A stretch of DNA of 64,000 nt, taken from Hellea sp. (GTDB lineage Bacteria > Pseudomonadota > Alphaproteobacteria > Caulobacterales > Maricaulaceae). Position 1 is the stretch's first letter. The number at the start of each line of letters is the position of its first letter. The translations under genes and the position numbers were made by a program. Positions 1 through 64,000 of the stretch are shown here, one piece after another. The stretch is from assembly GCA_014238285.1 (NCBI GenBank), contig JABABK010000001.1, positions 62,001 through 126,000 of the forward strand, written 5' to 3'. The notes under the pieces were generated by a model. The model was not told where the DNA came from, made no database searches, and was given only the letters and a program-made list of their open reading frames with translations.

Positions 1-368
1 CTATTTTACGAATTGTTCAAAAGGACAATCAGGTCACTCATGCTGATATTGGTAAAGATATAGGCCTATCAGCATCTGCTGTCCGCCGACGCCTGAAAAT
101 ATTGCGAGACAATGACGTCATCATTCGGGATGTCAGCCTTGTGCGGCCAGAGTCTTTAGGCGTCCGCCTGATCGTGACGTTATCTTTTGGGGACGAAAGT
201 CTTGCAGTCTATGACGCCTTTGATGCGTTAATCCTGGAGACCCCTGAAATTCTACAAGGCTACCATGTTGCTGGGAGCAATGACTATGTCTTGATCGTTC
301 ACGGTTCTTCTCTTGAGTGGTACGAAGAGTGGGGCAAGCAAATATTTATGTCCAATCCGGCGGTATGA
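1..368 (+). CDS. Lrp/AsnC-family transcriptional regulator (5' truncated by window edge)
   Basis: The frame is open from the window edge, so the true start lies outside. The visible N-terminal part reads as an AsnC-type helix-turn-helix: an ADIGKDIGLS helix, then SASAVRRRLKILRDND as recognition helix and wing entry. The remaining ~85 residues have the length and beta-alpha-beta pattern of a short Lrp ligand-binding (RAM) domain. Such proteins bind DNA as dimers or octamers and usually respond to amino acids; the ligand cannot be read here. The first in-frame ATG (102) lies inside the HTH region and is not a credible start. It converges on the LysR gene downstream. Confidence 0.8.
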   Translation, partial: ILRIVQKDNQVTHADIGKDIGLSASAVRRRLKILRDNDVIIRDVSLVRPESLGVRLIVTLSFGDESLAVYDAFDALILETPEILQGYHVAGSNDYVLIVHGSSLEWYEEWGKQIFMSNPAV

Positions 369-431
369 CACTCAGGTCATCTGGTCGTGCAAAAAATTTG
401 AAACCGCTCTGAATTTGTGATTCCTAAAGAC

Positions 432-1433
432 CTACCCCGCCGTCAGCACATGTTTGTGTTTAGGATTGTCTTCGTGGTCGATGCCGCAATGTAGATTGGC
501 ATCGGGGTTTTCGAAAATTGACTCGCCGCCATTGAGGAAAAATGCGGCGTCTTTTTTCATGGCATCGGCGATAAAGTCATAGACAGCCCGAATACGGGTA
601 GAGCGGCGCAGGTCTTCATGGGCGACCAGATAGAGCGCTTCTTGCTGGCTGACATTCGGCAGAACTCGAAGAAGATTATCCGTGTTCCCGAGCATGCCGC
701 AGGAGCACAGCGGCAGGGCGCCAATCCCGTAACCCGCGACGAGGGCATTATCATAGGCCCAGATATTATTCGTCCGGAAGGTGACATTTTCCGGCATGAA
801 TAACGGATTTTTATTCTCATCATGTATCCAAAGCGGCATTTCCTCTTTGACCATGGCAATGACAGCGTCATGCCCGGTGAGATCTTCGAGAGATGACGGA
901 GAGCCCCGGCGCTGGATATAATTTGGCGATGCAAAAAGACCGAAGGTGACATCGGCGACTTTTTTGGCAATCAGGCTATTTTGTTCACCGGGGGATTGCC
1001 ATCGCAGGGCGATATCGGCTTCGCGCTGGGCCAGATTAAATTCCCGAAATCCAATCCCGATATCAAATGTAATGTTAGGGTGACTGTCTCGAAAGACTTG
1101 AAGCACGCCTGGGAGCCAGGCTGTTCCTATACCCTCGGTCGCCGAAATTCTAACCACGCCAGAGAGTGAATGCTCCAGTGATGCCGAGGAGCGGTCAATG
1201 GCCGAAGCTTCTTCTTGCATACGGGTAATATGATCCAAAACGCCGTGACCAAATGTGGTCGGAACCATTTTCCCGTTCTCTTTTTTTAATAAAGGCGTGC
1301 CGAAATGCTCTTCAAGGGCGCGAATGCGCCGTCCAACGGTGGGTTGGCTCATATGGAGCTTCTTACCTGCGGCGGTGAGGCTGCCTGATTCGGCAACAGC
1401 AAGGAATATTGGATAGTCTGACCAGTTGTTCAT
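432..1433 (-). CDS. LysR-family transcriptional regulator
   Basis: 333 residues, the normal LysR length. Residues 1-60 form the winged HTH (FLAVAESGSLTAAGKKL, then SQPTVGRRIRALEE), followed by the linker helix and a type 2 periplasmic-binding-like effector domain from about 88 to 295. The last ~20 residues are rich in His and Asp, an unusual tail that might bind metal (inference). It is transcribed away from the small TPR protein at 1529, and the 95-bp intergenic region is the likely binding site, so it may regulate that gene and itself. The effector is unknown. Confidence 0.92.
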   Translation of the reverse strand: MNNWSDYPIFLAVAESGSLTAAGKKLHMSQPTVGRRIRALEEHFGTPLLKKENGKMVPTTFGHGVLDHITRMQEEASAIDRSSASLEHSLSGVVRISATEGIGTAWLPGVLQVFRDSHPNITFDIGIGFREFNLAQREADIALRWQSPGEQNSLIAKKVADVTFGLFASPNYIQRRGSPSSLEDLTGHDAVIAMVKEEMPLWIHDENKNPLFMPENVTFRTNNIWAYDNALVAGYGIGALPLCSCGMLGNTDNLLRVLPNVSQQEALYLVAHEDLRRSTRIRAVYDFIADAMKKDAAFFLNGGESIFENPDANLHCGIDHEDNPKHKHVLTAG

Positions 1434-1528
1434 TCATATTTGTATAAACTCTATGCCGTTATTGTCAATAGTATTCGTTTTTGATCGTTCCTATATGTTG
1501 TTCATCAAAAAAAGAAAAGGTATTTGCC

Positions 1529-1924
1529 ATGACAATTCGTACAACACTTCTCGCTCTAAGCGCCGCAGCCATGATGACCACAACACTCGCCGCAACCCCT
1601 GCAATGGCTGGTGACAACCCGTCAATATTTTCACAGTGGAAGGTCGAAACTTCGACTGATTACTATGTGAAAGCTGGCGCCAAGGCGTTCAAAAAAGGCG
1701 ATTATAACCGCAGCGTTGCTTATTCTAACAAGGCTATCGATAAAGGTCTTAGCTCAAAACGCGAAGCTATAGCGTATTCAAATTTATGCGCGGCGCACGG
1801 CGCTCTTCACGAAACAGCGGCTGCTGCCGAAGCTTGTGATAAAGCGCTCGAATTGCGTCCAGACTATGCTCCAGCCCAAGCTAATCAAGCTGGCCTTAGA
1901 ACATTATTTGCCCAAAATAAGTAA
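1529..1924 (+). CDS. Small exported TPR protein
   Basis: 131 residues from the ATG at 1529. An in-frame upstream ATG at 1481 would put an unlikely Cys-containing stretch before a clear Sec signal peptide (MTIRTTLLALSAAAMM, cleavage near AMA-GD). The mature part has two to three TPR-like helical hairpins (AKAFKKGDYNRSVAYSNKAI, then AYSNLCAAHGAL, then CDKALELRPDYAPAQAN). It is probably a periplasmic protein-protein interaction module; the partner is unknown. It is divergent from the LysR gene, with a hairpin terminator 22 bp downstream. Confidence 0.85.
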   Translation: MTIRTTLLALSAAAMMTTTLAATPAMAGDNPSIFSQWKVETSTDYYVKAGAKAFKKGDYNRSVAYSNKAIDKGLSSKREAIAYSNLCAAHGALHETAAAAEACDKALELRPDYAPAQANQAGLRTLFAQNK

Positions 1925-1945
1925 GCGGCTTAAATAGTTTCCCCC

Positions 1946-1972
1946 GTCCCTTCTTCTCCCCGGAGAAGGGAC
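1946..1972 (+). terminator. Hairpin downstream of the TPR gene
   Basis: GTCCCTTCT and AGAAGGGAC form a 9-bp perfect stem 22 bp after the TPR stop codon. The following tract is pyrimidine-rich (TTCCTTCC) rather than pure T, so it is a weaker intrinsic terminator than the one at 2016. Confidence 0.55.
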
Positions 1973-2015
1973 TTCCTTCCGCAATTTGCGCCCCCACTTA
2001 ATGCAAATTGCCCTG

Positions 2016-2052
2016 ACCGGCCCGGCGTCTTGAACCGCCAGGCCGGTTTTTT
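2016..2052 (+). terminator. Rho-independent terminator
   Basis: ACCGGCC-C-GGCG pairs with CGCC-A-GGCCGGT across an 8-nt loop and is followed directly by TTTTT. This is a classical strong terminator on the plus strand, about 90 bp after the TPR gene and before the next plus-strand gene. Confidence 0.8.
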
Positions 2053-2195
2053 ATGGGGCTATGGTGGTTTACATATGGACGACTCAACGTCTCTAATAAT
2101 ATGTTGAGATCACGCGTAGTAATGAGTTCCAATTCGAATATTGTAAAAATGACACGTGCTTGCTAAGCAATATGAAGAATATGGAGGGGAGTCCA

Positions 2196-2483
2196 ATGAA
2201 CGATACACCTAATGAGCAGGATTTAGCGCGAGACCACCAACGGTTTAAGCAATTAATGCGCTCCACGATCAAAGCTTTTCTAATCAGTATAATTGTAGGT
2301 CTAGTCGGAGGTTATTTGGTTTATCGATATTTACCGCCCGGAAAATTCCCCGCCTTCGTTTTATATCTTCCGGGCCTTCTCGCCGTTCTTGTTACGTGCT
2401 TACCTATTCGTATGCGCAAGAAAAAGTGGTTTCCGACGCCCGAGTCATTGAAAGCCGCATCAGAATATAAACCGTCAGAATAA
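2196..2483 (+). CDS. Small two-helix membrane protein, unknown function
   Basis: 95 residues. The ATG at 2196 is preceded by GGAGGGGAG, a strong ribosome binding site; the in-frame ATG at 2160 lacks one. Two hydrophobic segments are visible (about residues 26-46 starting at AFLISIIVGL, and 53-73 containing FVLYLPGLLAVLV), joined by a short Gly/Pro-containing turn and followed by a basic RMRKKKW stretch, which suggests both termini are cytoplasmic. The soluble N-terminus is charged. I do not recognise a family. Confidence 0.7.
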   Translation: MNDTPNEQDLARDHQRFKQLMRSTIKAFLISIIVGLVGGYLVYRYLPPGKFPAFVLYLPGLLAVLVTCLPIRMRKKKWFPTPESLKAASEYKPSE

Positions 2484-2507
2484 AGGGCCTTTATTCTGTG
2501 TAAAATC

Positions 2508-2819
2508 ATGAAGACCGTGTTTGGAGACGGTGTCACTAAGGAAGACTTTGAGTATCTTCTACAATTAGTAAAGCGTGAAACATTTAAGAAACGTGAGTGG
2601 GTAAAAAGAGATGCCCTTCTTAGAGGAGATGGCGCGTTGGTTGAATTTATAGGCCAAGCTTACGACTCGAACGTTCTTACATTTATAGGAAAAGGTTGGG
2701 AGGAAGACCGCTGCGAATTATGCGAATGCGATCTTACCCTCGGATGTGTAGGCATGACATCTGATGGAAGAAATTGGTTTTGTATAAGTTGCTACGAAAC
2801 ACTGCGCGGCGTTAGTTGA
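2508..2819 (+). CDS. Small protein with C-terminal Cys4 zinc-ribbon-like motif
   Basis: 103 residues beginning 24 bp after the membrane protein and probably cotranscribed. The N-terminal 60 residues are charged and helical in appearance. The C-terminal third holds C69-x2-C72 (plus C74 and C80) and C92-x2-C95, an arrangement expected for a zinc ribbon or knuckle. Function unknown; a role in nucleic-acid or protein binding is only suggested by the motif. A hairpin at 2831 separates it from the convergent phzF-like gene. Confidence 0.7.
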   Translation: MKTVFGDGVTKEDFEYLLQLVKRETFKKREWVKRDALLRGDGALVEFIGQAYDSNVLTFIGKGWEEDRCELCECDLTLGCVGMTSDGRNWFCISCYETLRGVS

Positions 2820-2820
2820 T

Positions 2821-2851
2821 AAAAAACTCCCGCGATTGAACAAGGCAATCG
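2821..2851 (-). terminator. Terminator between convergent genes
   Basis: GCGATTG and CAATCGC form a 7-bp stem with a 7-nt loop. Read on the minus strand it is followed by GGGAGTTTTTTATC, so it would best terminate the phzF-like gene, though it lies between two convergent genes. Confidence 0.55.
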
Positions 2852-2862
2852 CATTGTTATCA

Positions 2863-3711
2863 TTACAAAATCAATCGCCCAACCATGGTCTGCACGGCGT
2901 TTCCGGCTAACGTTACACTGACCGGGTTTTGAGTGGTGGTCGCCTGAATTTTCGACGGACGTCCCATATCATCGCCTTGTGAAAAGGATAAGGATTGCGG
3001 GGCGTCCAAAATATCCGTGAGCAAGGCTGCCAGGGTCGCCGAGGCGCTGCCTGTGGCAGGATCTTCAGGAATATTGTCAAGCGGCGCGAACATGCGCGAG
3101 GTGATTTTCCAGCCGTCGCGGATATAGGCAAAGATCGCAAAATCGAGCCCAGTCGGATAACGCGCAGCGCCTTCGCGAAAGATATCTGTTTTCGGGCGGC
3201 AGTCGGCAAGAGACGCGCGGCTATCAAGTTCGGCGATCACAAAAGGCAGTCCCAGGCTGGCTTGAACTGGCTCGTGTGTGTCGGTGCGAATGGCGCTATC
3301 CGGTAACCCAAGCGCCCTTGCGACAAGGCTGGCGTCTGGATGGGAAAATATTTGCAAAGGCACGTCGGTGGTAAAGGCGGCGCCGTTGTCATCACAGGTA
3401 CAATGCAAAGGCCCGACACCCAGCTCTAAAACCATGGGCGATGCCTGGCCAAGATTTGACAGAGCAATGATCGTCCCGATTGTCGGATGGCCGGCAAAAT
3501 CGACTTCGGTTGTTGGTGTGAATATACGAACTTTGGCTGTATGATCGGAATTGTCAGGAGGATATACAAATGTCACTTCCGAGAAATTAAACTCCGCGGC
3601 TATTTTTTGAAGCCTGTCTTCTGGCAGCGCGCTCGCATCCGGGAAAATCGCTAATTGATTGCCGCCAAACGCTTGATCCGTGAACACATCATATACAAGA
3701 TAATCCGTCAA
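2863..3711 (-). CDS. PhzF-family isomerase/epimerase
   Basis: 282 residues, the usual length for the PhzF/diaminopimelate-epimerase-like fold with two similar alpha/beta domains. The catalytic Glu of the family sits in NFSEVTFV at residue 45, with the GGNQLAIF and DFAGHPTIGT signatures nearby. A second-domain signature PATGSASATLAALL is present near residue 215. Family members isomerise small metabolites (PhzF acts on dihydro-hydroxyanthranilate), but no phenazine genes are nearby, so the substrate here is unknown. Monocistronic and cytoplasmic. Confidence 0.92.
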   Translation of the reverse strand: MTDYLVYDVFTDQAFGGNQLAIFPDASALPEDRLQKIAAEFNFSEVTFVYPPDNSDHTAKVRIFTPTTEVDFAGHPTIGTIIALSNLGQASPMVLELGVGPLHCTCDDNGAAFTTDVPLQIFSHPDASLVARALGLPDSAIRTDTHEPVQASLGLPFVIAELDSRASLADCRPKTDIFREGAARYPTGLDFAIFAYIRDGWKITSRMFAPLDNIPEDPATGSASATLAALLTDILDAPQSLSFSQGDDMGRPSKIQATTTQNPVSVTLAGNAVQTMVGRLIL

Positions 3712-3919
3712 AACATTGTCCTTTCGATTGTCTGGATTTCTAAGTATGGAGCCGTTTGTTAATCGTCAACATCCAGTTCGGATGTTTATGTGAGGCCAGT
3801 GGTTATGTCGAGGCGCGAAGATGCGCCATGTGCAAAACACCCTGACGTCATCATAGAAGCTCTTGATGTTTCCTCATCCTCGCTTTACCCGAATCCTATG
3901 ACTACTCGGAAAGACAGAT

Positions 3920-4339
3920 ATGACACGTAAAGGACATTGTCTTTGCAAAAAGACGCGATGGGAATTTAGCGGCGATATAACGTGGTCATGTTATTGTCAT
4001 TGCGATGATTGCCGCCGTAATTGCGCCGCGCCTTATGTGGCTTGGCTTGGTGTGCCGCTTGAAAATTTTAAATGGCTCGGGGACACGCCAAAGACCTTTG
4101 AAAGCTCCAAAGGAGTCAGGCGGCACTTTTGCGAGACGTGCGGTTCTCCCATGGGATTTGAGGCGGAACACTATGCCGGAGGTATGCATCTTTACGCAGC
4201 ATCTCTTGAAAACCCTGAAGAATGTAAACCGACCTTTCACGTCAATTATCAAAGCAAGCTTCCGTGGCTAGACATAAATGATGATCTGCCGAAATATGAC
4301 GGGAAGCTTTTGAACGGGCCTGAGACGCCGGACTACTAA
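3920..4339 (+). CDS. GFA-family (Mss4-like) zinc protein
   Basis: 139 residues with the cysteine pattern of the GFA fold: C7-x-C9 near the N-terminus, a cluster C24/C26/C28/C31 in CYCHCDDCRR, and C71-x2-C74 in FCETCGSP. The family was named for the glutathione-dependent formaldehyde-activating enzyme, but most members have unproven activities; two zinc sites are typical. A GAAAGACAG sequence precedes the ATG. No functional neighbour is evident. It ends just before a palindromic repeat. Confidence 0.88.
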   Translation: MTRKGHCLCKKTRWEFSGDITWSCYCHCDDCRRNCAAPYVAWLGVPLENFKWLGDTPKTFESSKGVRRHFCETCGSPMGFEAEHYAGGMHLYAASLENPEECKPTFHVNYQSKLPWLDINDDLPKYDGKLLNGPETPDY

Positions 4340-4380
4340 TTCAAGTTGGTTTAGCGTGTTTTTTGTACCAAATCAGGGCT

Positions 4381-4487
4381 CACCCCACCCTTTATCCCTC
4401 CCCATCAAGGGGAGGGAGACGACGTGAGAAACTTTTGGTAAACATAATAACTTTCCTCCCCTTGATGGGGAGGGTTAGGGTGGGGTG
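4381..4487. repeat. Palindromic repeat family A, copy A1
   Basis: A long inverted repeat: the left arm begins CACCCCACCCTTTATCCCTC and continues through CCCATCAAGGGGAGGG; the right arm is its near-complement ending AGGGTTAGGGTGGGGTG, around a ~35-nt AT-rich interior. Each arm also contains an inner palindrome (CTCCCC-N6-GGGGAG). It lies between the convergent GFA and VWA genes and could terminate both. Copies at 7344, 7890, 14734 and 16865 share both arms. Confidence 0.9.
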
Positions 4488-4547
4488 AAATGGTGATCTC
4501 ACATCGAATAGCTTCAGAAAGTCTACTCAACTAATAACAAAACACCA

Positions 4548-6695
4548 CTATTCCCCCAACCCATCCACCAATCGAACGAGCTGGATAAATTCGGCGCGGT
4601 AGCCATTTTCATCGTCTCCGCGTGCGCCTGAGGCCAGCTTGATAGCGTCTTGAAAATTATAGTCGTCGAGCTGTGTATCGCCGCGTAGCTTTTGTCCGAC
4701 GGCAGCTACGGCTGTGGCAAAGCGCATATCATCACTGGCGCGTTTTAGGCGCTGCTCTTGGTCAGGGCCAACCGGAAAAGTCTGGAGCGTGCTGGTATCA
4801 GAGTTGGGCAATTTGTGACGGATTTTGACAAAGGCAAATTCTTCGGAATCGTTCGACGCATACTCTATAGCATCATCGGCATAGCGCAGATCATCCACCA
4901 TTTGAGCGGCAGATCCATAAGGCGTCAACTCATAGATCGCTGTCACGCTATGACCTGAATTGATCTCGCCCGCATCGATCTTATCATTGTTAAAATCTTC
5001 TCTTTTGAGGGCGCGGGTTTCATAACCGATTAAGCGGTACTCCGAGATCGTCGCCGGATTAAACTCGACCTGTATTTTCACATCTTTGGCGATGGTGATC
5101 AGCGCGCTGCCCGCTTCATCGGCCAGCACCTTGTTGGCTTCGGCCAGACTGTCGATATAGGCGGCGACACCATTTCCATTTTGGGCCAAAGATTGCATCA
5201 GGTGGTCATTATAATTTCCGTTGCCAAACCCTAGAACCGATAAGAAAATGCCCGTCTTGCGTTTCTTCGAGATGAAGGTTTTCATCTCAGCAGGCGAAGA
5301 AAATCCGACATTGAAATCGCCATCTGTGGCCAGGATAACCCGGTTGATCCCGTCTTCATCAAAGCTCTCCTGGGCCTTCATATAGGCCAACTCTAACCCC
5401 GCCGCGCCCGCCGTCGATCCGCCGGATCTTAGCTGGTTCAGAGCCGCTTTAATTTTAAGTTTGTTGCTGGCCGGTGTGGGCTCCAGCACAGTCCCGGCGC
5501 TGCCCGCATAGGTCACGATAGAGACCGTGTCGTCTTCGTCCAGCGTACCCAGTAGCAGTTTAAAACTATTGATCAGCAGCGGCAATTTATTGGCCTGGTT
5601 CATGGACCCAGATGTGTCGATCAACAGGACAATATTGCTGTGCGGTCTCTCATCAAACGACGGCACATAGCCCTTAATACCGATATGCATTAATTTCGTA
5701 TCAGCATTCCACGGGGTTGGCGTTACCGTCACATTCGCTTTGAACGGCTCATCAGCAGAGGTCGGCGCGGCGTAGTCATAGGGGAAATAATTGATCATTT
5801 CCTCAAGACGTATACTGCTCGGCGCTGGTAATTGCCCGCGGTTGATTGACGAACGGAAGTATGAATAAGAGGCGGTGTCGACGTCGATGGAGAATGTGGA
5901 GACAGGTGTTGCCTTGACGGAGGTCACCGTATTGGATTCGTAATTTTCAAATCGATCACGGGAGGTGGGCTCTGAATAGCCAAGGTCAAAGCCCGTCTCT
6001 TGCAAAGGCGCGCTTCGTTCAATTTTCGGAGCTGGAGGGGGTGTCACCGTGATACCTGTATTAAATACTTGCTGATCACGTTTTTTTCGGAAATCTGCCT
6101 CTCTTTGGGCATTCGCTAATTTCTGAGCGTCTGAGTCAGATTTCATTACGCCGTCTTTTATAGCCGCGATTGTACCAGATTCAGTCTCCGAAACGACGGT
6201 CTGCGGGGCAGCAGAGTCTAAGTCACTTCTTCCTACTCTGCTGCCCGTTACGATGATCTCATCGTTACCGACTTCATTGCTCCCATCAGAACTAAGAGCT
6301 TCAGAAACTTCCATAAACTTTGAATCCGTCTTGTCCACAACAGGTAGGTAATTTGCACCGGGCATAATAACCAAGGCGAACATGAGCGCCGCCGCGCAGC
6401 TTCCCAGCATCATTGTTGCTTTGGGATTAAAGGAAAAACTATTCTTGAACTTTGACATGATACCGCTCCTTGGGATCTTCACACGTTCAGTACGTGTGTT
6501 CTGACCTGTAGGACGCGGGGCGGCGACCGATCCTTGGGCAGGGGTCGAAATTTCTTTCGTATCATTTGCCTGTTCAAGCGCAAATTCCGCATCAAAGGCC
6601 GTCATCGCGGCGTTCATGGCGCGCTGCTTGGCGGATATAGAGGGTTTAATATTTTGCATTTCTGCTGCCAGTCTTTCTAATTCATCGTCACTCAT
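4548..6695 (-). CDS. Membrane-anchored VWA-domain protein with C-terminal DUF3520 (YfbK-like)
   Basis: 715 residues. A charged cytoplasmic N-terminus (1-90) precedes one transmembrane helix (about 94-112). A periplasmic linker contains EIIVTGSR at 146-153 followed by RSDLDSAAPQTVV, which looks like the start of a TonB-receptor plug. A VWF-A N-terminal region (about 260-340) precedes the VWA domain, whose MIDAS motif DTSGS is at 360-364. A C-terminal DUF3520-like domain runs from about 530. It overlaps the upstream sigma factor by 4 bp (ATGA), so the two are translationally coupled. The cytoplasmic N-terminus is a candidate anti-sigma segment (inference). VWA domains mediate metal-dependent protein binding; the partner is unknown. 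Confidence 0.9.
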   Translation of the reverse strand: MSDDELERLAAEMQNIKPSISAKQRAMNAAMTAFDAEFALEQANDTKEISTPAQGSVAAPRPTGQNTRTERVKIPRSGIMSKFKNSFSFNPKATMMLGSCAAALMFALVIMPGANYLPVVDKTDSKFMEVSEALSSDGSNEVGNDEIIVTGSRVGRSDLDSAAPQTVVSETESGTIAAIKDGVMKSDSDAQKLANAQREADFRKKRDQQVFNTGITVTPPPAPKIERSAPLQETGFDLGYSEPTSRDRFENYESNTVTSVKATPVSTFSIDVDTASYSYFRSSINRGQLPAPSSIRLEEMINYFPYDYAAPTSADEPFKANVTVTPTPWNADTKLMHIGIKGYVPSFDERPHSNIVLLIDTSGSMNQANKLPLLINSFKLLLGTLDEDDTVSIVTYAGSAGTVLEPTPASNKLKIKAALNQLRSGGSTAGAAGLELAYMKAQESFDEDGINRVILATDGDFNVGFSSPAEMKTFISKKRKTGIFLSVLGFGNGNYNDHLMQSLAQNGNGVAAYIDSLAEANKVLADEAGSALITIAKDVKIQVEFNPATISEYRLIGYETRALKREDFNNDKIDAGEINSGHSVTAIYELTPYGSAAQMVDDLRYADDAIEYASNDSEEFAFVKIRHKLPNSDTSTLQTFPVGPDQEQRLKRASDDMRFATAVAAVGQKLRGDTQLDDYNFQDAIKLASGARGDDENGYRAEFIQLVRLVDGLGE

Positions 6696-7267
6696 ACCAG
6701 CGCCTCCTTTCCTTGGCCGTTATCTTTTAAGGCCAATGTTTTTAGCCGTTTTCTAATCTCGCTCATTCGCCACGCCACAGTGCCTTCAGCGATCCCGAGA
6801 ACTTCTCCCGCCTGGGCAAAATTCATCTCCTCCCCCAGTGTCAGAGCGGCCGTGGCGCGCAGGTCATCGGACAGGGTTTCAAGGGCGGATTGCAGCCAGG
6901 ACAGTCGGGTCTGTGTATCGGCGATCTCGCCCCGTGATAGAGTTTCAATTTCCACATAACCTTTGACGGCGCGCGCGCGGGTCGCCGAGCGGCGCAGGGA
7001 GTCTTTGGCCGCGTTAAGCGCTATTCGGTGGAGCCAGCTGGTTAATTTGGCCTCGCCCCGCCAATGCCTGATCTTGGCGGGCAGGGCGGCCCATATTTCC
7101 TGGGTCACATCCTCGGCTTCGGCTTGATTGTTCAAAACACTATAAGCAATGCGAAAGACCCGATCATAATGGCGCTCCAGCAGCGCGCCAAAAGCCGCTC
7201 CGTCGCCCGATGCCGCCCGCGTGGCCAAAACCTCATCGGGGCTTTCATCTGTGTCTTTTTTATTCAT
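6692..7267 (-). CDS. ECF-type RNA polymerase sigma factor
   Basis: 191 residues from the ATG at 7267, which has CAGGAT about 6 nt upstream. A longer GTG-initiated form from 7336 is open but starts next to repeat A2 and lacks a ribosome site. Sigma region 2 covers about residues 20-90 (AFGALLERHYDRVFRIAY, then AEDVTQEIWAAL), and region 4 about 120-178 (LTLGEEMNFAQAGEVLGIAEGT followed by RMSEIRKRLK). ECF factors direct transcription of stress or envelope regulons and are usually held by an anti-sigma factor. Here the overlapping downstream gene encodes a membrane VWA protein, which could fill that role. Confidence 0.9.
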   Translation of the reverse strand: MNKKDTDESPDEVLATRAASGDGAAFGALLERHYDRVFRIAYSVLNNQAEAEDVTQEIWAALPAKIRHWRGEAKLTSWLHRIALNAAKDSLRRSATRARAVKGYVEIETLSRGEIADTQTRLSWLQSALETLSDDLRATAALTLGEEMNFAQAGEVLGIAEGTVAWRMSEIRKRLKTLALKDNGQGKEALV

Positions 7268-7343
7268 ATATCCTGTAAGACGTATCTCAATCGGTAATCC
7301 TTGGAAAGTTTGGGAAATAATTTTATTTTTTTCCACAGAGTGT

Positions 7344-7471
7344 CACCCCACCCTCACCCTCCCCATCAAGGGGAGGGGAGGAAAATTTGAAATGGTCGGT
7401 CAAACTTCGTCTTTTTTTCCGCTAAAGTGACGGATAGGAAACAGAGATTACGCATCATCCGGGGTGGGGTG
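7344..7471. repeat. Palindromic repeat family A, copy A2 (inside 3' end of DUF559 gene)
   Basis: The left arm begins CACCCCACCCTCACCCTCCC and contains the CCCATCAAGGGG core. The right arm is shortened to CCGGGGTGGGGTG. The ~80-nt interior matches the interior of copy A3 (compare TGGTCGGTCAAACTTCGTCT here with TGGTAGGCCATACTTCATCT there, and a shared GACGGA-ATAGGAA block). The last 34 codons of the DUF559 gene lie in this repeat. Confidence 0.85.
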
Positions 7472-7827
7472 TCTATGGTAGGGTCGCGTAGAACCGCCTC
7501 GATATACCTGATCACGCCGTCATTAGACTCAGAGACGACATCATTCCAAAACCGCAGAACACGATAACCTTGGCTCTCAAGCCAGGCTTGCCGTTCAAAA
7601 TCTTTATCTCTTTGTTGGTTTTCCGCATGATGGCCTCCGTCAAGTTCGACGATTAATTTGTGCGAGTGGCAGACAAAATCAACGATGTAATTTCCTATCG
7701 GGGCCTGCCGCCGGAAATGAAATCCGCTTTTCTTTAAGTGTTTTAAATCCCGCCAGAGTTTCCGTTCCGCTTTGGTCATATTGCGGCGCAGGGTCTTGGC
7801 GAGCGGCGTGAATTTAGAGCGGGTCAT
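7366..7827 (-). CDS. DUF559-domain endonuclease-like protein embedded in palindromic repeats
   Basis: 153 residues. Residues 1-115 match the DUF559 pattern: ARR-type N-terminus (LAKTLRRNMTKAERKLWRDL), FHFRRQAPIGNYIVDFVC, then KLIVELDGGHH and YRVLRFWNDVV. D50, E61, D63 and H66 are candidate catalytic residues of a Vsr/PD-(D/E)XK-like nuclease fold (family knowledge plus inference). Residues 120-153 (from TPPRMM) are encoded entirely by repeat A2 and are probably a read-through tail. The ATG directly abuts a family A half-repeat whose GGGTGGGGGG serves as the only Shine-Dalgarno-like sequence. No methyltransferase is nearby, so a classical restriction system is unlikely. Confidence 0.88.
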   Translation of the reverse strand: MTRSKFTPLAKTLRRNMTKAERKLWRDLKHLKKSGFHFRRQAPIGNYIVDFVCHSHKLIVELDGGHHAENQQRDKDFERQAWLESQGYRVLRFWNDVVSESNDGVIRYIEAVLRDPTIDTPPRMMRNLCFLSVTLAEKKTKFDRPFQIFLPSP

Positions 7828-7870
7828 CCCCCCACCCTAACGTTTTTCATTCAATAAAAGAAGGGGAGGG
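7828..7870. repeat. Family A half-repeat forming the upstream edge of the DUF559 gene
   Basis: CCCCCCACCCTAAC followed after ~20 nt by AAGGGGAGGGA. The outer and inner parts match a family A left arm, while the middle is replaced by an AT-rich stretch. On the minus strand it ends GGGTGGGGGG directly before the DUF559 ATG. Confidence 0.7.
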
Positions 7871-7889
7871 ACTGTATTAAGCAGCGTGA

Positions 7890-8029
7890 CCCCCACCCTT
7901 TATCCCTCCCCACAAGGGGGAGGGGGCATGATATGGTAGGCCATACTTCATCTACTAGAGAGACGGAATAGGAATACAGGTCGTGCCTCATCTCCCTCCC
8001 CTTGATGGGGAGGGATAAAGGGTGGGGTG
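7890..8029. repeat. Palindromic repeat family A, copy A3
   Basis: Left arm CCCCCACCCTTTATCCCTCC with CCCACAAGGGGGAGGGG; right arm CTCCCTCCCCTTGATGGGG and AGGGATAAAGGGTGGGGTG; interior of ~75 nt homologous to that of A2. It is an intact long-interior copy just upstream of the DUF559 gene, and together with A2 it encloses the gene. Confidence 0.88.
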
Positions 8030-8115
8030 TCTATGGCGAAATAGATAAATAAACCTTGCGCATTAGGCACCTAACGATAACCTAATGACCAAACCACCCA
8101 AGAACGGAGACTATT

Positions 8116-8490
8116 ATGTTTAGCCATGTCATGCTCGGCGCCGACGATATCCAGGCCTCAAAGACATTTTACGACGCAGCGCTCGGCGCCTTAGGGGCGC
8201 GCTCGGCCATGGTCGATCCCAAAGGCCGGGCGATGTATATGCATGGCGGCGGCATATTCATGTTATCCAAGCCCATAGACGGACAGCCCGCCAGCGCGGC
8301 CAATGGCAGTACGATCGGCTTTGCGGCCGCGACCCCAGAGGAAGCGGATGCTTTTCACAAAGCGGGGCTTGAGGCGGGCGGAACCGCCATTGAAGACCCG
8401 CCGGGCTGGCGTGAAGGCAATGGCATGAGACTATATCTGGCTTATCTACGGGACCCAGCAGGGAATAAGGTTTGTGCCATGTGCCGGTAG
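8116..8490 (+). CDS. VOC-family (glyoxalase-like) protein
   Basis: 124 residues, one VOC unit: MFSHVMLGADDIQASKTFYD at the N-terminus, the central NGSTIGFAAAT strand, and the C-terminal YLRDPAGNKVCAM signature. Usual metal ligands would be His4 and a C-terminal Glu; in the last strand the expected Glu/Ala position reads KVCAM, so metal-dependent catalysis is uncertain. CGGAGAC lies 8 nt upstream of the ATG. Substrate unknown. It lies between repeat A3 and a TPR gene in the same direction. Confidence 0.88.
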   Translation: MFSHVMLGADDIQASKTFYDAALGALGARSAMVDPKGRAMYMHGGGIFMLSKPIDGQPASAANGSTIGFAAATPEEADAFHKAGLEAGGTAIEDPPGWREGNGMRLYLAYLRDPAGNKVCAMCR

Positions 8491-8595
8491 TTTTGCGGGT
8501 TGAAGATTGACGGCAATGTGAATTTCGATTGCGACGAATAGTGATGATAGGTTATATCTAAACCATGCCTACGGATGAGGCGCCGGAGGCTAGAA

Positions 8596-9258
8596 ATGAA
8601 GAACATACTTTTTATCGTGATAGTAGGCTTGGTCATTTTATTGCAGCCGAGCTCTGCTTTCAGTTCACCGACGACCCAATCTTCTGATATTACACAAGAA
8701 GAAGCCGATGACCTAAATGCCAAGCTAAATAAGGCCCATGAATTAATGGAGCCATATATTTTTATATCTGATAAGAAACACAAGAAAGCCAAAAAAAAGA
8801 AACTCGAACAAGCTATAAAGTTATACGACGAAGTTCTAGTTCTAGTTCCAGACCATTGGGTATCAATGTTTTTTAAAGGTAAAGCCTACCAAGCACTTGG
8901 CGATCATGAAAATGCCTATCAATCATTTAAGCGCGCTTTTCATCAACAAGTCGAAAACAAGGATGTTCTCAACGAATATGCTTTAGAGGCTATGGAATTG
9001 GGTTATTTCGAGGAGGCGTTGGAAACACTGGAAGAAGGTCAGAATAAATATCAAACTGATTTAGGTGTTAGAGGAAATTATGCCCTGGCATTGATTATGA
9101 ATAACAGAATAGACGATGGCTTGAAGGTATTGCATCAAGTGCAAGACATTTGGCCGAATGACGGGATAACCAAGAGTATAATCGTCATCGCAGAAAAAAT
9201 TCATTCTGGTGAAGCGACCTTACCCTCTACGGTTAGCGGTTTATACAAAATTAAATAG
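8596..9258 (+). CDS. Exported TPR protein
   Basis: 220 residues from the ATG at 8596, which follows CCGGAGG at a good distance; the in-frame ATG at 8575 would place five Arg/Glu residues before the signal. A signal peptide is clear (MKNILFIVIVGLVILL to about residue 25). TPR-like helices follow: LEQAIKLYDEVLVLVPDHW, MFFKGKAYQALGDHENAYQS, LNEYALEAMELGYFEEALET, and one more. A lysine-rich stretch (KKHKKAKKKKLEQ) precedes the first repeat. It is probably periplasmic and ends 13 bp before the YcaQ-like gene, so the two may be cotranscribed. Confidence 0.85.
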   Translation: MKNILFIVIVGLVILLQPSSAFSSPTTQSSDITQEEADDLNAKLNKAHELMEPYIFISDKKHKKAKKKKLEQAIKLYDEVLVLVPDHWVSMFFKGKAYQALGDHENAYQSFKRAFHQQVENKDVLNEYALEAMELGYFEEALETLEEGQNKYQTDLGVRGNYALALIMNNRIDDGLKVLHQVQDIWPNDGITKSIIVIAEKIHSGEATLPSTVSGLYKIK

Positions 9259-9271
9259 ACCATACTCGACC

Positions 9272-10435
9272 ATGCGATTAAAGATCAAAAACAGAGACGC
9301 GCGGCGGTTATGGCTTAGCTCGCAAGGTCTAGGGCCGACGCCGACCGGGCCGCTGGATTTATTGCAGATTATTAAAGACCTTGGGTTTGTGCAGCTTGAT
9401 ACGATTCGCAATGTGACGCGGGCCCATCATCATATTCTGTGGTCGCGTAATCAAAATTATCGTGAACCGATGTTGTGGAAATTACTGGCGGATGAGCGGG
9501 CTTTGTTCGAGCATTTCACCCATGACGCCTCGCTCATTCCCATGGATTTTTATCCCATGTGGAAACGTCAATTTCCGCGCATGAAAAACAAGATCACCGG
9601 ATCATGGTATTCGGGGTCTGATCTGAGCCCGGCAGCCCATCAGGCCATTAAAGACCGGATCGAAAAAGAAGGCCCGCTCTGCACTCGCGCTTTTGATACT
9701 AAAATCGAAGGCAAAAAGGAAATGTGGCAGCGTCCGCCCCACAAAAAGGCCCTGGATTACATGTGGTATTGCGGAGAGCTGACCACGTCGCGCCGCGAAA
9801 ACTTCATCAAGTTCTACGACCTCACGCAAAGAGTTATCCCCGCGGAGAAGCTTGAGCAATGCCCGACGGAGGCTGAGCAGATTGATTGGTTATGCCGCGG
9901 CGCGCTTGACCGGATGAGCTTTGGCACTCAGGCCGATATTCAAAAGTTCTGGGATGCCACATCTCGTGCCGAGGTGAAGGACTGGGCAGAACAATCAGAC
10001 TGTATCGAAGTGGATATAGAGGGCCATGACGGGACATGGACAGAGGCCTTGGCTGCCTCGGACATCGAAGAGCGTCTCGCGGGTCTAAACGCGCCCACCT
10101 CCCGCCTGCGCGTGATCAATCCGTTCGACCCGGCCATTCGCGATCGCGTCCGTCTCAAGCGCCTGTTTGGCATGGACTTTAAAATCGAGATTTTCGTCCC
10201 GGCCGCCAAAAGGCGCTGGGGTTATTATGTCTATCCCATGCTTGAAGGCGATAAATTCATTGGTCGCGTCGAGCTAAAGGCAGAGCGCAAAAAAGGCGTA
10301 TTGATCGTGCATCAAATCTGGCTGGCGCCCAAAACCAAATGGACAGAGGTAAGGGCAGGGAAGCTCGGCGCCGAACTGGCGCGCCTCGCTAGGTTTATCG
10401 GGGCCGAGGAGGTTAGGTGGGATTGTGAGGTTTAG
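9272..10435 (+). CDS. YcaQ/AlkZ-family DNA glycosylase (winged-helix protein)
   Basis: 387 residues from the ATG at 9272. The family consists of tandem winged-helix domains and excises alkylated or crosslinked bases. In characterised members the catalytic motif is Gln-x-Gln (AlkZ-like) or Gln-x-Asp (YcaQ-like). Here FVQLDTI places Q41 and D43 exactly at the YcaQ-type positions, which also supports this start. Other family features are the VTRAHHHILWSRN and LFEHFTHDASLIP segments and a C-terminal half with RLKRLFGMDFKIEIFVPAAK. It is predicted to repair interstrand crosslinks or bulky alkyl adducts in the cytoplasm. Confidence 0.92.
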   Translation: MRLKIKNRDARRLWLSSQGLGPTPTGPLDLLQIIKDLGFVQLDTIRNVTRAHHHILWSRNQNYREPMLWKLLADERALFEHFTHDASLIPMDFYPMWKRQFPRMKNKITGSWYSGSDLSPAAHQAIKDRIEKEGPLCTRAFDTKIEGKKEMWQRPPHKKALDYMWYCGELTTSRRENFIKFYDLTQRVIPAEKLEQCPTEAEQIDWLCRGALDRMSFGTQADIQKFWDATSRAEVKDWAEQSDCIEVDIEGHDGTWTEALAASDIEERLAGLNAPTSRLRVINPFDPAIRDRVRLKRLFGMDFKIEIFVPAAKRRWGYYVYPMLEGDKFIGRVELKAERKKGVLIVHQIWLAPKTKWTEVRAGKLGAELARLARFIGAEEVRWDCEV

Positions 10436-10502
10436 GATATGATATCCGCTTTTAAGAGTGCTCTTCTTGAGGGTTTTTTAGCCATGCTGACAGAGATACA
10501 AC

Positions 10503-11210
10503 TTAACTCACCAATTTCTTTTGTTTTGCAAAGGGGCTGAGACCTAGCCAAGTTTGCATATCAGCAGCGATTTCACGCGATCCTATCAGCTCTATTTTGT
10601 CTCTATCGCTCGCAACCGTACTGAGCCCCATCCAAATCGACGTCATGGTTCGCAAATCGGTCGTCACATAGAGGTCCACATCAAATCCTGGGTTGGACCA
10701 GCAAAGGTCCACCATGCCATCAGGTTCGATCACCAGCCACCAGCTATTTTTTGTAGAAGGAAGGTCGGAATATATAAATTGAACGACTGAGCGTCTTTTA
10801 GGAAAGGGCGAGGGGTTTAGATTGCGCCGCATATCCCACATGAGAAGCGATGGGTCCAAATTCTTAAGTGACACGGAGGACTCAACCCATTTTTGTCCCC
10901 AATTTCCAAGTGCCTCAACGACAGAACGTAAATCTTTTCCGGCATCTGTAAGATGGTATTCGAATACACTTTTCTCGGCCCTCAGGGGCCGTCGTTCGAC
11001 CACACCCGCAAGTTCAAGTTCCTTAAGCCGAGTCGATAATAACGCCGGGGACATTTTTGGTAAACCTCGACGTAAATCATTGAAGCGCGTGGTTCCCGCC
11101 ACAAGCTCGCGCATCAACACCATCGTCCAACGTGTGCAAACAATTTCGGAAGCCATGGCCACCGGACAGAATTGTTTGTATCCAGCTTGTCCCAAATTAC
11201 TCTCCTTCAT
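10503..11210 (-). CDS. HxlR-family transcriptional regulator with C-terminal extension
   Basis: 235 residues. Residues 15-110 form the HxlR winged helix: CPVAMASEIVCTRWTMVLMR, RFNDLRRGLPKMSPALLSTRL and VEYHLTDAGKDL-like elements. Most HxlR proteins are ~110-150 residues; this one has a ~120-residue C-terminal extension (from MWDMRRNLNP) with an alpha/beta pattern, perhaps an SCP2-like lipid-binding domain (weak inference). Cys15 may be redox-sensitive, as in some members. It is divergent from a DUF1330 gene with a 9-bp-arm inverted repeat between them. Confidence 0.9.
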   Translation of the reverse strand: MKESNLGQAGYKQFCPVAMASEIVCTRWTMVLMRELVAGTTRFNDLRRGLPKMSPALLSTRLKELELAGVVERRPLRAEKSVFEYHLTDAGKDLRSVVEALGNWGQKWVESSVSLKNLDPSLLMWDMRRNLNPSPFPKRRSVVQFIYSDLPSTKNSWWLVIEPDGMVDLCWSNPGFDVDLYVTTDLRTMTSIWMGLSTVASDRDKIELIGSREIAADMQTWLGLSPFAKQKKLVS

Positions 11211-11247
11211 ATCTTAATTGGAACCATAGGTCGATCCTCTCCGCCGT

Positions 11248-11270
11248 ACTAGTTCAAATACTGAACTAGT
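11248..11270. promoter_or_regulatory. Inverted repeat, probable HxlR operator
   Basis: ACTAGTTCA-N5-TGAACTAGT, perfect 9-bp arms, with partial repeats of the half-site downstream (CAGTTCAG and GTAACTAG). It lies 38 bp upstream of the hxlR-like start and ~105 bp upstream of the DUF1330 gene, where a dimeric winged-helix regulator could control both. Confidence 0.65.
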
Positions 11271-11374
11271 CAGTTCAGTTTCGTAACTAGATGCGGGTGC
11301 GGACATCTGACAGCATTTGATGCGCAATTTCGATGCCATGATGGTTCGACCTATTGTTTACTAGGAGAGAATAA

Positions 11375-11704
11375 ATGAGTGTATTTTTAATCGCTGATAT
11401 CAAAGTTACAGACGATAGCTGGGTTCCTGCCTATGCTGCCAATGTACACAAATTAGTTGAAAAGCACGGCGGGAAATATTTGTCCCGCAGTGGAAACATA
11501 GAAACTCTTGAAGGCGAAGACAAAGATAGCACACTGGTTGCTTTGCTACAATTTCCTTCAAGAACCGCGCTTGATAGATTTACGCAGGATCCAGCCTATG
11601 GGCCTTACGGGCAATCGCGGCGGGCCGGTAGTACCAGCAACTTCCACATAATTGATGACACGGATATTGCAGGGGCGATTCCCTACCTACCATCAAGCGT
11701 CTAA
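11375..11704 (+). CDS. DUF1330 (ferredoxin-like dimeric alpha/beta barrel) protein
   Basis: 109 residues, with the DUF1330 pattern: VFLIADIKVTDDSWVPAY, a KLVEKHGGKYLSRSG strand, LLQFPSRTALDRFTQDPAY, and a C-terminal NFHIIDD strand. Such proteins form dimeric ferredoxin-like barrels, often in catabolic or stress contexts, without established enzymology. CTAGGAGAG precedes the ATG. It is the likely target of the divergent HxlR regulator, by position and the shared operator. Confidence 0.88.
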   Translation: MSVFLIADIKVTDDSWVPAYAANVHKLVEKHGGKYLSRSGNIETLEGEDKDSTLVALLQFPSRTALDRFTQDPAYGPYGQSRRAGSTSNFHIIDDTDIAGAIPYLPSSV

Positions 11705-11723
11705 TACCTGACCAAAGGAAGAC

Positions 11724-12803
11724 TTACCGCTGCAAACTAACATTCGCCATCAACGCCACCACTTCTGCCTGCCTTGTACAGCCGGTTTTTTCCATGACTT
11801 GGCGTAGCTGTGTTCGCACTGTGCTGAGCGCTACGTTGCCACTTGTGGCGATTTCTTCAACGGATTGCCCGCTCGTGAGACCCCTTGCGACCCGGGCTTC
11901 GGAGGCGGTGAAATCAAACATTGACCGGACCAGTTCAACCGGCGGAACATTTTTTGACGATACTGGAGTTAAAACCAAAAGCGCATAGCTATTGGTGAAG
12001 ATGTCATGGGCCGAGCGGCTAATGGGGATGATATGGGCGACCACGGCCGCTTGATCATTGTCATCGCGCAGGGGAAACGATCGGACGAGGGAGTCTGAGT
12101 GTTGATGCTGCGTGTCCAGAGCCTCTTTAAAAAGCGTGTCCGCCTGTTTGTCCTTGAGCCTGAAACGGTTATGGGCGCCCCAGATCACATGGCCTGAAAA
12201 CTCGTCCGACATATTATGGGACTCGATGACGTTGCCCACAGAATCCAGCAGTACGGTTGCCAGGCCTAATTTGCTCAGAGTTTCGCTGGCACCGGTGGCG
12301 CTTTTAAGTCCGAGCCGCGAGGACACAAATGCACTGCGGGCCAGATGGGGGCGCAATTCATTTAGGAGACTAACATAGTTTTTTTCCATGGCGCCCCGGT
12401 CAAGATTACGCTCAACGAAAAGCGCCATGGCGTCACCTGTTGGCATTAAAAAGCCGGTGCCTGCCGAAAAGCCTAATCCGCGCGGGCGGAAAAATTCATT
12501 ATAGGTTTCATTGGATTCAAACTCTTCTTCCGTCCAATAGTCGTTTTCGGTCATAAATTCAGAATGGGCTTTTTGGAACATGCACACACGCCGGCCGCAG
12601 CGTTTGAAGTAGCCTTCATTGACGTAAGCACTGGTTGAGTCTTCGAGACTATCAGAAGATGTCCAACTTAAAATTCGGTCCCGAACCGATAACAGAAGCC
12701 CGCCTTTGCCTTCGGTTAGATCGGCCATTTTGTCGAGCAGGCTCGGCCAAAGTTCAGGCACGAAGGAAGCTTCGTAAATACTGTCAATCAGTTCGGTTGT
12801 CAT
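11724..12803 (-). CDS. LuxR-type HTH transcriptional regulator
   Basis: 359 residues. The C-terminal ~65 residues are a GerE/LuxR HTH (DFTASEARVARGLTSGQSVE, then SGNVALSTVRTQLRQVMEKT). The N-terminal ~285 residues show no autoinducer-domain signature that I recognise; the middle (LATVLLDSVGNVIESHNMS) resembles a PAS-like sensor. The same layout occurs in many unassigned alphaproteobacterial LuxR proteins. The gene is convergent with DUF1330 (20-bp gap) and has no clear operon partner. Signal unknown. Confidence 0.88.
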   Translation of the reverse strand: MTTELIDSIYEASFVPELWPSLLDKMADLTEGKGGLLLSVRDRILSWTSSDSLEDSTSAYVNEGYFKRCGRRVCMFQKAHSEFMTENDYWTEEEFESNETYNEFFRPRGLGFSAGTGFLMPTGDAMALFVERNLDRGAMEKNYVSLLNELRPHLARSAFVSSRLGLKSATGASETLSKLGLATVLLDSVGNVIESHNMSDEFSGHVIWGAHNRFRLKDKQADTLFKEALDTQHQHSDSLVRSFPLRDDNDQAAVVAHIIPISRSAHDIFTNSYALLVLTPVSSKNVPPVELVRSMFDFTASEARVARGLTSGQSVEEIATSGNVALSTVRTQLRQVMEKTGCTRQAEVVALMANVSLQR

Positions 12804-12881
12804 AATGGGCCCCCAATTAATCTAAGGACATAAATTCACGGGGTCAAAAAGTCAAACTAGCTTAACACCTGCCATAGACAC

Positions 12882-12934
12882 TTCACCCTTTATCCTCCCC
12901 CCTCTTTCATTTTTTTTTGGGGGGGAGACGAAGT
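12882..12934. repeat. Degenerate family A repeat remnant
   Basis: TTCACCCTTTATCCTCCCCC, then a T/G-rich run, then GGGGGGGAGACGAAGTG. It matches the left arm of family A (CACCCTTTATCCCTCCCC and GGGAGACGA), but the core has decayed and the right arm is absent. Confidence 0.6.
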
Positions 12935-12988
12935 GTGATCTGATGAATATATTTGCAGGCACAGGTGCAAAGCTGTTATTGTGTGAAC

Positions 12989-13510
12989 ATGCAATCCAGT
13001 CCATCCACATCCAATAGCCCACTCGGCCGTGATGAACTTCTCGATCTGGACGATGAAACTTTGCTCCGCCTGTGCCGTCAAGAGAATTACCGGGCTTCTG
13101 GCCCGGGTGGTCAACACCGTAACAAAACGGATTCTGCCGTCCGGCTGTCCGTGCTGGCCGGCGGGGTTGTTGCCAACTGCGCGGATCATCGCTCGCAGCA
13201 TCGTAACCGCGCCGAAGCTTTAAAGCGTCTTCGCTTGGCCCTCGCGATCGAGCTCCGCATGTCTGTCGAAGCAGCTGAGTTTTGGGAAGGGTCCTGGAAG
13301 CTCGGTAAAAAAGATCGCCGTTATGCAGGCTTCATCGCGCATCTGTTTGATGTTCTAAATCATCATGATTGGGCTGTTGGTCTTGCGGCGGAAGCGTTAG
13401 GAACATCTACCGGTAGGCTGGTCCGAACCCTTGCCCGCGACCCCCAAGCTTGGAACGCCGTCAACCAAGCGCGGGCCAAGCTAGAGCTCGTGAATTTGAG
13501 ACGGCCCTAA
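12989..13510 (+). CDS. Release-factor-like GGQ protein
   Basis: 173 residues from the ATG at 12989; a TTG start at 12953 is possible but less likely. The catalytic GGQ of class I release factors is present in YRASGPGGQHRNKTDSAVRL, followed by the family's SQHRNRAEALKRL segment. There is no codon-recognition domain as in PrfA/PrfB and no basic ArfB-type tail, so it belongs with the standalone RF-1-domain proteins. Its role in peptidyl-tRNA hydrolysis or ribosome rescue is plausible but unproven. The 3' end overlaps the convergent TetR gene by 4 bp. Confidence 0.85.
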   Translation: MQSSPSTSNSPLGRDELLDLDDETLLRLCRQENYRASGPGGQHRNKTDSAVRLSVLAGGVVANCADHRSQHRNRAEALKRLRLALAIELRMSVEAAEFWEGSWKLGKKDRRYAGFIAHLFDVLNHHDWAVGLAAEALGTSTGRLVRTLARDPQAWNAVNQARAKLELVNLRRP

Positions 13511-14136
13511 TCTGTAACGCCGTTGACGGCTATTGCGATCATCTCGTCGGGGCCAGACCAAGGGTAGCCACTGATTGTAATCAGATTGTGAGTGATACCA
13601 TTTAAGAAGCACAGGAATGCGTCTTGTTTTGCCTTCAACGCATTGGGCTCCAATTTGTTCGAGCAGACATCCGAAATTGCCGACGCAAATATATTGAAGC
13701 GCGGCACAAGTTCAGGACTATCGATAAACAGACTGACATCAGGCTGGGTGACGCCATCTGCCATGAATACAAGTCGGTAATACTCAGTATGATCCAGCCA
13801 GTACTGGACATAAACCATGCCTAGACGATGAAGTTGGTTTTTATCTGTAGCTGACACAGTCTCTGGTACGGCCTCTAATTGATCAAAAAGCTCACCTAAT
13901 ACATCAGCCCAGAGCGTACGAAGTATATGGATTTTGGCGTCGTAATATTTGTAGAGCGTCATGGGCGAACATCCAACCTCGCCTGCGATACGGCGCATGG
14001 AAATCTTGCCATAGCCTTCGTCCTGAAAGAGGCGCTTTGCAATGCTTGCAATTTCGCGCCTCATACGCTGTCTTTTTGCGTCCGTCATCGCGGGACGGCC
14101 CCTCGCGGCAACCTGTTTTGTCTTTGTCTCGTTCAT
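13507..14136 (-). CDS. TetR-family transcriptional regulator
   Basis: 209 residues from the ATG at 14136, preceded by AAAGGTGATT; an upstream in-frame start at 14190 lies nearer the operator and is less likely. The HTH spans about residues 20-70 (IASIAKRLFQDEGYGKISMR, then EVGCSPMTLYKYYDAK). The effector domain resembles TetR_C members with a WHG-like motif, but I cannot assign a ligand. It is divergent from the DUF1772-like membrane gene, and the palindrome at 14194 is the likely operator for both. Confidence 0.92.
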   Translation of the reverse strand: MNETKTKQVAARGRPAMTDAKRQRMRREIASIAKRLFQDEGYGKISMRRIAGEVGCSPMTLYKYYDAKIHILRTLWADVLGELFDQLEAVPETVSATDKNQLHRLGMVYVQYWLDHTEYYRLVFMADGVTQPDVSLFIDSPELVPRFNIFASAISDVCSNKLEPNALKAKQDAFLCFLNGITHNLITISGYPWSGPDEMIAIAVNGVTD

Positions 14137-14193
14137 GGCCAAATCACCTTTATCGCGTTCATAGATAGCGGATTGACTCTCACAAGGCAATTA

Positions 14194-14209
14194 AATATAC
14201 GCGTATATT
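14194..14209. promoter_or_regulatory. 16-bp palindrome, probable TetR operator
   Basis: AATATACGCGTATATT is a perfect palindrome in the 101-bp region between the tetR-like start and the divergent membrane protein gene. It is the expected place and size for a TetR dimer site overlapping both promoters. Confidence 0.7.
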
Positions 14210-14237
14210 ATAATTAACCATACAAGGAAATAATTGA

Positions 14238-14687
14238 ATGATAGATGCCCTCAATATCTTATCTACCCTCGTTTTAGGCATTTATGCGGGAAGCCTTTTA
14301 ACAGAAGCCATGATCCTCGTTCCATATTGGCGGCGCATGAAGCCGGCTGAGTTTTTTGGACTTCATAGCTCACTCGGGCCAAGCCTGTTTCGCTATTTCG
14401 CGCCCCTAACCACAGCTGCCGTGGTATTAGCTATTGCGGCGGCAGCCTTAAACCGCGGGGAAAATTTGGCATGGCTTGTGACAGCAATTCTGTGCCTATC
14501 AGCGCTTATTATATTCTTCGTCTACTTTAACAAAGCCAATAAAAGCTTTGCCGACCACAGCTTGAAAGACGGCGAATTGGCTCAAGAGCTTACCCGTTGG
14601 GCCAGTTGGCATTGGTTAAGAACAACCATCATCATCATCGCATTAGCTGGTTCAATAGTAGGGCATATTCTGGAACAGGCTGTATAG
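14238..14687 (+). CDS. DUF1772-like four-helix membrane protein
   Basis: 149 residues with four hydrophobic segments (from about 5, 52, 79 and 128). The N-terminal half has the DUF1772/anthrone-oxygenase-like pattern: a long first helix followed by a polar segment (MKPAEFFGLHSSLGPSLFRYF) and a second helix. ATAAGGAAAT-type sequence is upstream of the ATG. It is divergent from, and probably repressed by, the TetR regulator. Physiological role unknown; many family members sit next to TetR genes. Confidence 0.78.
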   Translation: MIDALNILSTLVLGIYAGSLLTEAMILVPYWRRMKPAEFFGLHSSLGPSLFRYFAPLTTAAVVLAIAAAALNRGENLAWLVTAILCLSALIIFFVYFNKANKSFADHSLKDGELAQELTRWASWHWLRTTIIIIALAGSIVGHILEQAV

Positions 14688-14733
14688 GGTGGCTGATCTC
14701 CGTTGGTGCAGTAATTGATAGCTAATCACAGGT

Positions 14734-14836
14734 CACCCCACCCTTTATCCCTCCCCATCAAGGGGAGGGAGACGAAGAGAAACCTTCACGATACACTTAT
14801 TTCCCTCCCCTTGATGGGGAGGGTTAGGGTGGGGTG
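14734..14836. repeat. Palindromic repeat family A, copy A4
   Basis: Both arms are intact: CACCCCACCCTTTATCCCTC on the left, AGGGTTAGGGTGGGGTG on the right, with a ~30-nt interior. Arms and overall length closely match A1. It lies between convergent genes (14687 and 14858), where it can act as a bidirectional terminator. Confidence 0.9.
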
Positions 14837-14857
14837 ACCTCGACCTTAGTTTGCCAC

Positions 14858-15436
14858 CTACTCACTGGCAGGCGTGTTGACGCCGGAGCGGCGCGAAGCC
14901 AGACGACCCTCGACGTTGTAAATATCTTCAGCGTAGTAAGAGCCGTGCTCGCTATACCAGGTCATGTTTTTGGAGGTGACATATTTGCCGTCGCCAATCG
15001 GCATTTTATATTCGATATGGGCTTCATATCGGCCTTCGGGATCAGGACCAACACAGGAGAGATATTTGAAAGCTTCTTCTGGCTTTAGTTCGCCGTCTTC
15101 CATTGGGATCATGGAGGTTCTGACCAATTTACTGTAGCTAACCTCAGCGTCAGCCTCTTCGACTTCGGTATCGCCGCCAAAGGATTTGTATGACCACATA
15201 TCAGGCCCGGCGGCGGCATGAACAGAAATGGCTTCATAGGTTCTAAATTTGCCCCAGACTTTGGCGATCGTGCCCATATAATTCCAGCGGCCTTCATCCA
15301 GCGCCGCAACCGTGCGGATACAGGAGATGATTTCAACCTCGCTTTGATTTGCTTTTTCTGGTCCAGCGGCGGAGGAAGCCTGACAGGCCGCTGCGGCGAG
15401 TAGGGCGGCCGTGCTGATTATTATTTTGAAATACAT
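14858..15436 (-). CDS. Putative lipoprotein, unknown family
   Basis: 192 residues from the ATG at 15436, which is preceded by AAAGGAAC; an upstream in-frame start would bury the signal. The N-terminus MYFKIIISTAALLAAAAC ends in a lipobox-like AAAC. The mature part has two Cys (SCIRTVAAL and LSCVGPDPEG) that could form a disulphide, and a C-terminal beta-rich region (YEAHIEYKMPIGDGKYVTSK). I do not recognise the family. Monocistronic, between repeat A4 and an AraC gene. Confidence 0.75.
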   Translation of the reverse strand: MYFKIIISTAALLAAAACQASSAAGPEKANQSEVEIISCIRTVAALDEGRWNYMGTIAKVWGKFRTYEAISVHAAAGPDMWSYKSFGGDTEVEEADAEVSYSKLVRTSMIPMEDGELKPEEAFKYLSCVGPDPEGRYEAHIEYKMPIGDGKYVTSKNMTWYSEHGSYYAEDIYNVEGRLASRRSGVNTPASE

Positions 15437-15673
15437 AGGAAAGTTCCTTTCGCGGGAATAGATAGGGCTAAAACTTGATTCCAAATAACCGGATAAGGGC
15501 AGAGGGTCTCGTCGATATCGCGCAAAGTCTGACGGATTATTTGTTATTGATGGAAAATCACCCGCGTGACTCTTAGATTATCAGATATCTTTTGAGGTTT
15601 CTGAACCGCGTGTTCTAGGCTATGGCATCTTTGTTGGAACAGATCGGTAAGCGAAATAGGAGGACGTTCAAAC

Positions 15674-16717
15674 ATGTTGCTCTTAGATGCTCTGATCAGA
15701 ATATCGGCTATCACCATGTTGGTGTTCCTGGCTATCGCCGCATTTCGAGATATTCGTCCCTCTCGAAGCTGGCTCTACCTCATACTGGCCAGTCTCTCGA
15801 TGATTGGGGTGTTTTTCAGTCTTAACTCGTCGCAACTTGCGCTGCCTAACGGTCTGGCATTCATCAGTGGTTTCCTAAACGTGCCGCATTTGATTTTCGT
15901 TTGGTTATTCGCCCTATCGGTTTTTCAGACCAAGTTCAGACTGTCCATCTGGCATATTGTTCTTGGCCTGATTTACACCTTTCCGATTTTTTGGTTCCGA
16001 GCTTATCAGTTTGGTCTAACACTCCAACCACCATTTTGGCTAACCATTGGAGTGTCCATCGGGTCCATACTCCTGATGTTGCATTTGGTGTGGGTCATTG
16101 TGGCTGAGCGAAATGAAGACTTAGTAGAAGAGCGCAAACGATCCCGGTGGGCTTTCGTCGGGGTGTTAATACTCGTTACAATCTTAACCGCAATCGTTGA
16201 TCTCTACCTGATTGCCGTCTGGCCTAATTGGGCACACTTGATCAAAGCAGCCACCATATGGCCGGCCGTTTTTGCCGGTTCTATCTGGATTCTTCGCGGG
16301 TCTAAAGCTGCGTTTGTGGTTGATGCGCCAAAACAGACATCCCTTTCAAACGCGCAAAGCTTGGTGAGTGCAAAAGACCGCTCTCTCTTTAGCGCGCTTC
16401 AAAATAGTATCAATGAAGACCGTATTTATTTGGATTCCAATATGACGATCGCGCAGCTGGCAAAAGACCTTGGGGTGACGAGCCACCGCCTTCGCGCCCT
16501 GATCAATCAGTCATTGGGATATGAGAACTTCAACCAATTCCTCAATGCCTCACGGATAAAATCCATCTTGAAGACGTTTGATGATCCCGACAATGATCAC
16601 ATACCTATCTTGACCATAGCGCTGGATAATGGCTTCCGGTCTCTCTCGCCTTTTAACAAAGCCTTCAAAGACATTATGGGCCAGACTCCGTCGCAGTATC
16701 GTAAAGGAAGAGGGTAG
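15674..16717 (+). CDS. AraC-family regulator with membrane-embedded N-terminus
   Basis: 347 residues, preceded by AGGAGGA. Residues 1-215 contain about seven hydrophobic helices (starting ISAITMLVFLAIA), like a 7TM sensor domain. The C-terminal ~105 residues are an AraC/XylS DNA-binding domain with two HTHs (MTIAQLAKDLGVTSHRLRAL; ILTIALDNGFRSLSPFNKAF) and the GQTPSQYRK signature. The architecture suggests direct coupling of a membrane signal to transcription. Target genes are unknown and no adjacent operon is obvious. Confidence 0.9.
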   Translation: MLLLDALIRISAITMLVFLAIAAFRDIRPSRSWLYLILASLSMIGVFFSLNSSQLALPNGLAFISGFLNVPHLIFVWLFALSVFQTKFRLSIWHIVLGLIYTFPIFWFRAYQFGLTLQPPFWLTIGVSIGSILLMLHLVWVIVAERNEDLVEERKRSRWAFVGVLILVTILTAIVDLYLIAVWPNWAHLIKAATIWPAVFAGSIWILRGSKAAFVVDAPKQTSLSNAQSLVSAKDRSLFSALQNSINEDRIYLDSNMTIAQLAKDLGVTSHRLRALINQSLGYENFNQFLNASRIKSILKTFDDPDNDHIPILTIALDNGFRSLSPFNKAFKDIMGQTPSQYRKGRG

Positions 16718-16864
16718 AGAGCAATTCGCGTCTTTCGCATCATTTAAGTGGATTATCGCTTTCGCCTTCATTGCAATCCACAATATTTAAAGAATTGTAA
16801 AATTGGAAGGAATGCTAATGGCTGCTTTTGCTGGATATTAAGGACACTATTTTGAACGGATCAT

Positions 16865-16966
16865 CACCCCACCCTAACCCTCCCCATCAAGGGGAGGGGA
16901 GAAATTTGAATGTTTAGGTTAAGCTTCGTCTCCCTCCCCCTTGTGGGGAGGGATAAAGGGTGGGGG
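16865..16966. repeat. Palindromic repeat family A, copy A5
   Basis: Left arm CACCCCACCCTAACCCTCCC and CCATCAAGGGGAGGGG, right arm CTCCCTCCCCCTTGTGGGG, AGGGATAAAGGGTGGGGG, with a ~40-nt interior containing AAGCTTCGTCT as in A2. It lies between the AraC gene and the small HTH gene. Confidence 0.88.
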
Positions 16967-17002
16967 TTCTATGAGTTAGACTGCGCTAAACACGGCAACA
17001 AC

Positions 17003-17182
17003 TCAGCGCTTCTTCTGAATTGTTAGTTTGTCTTGTTTGGCGCGTTTCTTGGTGGATTCCTCTGAGCGCGTGAGCGCTTTGGCAATCGCTCGTAGGCTCA
17101 TCCCTTTGTTGGCCATCATATGCAGCCTTTGAATTTCGTCGGTTGTCCAAGCTTGGCGATGGCGTTCGTAGCGGTCTTTCAT
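17003..17182 (-). CDS. Small SANT/GcrA-like helix-turn-helix protein
   Basis: 59 residues; the frame translates without a break from the ATG at 17182 (AAGGTAG upstream) to TGA. The pattern WTTDEIQRLHMMANKGMSLR, AIAKAL and STKKRAKQDKL is that of a three-helix Myb/SANT or GcrA N-terminal-like DNA-binding unit: a Trp in helix 1, hydrophobics in helix 2 and a basic recognition helix. It lacks any other domain. It lies 37 bp from repeat A5. Function unknown; a nucleoid or regulatory role is inferred only from the motif. Confidence 0.7.
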   Translation of the reverse strand: MKDRYERHRQAWTTDEIQRLHMMANKGMSLRAIAKALTRSEESTKKRAKQDKLTIQKKR

Positions 17183-17318
17183 GGGGTCTACCTTATAATC
17201 TGTTGCGCCATCATAAGCATGGGGGCGGGTAGGGCGCTAGTCCTCAGCTCATTTTGGAAACATTCTCATTTGCTAATGGTTCTCTGCGCGGTTAATCATA
17301 TCCTATGAGACACCTGTT

Positions 17319-19382
17319 TTGACCCAACCGCTTACTCAACCCTTGACCATGTCGCTCGATGATGTTCCGCTTATTGTTGAACATGGCCCTTTGCCGGGTC
17401 GCCAATATTTAAAAGCCGTGGCCTATTTGCGCGACAAAGATTTTTGGGCCAGCTGGGCCGTGCGCGCCTTACTCGCGCTTGCGGTGGGGCACATATTATC
17501 GGGGATCGTATTTTTCTTTGCTTTTAATTGGAATGACTTAGCCGGCATGACCAAATTTGCCATTGTCGGCGGCGGTATACTCGCGTGCCTCGCCACGTGG
17601 GTGATAGCGAAATTAGATAGCCCCGCAGGGCAGGCTTTTGGCATTGGCGCGACCGTTCTTGTGGGCGTGATGTTCGCCGTATTAGGTCAAGTCTACCAAA
17701 CGCCGGCAATGATACATACGCCTTTCGTATTTTGGGCCCTATTGACATTCCCCTTTGCGCTCGCCTCACGGAACCTGGCCCATTGGACGGTTTGGTTGGT
17801 TATTTTAACGGTTGCTATTACGGCCTATTCAAATTCCGGCTTGCGTTTGGCGGGGAATAATCTTGGGGCCAATATCCTTAATCTCGCCGTTGCTGGTGGG
17901 TTCATTGCAGGTCTTATCCTATTGGATAAAATCCTAGCTCCGCGATTGAAATGGACAAGGGCAGAATGGTTCCGCGTGCTCTTGGTGCTCGGCGCCATAG
18001 GCTTTGTCTTTATCGGTTTTACAGAGAGCTTTTGGGACACAGGGAACGGGCTTTGGTGTCTTGCATTTGGGCTTAGTTGCGGATTGCTGGCCTATCTATA
18101 TTTTTTAAAACCTAGCCTGGCGACATTATCCTTGGCAAGTTTTGGGCTGTTTACCTTGGTGGCTCAATTCGGCTTTAAACTTTTTGAGGTATTTGATGAT
18201 GATAGCGTCGGCATTATCTTCCTTGTGTTTATATGGCTAAGCGGCCTGACAATTGGATTGGTCGCCGCCTTTCGTCACTATATCGCAAGGTTCAGGGGGA
18301 CGGACAATCCAAACGCTTCAACGGAAGATGAAGCGCCTCTTCCAATTGGGGTAGGCGTGCCAGAATTTGCGGAGCAAATGGGCCTTGAAGAGAACCGAAT
18401 TTCGGATGTTCTTTCCAGCGATATTGCACGGGATCAGCCTTGGTATATGGAACTGTTTTTAGCCATTGCAGGTATATTGACCGCCATAATTGGGTGCTTG
18501 TTTTTTGGGTCTTTCATAGGACTGTTGATCTCGTCGGCAGATGAAATTATCTATGGTTTTTTAGGAGCCATAATTTTTGCCGTATCGATAGCTTTAAGGC
18601 GCAAGACTAATTCCCCCTATGTACAACACATACTCAACACGATGATTGTTGCGGGCGGGCTTTTGACCGCTTTTGGCTTTGGCGACAAGCTCGATAATGT
18701 GAGCGCGATTATCGCTCTGCTGCTCGTATTGAGCCTGATTGTTTTAACTCTGGTGCGGGACCGAATTTTAGAGTTCTTATCAGCAGGGGCGATTATTACC
18801 CTGATAGGCATAGAGTTATACCACCTCAAAGTACCGATGATAGAGAGTATCATTCTTGTCATCTCAACGGTCCTTGGCGTAGTTTTGCTGACCCGTCCCG
18901 TTAGAAAGCGTTTATATAAAGCCGCCGGAACGGCGTTTTTGATAGCGCCAGCTATTTTAGGCGTTGCGCTGGTCCACATACACCGCTGGGATAATCTTGC
19001 GGACACCTCGCGGTTTTCTGATGATTGGATCGCTAGAATTATCAGTCTCGTGGTTTTGCTCGGCAGCGTTATTTATTTGAACCGAAGTAAATCGGTGGCT
19101 GACTTTAACCCGCCCATGGTAGCCTTGATTCCGCTTATCATTGGCGCGGCTTTTGTTCCATTAGGCGGAGCGTCAGCCCTGCTATTAATGTTGATCGGTT
19201 ATATTTTAGGGTCGCGCACATTGGCTATCATCGGCACTCTGTTACAAATTTATTTCCTGACGATGTTTTACTATGATCTTAGTCTTGATCTTTTGACAAA
19301 ATCGATTGTTCTCTTTGTCTCGGGCGCCGTGTTTTTAGGGGTTTGGGTTTTTGTCCGCCGCACAAAAGAGGTCCTATCATGA
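17319..19382 (+). CDS. DUF2157/DUF4401-type polytopic membrane protein
   Basis: About 687 residues from a TTG at 17319, or 677 from the ATG at 17349; no convincing ribosome site separates them. The N-terminal ~170 residues match DUF2157: a soluble start, then GHILSGIVFFFAFNWNDLAG, then GIGATVLVGVMFAVLGQVYQ. A long array of ~18 hydrophobic helices follows, split by a cytoplasmic loop near residues 325-365 (GTDNPNASTEDEAPLPIGVG). The second half resembles DUF4401. It overlaps the GDYXXLXY gene by 4 bp (ATGA), a pairing commonly seen for these families. Function unknown; an envelope role is inferred. Confidence 0.85.
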   Translation: MTQPLTQPLTMSLDDVPLIVEHGPLPGRQYLKAVAYLRDKDFWASWAVRALLALAVGHILSGIVFFFAFNWNDLAGMTKFAIVGGGILACLATWVIAKLDSPAGQAFGIGATVLVGVMFAVLGQVYQTPAMIHTPFVFWALLTFPFALASRNLAHWTVWLVILTVAITAYSNSGLRLAGNNLGANILNLAVAGGFIAGLILLDKILAPRLKWTRAEWFRVLLVLGAIGFVFIGFTESFWDTGNGLWCLAFGLSCGLLAYLYFLKPSLATLSLASFGLFTLVAQFGFKLFEVFDDDSVGIIFLVFIWLSGLTIGLVAAFRHYIARFRGTDNPNASTEDEAPLPIGVGVPEFAEQMGLEENRISDVLSSDIARDQPWYMELFLAIAGILTAIIGCLFFGSFIGLLISSADEIIYGFLGAIIFAVSIALRRKTNSPYVQHILNTMIVAGGLLTAFGFGDKLDNVSAIIALLLVLSLIVLTLVRDRILEFLSAGAIITLIGIELYHLKVPMIESIILVISTVLGVVLLTRPVRKRLYKAAGTAFLIAPAILGVALVHIHRWDNLADTSRFSDDWIARIISLVVLLGSVIYLNRSKSVADFNPPMVALIPLIIGAAFVPLGGASALLLMLIGYILGSRTLAIIGTLLQIYFLTMFYYDLSLDLLTKSIVLFVSGAVFLGVWVFVRRTKEVLS

Positions 19383-19876
19383 GCGCCTTACGCTTCGGAT
19401 TGATAGGCTTAGGCGCCCTTGCTATTGTCGGGTTATTTGGAAGCCAAATCAAGACCTTGGAAAATATCAAGCAAGACGGCGCAACTGTGTTGTTGGACTT
19501 GCGTCCCGCTGACCCAAGAGCCTTAATGATGGGGGATTTTATGGCCCTGCGATATACGCAAGAAATTTCCGGTAGTATTCCAAAAGATGTGCCGCCTTCA
19601 GGACAATTTGTTCTTAGCCTTGATGAAAACAAAGTCGGGACCTTTAGCCGGCTCTCAGCAAACAAGAATTTAGCGGCTAATGAAATTTGCATAAATTATA
19701 TTCGCCGAAAGCGCGGCGTCACCTTTGGGGCTCCGCGTTACTATTTTCAAAATGGCACGGCAGAGACTTATGAAAATGCGGATTACGGAATTTTCAAAGT
19801 GGCCCCATCCGGACGAGCCATATTAGTAGGCTTAGCCAATGAGAGTTTTGAAGAAATTCAGCCGCCTGAAGATTAG
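19379..19876 (+). CDS. GDYXXLXY-domain membrane-anchored protein
   Basis: 165 residues, translationally coupled to the DUF2157 gene through ATGA. One N-terminal hydrophobic helix (FGLIGLGALAIVGLFGSQ) anchors a periplasmic domain carrying MMGDFMALRY, the characteristic GD-[YF]-x-x-L-x-Y motif of the family. The remainder is beta-rich. Members are almost always adjacent to DUF2157/DUF4401 membrane proteins, which suggests a complex; activity unknown. The downstream gene is convergent. Confidence 0.85.
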   Translation: MSALRFGLIGLGALAIVGLFGSQIKTLENIKQDGATVLLDLRPADPRALMMGDFMALRYTQEISGSIPKDVPPSGQFVLSLDENKVGTFSRLSANKNLAANEICINYIRRKRGVTFGAPRYYFQNGTAETYENADYGIFKVAPSGRAILVGLANESFEEIQPPED

Positions 19877-19900
19877 GGGTGTCTTGGTTATTGCTAGGGA

Positions 19901-21088
19901 TTACCCCGCCTGCTCCACCGTGAACGTCAGCCCCGCATTTTTCTCTAGCCGCTCGATCAATGTCATGCCCATGGCCGGGGCTGGGGTGTAGATGCCGCCC
20001 GGGACGCAGTCGCGATCAATATCAAGCGCGAGGCACAAGGCGCTTTCGGCGATCATTTTACAGGTCGAGCCATAGCCCGGGTCTTTGTCGCCAGCGACAG
20101 AGGCGATGATACGCTTGCCGCTTTTGGTGTCGCCAATAAAAATCACATCGTAAAAGCCGTTTTCGCGCTCTTCCTTGGTTGGGCCTTCGCCGGGTTTGGG
20201 CGGGTTGACGCCCATGGAATTATTCATCTGCATGACGCCCTGGGCCATTTTCTCGCCTTGCTCGCCGGGGCCTGTCAGCATCATTTCGTCATAGACAAAG
20301 TCTTCGCCGTATTTCCCGCCGAGAAGCGCGTTGGAGCGGTGGACATTTTTAGTGTTGATGGACGCCATGATAAACGGCGCGGACCAGCTGTTAATGTCCT
20401 CTTCGAGGATGGGCTTTGCGCCGTGAGGCTGTTTCGGGCCTTCAAACCCTGGGGTCAGTGAGAAAGGGTCTTTGAGCCAACCGAGGATTTCAGGTTGGTG
20501 TCCGGCACGTTTCATGGTTTCCATAAAGCTAGCCGCTGTGCCGCCGGAGAACTTACCCTGCATTTTACGAACGCGGCCACGAATACGCGGACAGGTTTCT
20601 CCGAATTTTTCCTGAGCTTTGACCTGTGTGTAAAACACGCCAAGATCAAACGGCACGGAATCAAACCCGCAAGAGTGGACGATACGGGCGCCGCTTTTCT
20701 CGGCCGCCGCTTGGAAGTCTCTGACCGTGTCGCGCATCCAGGCGGGCTCGCCGCAAAGGTCGACATAGTCCGTTCCGTTCTGCGCGCAGGCGACGACCAT
20801 GTCGGTGCCGTAAAGCTGGTAAGGGCCAACGGTTGTCAGGACGGCGCGGGTGCGCTTGGCCATATCAGCCAAAGTCTCAGGGTTTGAACTATCGGCGACG
20901 ATTTTTGGAATATGATTGGCGATACCCATTTCCTTGGCAACGGCTTCCATCTTGTCGGCTGAACGCCCCGCCATGGCCCATTTCACATCGCTGCCAGTAT
21001 ATTGCTGATTAAGATATTCAGCCACAAGCCGCCCCGTATATCCAGTTGATCCGTAAACAATGACGTCAAATTCGCGCTGATCGGCCAT
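19901..21088 (-). CDS. Saccharopine dehydrogenase-like (trans-acting enoyl reductase type) oxidoreductase
   Basis: 395 residues. The N-terminal Rossmann fold has FDVIVYGSTGYTGRLVAEYL with the GxTGYTGR dinucleotide signature, followed by WAMAGRSADKM and a TTVGPYQLYG segment typical of the family. A mid-protein YVDLCGEPAWMRD block is also diagnostic. Relatives include lysine-pathway saccharopine reductases and mycobacterial trans-acting enoyl reductases for polyketide lipids; the 395-residue form is closer to the latter. Substrate unknown, cytoplasmic, NAD(P)-dependent by inference. Confidence 0.9.
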   Translation of the reverse strand: MADQREFDVIVYGSTGYTGRLVAEYLNQQYTGSDVKWAMAGRSADKMEAVAKEMGIANHIPKIVADSSNPETLADMAKRTRAVLTTVGPYQLYGTDMVVACAQNGTDYVDLCGEPAWMRDTVRDFQAAAEKSGARIVHSCGFDSVPFDLGVFYTQVKAQEKFGETCPRIRGRVRKMQGKFSGGTAASFMETMKRAGHQPEILGWLKDPFSLTPGFEGPKQPHGAKPILEEDINSWSAPFIMASINTKNVHRSNALLGGKYGEDFVYDEMMLTGPGEQGEKMAQGVMQMNNSMGVNPPKPGEGPTKEERENGFYDVIFIGDTKSGKRIIASVAGDKDPGYGSTCKMIAESALCLALDIDRDCVPGGIYTPAPAMGMTLIERLEKNAGLTFTVEQAG

Positions 21089-21190
21089 GGGCTCTCTCCT
21101 TATATTTTATATACACTTTGTTGCATATAAATATTGGGAGGACAAGCGAGGAGAATAAGTAAGTTTAGTTGATGCCGACTGCAGTAACTA

Positions 21191-21310
21191 ACCTCATCCT
21201 GAGGTGGCGCGTAGCGTCGGGACTCGAAGGGTGTTCCAGATAAAACCGTTAATCTCCGCTGGACCATCCTTCGAGTCCCGCAGGCTATCGCCCGCGCCTC
21301 AGGATGAGGT
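21191..21310. repeat. Palindromic repeat family C
   Basis: The left side starts ACCTCATCCTGAGGTGGCGC, followed by GTCGGGACTCGAAGG. The right side is the inverted equivalent CCTTCGAGTCCCGCAGGC ending GCGCCTCAGGATGAGGT. It is an imperfect ~45-nt-arm hairpin of a type widely dispersed in alphaproteobacterial genomes, lying between the 5' end of the saccharopine-type gene and the 3' end of the di-haem lipoprotein gene. Confidence 0.85.
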
Positions 21311-21326
21311 GTGGTTTTTGATTGGA

Positions 21327-24137
21327 CTACTCCGGCACGCTCTCTGGATCAGCGGGATCACTGCCAGAATCTGTTTCATCGGAATCCAGCGCTTGATCAA
21401 CATCTCTATCGATACCAATACGGCGACCTTGATCGGGCGGGACGCACATAAAGGTTAGAGCGTTACCTGGGGCGGCGGCAAAGTCTTTGAGCTGATCCAG
21501 GGTAACCTCGGTTTGGGCGACTCGGTCCGTATCAAATGTGCCGTCTTCAATCATAACCGCGCCGCGTTTTTCGCCGTTAATCACGCCTTTGGCGACAAGA
21601 TCGCACTCGGCTCTGGGCGTAGTTACAGCCGCGCGGGCTGCCAGTAGATCAATGCGGGCAAGACTTTCTGCGTCAGTGCCATTGGTTTCGCTTAAAGAGA
21701 CTTGTTGGCCAATGATGGGCGCCATTTCGGAATCCATGACAAAGACAAAATCTATGACATTGGCTTTGGCCTGCGGGCTATCAAAGACAAATCCGGCTCC
21801 GCCATTTGACGAGCCGCCAGTCGCGGTGCCAAAAAATGTATCGAGCGTATCAATGGCGCCGTCATGTAAAAACCCGTATCCGCGAATTTGCTCACCCATA
21901 TGGGGCTGTCCATCGGCGGCGGTATTGGTGCTGCCAAAGCGGCCAACCTTTTGATAAGACGCGCGTAGATGCGGAATTTTCATATCTTCGGCAATTTGAT
22001 TGCCTTCGACGCTCATAAGGCCGTCAGTGCCAAAGTTATTCTGGTTGACGTCAAGGTCATGACAATCATTACAGAGTAAAAGCCCGCCGCCTGTTGAGCC
22101 GACGTTCAGATAGGTATTGAGACCATCGGCCTGGGCGTCGGTCAGGCTATTATCGAGGGCCCGGATCGGGTTTGGCGGATAACCGATTTCAAGAGAAAAC
22201 TTTGCAAACATATCCATTTGGGATGCGGTGAGTTCTTCGCCGCGCCCGAGCAAACCCACAAATGCACCGCTAAAATCTTCAAAGGCCTGTTCTTCAAGTG
22301 TTTCGTCATTGTCGGCCGTTGTGCCGGTACGGTCACCGCGCCAATGCATCGGACCATTACCTTTAAGGCCGCGGAAAGATTGCGTAGTCATTGGGCCTTT
22401 CATGGGGTGGAATTCACGAATGGCCCCGGCGGCCACAGCATATTCGCGCGGGTTGGGTTTAACCACGCCTTCAGGCTCACCAAGGTCCCATGCCAAATGA
22501 TCCATATCGCCAAATATATGGCAGCTGGCGCAAGAGCTATCGCCCCGGCTGGAGCTAAGCTCGGCGTCATAAAGAAAGGGCCTGCCATCGACAACAATAT
22601 CAGGTTCCGGATTATACATTTGAATATGGGCGGTTTCGCGAAAACTATCCGTATCAACGGTGGAAATGCCATTATCAAAACGGGTCATGACATAGGCTTT
22701 GTTTCTGATCTCATCCAATACCACGCCGGTTGGCCCGCCCCCTGTCAGCTTTAATTGATCGCCGGCGTTGCGCGTGAATGTATCATCTTCCAGCTCGGTC
22801 GTATCAAAGCGCAGGAGTTTATTGTTACCAAAAGCGGCGGCATATAATTGCTCCCCGTTTGCGGTGATCGCCATTTGCAGAACCTGGGCGGCGCTAAGGG
22901 CGTTTTCTGCCGGCGTGCCTAAATCCTCGGCGTAGCTGGTAATATGCTTGTTCAGATTTCGGCTGGTGATGGCGGTTTCATCGATCAGGCTGATGCGCGT
23001 TCGAACCAGATCACCGCGAACAGTTGAGCTGTTTGTGCCGTGGCCTTCAAAACGGATTTCATTGCGGGCATCGGAATTGGAAACATAAAGAACGCCCGTC
23101 GCAGGATTGGTGACCATATTGAACAAGGTCGTGCCAACACCGGAATGCCTGGCCGTAATAGTGGGGGCTTGCGCCATAGCGTCAAGCTCGAAGACATCAT
23201 AATCTGGCAGAGAAAACCGCACGCGATCCGTCCAGGTTTTCGGCGCTGTTGCTGTGACTGGGTCACCAGAATCCATCCAGTCTGTTCCGTTAAATTTAAC
23301 AATCAGCCCGGTTTCGGGGGCTTCAATGCCGTCATCATTGGCGTGCGGCGGTGCTTTATCAAGGCCGCCATTATTTCGATCGGCAAATAAAGTAGTTGTC
23401 TGATTGCCCGAGTGAAAGGCTGCGGCGTAAACTGTGTTTTTGTCCGGGGAAACAGCCAGAGCTCGCGGCATGTCGGAAAACAAATTGGTGATGGCCAGCG
23501 GCGTACCGCCCGACGGCGCGCCGAGATTATTAATATCAAACACCCAAATATCAGCGCGGCCAATGCCCGGCTCTTGAAGCTGCGGATCAAAAGGTGCATT
23601 TTGTCCGCGGTGGGCGGCAGTGATAAAGGCTTTCTCGCTATTATTGCCTGCAAAAACGATATCGCGCGGCTCATCGCCGACCAGTAAGGTCTGCGTAACA
23701 ACGGCTTGATCTGCGCTGGCGTCAATGAGGCTGATACTGTCCGAGATATGATTCACGACCCAGATGAGGCCGTTAGGGTCTATGTTGACGGCAACGGGCT
23801 CTAGCCCGACAGGCACGGATTGATTGAATACCGGGCCATCATCGGACAGGTCATAAATCTCAAGTCTATTATCCGGCGTATTGACGGCGAAGAGCTGGCT
23901 ATTATCTGCGCTCATGGCGAGCGGCCGCACTTGGCCAGACTCAAAGACTGTTACGTCAGCAAGTGTCGTCTTGCCTGATGGTGGTGGCGGAGGAGGAGGA
24001 GGAGGAGGAGGTATTATTGGGTCTATTACAATAGGAGGATCAACTACTGGATTTTCACCACTACTGCCGCTACACGCGACACCTAAAAGGCAAGCTGTTA
24101 TCGCTAAAATTTGCCGAAAAGACTTTCGAGCTATCAT
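21327..24137 (-). CDS. Exported di-haem c-type/beta-propeller lipoprotein (cytochrome c peroxidase-like)
   Basis: 936 residues from the ATG at 24137, preceded by GGGGATG; a start at 24167 would add 10 charged residues. A lipobox is visible in ITACLLGVAC. A run of ten prolines near residues 40-50 gives a spacer. Residues ~60-500 read as a YVTN/NHL-type beta-propeller (SADNSQLFAVNTPDNRLEIY and similar blades). Two haem sites follow, CASCH near residue 537 and CNDCH near 690, in a MauG/cytochrome c peroxidase-like region. It is probably an outer-membrane-anchored periplasmic redox protein; the substrate is unknown. Confidence 0.85.
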   Translation of the reverse strand: MIARKSFRQILAITACLLGVACSGSSGENPVVDPPIVIDPIIPPPPPPPPPPPSGKTTLADVTVFESGQVRPLAMSADNSQLFAVNTPDNRLEIYDLSDDGPVFNQSVPVGLEPVAVNIDPNGLIWVVNHISDSISLIDASADQAVVTQTLLVGDEPRDIVFAGNNSEKAFITAAHRGQNAPFDPQLQEPGIGRADIWVFDINNLGAPSGGTPLAITNLFSDMPRALAVSPDKNTVYAAAFHSGNQTTTLFADRNNGGLDKAPPHANDDGIEAPETGLIVKFNGTDWMDSGDPVTATAPKTWTDRVRFSLPDYDVFELDAMAQAPTITARHSGVGTTLFNMVTNPATGVLYVSNSDARNEIRFEGHGTNSSTVRGDLVRTRISLIDETAITSRNLNKHITSYAEDLGTPAENALSAAQVLQMAITANGEQLYAAAFGNNKLLRFDTTELEDDTFTRNAGDQLKLTGGGPTGVVLDEIRNKAYVMTRFDNGISTVDTDSFRETAHIQMYNPEPDIVVDGRPFLYDAELSSSRGDSSCASCHIFGDMDHLAWDLGEPEGVVKPNPREYAVAAGAIREFHPMKGPMTTQSFRGLKGNGPMHWRGDRTGTTADNDETLEEQAFEDFSGAFVGLLGRGEELTASQMDMFAKFSLEIGYPPNPIRALDNSLTDAQADGLNTYLNVGSTGGGLLLCNDCHDLDVNQNNFGTDGLMSVEGNQIAEDMKIPHLRASYQKVGRFGSTNTAADGQPHMGEQIRGYGFLHDGAIDTLDTFFGTATGGSSNGGAGFVFDSPQAKANVIDFVFVMDSEMAPIIGQQVSLSETNGTDAESLARIDLLAARAAVTTPRAECDLVAKGVINGEKRGAVMIEDGTFDTDRVAQTEVTLDQLKDFAAAPGNALTFMCVPPDQGRRIGIDRDVDQALDSDETDSGSDPADPESVPE

Positions 24138-24384
24138 GTCATCCCCATTTTCTTTTATTCGTGCCATATTAAGGGCGTTGGAACAAGTGGCAGTGCCAGT
24201 GCAGAATTGGGTTGATAGCTAACTTTACTCATCTTGCTCTAATCTTTAATGCACTCGCATACTCGTCTGTGTTTGAAATATGCAGGGGAAAGTCGAACCG
24301 CGCGCCTGTTTCGGCCAAAGGCGTTTCGATGATTTGGCAAGCTTAGCTATATCGCGCACTGGCGATAATACGGCAGTATTGCAC

Positions 24385-24669
24385 CTATCGATTTTCCCGT
24401 CCATGCCAGATACGGGAAATTAAAATGTCAGTTTTGTAAATTCGGTACCTCAGAACATATCCACGAGACCCAAAACGAACGATGTAATCGCGAAATTCAG
24501 GAAATTCCCAATAAGGAACGCCGATGTAAGGGTTGTGCTGAATAGTTTCACTGCTCTCAAAAATTAGCTTGATGAGTTTCCCTGCGGCCTCAGGATTATG
24601 AGGATAGATAAAGGCATATAATCGACGAAAATCTTCTTTGGTTTCAGGCAGCCAAATAATCTTCATCAT
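24385..24669 (-). CDS. RelE/ParE-family toxin
   Basis: 94 residues with the RelE/ParE fold pattern: IIWLPETKEDFRRLYAFI, then PEAAGKLIKLIFESSETIQH, PYIGVPYWEFPEFRDYIV and a C-terminal YRIYKTDILISRIWHGRENR. The last block, with an Arg and His before the end, is typical. Toxins of this group either cleave ribosome-bound mRNA (RelE) or inhibit gyrase (ParE); the R-x-W-H-G-R-E ending favours ParE. It overlaps the antitoxin by 4 bp (ATGA). Confidence 0.9.
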   Translation of the reverse strand: MMKIIWLPETKEDFRRLYAFIYPHNPEAAGKLIKLIFESSETIQHNPYIGVPYWEFPEFRDYIVRFGSRGYVLRYRIYKTDILISRIWHGRENR

Positions 24670-24926
24670 TGAGGCGGCTTTGAAATGAGCTCGTTTATAT
24701 AGACTAACATGTCTTCGTGAGAGACCATCTCTCCCGTCAGCTCATAACGGTTCCAGCGATCTAGTAGCAACTGTTTTTCCGCCTCGATTTCTTCTTGCTG
24801 AGAAACATATTTTTCGACGGCCTCTTTCATGAGGTAATGCGGCGAGCGATCCCGCAAAGCGCCGAGTTTTTTCAGGCGCGCTTGTGTTTCAGGGTCCAGT
24901 CTCAGGGCAACCGTTTTCGAGGCCAT
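24666..24926 (-). CDS. Ribbon-helix-helix (CopG/ParD-like) antitoxin
   Basis: 86 residues. The N-terminal TVALRLDPETQARLKKLGAL and SPHYLMKEAVEKYVSQQE form a ribbon-helix-helix DNA-binding unit. The C-terminal half (LLLDRWNRYELTGEMVSHED) would wrap the toxin. As first gene of the pair, it is expected to neutralise the toxin and repress the operon at the palindrome 24 bp upstream of its start. Confidence 0.9.
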   Translation of the reverse strand: MASKTVALRLDPETQARLKKLGALRDRSPHYLMKEAVEKYVSQQEEIEAEKQLLLDRWNRYELTGEMVSHEDMLVYINELISKPPQ

Positions 24927-24949
24927 TTATCTATCCATTTGCAAGTGTG

Positions 24950-24960
24950 ATACATTGTAT
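24950..24960. promoter_or_regulatory. Short palindrome, probable toxin-antitoxin operator
   Basis: ATACA-T-TGTAT is a perfect palindrome 24 bp upstream of the antitoxin ATG, in an AT-rich stretch containing candidate promoter elements. Its size suits a ribbon-helix-helix dimer; the surrounding TATAACATA could be a second half-site. Confidence 0.5.
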
Positions 24961-25031
24961 AACATATTTTATGTGTGGCGGGTAGGGTAATTATGTTTGG
25001 AATATGCCAGAAGGATTTATGAGGATGGCTT

Positions 25032-25670
25032 ATGAGTAGACATAATAAAGGCCCCAATAATGGGCGAGGGCGCCCACCTCATGATGATATATTGACCCCG
25101 GCTGAATGGCGCACGGTGGAAGCTGTGCGGCACGGCTTAACCAATCCCCAGATTGCTAGGGCGCATGATGTCAGCCTCGACGCGGTGAAATATCATGTGG
25201 CCAACGCGCTAGATAAACTCGAGTTTTCAAGTCGTCGGGAACTGGCGAAATGGAACGGCATTAACAAGAATTCCAACCTCAACAAAACGGAGAAAAACAT
25301 GACGGAAGTAAGCCTTTCAGGCAAAATCGGCCAAGTTGCGCGGCACGTCTCCAACGTAAAAATATCAACAAATTGGTATCGGGATATTTTGGGCTTGCCG
25401 CATTTATTTCAATTTGGAAATCTGTCGTTTTTTGACTGTGACGGAACCCGCCTGTTTCTAAGCGAAGGTGATGGTAATCCAGAGCATAATTCTGTGATAT
25501 ATTTCAAGGTCGATGATATCCGGGTTATGCACGAAGGCCTAAAAGCTAAAGGCGTTGAGTTCACTCACGCGCCTCATAAAATTCACGTTCACGACGACGG
25601 CACAGAAGAATGGATGGCCTTTTTCAACGACCCTGACGGACAGCCGATTGGGTTGATGGGGAGTTATTGA
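25032..25670 (+). CDS. LuxR-type HTH fused to VOC (glyoxalase-like) domain
   Basis: 212 residues in one uninterrupted frame. Residues 20-75 are a GerE/LuxR HTH (LTPAEWRTVEAVRHGLTNPQ, then VSLDAVKYHVANALDKL). After a polar linker (KNSNLNKTEKNMTEVSL), residues ~95-212 are a VOC domain (QVARHVSNVKISTNWYRDIL, ending FFNDPDGQPIGLMGSY) with metal-ligand-like His104 and a conserved FFNDPDG. An internal ATG with upstream AAACGGAGAAAAAC near 25300 could also start a separate VOC protein, but the HTH frame is intact. It suggests a regulator whose ligand is bound by the VOC fold, or a regulator-enzyme fusion. Confidence 0.88.
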   Translation: MSRHNKGPNNGRGRPPHDDILTPAEWRTVEAVRHGLTNPQIARAHDVSLDAVKYHVANALDKLEFSSRRELAKWNGINKNSNLNKTEKNMTEVSLSGKIGQVARHVSNVKISTNWYRDILGLPHLFQFGNLSFFDCDGTRLFLSEGDGNPEHNSVIYFKVDDIRVMHEGLKAKGVEFTHAPHKIHVHDDGTEEWMAFFNDPDGQPIGLMGSY

Positions 25671-25761
25671 TTTTAATGGATTGTTCTTTTGCCGTGACCC
25701 AAGCATAGTGGCGAAAATTGGCCGACAAATTAGGCCATAAGTAAAACTTGGGAATAATCCA

Positions 25762-27006
25762 ATGCTATATCGACTAATAACTATCTTCATAATGATGCTC
25801 GGAATTAGTCTTTCAGGATGCAATGATTCCGCTGAAACCAATACAGAGCCAAAAATCTCGGTAGAATCTGGATCTGAAAAACCCGTCGATCCTGGCTTGA
25901 TACGGGTCAGAAAAATGTTTGCCAAGATGGAAGCGGATAATCTTGCCAAGGCCTATAAAGGCGTAGAATCATCTGATGGTATTCAGGAGGGCGTGTTTCC
26001 AATCACTTCAACAGGGGTTGAAACCAAACCGATCGTTGATGCGGCGCATGATTTTCTCACGCAGTTTGAAGGTGAAACTTTGAACGGGATGCAGTTTGAC
26101 GTTCAAGATGCAGAATGGCGAAAATGGTCTAATGTCGACAATGGTATCTATGAGCGTCAAGGCATTAGCCTAAAAGTTATGACGCCGCCCCAGCGAGCCG
26201 CGGCATTTGCATTGATGAGAACGTCATTGAGTGCAAAGGGCTTAAAGCAATCTCGGGATATCATGAAAACCGACAAGACACTCAGCGAACTTAATAATAA
26301 CCCGCCGCATTTGGATGAGCAATTATATTTCTTTACATTGATGGGAACGCCGTCGCTGACCGAGCCGTGGGGATGGCAGATTGATGGCCATCATTTGGTT
26401 ATAAATTATTTCGTGATCGGGGATCAAGTTGTTATGTCCCCTGTGTTTATGGGCGGCGAACCTATTCATACCACATCAGGAAAGTATACAGGCAATATCA
26501 TCTTGCAGCCCGAGCAAATTTTGGGACTTGAATTGATGCAATCTTTTACGGTTGAGCAGCAGCAAAAAGCGACGATTTCTAAAAAGAAAACCCATAACGA
26601 CAACCGGGCATCTGCGAATAACGACAATATCGTTCTGGAATATGAAGGGTTGTCAGTTGCCGCGATGACACAAGTGCAAAAATCGAAACTATTGGAACTG
26701 GTAGAGCTTTATATCGGGAATATGCGAGAAGCACACGCCGCTGTAAAAATGCAGGATGTAAAGAAACATTTAGACGAGACTTGGTTTGCCTGGATTGGAG
26801 ATACCGAAGATGAGGCGGTGTTCTATTACCGAGTTCACAGCCCTGTGGTCTTAATCGAATTTGATCATCAAGGTCCTATTGGAATACCAAATGCAGGGCC
26901 GCGTGATGTGGCGACGCGCAACCATATTCACACGGTGGTTCGAACGCCTAATGGCAATGATTACGGTAAGGACTTGCTACGTCAGCATCTTGAAAAGGGC
27001 CATTGA
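25762..27006 (+). CDS. DUF3500-family lipoprotein
   Basis: 414 residues. The N-terminus MLYRLITIFIMMLGISLSGC gives a clear lipobox with Cys20. The mature protein carries the DUF3500 hallmark block (FFTLMGTPSLTEPWGWQIDG, then HHLVINYFVIGDQVVMSPVF and MGGEPIHTTSGKYTG) and a C-terminal NHIHTVVRTPNGNDYGKDLL. The conserved His/Asp/Trp residues suggest a metal site, but activity of the family is unknown. It ends 21 bp before the convergent trpA. Confidence 0.88.
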   Translation: MLYRLITIFIMMLGISLSGCNDSAETNTEPKISVESGSEKPVDPGLIRVRKMFAKMEADNLAKAYKGVESSDGIQEGVFPITSTGVETKPIVDAAHDFLTQFEGETLNGMQFDVQDAEWRKWSNVDNGIYERQGISLKVMTPPQRAAAFALMRTSLSAKGLKQSRDIMKTDKTLSELNNNPPHLDEQLYFFTLMGTPSLTEPWGWQIDGHHLVINYFVIGDQVVMSPVFMGGEPIHTTSGKYTGNIILQPEQILGLELMQSFTVEQQQKATISKKKTHNDNRASANNDNIVLEYEGLSVAAMTQVQKSKLLELVELYIGNMREAHAAVKMQDVKKHLDETWFAWIGDTEDEAVFYYRVHSPVVLIEFDHQGPIGIPNAGPRDVATRNHIHTVVRTPNGNDYGKDLLRQHLEKGH

Positions 27007-27027
27007 TTAGGGGCAATAAAAAACCAC

Positions 27028-27816
27028 CTAACTATGCGCCGCGTCCGCCAAAGACCGGATAAGCATCAGCGCGCTATCTAATCCATCTTCATGCAGGGCT
27101 TTGACGATGGCCGTCCCGACCACCACGCCATCGGCGTCTTTGGCGATCTCTTTGGCGCGCTTGGGAGTCTTGACGCCAAAGCCAACGACCACAGGCAGAC
27201 CGGAAGCCTCCCGGACTTTGCTGACCTGATCTTTGATGGCGCCGGGCTTTGACATGGCCGCGCCTGTAATGCCCGTCATCGAGACGTAATAGACAAAGCC
27301 GTTTGTCCCGGCGACAACTTTTGGAAGCCGGGCTTCATCGGTTGTGGGGGTGGCGAGGCGAATAAGCGCAAGATCATGTTTTTCAAAGGCGGCGCGTAGC
27401 TCGCCGTCTTCTTCTGGGGGTAGGTCGACAATGATGGCGCCGTCTATGCCGGCTTCTTTGGCGGCGCCGGCAAAGGCGGCATAGCCCATGGCATGAACCG
27501 GATTGCAATAGCCCATGACGATGATCGGCGTTGTATCATTGCCCGCGCGAAATTCGCGGGCCATATCAATCACGGTTGAAAGCTTTGTGCCCGACGCTCT
27601 TGCGCGAATGCCCGCGTCTTCGATGACGGGACCATCTGCCATAGGGTCGGTAAAGGGAATACCAAGTTCAATAATATCGACGCCGGCCCCGGGCATAGCG
27701 CTCATAAGCGCCATAGAGGTCGCATGATCAGGATCGCCGCCCATCATATAGGCCACAAAAGCCGCTTGGTCCTTGGCTTTTAAATTAGAAAATGTGCTGT
27801 CAATACGGTGTGTCAT
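27028..27816 (-). CDS. trpA: Tryptophan synthase alpha subunit
   Basis: 262 residues, the family length. It cleaves indole-3-glycerol phosphate to indole and glyceraldehyde-3-phosphate, passing indole to TrpB. The catalytic pair is visible: E50 in VDIIELGIPFTDP and D61 in MADGPVIEDAG, matching Glu49/Asp60 of the well-studied enzyme. Phosphate-binding loops GFGVKTPK and GVVVGTAI are present near the C-terminus. It is the last trp gene on the minus strand and is separated from trpB by about 2.6 kb of unrelated genes. A perfect GC-rich hairpin ends 2 nt before its start codon. Confidence 0.97.
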   Translation of the reverse strand: MTHRIDSTFSNLKAKDQAAFVAYMMGGDPDHATSMALMSAMPGAGVDIIELGIPFTDPMADGPVIEDAGIRARASGTKLSTVIDMAREFRAGNDTTPIIVMGYCNPVHAMGYAAFAGAAKEAGIDGAIIVDLPPEEDGELRAAFEKHDLALIRLATPTTDEARLPKVVAGTNGFVYYVSMTGITGAAMSKPGAIKDQVSKVREASGLPVVVGFGVKTPKRAKEIAKDADGVVVGTAIVKALHEDGLDSALMLIRSLADAAHS

Positions 27817-27818
27817 GA

Positions 27819-27836
27819 GCGCGCTTTTAAGCGCGC
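27819..27836. promoter_or_regulatory. Perfect hairpin abutting the trpA start codon
   Basis: GCGCGCTTAAAAGCGCGC on the minus strand: 8-bp arms, 2-nt loop, 2 nt before ATG. It occupies the position where a ribosome binding site is expected and no purine-rich Shine-Dalgarno is visible, so it may limit trpA initiation or mark a junction left by rearrangement. Confidence 0.6.
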
Positions 27837-27881
27837 GGGCACCTTAAGGCCAGTCTTATTTAGTGTCTTATCTAGCGCGAA

Positions 27882-28382
27882 TTATTGTCTCGCCATGGCT
27901 TGTGCCAGTGGATAATAACGATCACAGGCTGAGCCGTAAAATTTTGCCATAAAAACAATCTGACGATGGGCATCGCGATCGCTCGCTGAGCTGTGCCCTT
28001 CATTCATAGAGCGGTCTTTCCACAAGGTCATTTCAAGGTGAGCCTTGCAGCCAAATTCATCGGTTTTGACATATTTAACTTTATTGGCGGTCTTGCTGTT
28101 GCGGGTCCAACCGTCGCGTTTTAGCACGTCTTGATAGCTCGCAAATGTCGGTTCATGGGTTGATATTGGTAGATAAGGTAGAAGCTTTTCACAGGTGAAT
28201 AGCAAAAACCCACCATTATTGATCAGGCCTTTTGTGGTTTTGGCGCATCCATCCACGGGCCCTGTTGTATCCAGGCGAGGTATATTGGCAATGCCTTCAA
28301 AGATGGTTCCGCTATTGGCCAGAGCCGGCGTCGCCGCCATAAATGTAGCCGTTAAGGCCAATGCTATACGTGATAATCTCAT
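27882..28382 (-). CDS. Small secreted protein, paralogue 1 (flanking serine hydrolase)
   Basis: 166 residues with a signal peptide (MRLSRIALALTATFMAATPA, cleavage near ALA-NS). It is clearly paralogous to the product at 29707: shared blocks are DGCAKTTKGLINNGGFLLFT-CEKLLPY-PIS, a GC-AHLEM-LWKDRSMNEG core and a C-terminal AHRQIVFMAKFY-ACDRYYP. Conserved Cys residues (DGC, FTC, FGC, SAC) probably form two disulphides in the periplasm. No known family recognised. Part of the interval between trpB and trpA. Confidence 0.8.
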   Translation of the reverse strand: MRLSRIALALTATFMAATPALANSGTIFEGIANIPRLDTTGPVDGCAKTTKGLINNGGFLLFTCEKLLPYLPISTHEPTFASYQDVLKRDGWTRNSKTANKVKYVKTDEFGCKAHLEMTLWKDRSMNEGHSSASDRDAHRQIVFMAKFYGSACDRYYPLAQAMARQ

Positions 28383-28534
28383 GAAGTCCCCCTTGAACTT
28401 TTTCCTGAATTGAGGAGGTCTGTACCATGGGAGGCGCGGCGATGTCGGATGTTTCGCTTGGGAGGGTTAATAGAGGGTTGAGACGGGTTGGGTTGATAAG
28501 AGCAAACGCGCGCTCCAATTTATACCAAGGTCAT

Positions 28535-29632
28535 TCAATTTTCGGTTGCTTTATCCAATTCGAGTTCAATCAAGACATCAATAATTGCGCGCGCCTTATC
28601 GCGACAGCGCCCTTGGCCAAAATTGGACAAGCAAATGATGGTTTCGTTTCTTTCTGGTATCCGAACCATGTATGTGGAGACGCCATAATCCCCACCTTCA
28701 TACCAAATTGTGTCTAGTCCTTCGTAAGACCCGTGGACCAAGCCAAAGGCGTCATTGTCTTTTTTGTGATCAAACCTACGTGTCGAGAGCATGCGCTCTG
28801 AAAAACCAACGCCCAGTCGGTTGTTTCCGTAGAGTTCAGTGTCCCATTTCGCTAAGTCATTTATCGATGAGAATACGCCGCTACCTCCAAAGTGAGGTGA
28901 TAGCCGAGGCGCAATCTGCCACCCACTATCGTCGTCAGCTCTTATGTAGGACAGTGCTATGTTCAGTCGTGTCCTGTCTAGGGGTGCATCGACCCAACTT
29001 CTCTCCATGTTCAACGGCTCAAAGACAGACGTTTTCATGTGATCCCCAAAAGACCGATTATTCAGCCGAGCAGTCAAAACTGCCAAGAGCTGATAATTGA
29101 TGTTAGAATACGTCCAACGGGTTCCTGGCGTATAGTCAAGCTCGCGGGACGCAAAAACCGCGCCCATGGCGTCGTCGACGTTGAACTGATCTTCCGAAGC
29201 CCAGCCGCCCTTGGGTGAGGGTAGAGAATAATATTCTTTCAAACCACTGGTCATATAAACCAGATGTCCGATTGCAATATCAGACATAAAGTCAGGTAAG
29301 CCTGGCCAATGATCAGCTAGTGGGTCATCTAGCTCTATTCGCCCACGCTCTAATTCAAGAACGATCGCTGCACCAGTAAATTGCTTTGAGAGTGAAGCCA
29401 AATTAAACGCTGTATCTGCAGTGACTGGTTGGCCGGCCTCCAAATCGGCTAGGCCGTATCCCTTCGCTATTATTAACTTCCCGTTACGGATGACACCTAC
29501 GGCATAACCGGGTTGCTCGCTATTTGTATAAGTGGAGAATAGTGCGTCGATGTGCTGTTCTAGAGACGGTTCGGCATTGATAGTTGAGCACCCAACAAAA
29601 AATGCCAATGTTGTTAAGATAATAGTTTTCAT
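28535..29632 (-). CDS. Serine hydrolase, class C beta-lactamase/penicillin-binding-protein-like
   Basis: 365 residues. The signal MKTIILTTLAFFVGC suggests a lipoprotein. The catalytic SxxK is S80-L-S-K83 in FNLASLSKQFTG, and the second motif is Y175-S-N177 in RWTYSNINY. Instead of a clear KTG, the C-terminal strand has WYEGGDYGVSTYM with a possible HxG/EGG variant. The family includes esterases, D-aminopeptidases and beta-lactamases; the exact substrate is unknown and antibiotic resistance should not be assumed. It is flanked on both sides by paralogous secreted proteins. Confidence 0.9.
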   Translation of the reverse strand: MKTIILTTLAFFVGCSTINAEPSLEQHIDALFSTYTNSEQPGYAVGVIRNGKLIIAKGYGLADLEAGQPVTADTAFNLASLSKQFTGAAIVLELERGRIELDDPLADHWPGLPDFMSDIAIGHLVYMTSGLKEYYSLPSPKGGWASEDQFNVDDAMGAVFASRELDYTPGTRWTYSNINYQLLAVLTARLNNRSFGDHMKTSVFEPLNMERSWVDAPLDRTRLNIALSYIRADDDSGWQIAPRLSPHFGGSGVFSSINDLAKWDTELYGNNRLGVGFSERMLSTRRFDHKKDNDAFGLVHGSYEGLDTIWYEGGDYGVSTYMVRIPERNETIICLSNFGQGRCRDKARAIIDVLIELELDKATEN

Positions 29633-29706
29633 AGCCCTACCTTTATAAGCTGATTCAAGCCGAGTGTCATGTTGTGCGTTCTAACTTGCCTTTAGCGACC
29701 TACCGA

Positions 29707-30297
29707 TTATTCCTCGCTCGCGAGGGCTTCCGCGATGGGGTAATAGCGTTCACAAGCTTCGTCGTAAAACTTGGCCATAAAAACAATTTGGCGATGGGCG
29801 TTACGCTGCGTAGCCGGGCGAGCGGGTTCGTTCATAGAGCGGTCTTTCCAGAGCCGCAGGTTCAGATTGGCCTCGCAGCCAAGACCGTCAGATCGAACAA
29901 ATGTTCTATCGCCCTCTGTGCTTTCTGGCAGTCTTCGCCATCCATCTTTGAGCAAAGCAGAACTGTACCGCTTAAAAGCCTTTTTGTGTTTTGAAATGGG
30001 CTGATGCGGTAAAAGCTTTTCGCAGGTAAACACCATAAACCCGCCGCTCGAAATCAGACCTTTATTGATCTTCTTGCAGCCATCAATAGGGCCGGTTTCC
30101 GGGAGGCGTTTTAAATCCAGGATGCCCGCGAGTATCAGGTCGTCTTCAACGGTAAAGACATTCTCGTCGTAAAAGGGGCGCAGCAGAAAAACCTGCTCAA
30201 TCCCAATAGAGTCAAGTCGCGCCTCATAGCGCGCATGGTGAGACCCTGTCGGCGTAAATCCGTGAAATAGGCTAGATAGTAGAAGGGCTTTGAACAT
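29707..30297 (-). CDS. Small secreted protein, paralogue 2 (flanking serine hydrolase)
   Basis: 196 residues, with a weak N-terminal signal (MFKALLLSSLFHGFTPTGSH) and a ~35-residue N-terminal segment not found in paralogue 1. It shares with the product at 27882 the blocks DGCKKINKGLISSGGFMVFT-CEKLLPH-PIS, GCEANLNLRLWKDRSMNE and AHRQIVFMAKFYDEACERYY. The conserved order and spacing of Cys residues support a shared disulphide-bonded fold. Function unknown. It sits between trpB and the serine hydrolase, all on the same strand. Confidence 0.8.
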   Translation of the reverse strand: MFKALLLSSLFHGFTPTGSHHARYEARLDSIGIEQVFLLRPFYDENVFTVEDDLILAGILDLKRLPETGPIDGCKKINKGLISSGGFMVFTCEKLLPHQPISKHKKAFKRYSSALLKDGWRRLPESTEGDRTFVRSDGLGCEANLNLRLWKDRSMNEPARPATQRNAHRQIVFMAKFYDEACERYYPIAEALASEE

Positions 30298-30432
30298 TAT
30301 TTGAATAATGACCTCAATTTAGGATTTGGGGCAATAGGAGAATACATAATTCGTTTAAAATGCTTGAGTGTCGAGTGGGGTGTAATGGTTGAAAAAACCG
30401 ACTCTAACAAAGAGAAATTTTTATTAAACTAA

Positions 30433-31686
30433 CTACCCCTCAGTCCCCGCGCCTATATGTTCACCCAGAGCATCGGCAATGGTGAAGATATCTTTATCGC
30501 CGCGGCCTGAAATATTGATCACGACGAGACCATCAGACCCTAATTCCTGCGCGACTTTAATCGTCTGCGGAATGGCGTGGCTGGATTCCAGCGCGGGCAG
30601 TATGCCTTCAAGCTTCCCGCACAGCTGAAACGCCTCTAAGGCCTCATCATCTGTAGCGGAGACATATTCGGCGCGGCCAATGTCGTGGAGGTAAGCGTGC
30701 TCTGGTCCGATGCCGGGATAATCAAGACCGGCACTGATCGAGTGCGCGTCATTGATCTGGCCTTCATCATCTTGCAACAGGTAAGTGCGGTTGCCGTGAA
30801 GCACGCCCGGCGCGCCGCCGGTTAGGCTGGCCGCGTGCATGCCGGTTTCAATGCCATGACCTGCCGCTTCGACGCCGATCAGTCGCACATCTTTATCGTC
30901 AATAAAGGGATGGAATATTCCCATAGCGTTGGAACCGCCGCCAATACAGGCCACGATAGCGTCGGGCAGGCGGCCTTCGCGCTCCAAGATTTGCTCTTTG
31001 GTTTCGCGTCCGATCACGCACTGAAAATCACGGACCATAGCGGGGTAGGGGTGCGGGCCAGCGACCGTGCCGATACAATAAAATGTGTCGCCCACATTGG
31101 TGACCCAGTCGCGCAGAGCTTCATTCATGGCGTCCTTAAGCGTAGCAGTACCAGAATGTACGGCGCGCACTTCCGCCCCGAGGAGACGCATGCGAAAGAC
31201 ATTAGGTTTTTGACGGACGATATCGACCGCGCCCATATAGACGATGCACTCTAGGCCAAAGCGGGCCGCGACGGTTGCCGTGGCAACGCCGTGCTGCCCC
31301 GCGCCTGTCTCGGCGATGATACGGGTCTTGCCCATACGTTTAGCCAGCAGGATTTGGCCCATGCAATTATTGATCTTGTGAGCGCCTGTGTGGTTGAGTT
31401 CTTCGCGTTTGAAATAAATCTTGGCCGCGCCTCCACCTTTTTTTGGATTATTTTCGCTGGCGTGCTCTGTCAGACGCTCCGCGAAATAAAGCGGGCTCGG
31501 ACGACCAACATAGTGTTCTAGAAAGTCTTCAAACTCTGCCTGAAACGCCGGGTCGGCTTTGGCGTCTTCATAGGCTTGTTCCAGCTCTAAGATCGGCGGC
31601 ATCAAAGTCTCGGCCACATAACGCCCGCCAAAACTGCCAAAGCGTCCGTTCTCGTCGGGGAGGGGGATGTTGTCTTGATTGCCCAT
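30433..31686 (-). CDS. trpB: Tryptophan synthase beta subunit
   Basis: 417 residues, a typical TrpB1 length. It condenses indole with serine using PLP. The PLP lysine is K104 in [10 protein letters not shown]; the family motifs [34 protein letters not shown] and the C-terminal NISGRGDKD are all present. It is transcribed on the minus strand, with the paralogue/serine hydrolase insertion between it and trpA, and no trp gene directly upstream (trpF is about 11.6 kb away). An alternative start a few codons inside is possible. Confidence 0.98.
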
Positions 31687-31912
31687 GGGGAAAGCCTTTT
31701 GATTGAAGGCAAGCTTTTAGGGGGTTTGAAGTCTAATGGCTAGCGTCTATTGCGCCGCATTACGGAACTCTCAGATATTATTGTGACACTCTTGGTATTT
31801 TACAATTTCCTCTTGATAAACGACGACTGTCGTTATACAAGCCTCTGCGCACAAAAATCGGAAAATAGCCCTTTAGCGGATTTAAAATTTCGAGCTAACA
31901 CAAAGGTAATTT

Positions 31913-33604
31913 ATGACACGTTTTGCAACGTCTATTCTTCTATTATTTACTTTATTGGTTGTGAGTTGCGCGGGTCAAGTTCAAGATGAATTCCCAGTCT
32001 TGGAAGGACCTTATCTTGGGCAAACACCGCCTGGCATGACGGCGCAGCCGTTTGCACCGGGTATCATCTCCAAAGAAGGCTGGGAGCTTGAGGGCGTGTT
32101 TGCGCCTGATATGAAAGAGTTTTACTTCACCTTAAACCGCAATCAAAACGCAAAAGATGAAGGCTTCAAACCCACCGTTATTGGCTTCCGGCAGGAAAAC
32201 AATATCTGGACCAAATATCTAGAATTCCCGCGCAGGGGTGAAGTCACGTTTTCACCTGATGGCAAGCGCATGCATATGGCAAAAGGTTACAAGGACCGCA
32301 TCGGCGATAGCTGGTCAGAACGCAAAGGCCTTGGCTCTATGTTTGAGCGAGAGGACTTTGGCATTATGCGTCTGTCGGCATCTGCCAAGGGAACTTATGT
32401 TTTTGACAATTATAAAAGCAAAGGCCACGACGCAATTCGCATATCGACGCTGAAGGACGGCAAACGCCAAGAGCCTAAAGCGATAAGCGCTGTGGTCAAC
32501 ACAGGTGAAATGACAGCTCACCCTTTCATAGCGCCTGATGAAAGCTACCTGATTTGGGATAGTGAGCGAGACGGAGGTTTTGGGGACTCTGATCTTTATA
32601 TTAGTTTTAAGCAAAATGATGGCTCATGGGGCCCTGCGATCAATATGGGCGAGACAGTCAATTCCGATAATTGGGACGCCTATGCCAGCGTCACCCCTGA
32701 TGGCAAATACATACTCTTTAACAGAGGCGTAGACCTCGATAATGATAATGTAGATATCTATTGGGTGGACGCACAAATTATTGAGACGCTCAGGCCTAAA
32801 TCATCTGATATCAAAGAGCCTTACCTTGGGCAAATGTCCCCCGGTTCAACGCCTGAAATTTTTGCGCCCGGCATTGTTAATACAGAAGAAGACCGTGAAA
32901 TTGAAGGCATACCCGCAGCAGATATGAAGACCTTTTATTTTGTTCGCAGATCACTGGATGAAAAATCGTCGTCCAATGAATTGGTTGCCGTTGAATATAA
33001 AAATGATCAATGGTATGAATCTATTATCCAACAGGGCGAGAGTGAACCCTCTATCTCTCCCGATGGGCGAACCATCTATTTGCAAAATAAATATATGGAG
33101 CGCACCAGCGCAGGTTGGTCTGATCTCAAAACTCTCGGTGCACCATTCAAAGACATCCCTATCATGCGGATTTCGGTTGCTTCCAACGGAACCTATTATT
33201 TTGATACCTATAGCAAAGAATTGGATACGCCTCTGCGCTATTCACGTTTGATAGATGGCAAATATGAACAACCCAAGTCACTGGGCCAGCAGTTTGCCGT
33301 CGGTAGTTACAATGCTCACCCTTTCATTGCACCTGATGAATCTTATATTATTTGGGATAGCAGAAGAGAAAGTGGATTTGGCACATCTGACCTTTATATC
33401 AGCTTTCGAGCGGCCGATGGTTCATGGGGGCCAGCTATCAACTTGGGCGACAAGATAAATACCACCAGCGCAGAAAACTATCCGAGTGTATCACCTGATG
33501 GAAAATTCCTCTTCTTTGATCGACGAGCAAAACCCGGAAGCAATGATAATGTAGATATTTATTGGGTGGACGCTCAATTTATTGAGACCCTCAGGCCTAA
33601 ATAA
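31913..33604 (+). CDS. PD40/TolB-like repeat lipoprotein with internal duplication
   Basis: 563 residues. The lipobox is in FTLLVVSCAG. The protein is two homologous halves (about 33-300 and 303-563): each starts PYLGQ-x-PG-x-T-x-x-x-FAPGI, has ADMK-x-FYF, SPDG, THPF-like AHPFIAPDESY-IWD, SDLYISF-x-x-x-DGSWGPAIN, and ends DNVDIYWVDAQ-IETLRPK. The SPDG and PDESY motifs are PD40/WD40-type blades, so a beta-propeller is likely. It may bind oligosaccharides or proteins in the periplasm; the exact role is unknown. It is followed 24 bp later by a NTF2-like lipoprotein gene. Confidence 0.88.
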   Translation: MTRFATSILLLFTLLVVSCAGQVQDEFPVLEGPYLGQTPPGMTAQPFAPGIISKEGWELEGVFAPDMKEFYFTLNRNQNAKDEGFKPTVIGFRQENNIWTKYLEFPRRGEVTFSPDGKRMHMAKGYKDRIGDSWSERKGLGSMFEREDFGIMRLSASAKGTYVFDNYKSKGHDAIRISTLKDGKRQEPKAISAVVNTGEMTAHPFIAPDESYLIWDSERDGGFGDSDLYISFKQNDGSWGPAINMGETVNSDNWDAYASVTPDGKYILFNRGVDLDNDNVDIYWVDAQIIETLRPKSSDIKEPYLGQMSPGSTPEIFAPGIVNTEEDREIEGIPAADMKTFYFVRRSLDEKSSSNELVAVEYKNDQWYESIIQQGESEPSISPDGRTIYLQNKYMERTSAGWSDLKTLGAPFKDIPIMRISVASNGTYYFDTYSKELDTPLRYSRLIDGKYEQPKSLGQQFAVGSYNAHPFIAPDESYIIWDSRRESGFGTSDLYISFRAADGSWGPAINLGDKINTTSAENYPSVSPDGKFLFFDRRAKPGSNDNVDIYWVDAQFIETLRPK

Positions 33605-33628
33605 AAACTTGGATGGATGGAGGATGAA

Positions 33629-34087
33629 ATGGTTCTGATGCGAAAATGGCTCGTTAAATTTGCATGGCTCGCAGTGTTAGTTTTTGGGGTGGGCGCTTGC
33701 AACAAAGCTGGTTCGGTTAAAGCTGAAGTCGCGCCAAACCAAGCCGTTGTTCAATCTTATGTCAACGCATACAATGCCCATGATTTGGAGGCTATGGCCG
33801 ACATGATGCACAGCGATATTGAGTGGATCAATATTGAAGGCTCGGCGCAATCAGTCGTCACAGAAGATAAGAGCGCGTTAGTTCGTGAGTTGACGCGTTA
33901 TTTTGCGGGCAGTCCCCAATCTGGCAGCACACTATCAGATTGGAGCGTGAACGGTGTCTATGTCTCGGCCAAGGAAACCGTGACCTTCACGCGTAAAGAC
34001 GGCACGCAAGGCGCTCAGGCGTCCATTTCAGTCTATGAACTGGAAGATGGCCTCATCAGGCGCGTGTGGTATTTCCCGGCGGAGTAG
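33629..34087 (+). CDS. NTF2/SnoaL-like lipoprotein
   Basis: 152 residues from the ATG at 33629, preceded at 5 nt by GGAGGA; starts at 33617 and 33638 are in frame. A signal with lipobox is in WLAVLVFGVGAC. The mature part has a SnoaL/NTF2-like cone fold: VQSYVNAYNAHDLEAMADMM, then DIEWINIEG, and a final DGLIRRVWYFPAE. It probably forms a cotranscribed pair with the PD40 lipoprotein. Ligand unknown. Confidence 0.85.
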   Translation: MVLMRKWLVKFAWLAVLVFGVGACNKAGSVKAEVAPNQAVVQSYVNAYNAHDLEAMADMMHSDIEWINIEGSAQSVVTEDKSALVRELTRYFAGSPQSGSTLSDWSVNGVYVSAKETVTFTRKDGTQGAQASISVYELEDGLIRRVWYFPAE

Positions 34088-34102
34088 GATTGAGGAGAAT
34101 AC

Positions 34103-34217
34103 CTCCGCTCATCCCGCTGAAGAGCGGGATCCAAGCGATGTTTGGGTTAATGTACTTTAAAAATTAATCTGATTTTGCACTAGGCGTGGGCCCCGCTCTT
34201 CAGCGGGGTGAGCGAGT
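34103..34217. repeat. Palindromic repeat family B, copy B1
   Basis: CTCCGCTCATCCCGCTGAAG, AGCGGGATCCAAGCGATG on the left; GGCGTGGGCCCCGCTCTTCA, GCGGGGTGAGCGAGT on the right; AT-rich interior of ~40 nt. It is nearly identical to B3 at 35230 in sequence and orientation. It lies at the 3' side of the MipA/OmpV gene. Confidence 0.88.
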
Positions 34218-34228
34218 ATTAGGAGGAC

Positions 34229-35053
34229 TCACCAATCCTTAGTATCAAATTTTCGCGTCAAACTAAGACCGGCAAAAAACCCATTCCTAGAGCCATCGAT
34301 GGATCGCAGGATTGGGCTGTCGGCGGCATTGTCTGTGAACCAGCGATAAGAGGCGCTCGCGACAACAGCGTATTTTTCTTTGACCTCCACCCAAGCCAGT
34401 CCGTTGACCGAATATCCGTATATACCAGAGCCGGGATTATAGCTGCCGAGGCCAGAGCTCGCCGCTTGCGCGCCGTTGACGCCAAAAAAACTATCGTGAA
34501 ATTTATTGTTAGCCCAGCTGACCGTGACAGAGGGCTGAATGCCGATGTTTTTGGTGCGGTAGGCCGTGCCGATAGAGCTATCAATGGTGAAGCCGTCATG
34601 GCCGCCAATAATGTCTTGGCCTGCATCGACCCGCAGGCCAACAGGACCCAGTGTTCCGAATACATATCCCCCGAGCGGTAAGCTGCCGCCAATATCGTCA
34701 AATCCTGTCAGGGTGGGACTATCATCTGAGTCCCGTCCGGGCTGATAGGAAATTTGCGGGCCGCCGCGTAGCGACCATTTGCCAAACCCTTGTCCCGTAC
34801 CTTCATCAATCAGGCGATAGTTTAAAGAGGTGCCGAAAAAATCAAAGCCTTTGACATCTTCAAAACTTAAATAGGGAAGCACTTGAAAGTCCTCATCCGC
34901 GGAGCCGAGATATTCGGGCATGACAAGGCCGGTGACGCCAATGTAACCCGTGCCTTCATCATCATTGATAGGTTCGGGCGTTTGCGCGAAGGCTTGAGTA
35001 CTTGTGGCAAGGGTTAGAATGAAAGCGGCGTAAATATAAGATCGATGGGTCAT
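34229..35053 (-). CDS. MipA/OmpV-family outer membrane protein
   Basis: 274 residues from the ATG at 35053 (35083 is an alternative). Signal peptide MTHRSYIYAAFILTLATSTQ with cleavage near AFA-QT. The MipA/OmpV pattern is clear: an N-terminal GYIGVTGLVMPEYLGSADED strand with the family's PEY-GS-D motif, FQVLPYLSFE, LRGGPQISYQPGRD, and a C-terminal YRWFTDNAADSP, LSLTRKF. A beta-barrel of 8-12 strands is expected; family members scaffold peptidoglycan enzymes or act as porins. Bracketed by repeats B1 and B3. Confidence 0.92.
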   Translation of the reverse strand: MTHRSYIYAAFILTLATSTQAFAQTPEPINDDEGTGYIGVTGLVMPEYLGSADEDFQVLPYLSFEDVKGFDFFGTSLNYRLIDEGTGQGFGKWSLRGGPQISYQPGRDSDDSPTLTGFDDIGGSLPLGGYVFGTLGPVGLRVDAGQDIIGGHDGFTIDSSIGTAYRTKNIGIQPSVTVSWANNKFHDSFFGVNGAQAASSGLGSYNPGSGIYGYSVNGLAWVEVKEKYAVVASASYRWFTDNAADSPILRSIDGSRNGFFAGLSLTRKFDTKDW

Positions 35054-35123
35054 GAGGTGAGCCATAAGCAATGCGCTGTTCAACTACTATTCAAATAAAT
35101 GAGAGACTTCGTGAGCGGCACTA

Positions 35124-35160
35124 TGGCGTGGACCCCGCTCTACAGCGGGGTGTGCGAGTT
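35124..35160. repeat. Family B half-repeat (B2)
   Basis: GGCGTGGACCCCGCTCTACA, GCGGGGTGTGCGAGTT matches only the right arm of B1/B3; the left arm is missing. It lies between the MipA gene and copy B3. The rest of the 320-bp stretch from 35054 to 35374 is non-coding and mostly occupied by B2 and B3. Confidence 0.7.
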
Positions 35161-35229
35161 TGGTGCTGACTGAGGCATAATCTTCATACCATTTGCCGCT
35201 AAATTTTAACAAAAAATACTTATTCTCCT

Positions 35230-35345
35230 CTCCGCTCATCCCGCTGAAGAGCGGGATCCACGCAATGGTTGGGTTGTTGATCCTTTAAAATAATTCTGAC
35301 TTTAATCTGAGCGTGGGCCCCGCTCTGCAGCGGGGTGAGTGAGTG
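35230..35345. repeat. Palindromic repeat family B, copy B3
   Basis: Same arrangement as B1: CTCCGCTCATCCCGCTGAAG on the left and GCGTGGGCCCCGCTCTGCAG on the right, ~40-nt interior beginning ATGGTTGGGTTGTTGATCC. It is in direct orientation relative to B1, so B1 and B3 bracket the MipA/OmpV gene. Confidence 0.88.
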
Positions 35346-35374
35346 TTTAAACCCGCTCCACACTATCCGGCAAT

Positions 35375-35923
35375 TTATCCATATAACATTTCTACGAAAT
35401 CATCGAAGGTCGCCGCAATTTCATGATATCGAATAAACCCTTCTGCATAGTCTTCTGCATACTCCTGGCCGATTACTCGCGGGGAACTCAGCCCTGTTCG
35501 ATAATCCAAGGCTATTGCGATATCATCACCTATTTCACGATTGATAATTATATTTAGAGCCAATTCGACATCCTGCCACGGTAAGTCATAAGGGCCTGTT
35601 TTGGAGCCTTTGTATTCGTGGGATCTTTTATCTTCGTCTTGATGGTGTTCCATAAATAAAATTGAGGACTCGCGAATCATTTCGTCGTGTGATTGCGGGA
35701 AATGAAGCGGATCTTTGATGAAAGGCGCTACCTGCTGCATGACCCCTTCTTCGGGATGGAGCCATTTTCCGCGATCAAGCATCATTTGCAATTTGGGCGG
35801 TAATGGTAGCTTAGAGAGCAATGCTTCACGCTGTGCCTTGCGTTGATAAAAATCGGATAGGTGGTTTTGGCCTAAGTTTTTCTCGCTAATTGGTATTCCC
35901 AACAATTTTTTGAACCAATTCAT
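35375..35923 (-). CDS. Hypothetical protein coupled to molybdopterin oxidoreductase
   Basis: 182 residues, overlapping the upstream molybdopterin enzyme by 4 bp (ATGA). No signal peptide or membrane helix. It is acidic and charged, with PFIKDPLHFPQSHDEMIRES and DLPWQDVELALNIIINREIG near the middle, and an aromatic C-terminus YHEIAATFDDFVEMLYG. No Cys cluster, so it is unlikely to be an Fe-S subunit. Possibly a chaperone or assembly partner for the upstream enzyme, but I do not recognise a family. Confidence 0.7.
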   Translation of the reverse strand: MNWFKKLLGIPISEKNLGQNHLSDFYQRKAQREALLSKLPLPPKLQMMLDRGKWLHPEEGVMQQVAPFIKDPLHFPQSHDEMIRESSILFMEHHQDEDKRSHEYKGSKTGPYDLPWQDVELALNIIINREIGDDIAIALDYRTGLSSPRVIGQEYAEDYAEGFIRYHEIAATFDDFVEMLYG

Positions 35924-38022
35924 AAGCGCTCAACACTCACTGGAACCCCGTTCAAAACCGCATTGCCCGACAGCTTATCAATGATCCCTGGATCGGTCAG
36001 GTCGTTACACGACACCCCCGGTCTTTCGCTGGCGATAGATAGTTTCACGCCTTTTTTGCCGTGGCCGTATCCATGAGGAATAGAGATGACGCCGGGCATC
36101 ATGTCTTCGGTTAATTCTGTTTCAAGCTCGACCGAGCCTATCGTATTGAACACTTTGGCCATGACGCCGTCTGATAGTCCAAGTGCTTCGGCGCTATCCG
36201 GATGGATCATCATGGTGCAGCGATCCTTACCTTTGATGAGGCGACGGCTATTATGAAGCCAGCTATTATTGGAGCGGATATGACGGCGGCCGATAAGCAG
36301 GAAATTGTCATTTTGCGCGCCAGATACTGCATCTGATAAATGGCTTTCAAACGCGTCCCAGTCCGGCATGACCGGTTTGGGCATACATTCGATTTTTCTG
36401 TGCTCTGTTTTGAGGCGTTCCGGTAGTCTTGGTATTAAAGGCCCCATGTCATAGCCGTTTTCGTGCTTGGCGATTTCATCCAGGGTCACGCCAATAGGCG
36501 AGGCTTTGATGATTTCTGCCAGCATGTTTTTTGGTTCGATCTTGGGCAGGGAGCTGTCGCCGCTGCGCTCTTTCATAGCAGAGGTCAGGCCGTGGAGGAT
36601 TTCCCAATCAGCTTTACTGCCGTCTTTTTTATCAAATAAAGCCGGAGAATAGGCGGCGTAATTGCGAATAGACAGCGGGGCAAAGAAGAGATTGTAGTGA
36701 TCATTCTGAAGCGGCCCGCAAGGCGGCAAGATGTAATCGGCATGCATTGTGGTTTCGGTTATATACATGTCGAGGCTGACCATTAATTCTAGGTCTTTGA
36801 GAGCTTCGCCGATATGTTGCCCGCCGGGGGCAGATAGCACGGGATTGCCCGCGATTGTCACAAGCGCGCCGATTTGACCATCGCCAGATGTGGTAATCTC
36901 TGCGGCAAGTTCAGCCGCTGGAAGTTCACCCAGAACTTCGGGTGAGCCTTTTAGGCGGGTGTGATAGCGGCCATAAGAGCCGGTGCCGCTGCGCTCAACC
37001 GGATCAAACAAACTGTTGGGGAACATCACGCCGCCCTCGCGGTCGACATTGCCGGTGGCGACATTGATCATATTGATCAGGTAGTGATTAAGCGTGCCAA
37101 AGCGCACCACAGAGACGCCGAGCCGCCCATACATAATGGCCGGTTGCCCGCTGCCAAGCTCTGCAGCCAGACCATCAATTGTGTCTTTATCAATGCCGCA
37201 ATGGCTTGTGAGATCATCCATCTTAAAGCCGTCTAGACGGGTCAGAAGTTCTGGCCAGTTTTCCAGCATAGATTCAAGCCGCCCAGGTTTGGTCAGGTTC
37301 TGGTCTTTGAGAGATTTTAAGATCGCAAAGAACAGAGCCGTATCGGTGCCGGGCCGCACAAAATGATGCGCGTCTGCGACCTTGGCCGTTTCGGTGCGGC
37401 GCGGGTCGATGACGACTAATTTGCCGCCGCGTTCTTGCAGGCGTTTGACCCTGTTTCTAAAATTTGGCACGGTCCAGATCGAGCCGTTAGAGGCCATGGG
37501 GTTGCCGCCCACAATCACCATTAACTGCGTGCGGTCTATATCGGGCACGGGGTAAAGGGCGTTATGGCCATAGACCCATTTCTGGGCAATCATATGAGGA
37601 ATTTGATCAAGGGTTGTGGCGGAATAGACGCCCTTACTGCCCCAAGATTTTAGAAAGCCGCGCATGTAAAAATTCGTGGAATAATTATGGGCATTGGGAT
37701 TGCCAAGATAAACTGCGGGTACTTTGGGGCCGGTTTTGACGCGCTCAAGCTTTTGCGCAATTTCGGTAAAGGCTTGGTCCCATGATATTTCTTCCCAGCT
37801 TTCGCCGTTTCGTTTCATTGGCGTACGTAATCGATCCGGATCATTTTGAAGATCAGGAATGGCGGTTGCTTTGGGGCAGATAAAACCTTCGGATAAAACA
37901 TGATCGGGATTACCTTTAACAGACACCACCTGTTCGTCCCTGACGGTCATCAACACCCCGCAATTAGCTTCACAAATATGGCAGGTTCGGGCGTGGATGA
38001 ATTCACTGGAAGTTTCGGGCAT
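35920..38022 (-). CDS. Molybdopterin oxidoreductase (DMSO reductase superfamily)
   Basis: 700 residues from the ATG at 38022 (AGGAGAG upstream; a GTG at 38037 is less likely). The N-terminal [4Fe-4S] site is C14-x2-C17-x3-C21 ... C49 in ARTCHICEANCGV and GFICPKA. The molybdopterin domain includes YLGNPNAHNYSTNFY, the VIVGGNPMASNGS dinucleotide segment, and VVIDPRRTETAKVADAHHFV. The C-terminal dinucleotide-binding domain starts LLIGRRHIRSNNSWLHNS. No Tat signal is visible, so the enzyme is predicted to be cytoplasmic. Electron acceptor and substrate are unknown; it lies alone except for the coupled 182-residue partner. Confidence 0.93.
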   Translation of the reverse strand: MPETSSEFIHARTCHICEANCGVLMTVRDEQVVSVKGNPDHVLSEGFICPKATAIPDLQNDPDRLRTPMKRNGESWEEISWDQAFTEIAQKLERVKTGPKVPAVYLGNPNAHNYSTNFYMRGFLKSWGSKGVYSATTLDQIPHMIAQKWVYGHNALYPVPDIDRTQLMVIVGGNPMASNGSIWTVPNFRNRVKRLQERGGKLVVIDPRRTETAKVADAHHFVRPGTDTALFFAILKSLKDQNLTKPGRLESMLENWPELLTRLDGFKMDDLTSHCGIDKDTIDGLAAELGSGQPAIMYGRLGVSVVRFGTLNHYLINMINVATGNVDREGGVMFPNSLFDPVERSGTGSYGRYHTRLKGSPEVLGELPAAELAAEITTSGDGQIGALVTIAGNPVLSAPGGQHIGEALKDLELMVSLDMYITETTMHADYILPPCGPLQNDHYNLFFAPLSIRNYAAYSPALFDKKDGSKADWEILHGLTSAMKERSGDSSLPKIEPKNMLAEIIKASPIGVTLDEIAKHENGYDMGPLIPRLPERLKTEHRKIECMPKPVMPDWDAFESHLSDAVSGAQNDNFLLIGRRHIRSNNSWLHNSRRLIKGKDRCTMMIHPDSAEALGLSDGVMAKVFNTIGSVELETELTEDMMPGVISIPHGYGHGKKGVKLSIASERPGVSCNDLTDPGIIDKLSGNAVLNGVPVSVERL

Positions 38023-38084
38023 AGTCTCTCCTGACACTTAGCTTATGCGGAGTTATTGATGTATGCAATTATTTTCATATGTTT

Positions 38085-38098
38085 TGTTTGAGCAAACA
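38085..38098. promoter_or_regulatory. 14-bp palindrome upstream of molybdopterin gene
   Basis: TGTTTG-AG-CAAACA, 63 bp upstream of the molybdopterin oxidoreductase ATG in a stretch with little other structure. It may be an operator for an unlinked regulator. Single occurrence noted, so support is limited. Confidence 0.4.
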
Positions 38099-38216
38099 TA
38101 CTGTGAAACGTTCCGGCATGGATAAATTTAGAGCAGTCGCGAGTTAGTTGTACCGGCTGATATTTCTTAAGGCCGCCAACGTAGTGAAACTTCAGCGTTT
38201 CTGATGGTGTCTTCCC

Positions 38217-39884
38217 TTAATAGTCAGCTATTGTCTTTAGTTTTAGGATTACATCGTTTTTTAATTGTTGTCCGATCCGATAGTTACCAACAAACTCTAT
38301 TGCTTGATGTTTGTTCGTCAATCCTAAGGAAGTTAAGTGAGCTACGGAGCTTTCAATTTTTTCAGAGTCACCTGATTTTATCGAACACATAAGATCTATG
38401 ACTGCATACCAAGTCAAATTTTGTTTTGAAAACCGATTAAAGCATTCTGTGCCAATATTAGTAAAACTTCCATAAAGCGAATTGTGAATCACTTCAATTT
38501 CATAGTGACTATTATCCTGATACCCACTCAAGTTTCTTGCCCGCTCTGCGTAAACCAGAGCTTTGTCCCAGTTCTCTAAAAAATAGCCTTCTACGTGCGC
38601 TATAAGCATCATGAACTCGGAATTGTAAGAGTATTTCTTTTCAAGTAGAAAAACCATGTGGCGCATAATTTCCAAATCTGGGTTTTTTTTCGTAAATTCT
38701 ATGTGTAAAGAGTAATATAAAATGAAGTTATCATCTGGACTTAATTCTTGGGCTGTTTTGATATGATTTTCTGCATATTCTACCGTCCAGTGATCAGGCA
38801 TTTCAACTATATCGACATTGGCATTTAAAATAGCCTTGCCTAACAACATATATTGGGCCGCAGAAGCGGTTTTCTTTTTTATAAGGTCTTCCATGCATGA
38901 ATAGGTTGGGGCAAATAAATTTGCAGCATCATTCGACCAATAATCGTACATACCGGCAATACATACTACATTCGATTTCATTGGTGAATTGGGAGATTGG
39001 GATTTTAAAACATGCTGCGCAATAAAGCCTATTGGGTTGACAAAATTGTCCGTCAATTGAGCGACTTTTTCAAATGCTCCACTTTCCGAACTCGATATAT
39101 CCACCGACGTACTGGCTAGTAACAAGCCTGATTGTTCTTCTTTGGCGCGTAAGGAAATATTCGTCATATTGTTTCTGTCAACCATCGACACACTCAATAT
39201 ATAAATTTGCGCGGTTTCGGGGCACAAATCTGTACTTGAAATATGTTTAACGCCTAGGGATTGAATGATTGCCGCTTTTATGACCTCTACATATTGTTTG
39301 TGTTCATCACTTTGATTTCTTATCATAGGGTCGTAGTCAAGTTTGACGTTTGGGTAATAAATCGAGCAGTTATCAGAAATATCTTGACTGTTTTTAAGCC
39401 CTGTTTTTGAAATGAAAGTAAAGGCCAATAACATTATAATAAAAACGGCAGCTGCTCCGAGTAGGATGAAATTAGATTTAGCTGTCTTTTTGGGATGTGG
39501 TTTTTTGGGTATGTGCGGAGTGTCTGTCAGTTTTTCGTTGACGTGAATTAAAAACCCTCCTTTGGGGAGCTCAATTACAAAAGGGTTGGCGCCGCCATTA
39601 AAAACTTTCAAATTCTTACGTAGCCGGGACATTTCGGCGCGAACTATACTATCTATTTGTGGATCGAAATCTTGTGGCCGTTCAAATATATCGATGGCTA
39701 TGGCATAGGCGCTAATTTGCTCGCTTTCGCCGAGGGCATTTTTCTCTAACAGATATTTCAGAAGGTTTTGCTGTCGCCTTGATGTTCCAAGAACATTACT
39801 GGCTAAGACAGCGTCATATGCTTCTTCCCAAGAGCTCACTACAATCCTTTGTGCACATTCCAGTTGGAATCGAACACCCCGCAT
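38217..39884 (-). CDS. Membrane-bound DNA-binding-like/TPR protein, tandem paralogue 1
   Basis: 555 residues. The N-terminal ~110 carry the conserved block VSSWEEAYDAVLASNVLG, RRQQNLLKYLLEKNA, ISAYAIAIDIF and DFDPQIDSIVRAEMSRLRKN, followed by IELPKGGFLIHV. This resembles a winged-helix-like domain that precedes sensor or TPR domains in many bacterial proteins (family knowledge). One transmembrane helix (about 134-158, FILLGAAAVFIIMLLAFTFI) leads to a periplasmic region with weak TPR-like helices (for example YAENHIKTAQELSPDDNF). It suggests a ToxR/CadC-like membrane regulator. It shares its N-terminus with the next two genes but has a more divergent C-terminus. Start could be the internal GTG before SSWEEAY. 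Confidence 0.82.
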   Translation of the reverse strand: MRGVRFQLECAQRIVVSSWEEAYDAVLASNVLGTSRRQQNLLKYLLEKNALGESEQISAYAIAIDIFERPQDFDPQIDSIVRAEMSRLRKNLKVFNGGANPFVIELPKGGFLIHVNEKLTDTPHIPKKPHPKKTAKSNFILLGAAAVFIIMLLAFTFISKTGLKNSQDISDNCSIYYPNVKLDYDPMIRNQSDEHKQYVEVIKAAIIQSLGVKHISSTDLCPETAQIYILSVSMVDRNNMTNISLRAKEEQSGLLLASTSVDISSSESGAFEKVAQLTDNFVNPIGFIAQHVLKSQSPNSPMKSNVVCIAGMYDYWSNDAANLFAPTYSCMEDLIKKKTASAAQYMLLGKAILNANVDIVEMPDHWTVEYAENHIKTAQELSPDDNFILYYSLHIEFTKKNPDLEIMRHMVFLLEKKYSYNSEFMMLIAHVEGYFLENWDKALVYAERARNLSGYQDNSHYEIEVIHNSLYGSFTNIGTECFNRFSKQNLTWYAVIDLMCSIKSGDSEKIESSVAHLTSLGLTNKHQAIEFVGNYRIGQQLKNDVILKLKTIADY

Positions 39885-39963
39885 TACTTTAAGCGGGTGG
39901 CAAGGGCTTGTCTATTGCTTAAGTCGAGTGTGAGCCGCTATCGCTGTTTAAACCTCAGTGGTT

Positions 39964-41559
39964 TCAATTGGAAAACACCGGACAGTCTTTCAGCACTTTT
40001 TTATCCAGATAAACGCCTGAAACTGATGTGTGAAAGTTTCTGAATTTCACATAGTCGATGTATTTTTCTTTTGTTTCCATATCTTGGGATTTCGCCATAT
40101 TGATTGTATCAGAGAGATCGTCTGTTGGTTTCAAATGACAGGATAACGCAATATTATAGGACGCGGCAAATTTGGATATTGTCGGAGAAACCAAATTGTA
40201 GTGTTTTAAAGCTTGATCCTGGTCATTTAAGATTAGAGAATGCATGGCGTATATTAGATGTACATTGCTGGGTTTATGGCTCACGCCAACAGAAAGCATG
40301 TCCGCATAGAAAATTGCCTTTTTCCAGTCCCCCAAAAAAACCCCATATATATAAGCCCCATAAAATTGAGCATTCAGGTTATTGGAAAAGTCATCCAGCA
40401 ATTCTCCAATTGATTCATTCAGCGCTGATGTATCAAGAGGCCGTTTATAAGTTTCAATTTGCGTGTCCATCATGTGATGACGTAGTGTTTTAAACGCTAA
40501 TTCTTCGGCTGTTTTCAATTCGTGTTGCGCTAGTTGTAGCGGATTTGAAACATCGATTTTTATGCCGCCCACATGGGCTTGAGAATAGACGTTTGCGCGC
40601 CGAAGATGAATGAGGCTTTTTTCCTCCACCAAATGGGTGAGCTCAGGGCGTAAACACTCAAGGGGCGATTTGTTAAAGTATTTTGGCGCATCTTTCATTG
40701 TGTGAGTGAGGGCAAAGAATACACATTTGAAAAGATATTGTCTGGTCTCGGAAATTTCAGTGTTTGTTGCGTGATATAAAGATAAAAAACCTAACGTATC
40801 GAAAATGTCAAAGTGAATTTCGCGAATTAATATGTCGGATATCAGGTCAGTATTTTTTCCCGCTAACGTATATTTTTTTGACCAAATGAGCTTGCCGCCT
40901 TTTGTATATATTAAAGCGCAGAGTAATGCGTCGTCGATTGAAAATTTGATCCTATAATCTTGGTTCGATTGTGTAGAGGGAGAGGCCCAATTATCGCGTT
41001 CTGCCAAAGCGTGTAGCTCGCTTTCAAGTTTTGCCATGCCTGGCTTAAGTCTTTCGCGGGCGTTTTTTTCATCGACTTCGATATAATATGTAATCTTGAA
41101 AGTTTCGTCTATCGGCCGCAAATTTCCGTTAGACTTTGTTTGAAAAACCAACAGAAGTAGCCCGCCGAAAACAACGGCTATACCACCGATAATAAACTTA
41201 TTGATAATGGACTTAAAATGGGTTTTGGAATCACCTTGAGTGACCTGAATATGGAAACTTCCTAAAGGCAGACTGATATGAAACCCATGGTCGTCCCCAT
41301 TAAAAACTGTCAGGTTTTTACGTAAGCGAGACATCTCAGCGCGGACAATACTGTCAATTTGAGGGTCAAAATCTTTAGGGCGTCCAAAAACGTCGATGGC
41401 GATACCATACGCGCTGATCGGATGGTTGAGTTCGCGCGCGTTGTGCTCTAAAAGATAGGCGAGTAGGTCTCGTTGCCGCTTTGAGGTTCCAAGGACATTC
41501 GCCGCTATAACCGTTTCATATGCTTCTTTCCACGAACTCACTTCATTTCTTTTAGACAT
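39964..41559 (-). CDS. Membrane-bound DNA-binding-like/TPR protein, tandem paralogue 2
   Basis: 531 residues. The N-terminal block is VSSWKEAYETVIAANVLG, KRQRDLLAYLLEHN, ISAYGIAIDVFGRPKDFDPQ and DSIVRAEMSRLRKNLTVFNG, then SLPLGSFHIQV. A transmembrane helix lies at about 127-147 (FIIGGIAVVFGGLLLLVF). The periplasmic part matches paralogue 3 closely (RPIDETFKITYYIEVDEKNA, LYHATNTEISETRQYLFKCV and YGAYIYGVFLGDWKKAIFYA). Gap to paralogue 3 is 7 bp, so they share a transcript; the gap to paralogue 1 is 79 bp. Confidence 0.85.
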   Translation of the reverse strand: MSKRNEVSSWKEAYETVIAANVLGTSKRQRDLLAYLLEHNARELNHPISAYGIAIDVFGRPKDFDPQIDSIVRAEMSRLRKNLTVFNGDDHGFHISLPLGSFHIQVTQGDSKTHFKSIINKFIIGGIAVVFGGLLLLVFQTKSNGNLRPIDETFKITYYIEVDEKNARERLKPGMAKLESELHALAERDNWASPSTQSNQDYRIKFSIDDALLCALIYTKGGKLIWSKKYTLAGKNTDLISDILIREIHFDIFDTLGFLSLYHATNTEISETRQYLFKCVFFALTHTMKDAPKYFNKSPLECLRPELTHLVEEKSLIHLRRANVYSQAHVGGIKIDVSNPLQLAQHELKTAEELAFKTLRHHMMDTQIETYKRPLDTSALNESIGELLDDFSNNLNAQFYGAYIYGVFLGDWKKAIFYADMLSVGVSHKPSNVHLIYAMHSLILNDQDQALKHYNLVSPTISKFAASYNIALSCHLKPTDDLSDTINMAKSQDMETKEKYIDYVKFRNFHTSVSGVYLDKKVLKDCPVFSN

Positions 41560-41566
41560 TCCGGTG

Positions 41567-43204
41567 CTACATCACTGTGGCAAAAACCGAGCAATCTTCC
41601 AGGACTTTTTTATCTAGATAGATATCTGAAACTGCCGCGTGAAAGTTACGAAATTTCACATAGTCGATATACTGTTTTTTCGTCGCGAGGCCCTGAGATT
41701 TTGCCTGGCTACCAATCTCAGAAAGATCACTTTCGGGCTTTAAAGTACAGGAAAAGGCGATGTCACGGGCCGCAGCAAATTTAGATATTTCGGGTACGAT
41801 CAAATTATAATGTTCTAAGGCTTGATCATGGTCGTTTAAGGTTAGGAAATGCATTGTGTAAATTTGATGTATAAAGCCACGGCGGTTCTTCTGGCGTGCA
41901 GAAATCATGTCCGCATATAAAGTTGCCTTTTCCCAATTTCCCAAATAATAGCCATATACAAAAGCTCCATAATATTGAGCCATCGGGTTAGTGGAAGAAT
42001 TTTCAAGTAATTCCCCGACAGATTCATTCAGCGCTTTTAAATCAAGGGGCTGTTTATAAGATAGGATTTTCGTGTTTACGATGTGATAGCCTAATGTTTT
42101 GTAGGCTAGTTTTTCCGCCTTTTTCAGTTCGGATTTTGCTAAGATTAGAGGACTGGAAGCCTTGGTTTTGATCCCTCCTATATGAGCTTGCGAATATATA
42201 TTGGCCCTTAAGACGTGAATGAGGCTTTTTTCTTCAGCTAAACGGGTGAGTTCGGGCCGCAAGCAATCGAGCGGCAAAGATTGCAAATATTTAGGCGCAA
42301 ACTCTATCGTGTGAGTCAGGGCGGCGAAAGCGCATTTATAAAGGTATTGTTTTGTTTCGGAAATTTCAATATTTGTTGCGTGATATAATGGCAAAAACCC
42401 CACCGTAAAGAAAACGTCCATATATACCTTACGGACCAATACATCTGATATGGGATCAATCCCGTCTTCCGGCATCGTATATTTTTTAGACCAAATCAGC
42501 TTGCCACTTCTCGTATATATTAGGATACACAGCAATTTATCATCATTTGAAAATTTGAGTGTATAATCTTGGTTCGGGTCTGTTGAAGGCGATGACAAAG
42601 GACCCCATGCGGCCAAAGCGTGTAGCCGGCTTTCAAGTTTTGCCATGCTGAGTTTCGTTCTTTCACCAGAATTTACTTGGTCAACTTCGATATAATAAGT
42701 GATTTTGAACGTTTCGTCGATGGGCTGCAAATTATCCGTGGATTTTGGTTGAGAGGATAAATGGGTCCACAGAAGAAACACACCTACGATAAGGGCTACA
42801 CCTCCACTCATGAAAGCTTTAAGCCTAGGCTTAGAGGTGGATGTTACGGTTTCCTGAGTGAATTGAATTTTGAAACTTCCTTTTGGAAGATCGAATTGAA
42901 AACCATGCTCACCGCCATTAAAAACGTTCAGGCTTTTACGTAAGCGAGACATCTCTGCCCGGACAATACTGTCAGTTTGCGGGTCAAAATCTTTAGAGCG
43001 GCCGAAAACGTCAATAGCGATACTATAGGCGCTAATTTGTTCGCTTTGTCCTGCAGCACTTTTTTCTAAAAGATGGGAGAGCAAGTCATGTTGGCGCTTT
43101 GAGCTGCCCAAAACATTTGACTCTAGAACAGCCTCATATGCTTCTTCCCAAGAACTCACGTCTACCCTTATATGCACCAAATAGTGTTCGTTACCCTGCT
43201 TCAC
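41567..43204 (-). CDS. Membrane-bound DNA-binding-like/TPR protein, tandem paralogue 3
   Basis: 545 residues, the first of the three in transcription order. The N-terminal block is VSSWEEAYEAVLESNVLGSS, KRQHDLLSHLLEKSA, ISAYSIAIDVFGRSKDFDPQ and DSIVRAEMSRLRKSLNVFNG. A transmembrane helix near 134-152 (AFMSGGVALIVGVFLLWTHL) precedes a periplasmic domain very similar to paralogue 2 (QPIDETFKITYYIEVDQVNS, YHATNIEISETKQYLYKCAF). Likely the product of a recent duplication of paralogue 2. Function is probably transcriptional regulation in response to a periplasmic signal (inference). Confidence 0.85.
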   Translation of the reverse strand: MKQGNEHYLVHIRVDVSSWEEAYEAVLESNVLGSSKRQHDLLSHLLEKSAAGQSEQISAYSIAIDVFGRSKDFDPQTDSIVRAEMSRLRKSLNVFNGGEHGFQFDLPKGSFKIQFTQETVTSTSKPRLKAFMSGGVALIVGVFLLWTHLSSQPKSTDNLQPIDETFKITYYIEVDQVNSGERTKLSMAKLESRLHALAAWGPLSSPSTDPNQDYTLKFSNDDKLLCILIYTRSGKLIWSKKYTMPEDGIDPISDVLVRKVYMDVFFTVGFLPLYHATNIEISETKQYLYKCAFAALTHTIEFAPKYLQSLPLDCLRPELTRLAEEKSLIHVLRANIYSQAHIGGIKTKASSPLILAKSELKKAEKLAYKTLGYHIVNTKILSYKQPLDLKALNESVGELLENSSTNPMAQYYGAFVYGYYLGNWEKATLYADMISARQKNRRGFIHQIYTMHFLTLNDHDQALEHYNLIVPEISKFAAARDIAFSCTLKPESDLSEIGSQAKSQGLATKKQYIDYVKFRNFHAAVSDIYLDKKVLEDCSVFATVM

Positions 43205-43265
43205 CCTAAAACGGGTGTAGGTGATTGTCTATTACGTATGCTGTTATGGGTAATATTACCGCGCG

Positions 43266-43904
43266 TTATGGACAAATATTGTTGATTAATTGATTGATTT
43301 TTCCATGATCTTTTGTGCCGGGAGCGCGTTCAACGCCTGAGCTGACATCAAAAATGGGTGCACGCGATTTTCGGGATGATTCGGTGATGTTTTCCGGGGT
43401 TAATCCGCCCGCGAGCATCCAGGTTTTTGGTAGTGGCGCGCCTTTTAATATGTTCCAATCAAAGCTGATGCCGTGGCCGCCGCGTATGGTTTCCCCTTTG
43501 GGCGGCTTGGCATCAAATAATAAAAGATCAGCAAAACCGCTATAGGCCATGGCAGCGACAATATCATTGCGGGTTGAAACGGGTAAGGCTTTGATGGTTT
43601 TGACATTAAAGCGTAAGGCGATGTCGGCGAGCCGCTCTGGGGGCTCATCGCCGTGGCACTGTACGTAATCTGGCTGCATTTGAGCCGTGATACGTGTTAG
43701 GAGATCATCATTTGCGTTCACGGTGACGGCGACGCACGGAACTATACCTTTCGCGGGCAGCGCAAGGCGGGCGGCCTCGATGACGCTCAGGCGGCGTTTG
43801 CTATGGGCCTCGACGATAAAGCCGAGCATGTCAGCGCCGTGCTGAATAGCCGCTTCCACATCCTGCGCGCGAGTTAACCCGCATATTTTGACTCTAGCTC
43901 TCAT
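43266..43904 (-). CDS. trpF: Phosphoribosylanthranilate isomerase
   Basis: 212 residues, a (beta/alpha)8 enzyme of tryptophan synthesis that performs the Amadori rearrangement of phosphoribosylanthranilate. Signatures: RVKICGLTRAQDVEAAI with the catalytic Cys8, ADMLGFIVEAHSKRRLS, DYVQCHGDEPPE, LLFDAKPPKGE, then WMLAGGLTPENI and FDVSSGVERAPGTKDHGKI. Same strand as trpB and trpA, but about 11.6 kb upstream of trpB; between trpF and trpB lie eight unrelated genes and three repeats. Confidence 0.96.
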   Translation of the reverse strand: MRARVKICGLTRAQDVEAAIQHGADMLGFIVEAHSKRRLSVIEAARLALPAKGIVPCVAVTVNANDDLLTRITAQMQPDYVQCHGDEPPERLADIALRFNVKTIKALPVSTRNDIVAAMAYSGFADLLLFDAKPPKGETIRGGHGISFDWNILKGAPLPKTWMLAGGLTPENITESSRKSRAPIFDVSSGVERAPGTKDHGKINQLINNICP

Positions 43905-43944
43905 GAAGCTCGTCTAGCTCTTGCTGCACCTATGGCCAAGATAA

Positions 43945-44667
43945 TTATTCAAAACCCAGACATCCGCCATAGCCCCCGATTTTGACATCGTATGCCCGAG
44001 TTTTAAGGGTTCTAGCGCGTTTGCTCACATAAGCGCCGGGCGGATCAAGCCGCCATTTATTCGGACTTGGCAAAACGGCCGCTAATAAAGCCGCTTCTTT
44101 TGCCGTGAGTTTTTTGGCGGATTTCCCAAACCGGGTCTGCGCCGCCGCCTCCGCCCCAAAAATGCCGTCGCCCCATTCGGCCACATTTAGATAGACTTCC
44201 ATGATGCGGCGTTTGCTCCAGAACGCGTCAATAAAGAGCGACATCCAAGTTTCCGGCAGCTTTCGGATCCAGCCTCCTCCATTCCACAAAAATACATTTT
44301 TGGCTGTCTGCTGAGTGATCGTAGAGCCGCCGCGCTGACGCCCGGTCTTTTCACGTTCTTCCAGAACTTTTTCCACCGCTTCCCAGTCTACGCCGTGATG
44401 CTCGCAAAACCGGCTATCCTCAGCGCCCATGACTGCATAGGCCAGAAAGGGCGACATATCTTCAAGCCGTGTCCAGTCTTTTTGAATGCTCTGTCCCGAG
44501 AGGCTGCGCTGGATCATTAAAAGCGTACCGGGGACCGGGACAAATCTAAGCGCCAAGGCGTAAATATGGATCAGAAGAACAAGACCTAAACCGATCTTTA
44601 AAAGCCGAATTAGATGTCTACGAATATTTATGGGTTTTGTCAGAGCCATAAGGGGCCATACAATCAT
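43945..44667 (-). CDS. mtgA: Monofunctional biosynthetic peptidoglycan transglycosylase
   Basis: 240 residues. A single N-terminal helix (LLKIGLGLVLLIHIYALAL) anchors a GT51 domain. The catalytic Glu is E83 in YAVMGAEDSRFCEHHGVDW; further motifs are RGGSTITQQTAKNVFLW, RRIMEVYLNVAEWGDGIFGA and KEAALLAAVLPSPNKW. It polymerises lipid II glycan chains without crosslinking. It lies 40 bp upstream of trpF on the same strand. A short direct repeat and a long GC hairpin lie upstream. Confidence 0.96.
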   Translation of the reverse strand: MIVWPLMALTKPINIRRHLIRLLKIGLGLVLLIHIYALALRFVPVPGTLLMIQRSLSGQSIQKDWTRLEDMSPFLAYAVMGAEDSRFCEHHGVDWEAVEKVLEEREKTGRQRGGSTITQQTAKNVFLWNGGGWIRKLPETWMSLFIDAFWSKRRIMEVYLNVAEWGDGIFGAEAAAQTRFGKSAKKLTAKEAALLAAVLPSPNKWRLDPPGAYVSKRARTLKTRAYDVKIGGYGGCLGFE

Positions 44668-44749
44668 ATGACTTGGATAAACAAGAGCTCTTTGATTCTT
44701 AATTAAGTCTCTGGATGATGTCTCTTAATTATGTCTGTGGGAAAAGATT

Positions 44750-44787
44750 GCGGCGCCGTGCGAGGGAGGGGGGTTACACGGCGCCGC
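44750..44787 (-). terminator. Strong hairpin after the hsp20 gene
   Basis: GCGGCGCCGTG and CACGGCGCCGC form an 11-bp perfect stem around a 16-nt loop. On the minus strand it is followed by AATCTTTTCC, a modest T tract. It lies 54 bp downstream of the small heat-shock gene and ~80 bp upstream of mtgA, so it probably insulates them. Confidence 0.65.
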
Positions 44788-44841
44788 TGTCAAAGCGGAT
44801 GGTCCCAGGGGAGGGGACGTTATCTACGCTCTAGACTCTAT

Positions 44842-45348
44842 TTAGGCAGCTTTTGGCTTTCTGGAAGGTTTCTGTTGGATTAAATTTCTGTTACTTTCCC
44901 TACCAATTTGAGTGCCAATTTGTATTTTGCGAGGTTTTAAGGCCTCCGGCAATTCACGTTTCAGTGATATGATCAAAAGACCGTGCTGAATATCTGCGCC
45001 GGTGACATAAACATGGTCTGCCAGCTGGAAACGGCGCGCAAAGCCGCGCTCGGCAATGCCGCGGTGCAAATAGGTCGTTGGGCTCTCGTCAATATCATTA
45101 TCGGCCTGTTTGTCTTTACGGCCCGTGACCGTCAAAACGTTTTGATGGCTTTCAATTTCAAGCTCATCATCCGCAAATCCAGCGACAGCTAGCTCTATTC
45201 TGTAATTATCGTCGTCGATCTGCGCCACATTATAGGGCGGATAGGTGTTAGCGCTATCGACTTGCTGGCTCGCAGCGTCGATCAAATTGGCCATACGGTC
45301 AAAGCCCACGAAAGAGCGGTATAGGGGGGAAAAATCATAAGTTCGCAT
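44842..45348 (-). CDS. Small heat-shock protein (Hsp20/alpha-crystallin, IbpA-like)
   Basis: 168 residues from the ATG at 45348, preceded by AAAGGATG; an upstream in-frame start (45477) would encode the leader and disagrees with family N-termini. The N-terminus MRTYDFSPLYRSFVGFDRMA is characteristic of rhizobial/IbpA-type proteins. The alpha-crystallin domain covers about 45-140 (NYRIELAVAGFADDELEIES to GLLIISLKRELPE). A conserved IQIGTQ-like C-terminal I-x-I motif follows. It binds unfolding proteins in the cytoplasm. Regulation: a possible RpoH promoter and thermosensor leader. Confidence 0.93.
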   Translation of the reverse strand: MRTYDFSPLYRSFVGFDRMANLIDAASQQVDSANTYPPYNVAQIDDDNYRIELAVAGFADDELEIESHQNVLTVTGRKDKQADNDIDESPTTYLHRGIAERGFARRFQLADHVYVTGADIQHGLLIISLKRELPEALKPRKIQIGTQIGRESNRNLIQQKPSRKPKAA

Positions 45349-45440
45349 TAGTACATCCTTTAAAAGCAATGTTGTTTCTATGTATTTATGGACCCTCACC
45401 ATGAGCGGCCCGGTTAGTCCAAAGACCCAAATGGCGTCTC
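45349..45440 (-). promoter_or_regulatory. Candidate ROSE-type RNA thermometer in hsp20 leader
   Basis: The leader before the ATG at 45348 ends with TTGCTTTTAAAGGATG, in which a UUGCUUUU stretch can pair with the AAAGGA ribosome binding site, as in ROSE elements of rhizobial small heat-shock genes. An upstream GGGCCGCTCATGGTGAGGGTC can form additional stems. The fold was judged by eye only. Confidence 0.4.
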
Positions 45441-45449
45441 CGGTAATAA

Positions 45450-45478
45450 CAGGTAGGAAGTCTATTTTGGGATTCAAG
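45450..45478 (-). promoter_or_regulatory. Candidate RpoH (sigma-32) promoter of the hsp20 gene
   Basis: CTTG (45475-45478) and CTACCTG (45450-45456) are separated by 18 nt. The -35 fits the alphaproteobacterial RpoH consensus CTTG; the -10 fits CYTATNT only partly. It lies ~100 bp upstream of the hsp20 ATG, giving a leader length suited to a thermometer. Confidence 0.35.
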
Positions 45479-45583
45479 AGCTGCGAATGCTCAGCAATAT
45501 TAAAGGATTGTTAACTGAGAAATTCGACACTTGTTTGATACGCCGTGCAAACCTTACAATGCACCGTCTGACCGGAGTACCCT

Positions 45584-46201
45584 ATGAGACATATTCAAAA
45601 AGCAGCCCTTTCCGTTATTGTTTTAGCGATGCTCGCAGGCTGCGCCACCACTCAAAACAATCCGACGACCCAGGCGAATATTCAAAAAGGCCACGCGCAA
45701 TCTGTTGAAAATGGCGGCGATGGTTACTCCGAAAATGAACTAACGAGCGCTATTTCCACCCATTTAGGCGTGACCGCAGAATCCGCCGCGACAACCATTG
45801 AGCGCCTGTTTAAAGATCGTGGTCGTCCCGTTGCCTATATTACAGGCGAAGAGGCCAGCGGCGCTATCGGTGTCGGGTTACGTTACGGCAAAGGTACGCT
45901 TTGGATGAAATCCGGCGAGACCCGCAAGGTGTACTGGCAGGGCCCTACGGTCGGCTTTGATCTTGGCGCAGATGCCTCCAAAGTTTTCACGCTGGTTTAT
46001 GATCTGGAAAATCCCGATTTTATCTATCGCCGCTATCCCGGCGTTGATGGCAGTGCTTATCTGGTCGCGGGTATGGCGGTGAATTATCAGCGCGCCAATG
46101 GCGTAACACTAGCCCCGATCCGCACAGGTGTTGGCCTGCGCCTTGGCGCAAAAGTCGGCTATACCAGCTATACGACCAAGCGGAATTATTTGCCGTTTTA
46201 G
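45584..46201 (+). CDS. DUF1134 (EipA-type) lipoprotein
   Basis: 205 residues; CGGAGT precedes the ATG. A lipoprotein signal is clear (SVIVLAMLAGCATTQNN). The DUF1134 domain covers about 55-200: HLGVTAESAATTIERLFKDR, YITGEEASGAIGVGLRYGKG, and YWQGPTVGFDLGADASKVFT. In Brucella and Caulobacter, EipA-type proteins are periplasmic and needed for envelope integrity and virulence. Those homologues are usually exported with a plain signal peptide; the lipobox here suggests membrane anchoring. It is divergent from the hsp20 gene. Confidence 0.9.
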   Translation: MRHIQKAALSVIVLAMLAGCATTQNNPTTQANIQKGHAQSVENGGDGYSENELTSAISTHLGVTAESAATTIERLFKDRGRPVAYITGEEASGAIGVGLRYGKGTLWMKSGETRKVYWQGPTVGFDLGADASKVFTLVYDLENPDFIYRRYPGVDGSAYLVAGMAVNYQRANGVTLAPIRTGVGLRLGAKVGYTSYTTKRNYLPF

Positions 46202-46244
46202 GGAAGTTGGTTTTGTCCCAGTTTAATAAAAAACCGGAATAAAA

Positions 46245-46267
46245 TTAAAGCCCCATAAGGGCTTTAA
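46245..46267. terminator. Bidirectional terminator
   Basis: TTAAAGCCC-CATAA-GGGCTTTAA, perfect 9-bp arms, with A-rich left and T-containing right flanks. It is located exactly between the convergent DUF1134 and autotransporter genes, and can stop transcription from both sides. Confidence 0.75.
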
Positions 46268-46291
46268 ATCGAGTTTATAGTTTTAATTCTG

Positions 46292-49200
46292 CTATTTACG
46301 GGCGCCGCGATAGCGGAACTGGACTTTGCCTGTGGCTTCGTCGCCGCCCATGCCAGCAGATGCCCCGAATGACCAATTATCATTGCCGCGGATCGCAAGC
46401 GTTGCGCCAAAGCCGATCTCATCACCGTAGGCGGCAAACCCGCCTGAAGCTGCCCAAGCATCATCCGAGGCTAGGTACATATCGGGCAGAGCGGCGATGG
46501 CAGCCATGCCTTCTTCAATATCGGAAATCCGAGATGAATTGCCGGCAATCGCCGTGGCGTTGGCATCAATTCGCGCAAAGGCTTGATCGATTTTGATCGA
46601 GTTACGCGCGATCTCCTGCGTGTTGACATTAATGGCGTCAGCATCAACGCCGACGGCTTTCATGGTTTCTCGAAGGACACTGTCTCTAGCGTAACGGTTA
46701 GCCGGAATTGAACGATTTGTGTCGGCCTGGACTTCTTGCAAGTTCGTCCCGACAAGTTCTTCCGAGACTTCTGTTGGCTCGGCTGCCCCCTGAACATCGC
46801 CTTGGATCTTACCAGAACTACCTTGTCCGGTATCTTCGGTCGCATCAGTCGTTTCAACTTGGGCATCAGAAATAACCGGCGTTGCACTGTTATTTGCGAC
46901 CGGTACTGGATCCTCAGATGTTGCCAGATTTCCGCTACCATCAGATGTCACATAATAGACTGCGCCCGTTTGCCGATCTTTGGACAATGTCGAGGTTATC
47001 CCCGGCATGACATAAGTCGTGCTGCCCATGCCAAACACCATCTGATTGGCAAGTGACGTCGTTGCGCCAACGCCGAAGGCTGAAGAGTTAGAATGGGACG
47101 CACCTACTCTGGCGTTTCTGCCGACTGCTAGCGAGTTCGTGGCATTAGCCTGTGAACCCAAACCGACAGCGATAGATCGCAACCCCGTTGCCTTAGCCGT
47201 TGCGCCCACAGCTAGGCTGAGGCGCCCGGAGGCCTCGGAGCGTGCCCCGATGGCGGTCGAGCCAATACCCGTGGCTCTGGCCGCTGCGCCCATTGCCATC
47301 GTGCCTTCCTGCGTGGCCTGGGTGCATTCGGTTGCCACATCAATCCCGCCGCTCCCGTCAAGGTCGGAGCACCCGCCAATGGCTGTGGCGTTATTACCAG
47401 TGACCGCCGTGCCCACGCCAATGGCGACGCCGTTATTGGCGCTCACCGATGAGCTTGCCCCGATGACGATGTTGTCATTGCCAGTGGCGGAGCCGCCGGA
47501 CGTGCTATTGCCGCCAGCGACAAAGTTACCAGTGCCTTCAACCGTAGCATTATGTCCGGTAACCACGTTCCAGCCAGAACCCGCGCCGTTGACTGTATTG
47601 TTATCGCCAAGGATTTTGACATGAGAGCCTGCGACGCCAATCGAGTTGATATTATTATCAGATCCCAGAACATGCATGGCGGTCATATTATCACCGCCGC
47701 CGCCACCTGCCACGCAGGTTACGCCTACGCCTGGATCGCTATCCTGACATAGATCATTACCCGCGCCCATAATGACAGAATCCATCACAAAATTACCGAC
47801 CGCGTTGTTTTGTCCGCTGACAGTATTTCCATTATTGACCACGCCGAGACTATTGCCCGTGCCAGAGACCGCATTGCTTTCGCTGGAGCTGTCTATGCTG
47901 TTACCAGTGCCGCTCACGGAATTGTAGCGGTTGGTATTCCCGAGCGTGTTGCCTTTGCCGCTCACGATATTGTGTGAATTGTAAGTGCCTAAAACATTGC
48001 TATTGCCGCCAAGAATGTTGTTGGTACCGCGAGTCCCCATTAGGTTTAGAGCGCCGCTAATGGCGTTATTTTGACTATAGGTGTCGATCGTATTGTTGTT
48101 GCCGCTGACACTATTTCCGGTGCCCACATTGCCAAGCAAATTGCTGATCCCGCCGACCATATTGCTGCTGGCGCCGCTACTAATAATATTGGAATAGCCG
48201 CTGATATTATTACCTGAACTGGCAGCGCCTATAGTGTTTCCACTGCCGCTGACGGTGTTCATATTGCTGGAATTTCCGACTGTGTTGCCCTTGCCGCTAA
48301 CATTATTGTCAGAACTTTCCTGGCCCAGCGTATTATATCGCCCGCCAATAATATTAGCGTCGCCTGTATTTCCGGAAACTGTGAACACATCATCTGCGGT
48401 GCCGAGAATTGTATCGGTACCAGCCGCGCGGGTTGCGCCGAGCGCATTGCCGACACCGCTGATGTTATTGGCGCGAGCATTGTTATTGCCGCCCGCAACT
48501 CCGTCACCATTGCCGATGAAATTGTAGGACCCGCTAACCGTATTATCAGTTGTTTTATCGCCGAGCGTATTTTCTCGTCCGCTAATGGTATTAACAAATG
48601 AACTTGATCCGAGATCGTTAGAAAAGCCGCTCACTATGTTCGCGAGACTGAAATCTCCGACCGTATTGAAATATCCATTGACCACATTCATGTGGTTGGT
48701 GTTTCCAAGGGTGTTATCCCGCCCGCCAACGGTGTTGTGTTGGTTGCTATTGCCCAGTGTATTATCTTTGCCGCTGACAGAGTTATAATGAGTTAGATCG
48801 CCTAGCGTGTTATAGGCGCCGCTGATTGCATTGGCGCTATTGGTCGTCCCGATGGTATTGCCAAGGCCGCTAACCGTGTTCAGAAAACTATCATTGCCAA
48901 GCGTGTTATCCTGTCCGCTGACAATATTGACGGAAGCATTGGATCCAAGTGTATTATATCGACCGCCAATGATATTGGCATCGCCGGTAAAACCGGACGC
49001 CGTAAATACGTCATCCTCCGTGCCCAATCTTGTATCGGTACCCGCCGCGCGTGTCGCGCCCAATGCATTGCCGACACCGCTCATCATATTGGCACGCGCA
49101 TTATTATTGCCGCCCGCCATTCCCTCCGCGTTGCCGATGAAATTATAGGACCCGCCGACAGAATTATCGGTCGCCCAATTGCCAAGGGTGTTCGCTTTCC

Positions 49201-52030
49201 CGCTCACTGTATTGTACAGATTTGTATGGCCTAAACTGTTAAATCCACCGCTAACATGATTAGAAAGAGCCGCTTGGCCGATCGTGTTGGATTGACCGCT
49301 GACTGCATTATCGCGGCTCAGTTGGCCCGATGATGCGCTGTTAAGGGTGTTGTTTTGTCCGCTGATCTGGTTGCCAAGAGCGCTAGAACCCAGAGTATTA
49401 TTATACCCGCTAATTGCATTATATTGATTGCTGCTTCCAAGAACATTCTGTCCGCCGCTAATAGCATTATCAGTATTGGTGTCGCCCATCACATTGTAAT
49501 AACCTGAAACTGCATTACGCTCATTATCGGAGCCTAATATCATATATTCACCGGTCACTAAATTATGATCATTATTCACGCCAGATGAAGCAAACCCCTG
49601 TAATGAATTGGCGTGGCCACCGATAATATTATTATCGCTGTTCGCGCCCAGACCATTGCTGTCGCCGCTGACGGCATTGCCATTGTTATTTGAGCCAAGG
49701 GAGTTGTCGTCACCGCTTAAAAGATTGTTCGAGGCATTAGCACCAATGGCATTGCCATAGCCACTGACGGCGTTTGCGTTGCTGCCACTTCCAAGCGTGT
49801 TGTTTTGCCCGTTGACGGCATTATCCGAACTTGTACTGGCCAGTGTATTATACCGCCCGCTAACGATATTGGCGTCGCCGGCATTGCCGGACGCGGTGAA
49901 CACGTCATCCCCTGTTCCGAGTATTGTATCGACGCCTGCCGCCCGGGTCGCGCCGATGGCATTGCCGACACCGCTGATATTATTCCCGCGGGCATTATTA
50001 TTGCCGCCGACCACACCATCGCCATTGCCGATGAAATTAACTCGGCCACTGACGGCGTTAACAGAGGTATCATTCCCAAGATTGTTTAACTTACCGCTGA
50101 CACTATTATATTGATTAGTATTTCCCATTGTATTTTCGCCGCCACTGACATCGTTTGAACGCGCATCATTTCCCATGGTGTTGAGAACGCCGCTGACGTC
50201 ATTGCCAAGGCCAAGTTCGCCCATCGTGTTCACATAGCCGCTGACTTGGTTTCGGGAACTGTTAATCCCCAATGTATGGGATTGGCCGCTCAGAGCATTC
50301 AAAACATTACCGTCTCCGGATGAGTGGCCTAATCCGCTAACAGCATTGTATGAGTTGTTCGCGCCCATTGTGTGCCTGCTGCCACTAACAAGATTATCCC
50401 TGTTTGTACTTCCCAGCGTGTTTCCATAACCGCTAATGGCGTTGTGTGCATTATAATCGCCAAGACTATTGTTCCAACCGCTGACGGTGTTGTGGAAACT
50501 ATAATCGTCAAGACTATTGCCCTCGCCGCTAACAGCATTGTTCGACACCTCGTCGCCTAATGTATGAAATTGACCAGAGATGATATTGTTCTCGCCGGCA
50601 TTTCCGGAGGCTGTGATGACATCATCCGCAGTCCCTAGATAGCCATCTACGCCCGCCGCGCGGCTTGCGCCTATGGCATTATATTGTCCGCCGATTATAT
50701 TGCCCGACGCATCATCATTGTCAGAAACACCATTATTCGCGCCAGCTCCAATGAAATTATTTCTGCCGCTGACGGCGTTATTTCCACTAGAACTGCCGAG
50801 TGTGTTACTAAGACCACTAACCGCATTGTAATCGCTTCCAAGCAATGTGTTATATCGACCGGCGACGGTGTTGTCTGTGCCTGTCACATTATTATAAGTT
50901 CCGCCAACGGTGTTGGCCATGGAACTCGCTCCCAGTGTGTTAAATCTACCGCTGACGCCGTTGTGAGTGCCATAATTTCCTATAGAGTTGCCGCCGCCGC
51001 TGACAGCATTCTGGTAGGTGGCCGTGCCCAGTGTATTATTACCGCCATTAACGACATTCTGGTTTGCATTTGCCCCGAGCGTATTTTTATAACCGCTCAC
51101 ATCGTTGTAATCACTATCGCTCCCGAGCGCGATATAATAACCGCTGATATGATTATGGGAACTGTCCTGTGCCAAAGAGTTGAAACCGCCACTGACGGCA
51201 TTTTGATGACTGTCCGCACCCAGACTGTTATTATTGCCGCTGATGATGTTTTGTGATGAATTTAATCCGAGCGAGTTGGTGTCGCCGCTGACATTATTTT
51301 TATTACTGTTTTCCCCCAATGAATTACTGCCACCACTTACAGCGTTTTGATCGGCGTTTAAGCCGATCGTGTTATACGTGCCGCTGACTATATTCTCGTC
51401 ACTGTTGTTTCCTAGTGTGTTGCTAAGGCCGCTGACCGCATTTTGGTCGCTGAAAGCCCCGAGTGTGTTGCTATAGCCGCTGATCGCGTTTCGGTTGCTG
51501 GCATTTCCGAGCGTGTTGTCCCTGCCGCTGACCGCGTTACCCTTATTGTCTACCCCAAGACTATTTAACAGGCCACTGACCGCGTTATAGTTGCTGAAAT
51601 TCCCGAGTGTGTTGAGCCTGCCGCTGACTGCGTTTTGGTAACTGTTATTCCCGAGTGTGTTGCTAAGGCCGCTGACCGCGTTTTGGTAGGTGTAATTCCC
51701 GAGTGTGTTGCTGTTGCCGCTGACCGCATTGTCGTGGTTGTAATCGCCAAGCGTGTTATTAGCGCCGCTGAGGGCGTTGTTGTCACTGTAAGATCCCATA
51801 CAATGGGCTGTACCGCTGACATCATTTCCGTTGCGGCCATTCGCCGGTGCCGCCGTAATCACATCTGCGATCAAGCAGTCCGCATTGACCGTTCCGTCAT
51901 AGGCGTCCGTGTCATTATTTTGGGCTGCGGCAGGTGCGGCGAGTGCCAAAGTGATAACGGTCGATGAAGTGAGAGCTAAAAGCCATGTCTTGAGGCGCTT
52001 TGATGGCAGGTTTTGAATATTATGTGACAT
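46292..52030 (-). CDS. Giant trimeric autotransporter adhesin (YadA-like, type Vc)
   Basis: 1,912 residues from the ATG at 52030 (AAGGAGA upstream). Extended signal peptide with basic N-region (KRLKTWLLALTSSTVITLAL, cleavage near AAA-QN). Residues ~45-1500 are dozens of 16-residue repeats of the form N-x-VSG-x-x-NTLGN-x-S-x-x, a left-handed beta-roll head. Four longer blocks (GATRAAG-x-D-x-x-LGT-x-DDVFTASG) interrupt it. Near residues 1500-1720 a YadA-type head follows (AVGATAKATG, AVGLGSQANATNSLAVGRNA). A coiled-coil stalk and a 60-70-residue membrane anchor (SRISDIEEGMAAIAALPDMY to VQFRYRGARK) end the protein. It is secreted through the anchor and probably mediates attachment or aggregation. 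Confidence 0.93.
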   Translation of the reverse strand: MSHNIQNLPSKRLKTWLLALTSSTVITLALAAPAAAQNNDTDAYDGTVNADCLIADVITAAPANGRNGNDVSGTAHCMGSYSDNNALSGANNTLGDYNHDNAVSGNSNTLGNYTYQNAVSGLSNTLGNNSYQNAVSGRLNTLGNFSNYNAVSGLLNSLGVDNKGNAVSGRDNTLGNASNRNAISGYSNTLGAFSDQNAVSGLSNTLGNNSDENIVSGTYNTIGLNADQNAVSGGSNSLGENSNKNNVSGDTNSLGLNSSQNIISGNNNSLGADSHQNAVSGGFNSLAQDSSHNHISGYYIALGSDSDYNDVSGYKNTLGANANQNVVNGGNNTLGTATYQNAVSGGGNSIGNYGTHNGVSGRFNTLGASSMANTVGGTYNNVTGTDNTVAGRYNTLLGSDYNAVSGLSNTLGSSSGNNAVSGRNNFIGAGANNGVSDNDDASGNIIGGQYNAIGASRAAGVDGYLGTADDVITASGNAGENNIISGQFHTLGDEVSNNAVSGEGNSLDDYSFHNTVSGWNNSLGDYNAHNAISGYGNTLGSTNRDNLVSGSRHTMGANNSYNAVSGLGHSSGDGNVLNALSGQSHTLGINSSRNQVSGYVNTMGELGLGNDVSGVLNTMGNDARSNDVSGGENTMGNTNQYNSVSGKLNNLGNDTSVNAVSGRVNFIGNGDGVVGGNNNARGNNISGVGNAIGATRAAGVDTILGTGDDVFTASGNAGDANIVSGRYNTLASTSSDNAVNGQNNTLGSGSNANAVSGYGNAIGANASNNLLSGDDNSLGSNNNGNAVSGDSNGLGANSDNNIIGGHANSLQGFASSGVNNDHNLVTGEYMILGSDNERNAVSGYYNVMGDTNTDNAISGGQNVLGSSNQYNAISGYNNTLGSSALGNQISGQNNTLNSASSGQLSRDNAVSGQSNTIGQAALSNHVSGGFNSLGHTNLYNTVSGKANTLGNWATDNSVGGSYNFIGNAEGMAGGNNNARANMMSGVGNALGATRAAGTDTRLGTEDDVFTASGFTGDANIIGGRYNTLGSNASVNIVSGQDNTLGNDSFLNTVSGLGNTIGTTNSANAISGAYNTLGDLTHYNSVSGKDNTLGNSNQHNTVGGRDNTLGNTNHMNVVNGYFNTVGDFSLANIVSGFSNDLGSSSFVNTISGRENTLGDKTTDNTVSGSYNFIGNGDGVAGGNNNARANNISGVGNALGATRAAGTDTILGTADDVFTVSGNTGDANIIGGRYNTLGQESSDNNVSGKGNTVGNSSNMNTVSGSGNTIGAASSGNNISGYSNIISSGASSNMVGGISNLLGNVGTGNSVSGNNNTIDTYSQNNAISGALNLMGTRGTNNILGGNSNVLGTYNSHNIVSGKGNTLGNTNRYNSVSGTGNSIDSSSESNAVSGTGNSLGVVNNGNTVSGQNNAVGNFVMDSVIMGAGNDLCQDSDPGVGVTCVAGGGGGDNMTAMHVLGSDNNINSIGVAGSHVKILGDNNTVNGAGSGWNVVTGHNATVEGTGNFVAGGNSTSGGSATGNDNIVIGASSSVSANNGVAIGVGTAVTGNNATAIGGCSDLDGSGGIDVATECTQATQEGTMAMGAAARATGIGSTAIGARSEASGRLSLAVGATAKATGLRSIAVGLGSQANATNSLAVGRNARVGASHSNSSAFGVGATTSLANQMVFGMGSTTYVMPGITSTLSKDRQTGAVYYVTSDGSGNLATSEDPVPVANNSATPVISDAQVETTDATEDTGQGSSGKIQGDVQGAAEPTEVSEELVGTNLQEVQADTNRSIPANRYARDSVLRETMKAVGVDADAINVNTQEIARNSIKIDQAFARIDANATAIAGNSSRISDIEEGMAAIAALPDMYLASDDAWAASGGFAAYGDEIGFGATLAIRGNDNWSFGASAGMGGDEATGKVQFRYRGARK

Positions 52031-52047
52031 TGATGTCTCCTTAAGAC

Positions 52048-52076
52048 AAAAAAGCCGCGAGTCCGGAGAGCGCGGC
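52048..52076 (-). terminator. Terminator-like hairpin in the autotransporter leader (possible attenuator)
   Basis: On the minus strand GCCGCG-N11-CGCGGC is followed directly by TTTTTT, then 17 nt to the autotransporter ATG with the AAGGAGA ribosome site between. It has all features of an intrinsic terminator but lies immediately upstream of the gene rather than behind one. Confidence 0.6.
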
Positions 52077-52120
52077 ATTGTGATAGGTTGTTGATGAGAA
52101 ATTCTGGTAGGTGTTTAGGT

Positions 52121-52155
52121 TTTTAACCGCCTGGTTAAAAGGATACCACATCCTT
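52121..52155. promoter_or_regulatory. Two adjacent short hairpins upstream of the autotransporter
   Basis: TTTTAACC-GCCT-GGTTAAAA (52121-52140) and, overlapping by two bases, AAGGAT-ACCAC-ATCCTT (52139-52155), plus GATAAG-N5-CTTATC at 52233-52249. They lie 90-220 bp upstream of the start codon and may be regulator sites or leader structure. Confidence 0.4.
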
Positions 52156-52351
52156 ATAAAAAGCTTCGCCTCTATGCGCGCTCCCCAATTTTGGCCTTAT
52201 GGCCGTCCCTCAGGAGGCGTTTATTTAAGTGAGATAAGTCAAGCTTATCCGCTCCCCCCCCGCTTCAATAGAAGTTATGACATTTAATTTGTCAATAGAG
52301 TTCTGCGCGGGGTTGAATGATCCGGCGGCGAGTATAGTTCGGCCATTAAAA

Positions 52352-52378
52352 AAGCCGCCCGATTGTAAAGGGCGGCTT
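52352..52378 (-). terminator. Terminator downstream of the relic
   Basis: AAGCCGCCC-N9-GGGCGGCTT with a run of Ts (TTTTTTAATGG) on the minus strand. A strong intrinsic terminator for minus-strand transcription entering from 52.5 kb. Confidence 0.7.
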
Positions 52379-52415
52379 GATAAACTTATAATGATTGCAA
52401 TTATTTGGTCCATAG

Positions 52416-52446
52416 AAAAACCGCCCCGATTAAGAGAGCGGTTTTT
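52416..52446. terminator. Bidirectional terminator directly after the autotransporter relic
   Basis: AAAAACCGC and GCGGTTTTT form a 9-bp stem; a T run is present on both strands. It lies 13 bp downstream of the relic's stop codon, where the parental gene's terminator is expected. Confidence 0.7.
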
Positions 52447-52458
52447 AATTTCTAAGAT

Positions 52459-52550
52459 TTACAGCGGTCTAAAATTCTCATATCTGATTTGAAGTTTGCC
52501 TGTGGCTTCGTCACCGCCCATGCCGACAGAGGCGCCGATGAGTCAATCAT
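52459..52550 (-). pseudogene. 3' relic of a second YadA-type autotransporter gene
   Basis: Reading the minus strand in frame gives IGASVGMGGDEATGKLQIRY, ENFRPL and stop, against FGASAGMGGDEATGKVQFRY, RGARK and stop at the end of the intact autotransporter. The DNA is near-identical around TGCCTGTGGCTTCGTC and CCGCCCATGCC. The codon aligned to Trp of the intact copy (NDNWSF) reads TGA, with one codon missing. Only the extreme C-terminus of the anchor remains, followed by its own terminator. The rest of 52080-52588 is non-coding, with terminators and short palindromes. Confidence 0.85.
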
Positions 52551-52588
52551 TTAAGCGCTATTTTTATATAGCGGGATAAGCCTTACGC

Positions 52589-53299
52589 TCAGAAAGTCGC
52601 CTTCATCGTCGCTTGTAGAGCTTCTTTAGGTCCGACGCTTAGCGGTTGGCCATGGCCCCCGATCAAGTGTTTGAACTCAAGCTCTGCTAGCCTCTCGAAA
52701 TCTGATTGCAAGCTGCCGCCTTCAGGTGTCATCCCGCCAAGCCATGGCGGGCCGATTTGTGCCGGGCGCGCGCGAAAGCCAATTTGCTTGATCGCCGGGA
52801 GCGCGGTTTCACTGCACCCATCTGTGCTGGCCCAGTGCTGGACTGCGTCGCATGTAATTAAAACGCCGCCGCCGCGCCGAACCAATAAAGCCGCTTCCTT
52901 ATTGACCGTATGGCGAAACTCGAAAAGCTCTGCATCGTCAAGGGGTAATGAATCTGCCTTCAACTCTTGATCAGGCGCCGGGTCTTTCGGCCTTGTGCCG
53001 CCCGGTAGCGCCCAATAAGCGGCGCCAAAGCGCTCTAAGTAATAAGCGTCATCCATGCCGTGATAAAAACCAATCTTCATCACATGGCGAACCTTGCCTA
53101 GTTTTTCCAGGGCCGCTTCTCCATCCGGTGAAAGCCTAACGGGCGAGACAATGGTGAGATCGCAGCCGCTACGCACGATTACCATATTTCGGGTAATGCG
53201 CACACCGGGCTTAAGGTCGACTGAGCCTTGAACCCAGAAGATGTCATCGACGATTTCTTCAATAGGGCCGTGGGGTAATGCAGGTGGGTGATCTGTCAT
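52589..53299 (-). CDS. DUF4336-like metallo-beta-lactamase-fold protein
   Basis: 236 residues. The N-terminus has the beta-hairpin of an MBL fold (DDIFWVQGSVDLKPGVRITR, then MVIVRSGCDLTIVSPVRLS). The canonical HxHxDH is replaced by KIGFYHGMDDAYYLERF, but a later GGVLITCDAVQHW strand and KHLIGGHGQPLS motif remain. This is the pattern of DUF4336-like relatives, probably with altered metal binding. It lies 53 bp downstream of a canonical MBL hydrolase on the same strand and may be cotranscribed with it. Confidence 0.75.
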   Translation of the reverse strand: MTDHPPALPHGPIEEIVDDIFWVQGSVDLKPGVRITRNMVIVRSGCDLTIVSPVRLSPDGEAALEKLGKVRHVMKIGFYHGMDDAYYLERFGAAYWALPGGTRPKDPAPDQELKADSLPLDDAELFEFRHTVNKEAALLVRRGGGVLITCDAVQHWASTDGCSETALPAIKQIGFRARPAQIGPPWLGGMTPEGGSLQSDFERLAELEFKHLIGGHGQPLSVGPKEALQATMKATF

Positions 53300-53352
53300 G
53301 GGTGAAGTCCTTCATTTTTCGCTTAGTAAGTTTTAAGGAGTTTAGTTGCGGT

Positions 53353-54309
53353 TTAATATCCCAGATAGGTCCCGCCAAAGTGCCGTCCGAATTTCGGAAC
53401 AAACATGGCATCAAAGCCATGTAAGTGCCCATATTTTGGATGAAGCCGATCATAGGCAGATTTGATGGCGTCGCCCATTCCAATGCCTTGTATGAAATCT
53501 TCGGGGTCAATTTTGAGATATTCGTCTTCGACGACCCCTTGAAACTCAACGGTCATGTCTCGAAAGGCAATTAAATCAGCGCGCGTACCCCGGTCCATAT
53601 GGCTGGGAATATAATGCTCGGCATTCACCGCGATCAATCGGTCTAGCGCGCGGATATAACCGGGATAATAGAAGTCTGGAAACCCAAAGGGCGGCACCGC
53701 GTCAACAAACATCATGTCTGGGGCGAACACGACGTTATCGGACGGGATGTGAAAGCCATATATGGTCGAGGAATGGGAGAACGGCATATACAGCGCCTCG
53801 ACTGTGACATCGCCAAAGGTTAGGGTTTGATCGTCTGAGATTTCTCGCGTGACGCTGGCTATATCTGAGTTCACATTGGGCCAGTCGGCAACCAGCTGAT
53901 TGATATCTTTGTGCCCAATCACTTCGGCCTTGGGGTAAACGTCTGAGCCGCGAATATGATCGAGGTGATTATGTGATAGCACGATCCACCGAACGCTCTC
54001 TTGCGGCCATTCTTGCTCTAGGGTTTGTTTGAGCGAGATCATATGGGCTGTGTCGAAAGTATCAAAAACCGCGATGCCGTCCGGTGTGCGTAAAATCATA
54101 GAGCGGGCGAATTCCTTCTCAAAGGCATAGACTTGACCGGACACTTGATAGAGCGATGGATGAATTCGGCTATACTCGGCAAAATAGCTGCCTGGCATGG
54201 CCTTGGCGAAAACCGCTTTGCGCAGGGTGGTAGAACAGCCTTTGAGGCCCAAGGCTAAGAGCCCCAAGATGACAATCACTGAAATGATAATTCTTCCCAT
54301 ACGGCCCAT
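53353..54309 (-). CDS. Membrane-anchored MBL-fold metallo-hydrolase
   Basis: 318 residues from the ATG at 54309 (AGGAGCG upstream); 54327 is also possible. An N-terminal helix or lipoprotein signal (IIISVIVILGLLALGLKGC) precedes an MBL domain. The zinc motif is SHNHLDHIRG, with further ligands expected in MPFSHSSTIYGFH, FAPDMMFVD and HYIPSHMDRG. Substrate unknown; similar proteins hydrolyse esters or lactones. It is divergent from a TetR gene, and the palindrome between them suggests TetR control. Confidence 0.88.
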   Translation of the reverse strand: MGRMGRIIISVIVILGLLALGLKGCSTTLRKAVFAKAMPGSYFAEYSRIHPSLYQVSGQVYAFEKEFARSMILRTPDGIAVFDTFDTAHMISLKQTLEQEWPQESVRWIVLSHNHLDHIRGSDVYPKAEVIGHKDINQLVADWPNVNSDIASVTREISDDQTLTFGDVTVEALYMPFSHSSTIYGFHIPSDNVVFAPDMMFVDAVPPFGFPDFYYPGYIRALDRLIAVNAEHYIPSHMDRGTRADLIAFRDMTVEFQGVVEDEYLKIDPEDFIQGIGMGDAIKSAYDRLHPKYGHLHGFDAMFVPKFGRHFGGTYLGY

Positions 54310-54334
54310 TGTGAACGCTCCTGACATTGACTTT

Positions 54335-54350
54335 TATACGGTATCGTATA
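54335..54350. promoter_or_regulatory. Palindrome, probable TetR operator
   Basis: TATACG-GTAT-CGTATA, followed by a related TGTACGATGACGA closer to the tetR start. It lies in the ~75-bp gap between the divergent MBL and TetR genes. Confidence 0.6.
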
Positions 54351-54384
54351 GAAATATTTTTTCACTTGTCAAGAATTTTGTACG

Positions 54385-54996
54385 ATGACGAATAAAATAC
54401 AGAGATCAAAACCTGGGCGGCCCCGGAAATTTGATGAAGCGGTTGTGTTGCAACAGGCTATGCAAGCCTTTCTTCAAAACGGGTTCGAGGCCTCAAGCTA
54501 CGAGGATATAGCCCGCGCTATGGGCCTGTCCAAACCCAGTCTTTATAATGCGTTCGGCGATAAACTTGCCTTGTTCGAGCGTGTCCTAGGGGGTTATGCG
54601 GCTGCCGCACATGGCCACATTACGTCAAACTTCTCAGGTGAAGATTCCCTTGAAAACGCAGCCCAAAATCTGCTTTGCTCAGCTGCCGAATTTTACTCAA
54701 GCCCTGATGGCCCATCGCTGGGGTGTCTATTAGTCGGGACGGCGCTGCCGTCGACCACGCAATATGACCATATTCGCGAGATGCTCGCGCAGTTTACCAA
54801 TGCGCTTGAGCTCTCACTCGAAGATATTGTTACGCAGCAATATGCCAAAGATGCCAAGAGACTTGGAAAAACCCCGAGAGAGATATCCTTGCATATCAGC
54901 AGCCTGATCTTTTCTCTGGCGGTGCGCGCGAGAATGGGGTTGTCTCGAAAACAATTAGTGGCGTGCGCTGAGGAACTATCCGGTCTCCTAGGATAG
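54385..54996 (+). CDS. TetR-family transcriptional regulator
   Basis: 203 residues. The HTH covers about 15-65: AVVLQQAMQAFLQNGFEASS, YEDIARAMGLSKPSLYNAFG, DKLALFERVL. The C-terminal domain resembles the TetR_C members near YcdC/NemR-like proteins (CLLVGTALPST), effector unknown. It is divergent from the MBL-hydrolase gene and probably represses it and itself. The 3' end converges on the DCC gene with a 20-bp gap. Confidence 0.92.
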   Translation: MTNKIQRSKPGRPRKFDEAVVLQQAMQAFLQNGFEASSYEDIARAMGLSKPSLYNAFGDKLALFERVLGGYAAAAHGHITSNFSGEDSLENAAQNLLCSAAEFYSSPDGPSLGCLLVGTALPSTTQYDHIREMLAQFTNALELSLEDIVTQQYAKDAKRLGKTPREISLHISSLIFSLAVRARMGLSRKQLVACAEELSGLLG

Positions 54997-55016
54997 CCGG
55001 GTAGGATAAGCCGTTC

Positions 55017-55466
55017 TCAGAGAAAACGGTCTTCAGAGCCTTTGGGCGGCAAGAAGCAAACATCCTTACGGCCAAACCACTTAAATCGATTGCGGGCAAT
55101 CCAACTATAGATGGAATCGCGGATGAAGCGCGGGATAATCCGCAAGACTTGCATTAAGGACCAAGGCATTCCCAGAATGCCAAACATGGCTAGACTGCCA
55201 TCGGATTTGATACGGACATGGCCGTCTTGAACGAGTAGGTTCGTATTATAATCTTCCGTCTTGATGTCGTAGTGAGCGTAGAGAGCTTCGCCGATTTCGG
55301 ACTGCGCGGTTAAAAGACGGAAGCGAGCCTGTTTATCGTGCTTTAGAACGAAGCGCGCCCAGCGAGAGCAAAGAACACAATGCCCATCAAAAACGATGAT
55401 CGGTTTATCATCGTTAAAGGCCGGAATGCTTGCGTCATCCCGGTAGCTATAAGCAGCAGGTTCCAT
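55017..55466 (-). CDS. DCC-family thiol-disulphide oxidoreductase (DUF393)
   Basis: 149 residues. The DxxCxxC motif is in IVFDGHCVLCSRWARFVLKH, giving the name of the family. A thioredoxin-like fold continues with RFRLLTAQSEIGEALYAHYD and LVQDGHVRIKSDGSL. The C-terminal RDSIYSWIARNRFKWFGRKD and CFLPP ending is also typical. Predicted thiol-disulphide exchange, partner unknown. Cytoplasmic or membrane-associated. Confidence 0.92.
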   Translation of the reverse strand: MEPAAYSYRDDASIPAFNDDKPIIVFDGHCVLCSRWARFVLKHDKQARFRLLTAQSEIGEALYAHYDIKTEDYNTNLLVQDGHVRIKSDGSLAMFGILGMPWSLMQVLRIIPRFIRDSIYSWIARNRFKWFGRKDVCFLPPKGSEDRFL

Positions 55467-55538
55467 ACCTTAAATCTAGGCCTGAAAGTTTGAAATGGAA
55501 GTGCGGCAGAAGCGCCTAGCAGAAGCGTTTATTTGGGC

Positions 55539-56189
55539 CTACTTTCTGATCGGCTGATAATACTCTGTCGGCGTTGACGGAATTTCCGGATAGGATACAG
55601 GCGGCACATAGGTTGGCGGCTCATATTGTGTTGGCGGGGTGTATTGCGGGACTTCGTCATCGGTTATCATGATCGCGCAATTTCCGTTGTCCATCATATA
55701 TTGTCCATCAGAACATGTTGTGGCCGTGGTTGTCGCGATCGGGGTTGTAACCGCCGAGACCGTTGGAATGGCCGCAGAGGTCTGAGCCGTTTGATAAGTC
55801 GGCATCATGTAATATCCGCCGCAACCTGCCATGAAGCCTGCGCCCATAGAACCACCTTGTGTTGCGCCGTATTGGCCATATCCATAGTCTGAATATTCCG
55901 CGCTGCCATAACGGGTTTTGCGAAGCTGGACGCCCGAATTACCATAGGAAGAAGCATTATCAACATAGCCACCGCCATAACGAGCATTTCCATATCCCGC
56001 ATTTTCGTATCCGCTATTTCCATATCCAGTTGCGCCGCAGTTGACGCCTTGGGCGGTGCCGTAAAACCCTGCGTCAGCATAATCAGAATAGCCGTCATAA
56101 CTGCCATAACGATCACTGCCCCCGTAAGAACAGGCGGACAGGGTCAAAGCGGTTGCGATGGATAAGCAAATATTTCGGGCGATGGTCAT
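55539..56189 (-). CDS. Gly/Tyr-rich low-complexity lipoprotein
   Basis: 216 residues. A lipobox is in CLSIATALTLSAC. Residues 20-125 are rich in Gly, Tyr and Ser with irregular repeats (YGNSGYENAGYGNARYGGGY), then a Thr/Ala-rich stretch (IPTVSAVTTPIATTTATT) and a Pro/Tyr-rich tail (TPPTQYEPPTYVPPVSYPEI). Two Cys (TTCSDGQYMMDNGNC) flank a small motif. Such composition suggests a surface or matrix-associated structural protein. No family recognised. Confidence 0.75.
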   Translation of the reverse strand: MTIARNICLSIATALTLSACSYGGSDRYGSYDGYSDYADAGFYGTAQGVNCGATGYGNSGYENAGYGNARYGGGYVDNASSYGNSGVQLRKTRYGSAEYSDYGYGQYGATQGGSMGAGFMAGCGGYYMMPTYQTAQTSAAIPTVSAVTTPIATTTATTCSDGQYMMDNGNCAIMITDDEVPQYTPPTQYEPPTYVPPVSYPEIPSTPTEYYQPIRK

Positions 56190-56283
56190 TGTAAGCTCAC
56201 TGATTCGAATCAGTGCTAGACTCCCATCAAGTCGTTAATGGCCTCTTAACCATGATTACGTTCTGTTGTAGCGTTTTCCAACC

Positions 56284-57192
56284 CTAATTTGTTCCCATAA
56301 AATCAACAAAGGCCCGTATTTTCGCCGGTAGGTGGGAGCGGTTGGCATAGACAATGTGAATAGCCATGGGATCGGATTGATAGTCTTTTAAAACCGGTTC
56401 GAGCTGGCCGTTCTTCAGGTAAGTTTCGCACACGAAGGCTGGGAGCCGGGTGACCCCGACACCGGCAAGCGCTAAGGCCATTTCCATCTCGGCGTTATTA
56501 CAGGCCGCGACCGGCTTGATTTTGACTTTGATATTGTCTTTTCCGCCTTTGGAAAAATGCCAGATATTTGGATTGGCCATATTGGAATAGGTTAAACATC
56601 TGTGGTCCGTTAGGTCGCTGGGACGTGATGGCCGGCCATGTAAATCCCAATAGTCAGGGGAGGCAATGATAACCCCGTAGGACTCGCCGATTTTTCTCGC
56701 GATCAGGCTAGAGTCGTCGAGCTGACCGATGCGAATAGCCAGATCATATCCCTGACTGACAATATCGACCTTTCTGTCATTGAGCTCTAACTCGACCTGA
56801 ATGTCCGGATAGAGGTTCATAAATTCCGGAAGACTATTGACGAGATGGCCAAGGGCAAAACTTACGGGCGCGGTAATTCTTAACCGGCCCGACGGCACGA
56901 CTTTATTATCTTGCAATCCATCCGTCATATCTTTGGCCATGTCAACGATGACGCTAACCGTCTCATAATATTTTTGCCCTTCATCGGTCAGGCTGATGGA
57001 TCTGGTTGTGCGGTTTAACAGCCGCGTATTCAGCCGGGTTTCGAGGGATTGAATGACTTTGGAGATATGGGAGGTCGAATGACGAAGCTTACGCCCCGCC
57101 GCGCTAAACCCGCCCTCATCGACCACAGACACAAAGATCGTCATGCCATCAAGAAGATTTGAATTATAAGTCATAAGGAAACAGTGTTTCAT
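56284..57192 (-). CDS. LysR-family transcriptional regulator
   Basis: 302 residues, or 296 from the ATG at 57174. The HTH is LLDGMTIFVSVVDEGGFSAA, GRKLRHSTSHISKVIQSLE. The effector domain starts at about 95 (GRLRITAPVSFALGHLVNSL) and is close to the DmlR/AaeR-like group, which commonly regulates adjacent metabolic genes. It is divergent from the VOC gene 69-83 bp away, which is its likely target. Confidence 0.92.
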   Translation of the reverse strand: MKHCFLMTYNSNLLDGMTIFVSVVDEGGFSAAGRKLRHSTSHISKVIQSLETRLNTRLLNRTTRSISLTDEGQKYYETVSVIVDMAKDMTDGLQDNKVVPSGRLRITAPVSFALGHLVNSLPEFMNLYPDIQVELELNDRKVDIVSQGYDLAIRIGQLDDSSLIARKIGESYGVIIASPDYWDLHGRPSRPSDLTDHRCLTYSNMANPNIWHFSKGGKDNIKVKIKPVAACNNAEMEMALALAGVGVTRLPAFVCETYLKNGQLEPVLKDYQSDPMAIHIVYANRSHLPAKIRAFVDFMGTN

Positions 57193-57261
57193 AAAATTGC
57201 TATATTATCAATCAATACTGCATTTGCTACCTATCAATCAACAATTTGAAAGGAGCCAATC

Positions 57262-57282
57262 ATGGCTAAGCTGTTATGTTAG
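57262..57282 (+). CDS. Six-codon leader frame overlapping the VOC start
   Basis: ATG GCT AAG CTG TTA TGT TAG, with AAAGGAGCC directly upstream. Its stop overlaps the VOC ATG. It is either a coupling leader or the original start of the VOC gene displaced by a frameshift, since MAKLLEIEKVDHIG would read naturally across the junction. Confidence 0.4.
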   Translation: MAKLLC

Positions 57283-57734
57283 AGATAGAAAAAGTAGACC
57301 ACATAGGCATAAGAGTGAGCGACAAAACCCGCTCGATTGCGTTTTATGAATTGCTTGGTTTTGAGCTTATCAGTGATTCCGGTTTTGACAAAGGCCATCC
57401 TATTATTATGGAACACCCGTCCGGCGTTGTGCTTAACCTCTTGGGGCCAAGCAATGTATCCGAAGGGCATAATATCTTGATGGATGAAGACCAAAAACAT
57501 CCGGGCATTACCCATGTCTCCTATAAGGTGACATCGCTTGATGAGACTAAAGCCTTTCTGGCGAAGAACGCTATTCCTATAACAGGGCAGATTAACTTTA
57601 AGGGACTGCAAGCCGTCTTCATCCGCGACCCGGACCGTAATGTTATCGAGCTTGACGCCTATCCCGGCGCGGAGCCCGGTCCAAGAGCCAAGATGTCTGA
57701 CAAGGATAAACACTGTTATAAGGATCATCCGTAA
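57276..57734 (+). CDS. VOC-family protein with overlapping leader frame
   Basis: 152 residues. VOC fold: KVDHIGIRVSDKTRSIAFYE, SGVVLNLLGPSN, GITHVSYKVTSLDE and FIRDPDRNVIELDAY. The metal ligands His10 and a C-terminal Glu in NVIELDAY are conserved. The only good ribosome site (AAAGGAGCC) lies before an ATG at 57262, which opens a 6-codon frame MAKLLC and stops 4 bp past the main start. The main protein may be translated by coupling, or the frame may have been shifted by a one-base change. Probable target of the divergent LysR. Confidence 0.86.
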   Translation: MLEIEKVDHIGIRVSDKTRSIAFYELLGFELISDSGFDKGHPIIMEHPSGVVLNLLGPSNVSEGHNILMDEDQKHPGITHVSYKVTSLDETKAFLAKNAIPITGQINFKGLQAVFIRDPDRNVIELDAYPGAEPGPRAKMSDKDKHCYKDHP

Positions 57735-57797
57735 TTTGTGAGCGGGAAAGGTCTTCGCGATATAGACGCATAGTATTAATTTCCTATTTTAGATGGG

Positions 57798-58220
57798 TTA
57801 TTGGTCTTTAGGGTAGGCAGCCTCTTCATCTTGGTTTGATGCCGCGCTTGAGGCGTGGCGATGCATCCAAACCCAACGATCACTTTTCTTTCTGACAACA
57901 GCGGTCCACCGGATCGGAACTTGCAAAGCGTCCCCCTGATAGATCAGATGAATAACAAGTTTGACCGACATGACGGCATGTCCGTCGAAAACCCGTGTGT
58001 CGATACGTTGCCATTCAAACCGCTGAGCGCTTGCCTCTGCAAAATTTCGTACAAATAGCTGCCTGACTTCCGTGTGACCGACACAAAATTCATCCTCGCC
58101 AGTACCAATTACAGAAATATTGTCATCGTCCGCAAAAACGGCCATCATGGCATCAATGTCTTTGGCGCAATAGGCGTTGGCATAGTCGTCAAGTGTTGCT
58201 TCTATTTGATCTCGACCCAT
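57798..58220 (-). CDS. SnoaL-like (NTF2-fold) protein
   Basis: 140 residues without a signal peptide. The N-terminal IEATLDDYANAYCAKDIDAM and MAVFADDDNISVIGTGEDEF and the C-terminal IRWTAVVRKKSDRWVWMHRH match the SnoaL-3/DUF4440 group of NTF2-like proteins. They bind or isomerise small hydrophobic molecules or serve as adaptors; function unknown. Divergent from the 2OG oxygenase gene. Confidence 0.88.
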   Translation of the reverse strand: MGRDQIEATLDDYANAYCAKDIDAMMAVFADDDNISVIGTGEDEFCVGHTEVRQLFVRNFAEASAQRFEWQRIDTRVFDGHAVMSVKLVIHLIYQGDALQVPIRWTAVVRKKSDRWVWMHRHASSAASNQDEEAAYPKDQ

Positions 58221-58353
58221 GCTTCCTCGTTTATTGTTATTGTTTGAACAAGCCCTACTTCAGATAATCGAATATGTCTAATAGGTGCCGATTTATCGCA
58301 TTGTAGCACTCGTGCCAGCTTGCACCTTTTGCAGTAATTGATAATGTCATCAT

Positions 58354-59127
58354 ATGTTAAATCAAATAGTCGATCTTGAGACCTATCCATTAGGGGATGA
58401 TGGTTTTAGAAAAAACTGCAAAGCAAAAATCGATATTGACGGCGTGTTAGTCATGCCTGAATTTATGAAGGATCAGGCCGTAACGGCTCTTAAACAAGAC
58501 GGTGAAGCCCACAAACATTTAGCTTATTATACCGCCAGCAATCACAATATTTATCTCAAGCCTCATGATCCAAACTTTGCCGATGACCACCCGCGCAACC
58601 GCGAAATTATATCGTCCAAAGGCTGTATTACTGACGATCAAATTCCGGAAAATTCGGTATTGCGGCTATTATATAATGCGGCGGAATTTAGAGATTTTCT
58701 TTGTGCCGTCCTGGGCGAGAAAAATCTCTATGCCTATGCCGATGATATGTCGTCCATAAATCTGCATTACGCCGAAGAGGGCAAAGAGCTGGGATGGCAT
58801 TTTGATAATTCTTCGTTTGCGATAACCTTAATGGTTCAAAAGCCTGAGGATGGCGGTGTATTTGAATATGTGAAAGACGTCCGCAATGCTGATGCAGGAG
58901 AGATGAATTATGCATTGTCTGAGAACGTCCTAAACGGAAAAGTGCCTGTCAATACATTAGCTATGGATGATGGGGCTTTAGTCTTATTTCGCGGACGCAA
59001 TTCCATGCACCGGGTAACGCCAACAATTGGTCATACAACGCGCATGCTTGCAGTGCTTGCTTACAATTCAGAGCCGAATATATCGCTCTCAGAGTCGGCT
59101 AGAAAAACATTTTATGGACGCGTTTAA
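58354..59127 (+). CDS. 2-oxoglutarate/Fe(II) oxygenase (ArpA/HalD-like)
   Basis: 257 residues. The iron triad is H149 and D151 in GWHFDNSSFAI and H219 in NSMHRVTP; the 2-oxoglutarate Arg is R230 in HTTRMLAVLAY. The family includes ArpA of Pseudomonas and the amino-acid halogenase HalD; halogenases lack the Asp, which is present here, so hydroxylation is expected. The substrate could be a free amino acid or small molecule. The ATG at 58354 has no strong Shine-Dalgarno. Neighbours do not suggest a pathway. Confidence 0.88.
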   Translation: MLNQIVDLETYPLGDDGFRKNCKAKIDIDGVLVMPEFMKDQAVTALKQDGEAHKHLAYYTASNHNIYLKPHDPNFADDHPRNREIISSKGCITDDQIPENSVLRLLYNAAEFRDFLCAVLGEKNLYAYADDMSSINLHYAEEGKELGWHFDNSSFAITLMVQKPEDGGVFEYVKDVRNADAGEMNYALSENVLNGKVPVNTLAMDDGALVLFRGRNSMHRVTPTIGHTTRMLAVLAYNSEPNISLSESARKTFYGRV

Positions 59128-59204
59128 GCGCATGTAAAACGTTACTCGTGGAAATATCATAGAGATCGGCTAGCCAGTTTGACTCAATGATAGAGGACAT
59201 TTGC

Positions 59205-59894
59205 TCAGCCATGTCGTTTCGCCATGACATTTTCCCATCCTTTGATCAAGACGGCACGGCGCTCAGGATATTTTTCGCCAAGTACTTTAAGATCTTGAAT
59301 TCGGTCTGTCTTGAAGTGCCGATAGTCTTGTCTACTTTCGCACCAGGCCACCAGATAACGGTTCCGGTCCAAATATGCGATTAACATCGGCCATATAAAA
59401 CGGTCCGTGGTTGTGTCATCTCGATCAGTATAGATTATTTGGAGGCGATATCGCTCACGTATGGCATGTCTTAACAAGGCGCTGTCAAATCGTTCCGAAA
59501 TTTTGGCGTCGGTTTTTATCGGTTTTGAACTTGCGTTTAAAACAATGGGCCGGAGCTCTTTGGGGATTGCTTCCGATAGCTTTGTCACAAGATCTCTGGC
59601 CGCGCGGGCGAGCGACGGATCGGCTTCAGATGCAACCCACGCCGCGCCCAATGCCGCGGCCTCCAATTCGTCAGCCGTCAACATTAAGGGCGGCATGTCA
59701 TAGCCATCATTGAGCACATAACCCATGCCGGCCTCGCCGGTGATTGGGATGCGCTGCGCCATCAGCTCTGCCATGTCCCGATAGAGCGTGCGGAGCGATA
59801 TCTCAAGCTCATCGGCAAGATCTCGCCCTGTGATCGGAGACCGGGTTGATCTTAGGATTTGGATAATCTGAAACAGTCTTTCTGTGCGGCGCAT
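59205..59894 (-). CDS. YafY-type HTH/WYL-domain transcriptional regulator
   Basis: 229 residues from the ATG at 59894 (AGGAGTG upstream); 59915 is also in frame. The N-terminal DeoR-like HTH is RRTERLFQIIQILRSTRSPI, GRDLADELEISLRTLYRDMA. The WYL domain follows from about 130 (AIRERYRLQIIYTDRDDTTT, DRFIWPMLIAYLDRNRYLVA) and ends in a WCX-like tail. WYL domains sense nucleic-acid or nucleotide ligands. It is divergent from the SRPBCC gene, so coregulation is likely. Confidence 0.92.
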   Translation of the reverse strand: MRRTERLFQIIQILRSTRSPITGRDLADELEISLRTLYRDMAELMAQRIPITGEAGMGYVLNDGYDMPPLMLTADELEAAALGAAWVASEADPSLARAARDLVTKLSEAIPKELRPIVLNASSKPIKTDAKISERFDSALLRHAIRERYRLQIIYTDRDDTTTDRFIWPMLIAYLDRNRYLVAWCESRQDYRHFKTDRIQDLKVLGEKYPERRAVLIKGWENVMAKRHG

Positions 59895-59999
59895 TTTTTT
59901 CACTCCTGCTGCCACACTACTGCCATAACGCTGTCAGCAGGACAATACTAAACAGGCTCAAAGCCGTTGAGGCATGCCATCTACGAAAAGAGAAATCTA

Positions 60000-60494
60000 A
60001 TGATTCACTATGAACGCACACTTGTGATTGCCGCCACTCCCGAGGCTGTTTGGGATGTATTGGGGCGGTTTATGAATATCGACGAATTCGCCCCGCTCGT
60101 CGTCTCCGTCGATGCGTTGACGGATGGCGAAGTCGGCCCCGGCTCCAAACGTCGATGCCATTTTGAAGATGGCGGCTCAGTGGCCGAAGAGGTGATTGAG
60201 TGGGACGCCGGGCGCAGTTATCGCGTGAGATTGTCCGAAACCGACCCAATGCCGCTTAAAGAAGCCTATGCCGAGATTAGCCTACAGCCGGACGGCGCAG
60301 GGCATACTACCGAGCATACAAAAGTGACATGGAGTATGGACTATAAAGTTAAATACGGTCCGTTTGGTTGGTTGCTCGGTCAAACCATGATGAAAATGAT
60401 GATGGGGAAAGTTTTAGACGGCAATTTAAATGGCCTCTCGGATCAGGTTTTAGGCGAAGAACGTTCATCGTCATTACCGGGTTCATCCCGGTAA
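60000..60494 (+). CDS. SRPBCC-family (polyketide cyclase-like) protein
   Basis: 164 residues from the ATG at 60000; 59967 is an in-frame alternative. Start-like fold: MIHYERTLVIAATPEAVWDV, LGRFMNIDEFAPLVV, GPGSKRRCHFEDGG and VTWSMDYKVKYGPFGWLLG. Such proteins bind hydrophobic ligands in a helix-grip cavity. The last ~9 residues (SSLPGSSR) are encoded by palindromic repeat D, so the natural C-terminus may have been replaced. It is paired with the divergent WYL regulator. Confidence 0.86.
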   Translation: MIHYERTLVIAATPEAVWDVLGRFMNIDEFAPLVVSVDALTDGEVGPGSKRRCHFEDGGSVAEEVIEWDAGRSYRVRLSETDPMPLKEAYAEISLQPDGAGHTTEHTKVTWSMDYKVKYGPFGWLLGQTMMKMMMGKVLDGNLNGLSDQVLGEERSSSLPGSSR

Positions 60495-60559
60495 TCCATG
60501 ATGTCGCTAACAGCATGCCAGCCGGAAGATGGATTACCGCCACGAGGGCGGTAATGACG
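60469..60559. repeat. Palindromic repeat family D
   Basis: Left: CGTCATTACCGGGTTCATCC, CGGTAATCCAT. Right: ATGGATTACCGCCACGAGGG, CGGTAATGACG. Each arm carries its own small palindrome (ATTACCGG-CCGGTAAT type). A typical alphaproteobacterial two-arm repeat, lying between convergent genes and overlapping the 3' end of the SRPBCC gene. Confidence 0.85.
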
Positions 60560-60575
60560 GGGATATATATTGCCT

Positions 60576-62171
60576 TCATCCCCGAATAATATCCGAGGCT
60601 TTTTCCGCCAGCATCATGGTCGGCGCGTTGAGATTGCCATTGGGGATGGAAGGGAAGATCGAGCTATCCACGACCCGTAAGTTCTTAAGGCCGATGACGC
60701 GGCAACTTGGATCGACCACGGCCATGTCATCTTTGGCGTCGCCCATTTTATTGGTGCAGGACGGATGATAGGCGGACTCGACGTTGTCGCGCACCCATTG
60801 ATCGATAGCCTCGTCTGAGACAATGTCTTGGCCGGGCTGGATTTCATCGCCTCTGTAAGGCGCCAGCGCGGTTTGTTGTAAAATACCGCGGCTGACCCGA
60901 ATAGTGTTGCGCCAATCCTCCACATCTCTTTTGTCTTGTAAATAATTGAACAGGATTTCCGGCGCGTCTTTCACGTTGGATGATGTGACGCGCACATGAC
61001 CCCGGCTAAAGGGTTTATTGGGACCCACATGGACTTGATAGCCATGGCCTTTAAACGCTGTTTTGCCGTCATAGCTGATCGCGCCGGGGAGGAAATGAAA
61101 TTGCATATCCGGCCAAGGCTTTTGCTCTGATGATTTAATAAAGCCGCAGCTTTCAAAATGATTGGTCGCGCCAAGGCCATTTTTAAAGAGGATCCACCGC
61201 GCGCCGATCAGAGCTTTGCTGATAGGGTCGAGTTTATTGTTCAGGGTAATCGGCTGTGTGCACTGATACTGGAAAAATACTTCCAAGTGATCTGACAGGT
61301 TTTCACCAACACCCGGGAGAATATGGAAGGGGTTAATACCCGCGTCTTTCAAAACATTTTCTGGGCCAATGCCTGAGAGCTGCAAGAGCTGCGGTGAGCC
61401 GATGGAGCCTGCTGAAAGAATGACTTCTCGCCGCGCTTTAAGCTCAAGCGGTTTGCCGTTTTGATTGGCCGTAATGCCCGTGGCGGTCTTGCCATCAAAT
61501 ATGATTTTCTCTGTCACAGTCTTTTTGAAAACTGAGAGATTAGGCCGTTTGAGGGCCGGGCGTAAATAGGCGCGCGCGGTGGAGGCTCTGACGCCGTGAT
61601 CCACATTCATTTGCATGGGGCCAAAACCTTCTTGGGACGCGCCGTTATAATCGGGGCAGGCGGGGTAGCCAGCTTCGACCCCTGCATCAATAAAGGCCTG
61701 ATAGAGCGGGCTGAGCTTCATATCATTACCTGTGCTGACGCCAACAGGACCCGTGCTGCCGCGGTGCTGGCTCGGTATTCCATTCCAATTTTCGAGTTTC
61801 TTAAAATAAGGTAGGCAGGTCTCGTAATTCCAGCCATTTGCGCCAAGGTTTTCCCATTCATCGTAATCTTTAGGATTACCGCGCACAAACACCATGCCGT
61901 TTATGGAGGATGACCCGCCAAGGCCTTTGCCGCGATAGCAAGGAATAACCCGTCCGCCAAGATGCGGTTCCGGTTGGCTGTTAAACCCCCAATTAAAGCG
62001 TTTGGTATTCATGGGGATGGCCAGCGCCGTCGGCATTTTAACAAAGATAGAATTATCGCTGCCGCCCGCTTCGATCAGGGCGACAGTTTTGGAGCCGTCC
62101 TCGGACAGACGGCTTGCAAGGATGCAGCCCGCCGATCCGGCACCGACAATGATGTAGTCAAATTCATTCAT
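60576..62171 (-). CDS. GMC-family FAD oxidoreductase (choline/alcohol dehydrogenase-like)
   Basis: 531 residues from the ATG at 62171. The FAD-binding GxGxxG is in [23 protein letters not shown] signatures: [20 protein letters not shown] (signature 1) and [16 protein letters not shown] (signature 2). The active-site His is in [13 protein letters not shown], and the C-terminal Asn in [20 protein letters not shown]. It may oxidise an aliphatic alcohol or choline; BetA identity is not proven as no betaine genes are visible. Downstream of the TonB-receptor gene on the same strand, separated by a terminator. Confidence 0.92.
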
Positions 62172-62230
62172 ATCAAGCGATTCAAGTTTTGCGCAACAAG
62201 TCACAATTCTATTAAATTTTCAACTGCGTG

Positions 62231-62286
62231 AAAAATAAAACCGCTTTCCGCTACGTCTAAGGGGAACTTAGAGGCGCGGAAAGCGG
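62231..62286 (-). terminator. Terminator after the TonB-dependent receptor gene
   Basis: CCGCTTTCCGC and GCGGAAAGCGG form an 11-bp stem with a ~24-nt loop, followed on the minus strand by TTTTATTTTTC. It lies 16 bp past the receptor stop codon and 60 bp before the GMC start, so the two are probably separate transcripts. Confidence 0.78.
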
Positions 62287-62301
62287 CTAGGGCAATCGTG
62301 G

Positions 62302-64000
62302 TTAGAAGTTATATTTAAACTTCGCACCAGCCCAACGCGGCGGAGCAAAAACCTGAATTGTGTAGCCGACAATGTCGTAAGTATAGGTCAGGGCTTCCGT
62401 GTCTGTCAGATTGTTGACGAAGGCGCCGATTTCCCATTTCCCGCTATCAGGTGAATAGGTCAAATCGCCATTGACCATGGTGTAGTCGCCGCCTGTGGTG
62501 ATTTCTGACTGGATGGTGTTAAACGATTGTTCGCCGACATAATTGGCGGAAAGCTGCGCCGCAATTTCGCCGGTACTTCCAAGGTCAAAGGCCTTGCGGA
62601 TCATGCCATTGGCGCTGAAGTTAGGCGCTAGGGGCGCTTTTTGATCTATAACGCCTTGGGCGGCATTGTTGACCTCGGTATCTAAAATACTGATACCGCC
62701 TAGAACGTCCCAGCCATCGCCGGGGGAGTAAACGGCTTCTACTTCTGCGCCTTTAAATTTGGCTTTTGAATTGAGCATCAGACTTGTCGTGCCTTCAAAG
62801 AAGAAGGCCTGAAAATTGTCATAGTCATAGTAAAAGGCACTGGCGTTGAGGCGAAGATCACCAAAGTCGCTTTTGGAGCCGATTTCATAGGCGGTTAAAA
62901 TTTCCGGATCAAATCCGATAGCCGCTAATGTCGGTGCTTGTCCGCCATATGAGTCTGTATTGAAGCCGCCGCCTTTGACACCTCGGCTAATACCGGCATA
63001 GAGAAGCTGATTATCAGATGCTTGCCAATCCAGTTGAACTTTACCGGAAAATTCATCGTCTTTACGAGAAACAGTGTGTGCGTCGCCATCGTTTAAGAGA
63101 CCGCTTGCCGGGAAGAAATCTTCGACCATTTGATAGGTGATGTTTTTATCATCCTGGGTCCAGCGCAGGCCGGCGGTTAGCTTTAAATCATCTGATAGAT
63201 TAACATCGGCTTGACCAAAGGCGGAGATTGTCTTGGTTTCATTGGTCGCTTCAAACCGCGGTACAAAACCGGTCCCAAATGTCGGGAATTTGAAGGCCCC
63301 GTAAAAATCGTTATCGATGTTAAGATAGTAAAGACCCGCAACCCAATTAAAACTGTCTCCTTCTTTTTCAAGGCGCAATTCTTGCGAGAGCTGATCGATA
63401 TCAGAACCAGCTTCGTAAGTTGCATAAGCTGATGACGTGCTGTCATCATCTTCGCGGTAATCTTTGTCACTGGTGGTATAGTCAGAAACTGACGTCAGTT
63501 TCATACCATTATCAAATTCAGTTTTGAAAATAGCGGTCAGATTGGATGAGGTTCGGTCTACACCGCTGTCAAAATCAAAAGCGCCTGCGTGGATGTCGCC
63601 ATCGCCATCGTCAATACCATCAAAGCTGACGAAGTTGGCCGAGTTATTGTCATCGACAACACTTTGAACCCCGTAAAGGCCAAATGATGCATCGCGGCAG
63701 GCTTGGTCAGATGCTGCGGTTGTGCAGTAGCGCCGCGCCGAAACATCGCCGCCGGCTGACGAAGCGACAGAGTTAAAAACACCGCCGCGTGTATCTAGAG
63801 AAGTGTGTTGCCCAATGAGTAATAATGAGCTGTCATCGCCTATGTCAAAATTGAGCATGGCTCGGCCCGAAAACGTATTATCGGCGCGCATGTTTTTACC
63901 AATCCGGTTGGTGATATAACCGTCATCCGTATTGTAATATAGGGCGAGACGACCTTGGACGTTGTCAGATAGCGGCCCGCTTATAACACCCGTTCCGCCA
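62302..64000 (-). CDS. TonB-dependent receptor, C-terminal part (cut by window edge)
   Basis: The frame is open through the window edge, so about 566 C-terminal residues are visible and the plug is outside. The visible part is a 22-strand-type barrel: alternating strands such as DFDSGVDRTSSNLTAIFKTE, FNWVAGLYYLNIDN, KTISAFGQADVNLSDDLKLT, RWTQDDKNITYQM and LLYAGISRGVKGGGFNTDSY. The C-terminal WEIGAFVNNLTDTEALTYTY and final AGAKFKYNF are classical. An aromatic last residue allows BAM-mediated insertion. The repeated GVKGGGFN and FEVGSK-like EIGSK motifs resemble pesticin/heterologous-siderophore receptors; the ligand is unknown. Confidence 0.93.
   Translation of the reverse strand, partial: GGTGVISGPLSDNVQGRLALYYNTDDGYITNRIGKNMRADNTFSGRAMLNFDIGDDSSLLLIGQHTSLDTRGGVFNSVASSAGGDVSARRYCTTAASDQACRDASFGLYGVQSVVDDNNSANFVSFDGIDDGDGDIHAGAFDFDSGVDRTSSNLTAIFKTEFDNGMKLTSVSDYTTSDKDYREDDDSTSSAYATYEAGSDIDQLSQELRLEKEGDSFNWVAGLYYLNIDNDFYGAFKFPTFGTGFVPRFEATNETKTISAFGQADVNLSDDLKLTAGLRWTQDDKNITYQMVEDFFPASGLLNDGDAHTVSRKDDEFSGKVQLDWQASDNQLLYAGISRGVKGGGFNTDSYGGQAPTLAAIGFDPEILTAYEIGSKSDFGDLRLNASAFYYDYDNFQAFFFEGTTSLMLNSKAKFKGAEVEAVYSPGDGWDVLGGISILDTEVNNAAQGVIDQKAPLAPNFSANGMIRKAFDLGSTGEIAAQLSANYVGEQSFNTIQSEITTGGDYTMVNGDLTYSPDSGKWEIGAFVNNLTDTEALTYTYDIVGYTIQVFAPPRWAGAKFKYNF

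Follow-up and report, generated by a model that had tools for sequence, protein, structure and literature searches.

A DUF559 nuclease gene enclosed by BoxC-like palindromic repeats: a candidate selfish cassette in Hellea sp. and other bacteria

DUF559 genes lie between copies of a C/G-rich hairpin repeat in many bacterial phyla; gene and repeats behave as one movable unit, a cassette whose existence is well shown. Our preferred reading, to which we assign a probability of about 0.6, is that the gene and its flanking repeats constitute one selfish REP-nuclease cassette that probably spreads by homing-like cleavage and repair at the repeats. The window analysed here is a stretch of 64,000 nt from Hellea sp. 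(contig JABABK010000001.1, positions 62,001 to 126,000). A preliminary description of this window had proposed that its DUF559 nuclease and the adjacent repeats form a cassette, and this proposal was strongly supported by association, copy number, duplicates and syntenic sites.

The DUF559 gene and the repeats of the window

The DUF559 gene of the window (Table 1) is the only PF04480 gene in the 3.74-Mb Hellea sp. genome, and its ORF is intact. The encoded protein matched PF04480 over residues 7-113 with 138 bits, against a curated cut-off of 20.6, and DUF559 and MTES_1575 were the only matches in the Pfam search. The conserved E, D, ExDGG, H and D residues are complete, with E21, D50, E61, D63, H67 and D76 occupying the invariant alignment columns. 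In a PDB profile search, DUF559 matched 3HRL at 1e-39 and, at 1.2e-4, the homing endonuclease I-Bth0305I (3R3P). When the predicted model was compared with solved structures, both 3R3P (E 7.6e-5, TM(target) 0.75) and 1VSR (E 1.8e-3) were matched, with 3HRL and I-Bth0305I ranking above Vsr. Both the fold and the acidic/His residues of the protein are therefore those of an EDxHD or Vsr-like nuclease. A role in defence was rejected, as a PADLOC search gave only weak partial matches for the window protein and none for YcjD. A VOC/glyoxalase-like gene (8116-8490) neighbours DUF559 in the window; four related loci, L157, L163, L173 and L174, which belong to a different genus, share this arrangement, possibly by coincidence.

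In the window, each repeat unit joins a hairpin (CCCTCCCC-loop-GGGGAGGG) to a G-rich head behind it (TTAGGGTGGGGTGA), and two such units with their heads outward form a REPIN-like pair. The hairpin with its purine and pyrimidine blocks and a mirror-matched G-rich third block, CCCTCCCC-ATCAA-GGGGAGGG-TTA-GGGTGGGG, displays the design of BoxC, the intrastrand triplex motif. The pattern CTCCCC-N3-8-GGGGAG occurs 23 times in the Hellea sp. genome versus once for the reversed control, and the palindromes of the window are therefore beyond chance. Thirteen of the 23 sit within 25 kb of the contig (C80) surrounding DUF559; when repeat events outside the cassette were counted, 5 of 14 lay inside 31 kb (binomial 7e-8). 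This local clustering recurs weakly in the family, where clustering near DUF559 beyond 600 nt was modest (13 versus 5.3 expected). An Rfam search with the repeat returned no family.

Table 1. The DUF559 gene and the associated repeats (window coordinates).
Feature	Position	Strand	Description	Scores
DUF559 / EDxHD-type (Vsr-like) endonuclease gene	7366..7827	minus	153 aa	PF04480 E=1.4e-40
Repeat pair A2, DUF559 3' side	7343..7471	.	left unit complete (7343-7381), hairpin CCCTCCCC-ATCAA-GGGGAGGG; right part (7460-7471) head only, after interior	7345-7378 HMM 14.2; DNA fold z -4.1
Degenerate half unit, DUF559 5' side	7828..7872	.	head CCCCCCACCCTAAC abuts ATG; the hairpin after it, GAAGGGGAGGGAC, is decayed	
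Repeat pair A3, upstream of DUF559	7889..8029	.	two complete hairpin units, head-out, 69-nt interior	7891-7925(-) HMM 11.7; 7991-8027(+) HMM 10.0; DNA fold z -7.6
Repeat pair A1	4381..4488	.	gene-less, short interior	HMM 10.4 and 14.8; DNA fold z -8.6
Repeat pair A4	14734..14838	.	gene-less, short interior	
Repeat pair A5	16864..16967	.	gene-less, short interior; inverted vs A4	

The pairs A2 and A3 flank DUF559 in the same orientation, that is, as direct repeats. Their interiors of about 80 and 69 nt, respectively, versus about 31-37 nt in the other pairs, agree with the preliminary description, which had contrasted long interiors in A2 and A3 with short ones in A1, A4 and A5. Its placement of both gene ends was likewise borne out. 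The start codon (7825-7827) immediately adjoins the half-unit head GTTAGGGTGGGGGG. At the other end, the left hairpin of A2 contains the stop codon (7366-7368), and codons 119-120 extend to the right head of A2 (7460-7471), leaving residues 120-153 encoded by the repeat. These last 34 residues are predicted to be disordered (pLDDT about 40-60), and read-through has thus made the 3' repeat part of the DUF559 gene. The suggestion that GGGTGGGGGG serves as the ribosome site of the gene could not be established, because its spacing to the ATG is 0-4 nt.

The window also contains repetitive sequences of other kinds. A second, unrelated palindromic family (CGCTCATCCCGCTGAAGAGCGGGATCC...) occurs twice, at 34103-34220 and 35230-35347, as near copies whose arms are inverted. 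The long array at 48609-51826, whose tandem units recur every 48 nt (motif CCGCTGAC...GTGTT), is probably a gene for a repetitive surface or secreted protein, and 300-nt blocks duplicated at 68-77% identity within 39535-43154 (39535/41237/42855 and 40290/41899) are likely to represent tandem paralogous genes.

Association of DUF559 with repeats across bacteria

Within the same bacterial family, comprising Robiginitomaculum relatives of the Alphaproteobacteria, 30 DUF559 genes were inspected. Nearly all of these are flanked by such repeats, whose sequences vary while the plan is constant. In a scan of species genomes covering 80 DUF559 loci from many phyla, 42% of the loci had a flank-to-flank inverted-repeat score above the 99th percentile for 720 control ORFs, a figure whose top score, at L057, is an N-run artefact; the later profile test is independent of this locus. 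Across the DUF559 loci a near-universal unit was recognisable, CCCTCTCC(C)-loop-GGGAGAGGG-TTAGGG-TGRGGG, with the head toward the gene on both sides. A repeat profile was trained on 13 units from loci L046-L085 and tested on loci outside the training set. A unit was found within 250 nt of DUF559 for 32 of 40 cross-phylum genes and 14 of 19 same-family genes, while control ORFs in the same loci had one in 5/639 cases upstream and 10/639 downstream. The unit density was 4.6/kb within 300 nt of DUF559 versus 0.02-0.14/kb farther out, and the nearest head pointed to the gene in 33/36 cases upstream and 28/36 downstream. The profile yielded 395 matches versus 5 in the reversed-sequence control. Furthermore, a family search throughout the Pseudomonadota placed a unit beside 20 of 29 DUF559 genes, with heads facing the gene in 13/15 and 16/17 cases; the loci that lacked a profile match mostly carried other C-rich palindromes missed by the profile, for example the Mesorhizobium type. 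In all three sets the majority of DUF559 homologues thus had adjacent repeats. Direct REPIN-gene-REPIN layouts were common among the loci, and the gene NGO0050, which encodes the protein of structure 3HRL, is also located between such repeats. DUF559 copies with internal stops were still found between repeats (L059, L073, L115 and several same-family copies), which would fit a selfish gene that is gained and then decays.

The number of repeats per genome depends on the presence of DUF559, a relation that the preliminary description had proposed as a test. Among 119 same-family genomes, the palindrome excess over a reversed-pattern control had a median of 4.3/Mb with DUF559 versus 0.8/Mb without it (p=1e-7). 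Repeat copy number also tracked DUF559 in 199 Pseudomonadota genomes (p=2e-15), with repeat-rich genomes making up 26 of 55 with the gene versus 6 of 144 without it (p=4e-12; within-family permutation 0/20000). Exceptions were the repeat-rich genomes G150, G167, G172, G261 and G291, in which no DUF559 was found, and G209, which has only a broken DUF559. Four of them, namely G291 (family f34), G172, G150 and G261, contain 25 to 115 pattern matches, and we offer the reading that these repeats are relics or belong to another enzyme. Conversely, some genomes with DUF559 have few repeats outside the cassette. Cassette-specific repeats were detected in 7 of 22 multi-copy genomes, a mixed result. CGTC REPs are another repeat class without a transposase. 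At the loci examined for them, no CGTC-tagged REP (TTCCCG...CGGGAA) lay closer than 500 nt to DUF559, and a link between them and DUF559 was rejected.

Duplicated cassettes, syntenic sites and alternative explanations

Duplicate DUF559 cassettes within the genomes G026, G024 and G018 are alike between their outer repeat edges and unrelated beyond. The G026 copies are 98.8% identical over 672 bp; the 8 positions at which they differ are all in the repeats (outer 163 nt) and the 509-nt core has none, a pattern that exchange through resident repeats would produce. The G026 and G018 junctions show no clear short target-site duplication. The G026 site, which lies beside the same downstream gene in same-genus relatives, was followed in comparisons between species. 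It is bare in G318 and carries a lone gene-less repeat pair in G099, a genome in which no DUF559 was found. In G105 the site holds DUF559 between two repeat pairs and in G320 DUF559 with single units, both in the orientation opposite to G026. As judged from these sequences, the series G318/G099/G105/G026 may reflect gain or, alternatively, loss via direct-repeat recombination. At the G018 site, both gene and repeats are absent from G042 and G031. Syntenic sites in relatives thus lacked the gene either together with the repeats (G318, G042 and G031) or beside a lone repeat pair (G099), an outcome in favour of the cassette proposed in the preliminary description. At the G105 site, the native flank beside the repeat pair (CCGGGCTTTCC...) recurs over about 18 nt next to the DUF559 start (L271, G105:C8, around 380-400 and 880-905), and the duplicated block hence seems to span flank and repeat pair. 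For the window's own locus, an empty-site comparison identified the sigma-factor orthologue in three congeners, with the other side not syntenic. The DUF559 copies on Azospirillum megaplasmids turned out to descend vertically from a single locus that has no empty site.

Conceivably, the nuclease could act like a transposase that excises and pastes (or copies) the repeats and the cassette, much as RAYT moves GTAG REPs, with no role for homologous repair. The exact stop of the duplicate cassettes at the repeat edges, with unrelated flanks, and the REPtron-like layout would both agree with this. We nevertheless regard such a mode of action as unlikely, as the fold is of the Vsr/homing and not the HUH type, the G026 and G018 junctions lack a clear short target-site duplication, the differences between the G026 copies are concentrated in the repeats, and the resident repeat pair is retained at the G099/G105 site. 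Moreover, the RAYT-type domain PF01797 is absent from the Hellea sp. genome and showed no link with repeat number (p=0.28), and RAYT was rejected as the mobiliser of the repeats. In REPtrons, where RAYT accompanies GTAG REPs and REPINs (Pseudomonas, E. coli), a small gene likewise lies between inverted hairpin repeats, gene-less pairs are scattered, the distribution is patchy and repeat number is tied to the gene. There, however, the enzyme is an HUH tyrosine transposase, whereas the DUF559 cassette encodes a PD-(D/E)XK/EDxHD nuclease, and its repeat units have a G-rich third block after the hairpin and end in CACCCC / GGGGTG-type heads instead of a GTAG tag. Since the enzymes are unrelated, the cassette is not a RAYT system despite its layout. 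Of the earlier idea, the cassette stood; the processing of hairpins by the nuclease is hypothetical, and a RAYT-like transposase action seems less likely, as the fold relatives (I-Bth0305I, Vsr) and the junctions fit cleavage and repair of the homing type better than a reaction of the IS200 type.

A second alternative is that DUF559 is a housekeeping enzyme, a VsrA-like structure-specific or mismatch nuclease that deals with triplex or hairpin trouble at repeats or with deaminated 5-methylcytosine, and that its adjacency to repeats results from co-regulation or selection rather than mobility. The Vsr-like fold is in line with this idea. In addition, Caulobacter VsrA, itself a DUF559 protein, is genetically linked to a cytosine methyltransferase (PMC12907096), and BoxC-type motifs reportedly destabilise genomes (PMC4666352). 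However, DUF559 and C5 methyltransferases were independent in the 119 same-family genomes (44/73 vs 29/46, Fisher p=0.85), 29 genomes with DUF559 having no C5 methyltransferase that we could find. The preliminary description was right that no methyltransferase lies near the window gene, but this says little, since in the family the two genes occur independently of each other. A Vsr repair role was rejected, as no methyltransferase link was found; mismatch repair would also leave the repeat flanks unexplained. Nor would a housekeeping function predict heads that face the gene, duplication of the cassette, its joint absence with the repeats or a patchy distribution, and we consider it quite improbable. 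That an orphan intergenic gene merely sits in repeat-rich spots, or that terminator repeats gathered around it by chance with no functional link, is highly improbable: REP-type repeats are generally intergenic and many DUF559 copies are decaying, several with internal stops, but repeats are rare at control ORFs of the same loci, their heads are consistently oriented, and genome-wide copy number depends on DUF559 even within families.

BoxC, homing endonucleases and the proposed selfish cassette

The repeat of the window matches E. coli BoxC/PIT, the intrastrand triplex motif, which is known from E. coli and >260 genomes (PMC4666352) and whose triplex in solution was measured for the E. coli motif only (PMC4666352). 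The BoxC / PIT / TM motif and the DUF559 repeats share the design CCCTCTCCC-loop-GGGAGAGGG-spacer-GGGTGAGGG as well as inverted pairs of two types, a very wide distribution and a link to rearrangement (PMC4666352). They differ in that no mobility genes were reported near the published motif (PMC4666352), whereas a nuclease gene constantly accompanies the repeats described here. E. coli itself possesses a DUF559 gene, ycjD. In K-12, a BoxC unit that scored 22.9 with the repeat profile used for the window lies about 170 nt past the ycjD stop, and a decayed hairpin overlies the stop. The K-12 ycjD segment is kept in 3333 of 5375 matched genomes, and eefRABCD takes its place in many strains; this swap has been described without mention of repeats (PMC12817139). 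Similarly, a DUF559 gene has already been placed in the EDxHD homing family, in a section on inteins that leaves repeats unmentioned (PMC9403480). No paper linking DUF559 to repeats was found in a literature search that covered mostly journals outside subscription.

EDxHD homing endonucleases (I-Bth0305I) and free-standing homing endonuclease genes resemble DUF559 in profile and fold, in the E-D-H-D type residues and, as the species comparisons suggest, in the presence or absence of a cassette at one site. In contrast to these, no intron or intein was seen around DUF559, and its apparent target is not a unique gene site but a palindromic repeat that is dispersed and that borders the gene as well. 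The selfish cassette that we propose would have a REP unit or pair on either side of the DUF559 nuclease, their G-rich heads directed at the gene. Its nuclease would recognise and cut the repeat, perhaps in a hairpin, cruciform or triplex form, and repair from a repeat-flanked copy could then insert the cassette into repeat pairs or duplicate pairs, gene-less pairs being non-autonomous passengers or relics. Judging from the fold relatives and the junctions, homing-like cleavage of the repeats is probably the mechanism of spread.

More tentatively, and at somewhat less than even odds, these cassettes may represent a pan-bacterial selfish class in which a nuclease of the EDxHD/Vsr fold homes into, and so multiplies, dispersed triplex-forming palindromes (BoxC and relatives). 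If true, BoxC would gain its first enzyme partner in DUF559, and the cassette would be a homing system that targets its own flanking repeat family instead of a unique gene. The link provides a candidate enzyme for BoxC-type repeats that is testable in K-12 (ycjD) or with NGO0050 (3HRL). It would also assign a function to the large DUF559 family, which has lacked one, and REP-type repeats would then have a second route of origin, one independent of HUH enzymes.
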